NCBI GenBank assembly: GCA_020048295.1
Contig: JAIFMT010000215.1
Coordinates: forward strand, 1-5,893
Length of the DNA stretch: 5,893 nucleotides
Direction of reading: 5' to 3'
Source of the DNA: Rhodoferax sp.
GTDB lineage: Bacteria; Pseudomonadota; Gammaproteobacteria; Burkholderiales; Burkholderiaceae
Shown here in pieces: positions 1 through 5,893 of this stretch (position 1 is its first letter; each line of letters begins with the position of its first letter). A program made the translations under genes and the position numbers. The notes beneath the pieces were generated by a model. It ran no database searches. It was not told the origin of the DNA and saw only the letters and a list, made by a program, of their open reading frames with translations.

Positions 1-548
1 GCCACCACGCCAAAGGCAACGCTCTTGCTGACGATCCACAAATCGCCCCCCCCGAGCGCGTACACCGCAGGTGCCAGCAGCGCCGCCACAATGGAGGCCA
101 GCGACGAGTAGCGAAACAGCACGGCGGTGGCCAGCCAGATCAGCAAGGTGGCCAGTCCCAGCCAGCCGTTGAGCCCCAGCAACACGCCCGCCGCCGTGGC
201 AACCCCCTTGCCGCCTGCAAAATTGAAAAACACCGGATAGACATGCCCCAGAAACGCGGCCAGCCCGACCATCGCCACGGTGCCGTCGTCCAGCCCATAC
301 GGCTGGCCAAACCAGCGCACCAGCATCACCGGCAGCCAGCCCTTGGCGGCATCGAGCAGCAGCGTGATGACCGCCGCCGCCTTGGAGCCCGAGCGCAGCA
401 CATTGGTGGCCCCCGGGTTTTTGCTGCCAAACGTGCGCGGATCACTCAGACCCATGACACGGCTGACGATCACCGCAAAAGACAGCGAGCCGACCAGGTA
501 GGCCGCGATGGCCGCCAGCACCGGCAAAAAACTCTTGATCGATTCCAA
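1..548 (-). CDS. plsY: Glycerol-3-phosphate acyltransferase PlsY, 3' end cut by the window
   Basis: This integral inner-membrane enzyme transfers an acyl group from acyl-phosphate (made by PlsX) to glycerol-3-phosphate, giving lysophosphatidic acid, the first step of phospholipid synthesis. 182 codons are visible. Family motifs are clear: [12 protein letters not shown] at residues 41-52 (motif 1) and [15 protein letters not shown] at about 101-115 (motif 2, glycerol-phosphate binding). Hydrophobic segments lie around residues 7-28, 57-77, 91-110 and 119-165. The third conserved motif near the C-terminus falls outside the window, so roughly the last 20 residues are missing, judged from the usual length of about 200. 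The start is taken as TTG at 548-546: it stands 5 bases after a good AGGAG, gives the expected N-terminus [20 protein letters not shown], and no ATG or GTG lies nearby in frame. It follows ybaK by 71 bases on the same strand and may be co-transcribed with it. An eight-C run at 46-53 is read through in frame. Confidence 0.95.
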
Positions 549-553
549 ATGAA

Positions 554-558
554 CTCCT
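554..558 (-). promoter_or_regulatory. Ribosome binding site of plsY, deciding a TTG start
   Basis: AGGAG on the minus strand, followed by TTCAT and then TTG. The 5-base spacing to TTG, and the lack of any nearby in-frame ATG or GTG, support TTG as the start codon. Confidence 0.75.
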
Positions 559-619
559 GTTGACCCGGCCCACCCGTTGCGCCGCGCAGGCCGCGATTTT
601 GCCAGCTTGAGAAAAGGCC

Positions 620-1117
620 TCAGTCGGCCAGCGCCAGCGCGCATTGCACCGGCAGGGCCCCCAGCACTTGCACACACACCTGCGGGTCGATGCCCACCAG
701 ATAGCCACGCCGGCCGCCGTTGATCAGGATCTTGGGCAACGCCAGAATGCTCGACTCAATGAACACCGGCATGGCACGGCGCGTGCCAAACGGCGATGTA
801 CCGCCCACCAAGAATCCGCTATGCCGATTGGCGGTCTCTGGCGTGCAAGGTTCCACCGATTTGGCGCCAATCTGGCGCGCCAGATTTTTGGTCGAAACCT
901 TGCGGTTGCCATGCATCAGCACCACCAGTGGCTTGGCCTCCTGGTCTTGCATGATGAGGGTTTTGACCACCGCAAACGGGTCCCAGTCCAGCACGGTCGC
1001 ACTGTGCTGCGCGCCGCCATGCTCCAGGTATTCGTAAGGATGCTCGGTAAACGCCACTTTGTTGGCTTTGAGCCACTGGGTTGCGGGGGTTTCAGAGACG
1101 TGATCTTTTTTGGCCAT
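620..1117 (-). CDS. ybaK: Cys-tRNA(Pro) deacylase, YbaK/EbsC family
   Basis: This is a cytoplasmic trans-editing enzyme that hydrolyses cysteine wrongly attached to tRNA(Pro) by prolyl-tRNA synthetase. The 165-residue product has the normal length of the family and is a single YbaK domain. Visible markers are the VVKTLI segment (residues 50-55), whose Lys52 corresponds to the essential lysine of the family, [12 protein letters not shown] (70-81), the GGTSPFGTR loop (105-113) and INGGRRG (132-138) followed by DP at 144-145. The start is ATG at 1117-1115. There is no clear Shine-Dalgarno sequence before it, and an in-frame TGA not far upstream limits any longer form to a CTG start. A -10-like CATAAT places the predicted transcription start on the A of this ATG, so the mRNA could be leaderless. 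It lies 88 bases after the chemoreceptor gene and 71 bases before plsY. The family call is very secure; the gene's own promoter is inferred. Confidence 0.95.
869..886. repeat. Perfect 18-bp palindrome inside ybaK
   Basis: AATCTGGCGCGCCAGATT is its own reverse complement. It overlaps by two bases a second palindrome, TTGGCGCCAA (861-870). Read on the plus strand it forms a 7-bp stem with a CGCG loop, running into a TTTTT tract (885-889). It lies within the codons for NLARQI of ybaK, so the palindrome may simply reflect codon choice. Confidence 0.6.
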
Positions 1118-1123
1118 CGGTGA

Positions 1124-1129
1124 ATTATG
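1124..1129 (-). promoter_or_regulatory. Possible -10 element for leaderless ybaK transcription
   Basis: CATAAT on the minus strand matches TATAAT at five of six positions. Counting from it, the +1 position falls on base 1117, the A of the ybaK ATG. No good -35 hexamer is found at 16-18 bases upstream, where the sequence is GC-rich. The rest of the 88-base gap (1118-1205) holds a threefold CAGG repeat (1193-1204) next to the chemoreceptor stop and no convincing terminator with a T-tract. Confidence 0.3.
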
Positions 1130-1205
1130 CAGACTTCACTTCCATGCCCGCCGGGTCCGGCCGCCCAAGGCGCAGCAACGTGGCCCCGCGCCCAGGCAGG
1201 CAGGC

Positions 1206-2765
1206 CTATTTCAGCAGTGGCAGGCGCCCCGACAGGCTGTTCACACGCAGCGCACCCGCCATCTTGAACACCGACACCGCGCGCACCAGTTGCGCTGTCA
1301 ACTCACGCAAACTGGCGGCAGCCGCAGCAGACTGCTGCACCAGCGCAGCATTTTGCTGCGTCATGGCGTCGAGTTCTGAAATATCGCGGCTGACCACGCC
1401 AATGCTGTCCGACTGCTCGCTGCTGGCATCGCTGATCTGGCCAATGATGTCAACCACGCGCTGCACACCCGCCACAATTTCGCTCATGGCAGCGCCGGCA
1501 TCGTTGACCAGCTTCAAACCGCTGTCCACCTTGCTGCCCGAGGCATGGATCAGCGCCTTGATCTCCTTGGCTGCATCTGCCGAGCGTCCGGCCAGCGAGC
1601 GCACCTCGCTGGCTACCACCGCAAAACCCCGCCCTTGTTCACCCGCGCGTGCAGCTTCCACCGCAGCGTTGAGCGCCAGAATGTTGGTCTGGAAGGCAAT
1701 GCCGTCAATCACCCCGATGATGTCGTTGATCTTGCGCGATGCCACGCTGATCTGGTCCATGTTTTGCACCACTTGCGAGACGATGCCACCGCCGCGCTGC
1801 GCTGCATCCGATACCGTGGTGGCGAGTTGTTTGGCCTGCTGCGCGGAGCCGGCGCTGTGCCCGACCTTGCCGGTAATCTGGTCCAACTCGCTGGCCACCC
1901 GCTGCAAGTTGCTGGCGGTTTGTTCGGTTCTGCCGCTCAAATCCTGGTTACCCGAGGCAATCTCTGCCGAAGCGGTGTCAATCGAGTCGGCGGTTTGTCG
2001 GATGGAGCCCACAATGTCGCGCAACCGATGTGTCATGCTCGCCACCGAGGCGTGCAGCGAGGTCTGGTCGCTGGCCACTTCAGCGGTGCCATCTGTATCG
2101 AGGTCACCCTCAGCCACCCGGCGCATCAGGTCGCGCAGCTGCGCGGGTTCACCACCCAGGTCCTGCCACACGGAAGACACGATAAACCGCGACCCCAGCC
2201 CCAGCCCGAGCAAGATCAGCACGGCCGTGATGCCACTGATCCACAGACCTTGGCGTTGGCCCTCGGCCAGCGCGACAAACTGACCTTCCAGCGTTGCGCG
2301 CGCCTGCTTTTGCTGCGCCTCAAACTGCTCTTTCCAGCGCATTTGGGTGTCTTGCATTTGCTTCATCAGCACCTGTGGATCTTCTTTTTTCAGCATCGCC
2401 TGGGTGGCGGCCACAGCAGCGCTCTGGTAGGCCTCAAACGCCTGCGACAAGCCGGCCACTGCGTCTTGCTTGCCTGCCAACTGCCGCGCCTGGTCCAGCG
2501 CTTCACGCACCAACTTGACCTTGCCCTGCGCCTCCTTCAACTTGTCGGCATCACCCTCCATGGCGGCCGATTGCAAATCTGCCTGCAGCAACTCACTGCC
2601 ACGCTCGGCGCGCAGCAGGTGCTCGATATAGGGGTTGTCAACCGCTCTGAGCGTTTCAAGATGACTGGTGTTACGGGCACCCAGTAGCAGGCTCAGCATT
2701 AGCCCCACACCGAAAGCCAAACCCACGCTAATGGGAAGCAACCAGATTCTGGCGCGAAATTTCAT
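1206..2765 (-). CDS. Methyl-accepting chemotaxis protein, Tsr-type signalling domain
   Basis: A 519-residue inner-membrane chemoreceptor that should control CheA through CheW. In order: TM1 (about 7-29), a mostly helical alanine-rich periplasmic sensor of about 145 residues that looks like a four-helix bundle (30-173), TM2 (174-196), HAMP (about 197-250) and the cytoplasmic signalling helices. The hairpin tip is unmistakable (about 349-406, with [20 protein letters not shown] at 359-377 and [10 protein letters not shown] after it). The distance from methylation site 3 (Gln296) to the tip glutamate (Glu376) equals that in E. coli Tsr, so this is the 36-heptad class. Of the Tsr methylation sites, site 1 is Gln282 and site 3 is Gln296, but site 2 is Arg289. 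In the C-terminal helix the usual EE is Gln477-Gln478. The C-terminus ends in LPLLK, without the NWETF-type CheR/CheB tether. ATG at 2765 follows AGGG by 7 bases and starts 12 bases after the PstS-like gene, so it is the last gene of a three-gene operon. The ligand is unknown. Confidence 0.96.
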
Positions 2766-2777
2766 GGCAAAACCCTG

Positions 2778-3173
2778 TCAATTCAGGCTGAAAGCGACTT
2801 TGACCGTGCTGTCAACGGCAGATTTGTCGATGTATCCAATAGATTTCGGGTTGGCAGCCACGGCCTTCTTGACCGCCTGCGCATCGGCCTGCTCGGCCGG
2901 CGCCAGGCCTTTGCCACTGAACACCACGCGCGACCACACCGACTTGACCTGCATCAGATCGCGCCCGGTGGCCTTTTGATAAAACTCGGCGCGCGCCGGT
3001 GCCGACTCGGGCAAGTCCAGCGGCACAAATTCCTTGCTCTTGCCCAGATAAACGTCCACAACCTGCTCTTTGGTCGGTGCAGTGGCAGCCGGGTTGACAA
3101 TCACCACAATTTCAGCATGGACGGCGCTGGCAATACAAAAAAGGGCTGACAAAACAACGGCGTAGCTTTTCAT
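2778..3173 (-). CDS. Small secreted PstS-like (phosphate-binding-type) periplasmic protein
   Basis: The 131-residue product has a clear signal peptide: Lys2, a hydrophobic core, then VHA at 18-20 before Glu21, leaving about 111 mature residues. The mature part matches, by recognition, the short single-domain relatives of phosphate ABC transporter binding proteins (PBP-like family): IVVIVNP (22-28), KEQVVDVYLGK (35-45), FYQKATGR (64-71), VWSRVVFSGKG (79-89) and NPKSIGYID (108-116). Full PstS proteins are about 300-350 residues with two lobes, so this protein is much shorter and may bind ligand differently or not at all. No permease or ATPase genes accompany it, which argues against a transport role. 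ATG at 3173 is preceded by AAGGGA, which overlaps the TGA region of the barrel gene; the gap is 11 bases, so the two are very probably translationally linked. It is 12 bases ahead of the chemoreceptor gene, suggesting it presents a ligand to that receptor. Phosphate as ligand is only a family-based guess. Confidence 0.85.
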   Translation of the reverse strand: MKSYAVVLSALFCIASAVHAEIVVIVNPAATAPTKEQVVDVYLGKSKEFVPLDLPESAPARAEFYQKATGRDLMQVKSVWSRVVFSGKGLAPAEQADAQAVKKAVAANPKSIGYIDKSAVDSTVKVAFSLN

Positions 3174-3184
3174 GGTGTGTCCCT

Positions 3185-4282
3185 TCAGAATACAAAGTCC
3201 AGCGCCACGCTGAGCACGTTGGCGCTCGGGTCGGTATTAAACGCCGGCTTGGCATTCACCAATTGCCCTCTGGAGAACACCCGCTCAAGTTGCATCTTCA
3301 GTGCGGCATTCTTCATCAGGTCCCAGCGCATGCCTACGGCATTGGTGTGCGAGTCGGAATCGGAGTTGAAAACCGTGCCTTTTCCCTGCATGCGGCTGAC
3401 GATGACATACGGGGTCAACGCGCCCAGGCGGTAGCCCGCGCTGAAGTAGTAGCTGTTGGTGTCAAACATGCCGGTGTTGGTGCGCCGCGTCAGGTACTCG
3501 GAAAGCACCACCAGTTGTCCGTTGTCGTATTGCACGCCAAGTCCGGAAAAAGTGTCCTTGGTTTTAGGAATCGCAAAGGGCAGTCCTTCTGGCTTGAGGT
3601 CGGGGTCTGTGGTACGGCCATAGCGCAACAGCCAGTTGCCACGCTCGGCAGTCAGGTTCAGGCTGAACAGCTCGCCGTAATTCATCGTGATTTCGCGCTC
3701 AAAAACATACACCTTGGCGGTGTCCGACTTGCCAGCACTCAGCTGCAGCGTGACATTGGTGTCGCCAAAACTGTCATGCATACTGGCCATGACACCGTCA
3801 AACGATGAGGGCGGAAACATCTGGTAGGCCTCTTGCGGTGCCCGCAACCAAACCTGCGCATAACCCACACTGCGGGTGTCGGACACCATGAAGGTCGGCA
3901 ACACCATGCGCCCCAGCCGCACATCGAGCCACGGGGTGGCTGCCGCTTGCACAAACAGCCATTCCACCTGCGGCATCTCGCTGCCGTCACGCCGACCAGT
4001 CAGCAATTGACCAACCGCAGAAAAAGTGTCGTTAAAGCTGGCGTTGACCTGCAGGCCCAGGCGCGAATCAACGCCCAGGTCGGGCGATGTCGTGGCACCG
4101 TTGGACTGCCGCCCGGAAGAGCGAAACTGCGCCAGATCGGTGTTCGTCACCACCGCTCCCACGGTACCAAAACCGCTGAATTTATAGCTGATCGCCTCAT
4201 CAGCCTGGGCTTGTCCGGCAGCGCACAGGCACAACCCCAGCAAGCCATGCACAACGGCATTATGTCGATTTGAAATGTTCAT
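3185..4282 (-). CDS. Porin-like outer-membrane beta-barrel protein
   Basis: The 365-residue product has a signal peptide (Arg6 and His7, hydrophobic core 9-22, AQA at 25-27 before Asp28), giving a mature protein of about 338 residues. The mature part alternates hydrophobic and polar residues with many aromatics, starts with a typical first strand (YKFSGFGTVGAV) and ends in VALDFVF. A terminal Phe with this pattern is the outer-membrane assembly signal. No lipobox or TonB box is evident. Strand-like stretches such as WLDVRLGRMVLPTFMV and NWLLRYGR recall general porins, but the family cannot be fixed by eye. A longer reading from position 4435 exists, but ATG at 4282 is chosen because it follows GAGGT by 5 bases and begins the signal peptide. 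It is the first gene of the operon with the PstS-like protein and the chemoreceptor. It could be a diffusion channel for the ligand sensed by the other two, or a structural barrel; the substrate is unknown. Confidence 0.85.
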   Translation of the reverse strand: MNISNRHNAVVHGLLGLCLCAAGQAQADEAISYKFSGFGTVGAVVTNTDLAQFRSSGRQSNGATTSPDLGVDSRLGLQVNASFNDTFSAVGQLLTGRRDGSEMPQVEWLFVQAAATPWLDVRLGRMVLPTFMVSDTRSVGYAQVWLRAPQEAYQMFPPSSFDGVMASMHDSFGDTNVTLQLSAGKSDTAKVYVFEREITMNYGELFSLNLTAERGNWLLRYGRTTDPDLKPEGLPFAIPKTKDTFSGLGVQYDNGQLVVLSEYLTRRTNTGMFDTNSYYFSAGYRLGALTPYVIVSRMQGKGTVFNSDSDSHTNAVGMRWDLMKNAALKMQLERVFSRGQLVNAKPAFNTDPSANVLSVALDFVF

Positions 4283-4287
4283 GTTGG

Positions 4288-4292
4288 ACCTC
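4288..4292 (-). promoter_or_regulatory. Ribosome binding site of the porin-like gene
   Basis: GAGGT on the minus strand followed by CCAAC and then ATG. This decides the start at 4282 over the longer in-frame reading, whose extra N-terminal residues would bury the signal peptide. Confidence 0.75.
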
Positions 4293-4453
4293 GGATGAAT
4301 AGACAAACGCTCCAGCAGACCGCATGGCGTGATACCGCCTGATGTCCGGCCAAGACACGACAGCACGCGTCTGATGGCCCCGACTGTATCGCAAACTTCA
4401 TAGCGAGTGGCCCAAACAACGCAGAAAAAAGCCAACGAAAAATGCCCTTGGTT

Positions 4454-4504
4454 TCATGCTGCTCGCATGACGCCAGACCCCTCACGAGGCCATCAGGCAT
4501 GGCC
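4454..4504 (-). repeat. Two tandem small hairpins downstream of the tas-type gene
   Basis: Read on the minus strand, GGCCAT-GCCTG-ATGGCC (4504-4488) begins 8 bases after the aldo-keto reductase stop codon and is followed by TCATGC-GAGCA-GCATGA (4470-4454). Both have perfect 6-bp stems with 5-base loops. Neither runs directly into a T-tract; short T-runs come 10 to 30 bases later. They may form the 3' end of the reductase transcript or a regulatory site. The remainder of the 230-base gap (4283-4453) contains no promoter that I can defend. Confidence 0.4.
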
Positions 4505-4512
4505 ACGGGCGC

Positions 4513-5574
4513 TCAAATCGCCGGATCGCGCAGTTCCCAGCGAATGGCATCGATATCCCGAAGCAGTTCGGGTGACAGCGCGACGCCAAAAACCTCCATA
4601 TTTTCATCGAGCTGCGCCACCGAGGTGACCCCAATGATGGTGCTGGCCACACGCCACTGGGTATAGCAAAAGGCCAACGCCAGTTGCGTCGGGGTCAGGC
4701 CATGCTGTCGCGCCAGCGCGCTGTAGCGCCGCGCTGCCACCAGCGCCTCAGGGCGGCCCCAGCGTTGCTTGCGGGTGGACTCGAATTTGGTCAGGCGCGC
4801 GTCAGCGGGTGCAGCCTGCCCGGTCAGGCCGCTGACATCGTATTTGCCACTCAGCAAGCCAAACGACAGCGGCGAATACGCCAGCAGCGCCACCTGCAGA
4901 CGGTGCAGCGTCTCATCGAGCGCGTTTTCCACACTGCGATTCAGCAGGCTGTAGCCGTTCTGCACGCTGGCCACGCGCGGCAGACCGTGCTGCTCGGCCA
5001 GTCGCACAAACTCATGCACGCCGTACGGGGTTTCGTTACTCAGCCCCACGGCGCGCACCTTGCCCGCCTTGACCAGGGTGTGCAGGGCGTCGAGCTGGGC
5101 GTGGATGGACGTGCCCTCTTGCGCGCTGGGCTGGTAATACACGCTACCAAACATCGGCACGCTGCGCACCGGCCAGTGAATCTGGTACAGGTCAATCACA
5201 TCGGTGTGCAGGCGCTGCAGGCTACCTTCGCACGCGGCGATGATGTCGGCACCGGTCAAATCCGGGCTGCCGTTGCGAATCCACTTCATGGCACGGCTCG
5301 GGCCTGCCACCTTGGTGGCCAGAATGAGTTTTTGCCGCGCACCCGGACGCTGGCGCAGCCAGTTGCCAATGATTTTTTCGGTGGCGTTGAAGGTTTCGGC
5401 ACGTGGCGGCACGGCGTACATCTCGGCCGTGTCGATGAAGTTGATGCCGCGCTCCAGCGCGCGGTCAAGGATGTCAAAGGCGCCGGCTTCATCCACCTGC
5501 TCGCCAAAGGTCATGGTGCCCAGGCAGATTGGCGTAACAAACAGGTCGCTCTGACCCAGCTGAATGGTTTTCAT
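4513..5574 (-). CDS. tas: NADP(H)-dependent aldo-keto reductase, Tas type
   Basis: This is a soluble cytoplasmic (beta/alpha)8-barrel oxidoreductase that reduces carbonyl compounds with NADPH. The 353-residue length is close to E. coli Tas (about 346). The catalytic tetrad of the superfamily is complete: Asp48 and Tyr53 in GINFIDTAEMY (43-53), Lys88 in LATKVAG and His133 in LYQIHWPVR. The HWPxR element and the VGLSNETPYG stretch (176-185) favour the Tas subgroup. The C-terminal IIGVTSVAQLDENM is the usual cofactor-phosphate-binding region of the superfamily. E. coli Tas was found by rescuing tyrosine auxotrophy, but its natural substrate is not established, so no pathway is assigned. ATG at 5574 has only a weak ribosome binding site (TGAGA, 7 bases upstream), yet the N-terminus MKTIQLGQSDLFVTPICLGT fits the family. 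It is separated from the porin-like operon by 230 bases and is probably a separate unit. Confidence 0.92.
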   Translation of the reverse strand: MKTIQLGQSDLFVTPICLGTMTFGEQVDEAGAFDILDRALERGINFIDTAEMYAVPPRAETFNATEKIIGNWLRQRPGARQKLILATKVAGPSRAMKWIRNGSPDLTGADIIAACEGSLQRLHTDVIDLYQIHWPVRSVPMFGSVYYQPSAQEGTSIHAQLDALHTLVKAGKVRAVGLSNETPYGVHEFVRLAEQHGLPRVASVQNGYSLLNRSVENALDETLHRLQVALLAYSPLSFGLLSGKYDVSGLTGQAAPADARLTKFESTRKQRWGRPEALVAARRYSALARQHGLTPTQLALAFCYTQWRVASTIIGVTSVAQLDENMEVFGVALSPELLRDIDAIRWELRDPAI

Positions 5575-5697
5575 GAAACGGTCTCACGTGCAAAAAAAGG
5601 AAGCTGGAGTTTACGGCGGGGTCAGTCACTTGGGACTGATCTACGCCCGTGCAGCCCTTCTGCCCACCGGACCGATTCAGCCTGATGCGACACAAAA

Positions 5698-5726
5698 TTT
5701 ATAACAAATACGCCTCTAGCCCTTAA
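5698..5726 (-). promoter_or_regulatory. Candidate sigma-70-type promoter for the tas-type gene
   Basis: On the minus strand, TTAAGG (5726-5721) and TATAAA (5703-5698) are separated by 17 bases. The -10 matches at five of six positions and the -35 at three of six. The predicted start is near 5691. It is the best promoter-like pair seen in the AT-rich intergenic block. Confidence 0.35.
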
Positions 5727-5750
5727 GCATAAAGCGCTATCAGCTATTAT
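5711..5750. repeat. Dispersed intergenic repeat of the Comamonadaceae type (probable)
   Basis: The block starts with CGCCTCTAGCCCTTAAG and continues with AAAGCGCTATCAGCTATTAT. It forms an imperfect hairpin: TAGCCCTT (5717-5724) pairs with AAGCGCTA (5732-5739) with one C-C mismatch and a 7-base loop. From memory, a sequence of the form CTCTAGCGCTT...AAGCGC...AGCTATCA recurs between genes in Acidovorax, Polaromonas and Rhodoferax genomes. Only one copy is present here, so its repeated nature is not shown by the window itself. Confidence 0.5.
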
Positions 5751-5760
5751 TTTTATCAAT

Positions 5761-5893
5761 CCAGCCTGGTCTGCCCGTGATCCGGGTGCGATTCAAACGG
5801 GTGGGGTGTCTCTCGAAATCAATGCCTCAGTTTCTACCCGGCACGGCGACCGGGTCAGCGCTGACGGTTGCTGGACTGAGGTTCACGCCAAGC
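5761..5893. other. Window-edge segment with unassigned open frames
   Basis: A plus-strand frame is open from GTG at 5777 to the edge (39 codons), with an internal ATG at 5822, but neither has a good ribosome binding site. A minus-strand frame enters from the edge and ends at a TGA (5829-5827), its last residues reading SADPVAVPGRN. Either could be the edge of a neighbouring gene; neither resembles a protein that I recognise, and the segment is also dense in inverted repeats. Confidence 0.3.
5825..5881. repeat. Nested inverted repeats that could fold as a three-way junction
   Basis: Outer arms CCTCAGT (5825-5831) and ACTGAGG (5875-5881) pair perfectly over 7 bp. Inside are ACCCGG (5836-5841) with CCGGGT (5850-5855), a perfect 6-bp stem, and CAGC (5856-5859) with GCTG (5870-5873). 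An alternative is the perfect 12-bp palindrome GTCAGCGCTGAC (5854-5865). The pairing is seen directly; a structured RNA or operator role is inference. Confidence 0.45.

Follow-up and report, generated by a model that had tools for sequence, protein, structure and literature searches.

A porin, a single PstS-type lobe and a chemoreceptor encoded together in Rhodoferax as a candidate envelope sensory relay

Porins are mostly treated as passive, and to our knowledge the sensing of outer-membrane traffic by bacteria is poorly known. Signalling by periplasmic binding proteins has precedents: in the maltose-binding protein-Tar and XylFII-LytS systems, a protein of the binding-protein fold signals to a four-helix sensor domain. 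Maltose-binding protein contacts Tar at the membrane-distal end. The output of YfiN, the inner-membrane member of YfiBNR, is a GGDEF domain. In Pseudomonas aeruginosa, PstS belongs to a Pi transporter, is encoded near pstABC, binds Pi very tightly and feeds the chemoreceptor CtpL (PMC4926252); the word "porin" is absent from the main text of that paper. YfiBNR combines an outer-membrane protein, a small periplasmic messenger and an inner-membrane sensor: YfiB is an OmpA-like lipoprotein, YfiR is a DUF4154 protein, similar to an ABC-protein domain, that the outer-membrane protein holds, and YfiN has a periplasmic PAS domain (PMC4655355). Among the matches listed in a search of open-licence PMC titles and abstract openings, none announced a unit of a porin, a PstS-like protein and a chemoreceptor or GGDEF protein. 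Here we analyse a 5,893-nucleotide stretch of Rhodoferax sp. DNA (the window) and propose, with moderate confidence, that three of its genes encode one dedicated envelope sensory relay, similar to SBP-mediated chemotaxis or YfiBNR.

Three minus-strand open reading frames at positions 1206-4282 encode, in transcription order, a porin, a small protein that we call half-PstS, and a methyl-accepting chemotaxis protein (MCP) (Table 1). A preliminary description of this DNA had proposed a three-gene operon, and the reading frames and the gaps of 11 bases (3174-3184, porin/half-PstS) and 12 bases (2766-2777, half-PstS/MCP) bear this out; the three genes are probably carried on a single transcript. 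A purine-rich stretch, judged by eye to be a candidate ribosome site, precedes the ATG of each gene, and a scan of the window for a sigma-70-like promoter found none, with 1.2 expected by chance. Half-PstS and the MCP share one reading frame. The other minus-strand genes of the window are plsY, truncated by the window edge, and a gene for a YbaK-type deacylase, with an aldo-keto reductase gene upstream of the porin. The same description had predicted products placed in the outer membrane, periplasm and inner membrane, which fits the terminal Phe of the first protein, the N-terminal hydrophobic stretch of the second and the two hydrophobic segments of the MCP (from aa 10 and aa 178). It had also reported that no transporter permease or ATPase is present, and indeed no ABC permease or ATPase was found among the six window proteins scanned.

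Table 1. Positions of the three genes and their predicted parts in the window
Feature	Position	Strand	Evidence
Outer-membrane porin gene (365 aa), first of operon	3185..4282, ATG at 4282	minus	Porin_4 match; C-terminal LDFVF; survey adjacency
Half-PstS (131 aa), predicted signal peptide plus one isolated PstS-type lobe	2778..3173	minus	
Predicted half-PstS signal peptide (aa 1-20, ending AVHA)	3114..3173	minus	Hydrophobic from aa 8; pLDDT 50-54 over aa 1-20
Methyl-accepting chemotaxis protein (519 aa)	1206..2765	minus	MCPsignal E 5.7e-50; signalling hairpin
MCP sensor domain (aa 26-180), predicted four-helix bundle, without Pfam model	2226..2690	minus	
MCP signalling domain (aa 314-468)	1362..1826	minus	PF00015 match

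The porin matches Pfam Porin_4 (PF13609) above the curated cut-off (E 5e-13; 50 bits compared to 27), and its terminal Phe is typical of outer-membrane barrels. The middle protein is harder to place. By single sequence it scores below the cut-off of the PstS family TIGR02136 (E 0.0099; 15.1 bits compared to 206.6), and a profile search matched PstS (4exl) at E 0.0023. In the nine best rows, its predicted model aligns within one stretch, about 125-155 residues, of PstS-type chains 239-298 residues long. On the evidence of this model, half-PstS is one isolated PstS lobe, homologous to one lobe only, and not a two-lobed binding protein. PstS proteins have two lobes with a ligand cleft, whereas half-PstS has 131 residues including the signal peptide and an alignment confined to a single lobe. 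The GSGT-type motif (GSG followed by T, S or A), which we take to be the phosphate-binding feature of PstS, occurs in one of 279 distinct half-PstS sequences, and no transporter genes lie beside half-PstS in the window. Binding of phosphate or another oxyanion is thus unsupported, given the single lobe and the rarity of the motif, and the earlier suggestion of such a ligand from the fold has no backing. The term "PstS-like" holds by profile and predicted structure for one lobe, is weak by single sequence, and fails for a full binding protein. A normal phosphate-binding protein was ruled out by the sub-cut-off TIGR02136 score, the single lobe and the missing motif.

The MCP combines a predicted periplasmic four-helix domain between two transmembrane segments with an MCP signalling hairpin, as do four-helix-bundle chemoreceptors; its HAMP match is weak (E 0.19; 12.5 bits compared to a cut-off of 25). 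Structural matches of the sensor-domain model include Tar/Tsr chains and the LytS domain solved in complex with XylFII (XylFII-LytSN). The partners of these receptors, maltose-binding protein and XylFII, are full flytraps, unlike the one-lobed half-PstS. The sensor domain is slightly more conserved at its presumed distal tip (mean 1.44 compared to 1.22 bits, p 0.013), a difference too weak to rely on.

The neighbourhoods of half-PstS relatives were surveyed in three sets that overlap in some genomes: the best 80 of 454 loci from genome contigs (82 half-PstS genes), 60 regions made up of 58 from a class sample and two from another search (63 genes), and 80 regions from a family sample (81 genes). 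A porin adjoins half-PstS in 79/82, 61/63 and 80/81 cases, respectively, and sensor genes on the same strand occur nearby in 68/82, 30/63 and 52/81. When identical half-PstS sequences were removed (loci L001-L316), a porin was adjacent in 251 of 256, and in 161 of 256 an MCP, c-di-GMP or histidine-kinase gene lay nearby on the same strand. Sensor genes were called from sequence motifs instead of full models, and some escaped detection where a contig ends, which accounts for some of the 95 distinct pairs without a same-strand sensor. On either strand, a sensor lies within two genes of half-PstS in 96 of the 131 loci with a called half-PstS gene (140 loci given), compared to one sensor and no porins among 214 genes farther off in the same loci, which rules out local chance as the source of sensor adjacency. 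This comparison of neighbourhoods had been set beforehand as a possible refutation of the three-gene unit, and its outcome was favourable: MCP, GGDEF/EAL and histidine-kinase sensors are strongly enriched. Porin and half-PstS form a near-invariant core, and the sensor output varies.

The commonest gene order is porin, half-PstS, sensor; sensor-porin-half-PstS, half-PstS-porin-GGDEF and sensor-half-PstS-porin also occur. Rubrivivax benzoatilyticus JA2 (L006) is among the strains with the operon. Pfam confirmed third genes of several kinds, including MCPs at L022, L069 and L120; at L004, L124 and L178, GGDEF-EAL proteins whose sensor is dCache-like (over the Pfam cut-off at L178 alone); at L164, a GGDEF protein that also has HAMP and PAS; and at L135, a hybrid kinase. 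Elsewhere the gene after the pair varies and may encode, among others, FeoB, an ABC exporter, PriA or a metallophosphoesterase; two such loci, L126 and L161, carry an MCP upstream. Partner type tracks the tree of 255 half-PstS sequences, with 46 label changes compared to a mean of 113 and a minimum of 104 in 200 shuffles.

The sensor domains of 94 MCPs encoded downstream of the porin/half-PstS pair were combined into a profile. It matches 97 of the 111 distinct downstream MCPs, mostly its own rows, and all 10 MCPs upstream of the porin, none of which was a profile row (the L057 MCP, also upstream, was left out of this count because it was already a row). Outside its own rows, the profile also matches three of five MCPs directly upstream of half-PstS, the single MCP beyond a downstream porin (1/1), and two of three histidine kinases directly downstream of the pair. 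Neither of two kinases upstream of the porin and none of 30 GGDEF/EAL partners matched. Among the 14 downstream MCPs without a match, the 13 listed have another N-terminus, 12 of them in Undibacterium loci and one at L042. These non-matching MCPs begin about 130-390 bases past half-PstS; given the distance and the different N-terminus, each is probably a separate gene. A swapped output domain with the input domain kept beside the same pair, as in the MCPs and kinases that share this domain, classically indicates that the pair is what the input domain reads.

At the genome level, 53 of the 66 family genomes that encode half-PstS carry the sensor domain, compared to none of 40 that do not (Fisher p 7e-18, a value that ignores kinship), even though MCPs occur in 35 of those 40 and number as many as 34 in a single genome. 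The query alignment included rows from at least 10 of the 66 genomes (loci L049, L076, L210, L211, L243, L248, L258, L272, L280 and L285); with these 10 removed, the domain is present in 43 of 56. The 66 genomes were drawn from 85 family-sample genomes with matches, the 19 omitted having only weaker ones, and the 40 no-match genomes comprised 20 from the order sample and 20 from the family sample. In the family sample, 76 of 142 half-PstS matches (the sum over the match column) were typed. Most sensor-domain genes, 45 of 57, lie less than 4 kb from a half-PstS gene. Stretches of 6-9.5 kb around the 12 other copies contained neither a porin nor a half-PstS gene; two of these copies (L353 and L363) stand at a contig start. 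Ten of these unlinked copies are the sole copy in their genome, and therefore no half-PstS in those ten genomes has an adjacent helical sensor. Among the 13 of 66 genomes with half-PstS that lack the sensor domain, we inspected 10 loci in 10 genomes; in eight the pair is followed by a GGDEF/EAL gene, and at L271 such a gene lies on the opposite strand, 383 bases away. The proposal that the three proteins form one sensory unit gains from this co-occurrence and from a sensor domain that tracks the pair, but the near-invariant partner of half-PstS is the porin, not the chemoreceptor. Compared to SBP-mediated chemotaxis, the operon and the genome-level co-occurrence are present, with only one lobe of the binding-protein fold.

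We infer a relay in which the porin, in the outer membrane, would admit or detect a stimulus and half-PstS, a putatively secreted single PstS-type lobe, would serve as the periplasmic go-between. Signalling would run inward, with half-PstS engaging the four-helix MCP domain, most likely through direct contact between the two proteins at the end farthest from the membrane, and this engagement would alter CheA control of flagella. Counting against the relay are the scattered porin/half-PstS couplings described below, the small rise in conservation at the tip of the sensor domain, the downstream MCPs that miss the profile, the GGDEF/EAL partners and upstream kinases without the domain, the pairs with no same-strand sensor, and the 13 half-PstS genomes in which the domain is absent. 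A protein messenger is favoured over a phosphate carrier because half-PstS has one lobe and has lost the motif. Together, porin and half-PstS may be a portable input unit, which elsewhere would be wired to a histidine kinase sharing this sensor domain, or to GGDEF/EAL proteins whose sensors are of another, dCache-like kind. We speculate, tentatively, that the pair could be an "input cartridge" of a widespread and undescribed kind of outer-to-inner-membrane signalling, in which a lobe that has lost its ligand duty acts as a messenger on porin state or traffic and feeds chemotaxis, histidine-kinase or c-di-GMP outputs. Where a genome has several pairs, many porins could then report to one receptor; three genomes (G909, G991 and G1120) have several porin/half-PstS pairs and one sensor gene.

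Alternatively, half-PstS may be a free messenger or inhibitor that needs no small ligand, sequestered in the manner of YfiBNR. The porin itself would then be the sensor (of occlusion, voltage or envelope stress) and would hold or release half-PstS, which acts on the inner-membrane receptor. The overall arrangement of the three proteins resembles YfiBNR, and the components differ: the outer-membrane part of that system is an OmpA-like lipoprotein and not a porin, whereas here a Porin_4 protein, a PstS lobe and a four-helix MCP take the places of YfiB, YfiR and YfiN (PMC4655355). No DUF4154 match was found for half-PstS or its 43 aligned relatives. Sequestration predicts porin/half-PstS interaction, and the signal for it is absent from a mean-field coupling analysis of 273 pairs (Meff 211), done without a permuted control, in which several within-protein pairs were sensible and inter-protein pairs were scattered, the strongest reaching 7.1 sd compared to 10.7 sd inside half-PstS. 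We consider this alternative conceivable but doubtful.

The dedicated relay must also be weighed against a classical ligand shuttle, in which half-PstS would carry phosphate or another oxyanion admitted by the porin to the MCP. PstS and CtpL offer a precedent for a PstS-type periplasmic protein that feeds a chemoreceptor (PMC4926252). The predicted PstS-type fold is consistent with this role, as is a Porin_O_P-like neighbour, over the Pfam cut-off, of one relative (L137), and a half-PstS dimer may rebuild a cleft. The locus nevertheless differs from PstS-CtpL in having a single lobe, with half of the cleft missing, whose gene shares an operon with those of a porin and a receptor of its own, and there are no pst genes among the window proteins. 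Together with the near absence of the GSGT-type motif, these differences make a shuttle unlikely.

A role for half-PstS solely in gating, plugging or helping to assemble the porin, or in handing over its substrate, with the MCP as a frequent but separate neighbour, would account for a porin that is near-invariant beside a variable sensor. It is also consistent with L127, where porin and half-PstS genes form a tandem array and no sensor was recognised, and with six pairs lacking an adjacent sensor in loci that contain flhB-flhA (6/33 no-sensor pairs compared to 0/90 sensor-bearing pairs, in loci of at least 9 kb). However, the sensor domain co-occurs with half-PstS genome-wide even when unlinked, and it is common to two kinases, which makes a mere porin accessory very improbable. 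That the three genes are chance neighbours in one genome is contradicted by the neighbourhood counts, the distant-gene control and the genome-level co-occurrence, and can be practically dismissed.

Half-PstS matches were found in 61 of 398 genomes in the phylum sample, 82 of 369 in the class sample, 78 of 399 in the order sample and 85 of 399 in the family sample, or about 15-22%; weak rows are counted here, some of them having the open-frame length of a full PstS, and the figures are otherwise lower bounds, because scoring was confined to the best 10-11 first-look candidates of each genome. If the relay exists, a dedicated periplasmic protein would tie porins to receptors in that share of the sampled genomes. 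Neither half-PstS nor its four-helix sensor has a Pfam model, and both families become testable. Sources annotate such proteins as "ABC-type phosphate transport system substrate-binding protein", a name under which, if the relay is real, messengers would be mislabelled.

In three genomes, matches to half-PstS proteins, small periplasmic proteins with one isolated PstS-type lobe, outnumber helical sensor genes. Because these genomes (G909, G991 and G1120) each contain three half-PstS matches with E < 1e-30, among the best 10-11 candidates scored per genome, versus one helical sensor gene, our analysis suggests that a single receptor takes many inputs in these bacteria. Half-PstS and porin genes are arrayed in tandem in genome G016 (L127:1-16001), which has nine half-PstS matches among the best 10-11 candidates scored.

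Pairs of porin and half-PstS genes lacking an adjacent sensor gene share a locus with flhB-flhA in L001, L003, L005, L010, L036 and L053, five of the six bearing the name Aquabacterium. Among 90 sensor-bearing pairs in loci of at least 9 kb, none had flhB-flhA. These sensor-less pairs possibly have a flagellar link.

In four loci, half-PstS forms the C-terminal domain of a 563-751 aa protein that includes a hydrophobic segment as well as a long linker of low complexity. The N-terminal stretch looks J-domain-like by eye; a Pfam search of the L157 protein gave no match. The gene is followed by a porin gene in L155 and by an unassigned gene of 368-379 aa in L157, L158 and L167.

Coordinates of long half-PstS proteins and of genes flanking the window operon
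Feature	Location	Strand
Ordinary YbaK-type deacylase, flanking gene	window 620-1117	
Ordinary Tas-like aldo-keto reductase, flanking gene	window 4513-5574	
Long protein, C-terminal half-PstS	L155:5064-7319	(-)
Long protein, C-terminal half-PstS	L157:5241-7265	(-)
Long protein, C-terminal half-PstS	L158:3731-5437	(+)
Long protein, C-terminal half-PstS	L167:4983-6674	(-)
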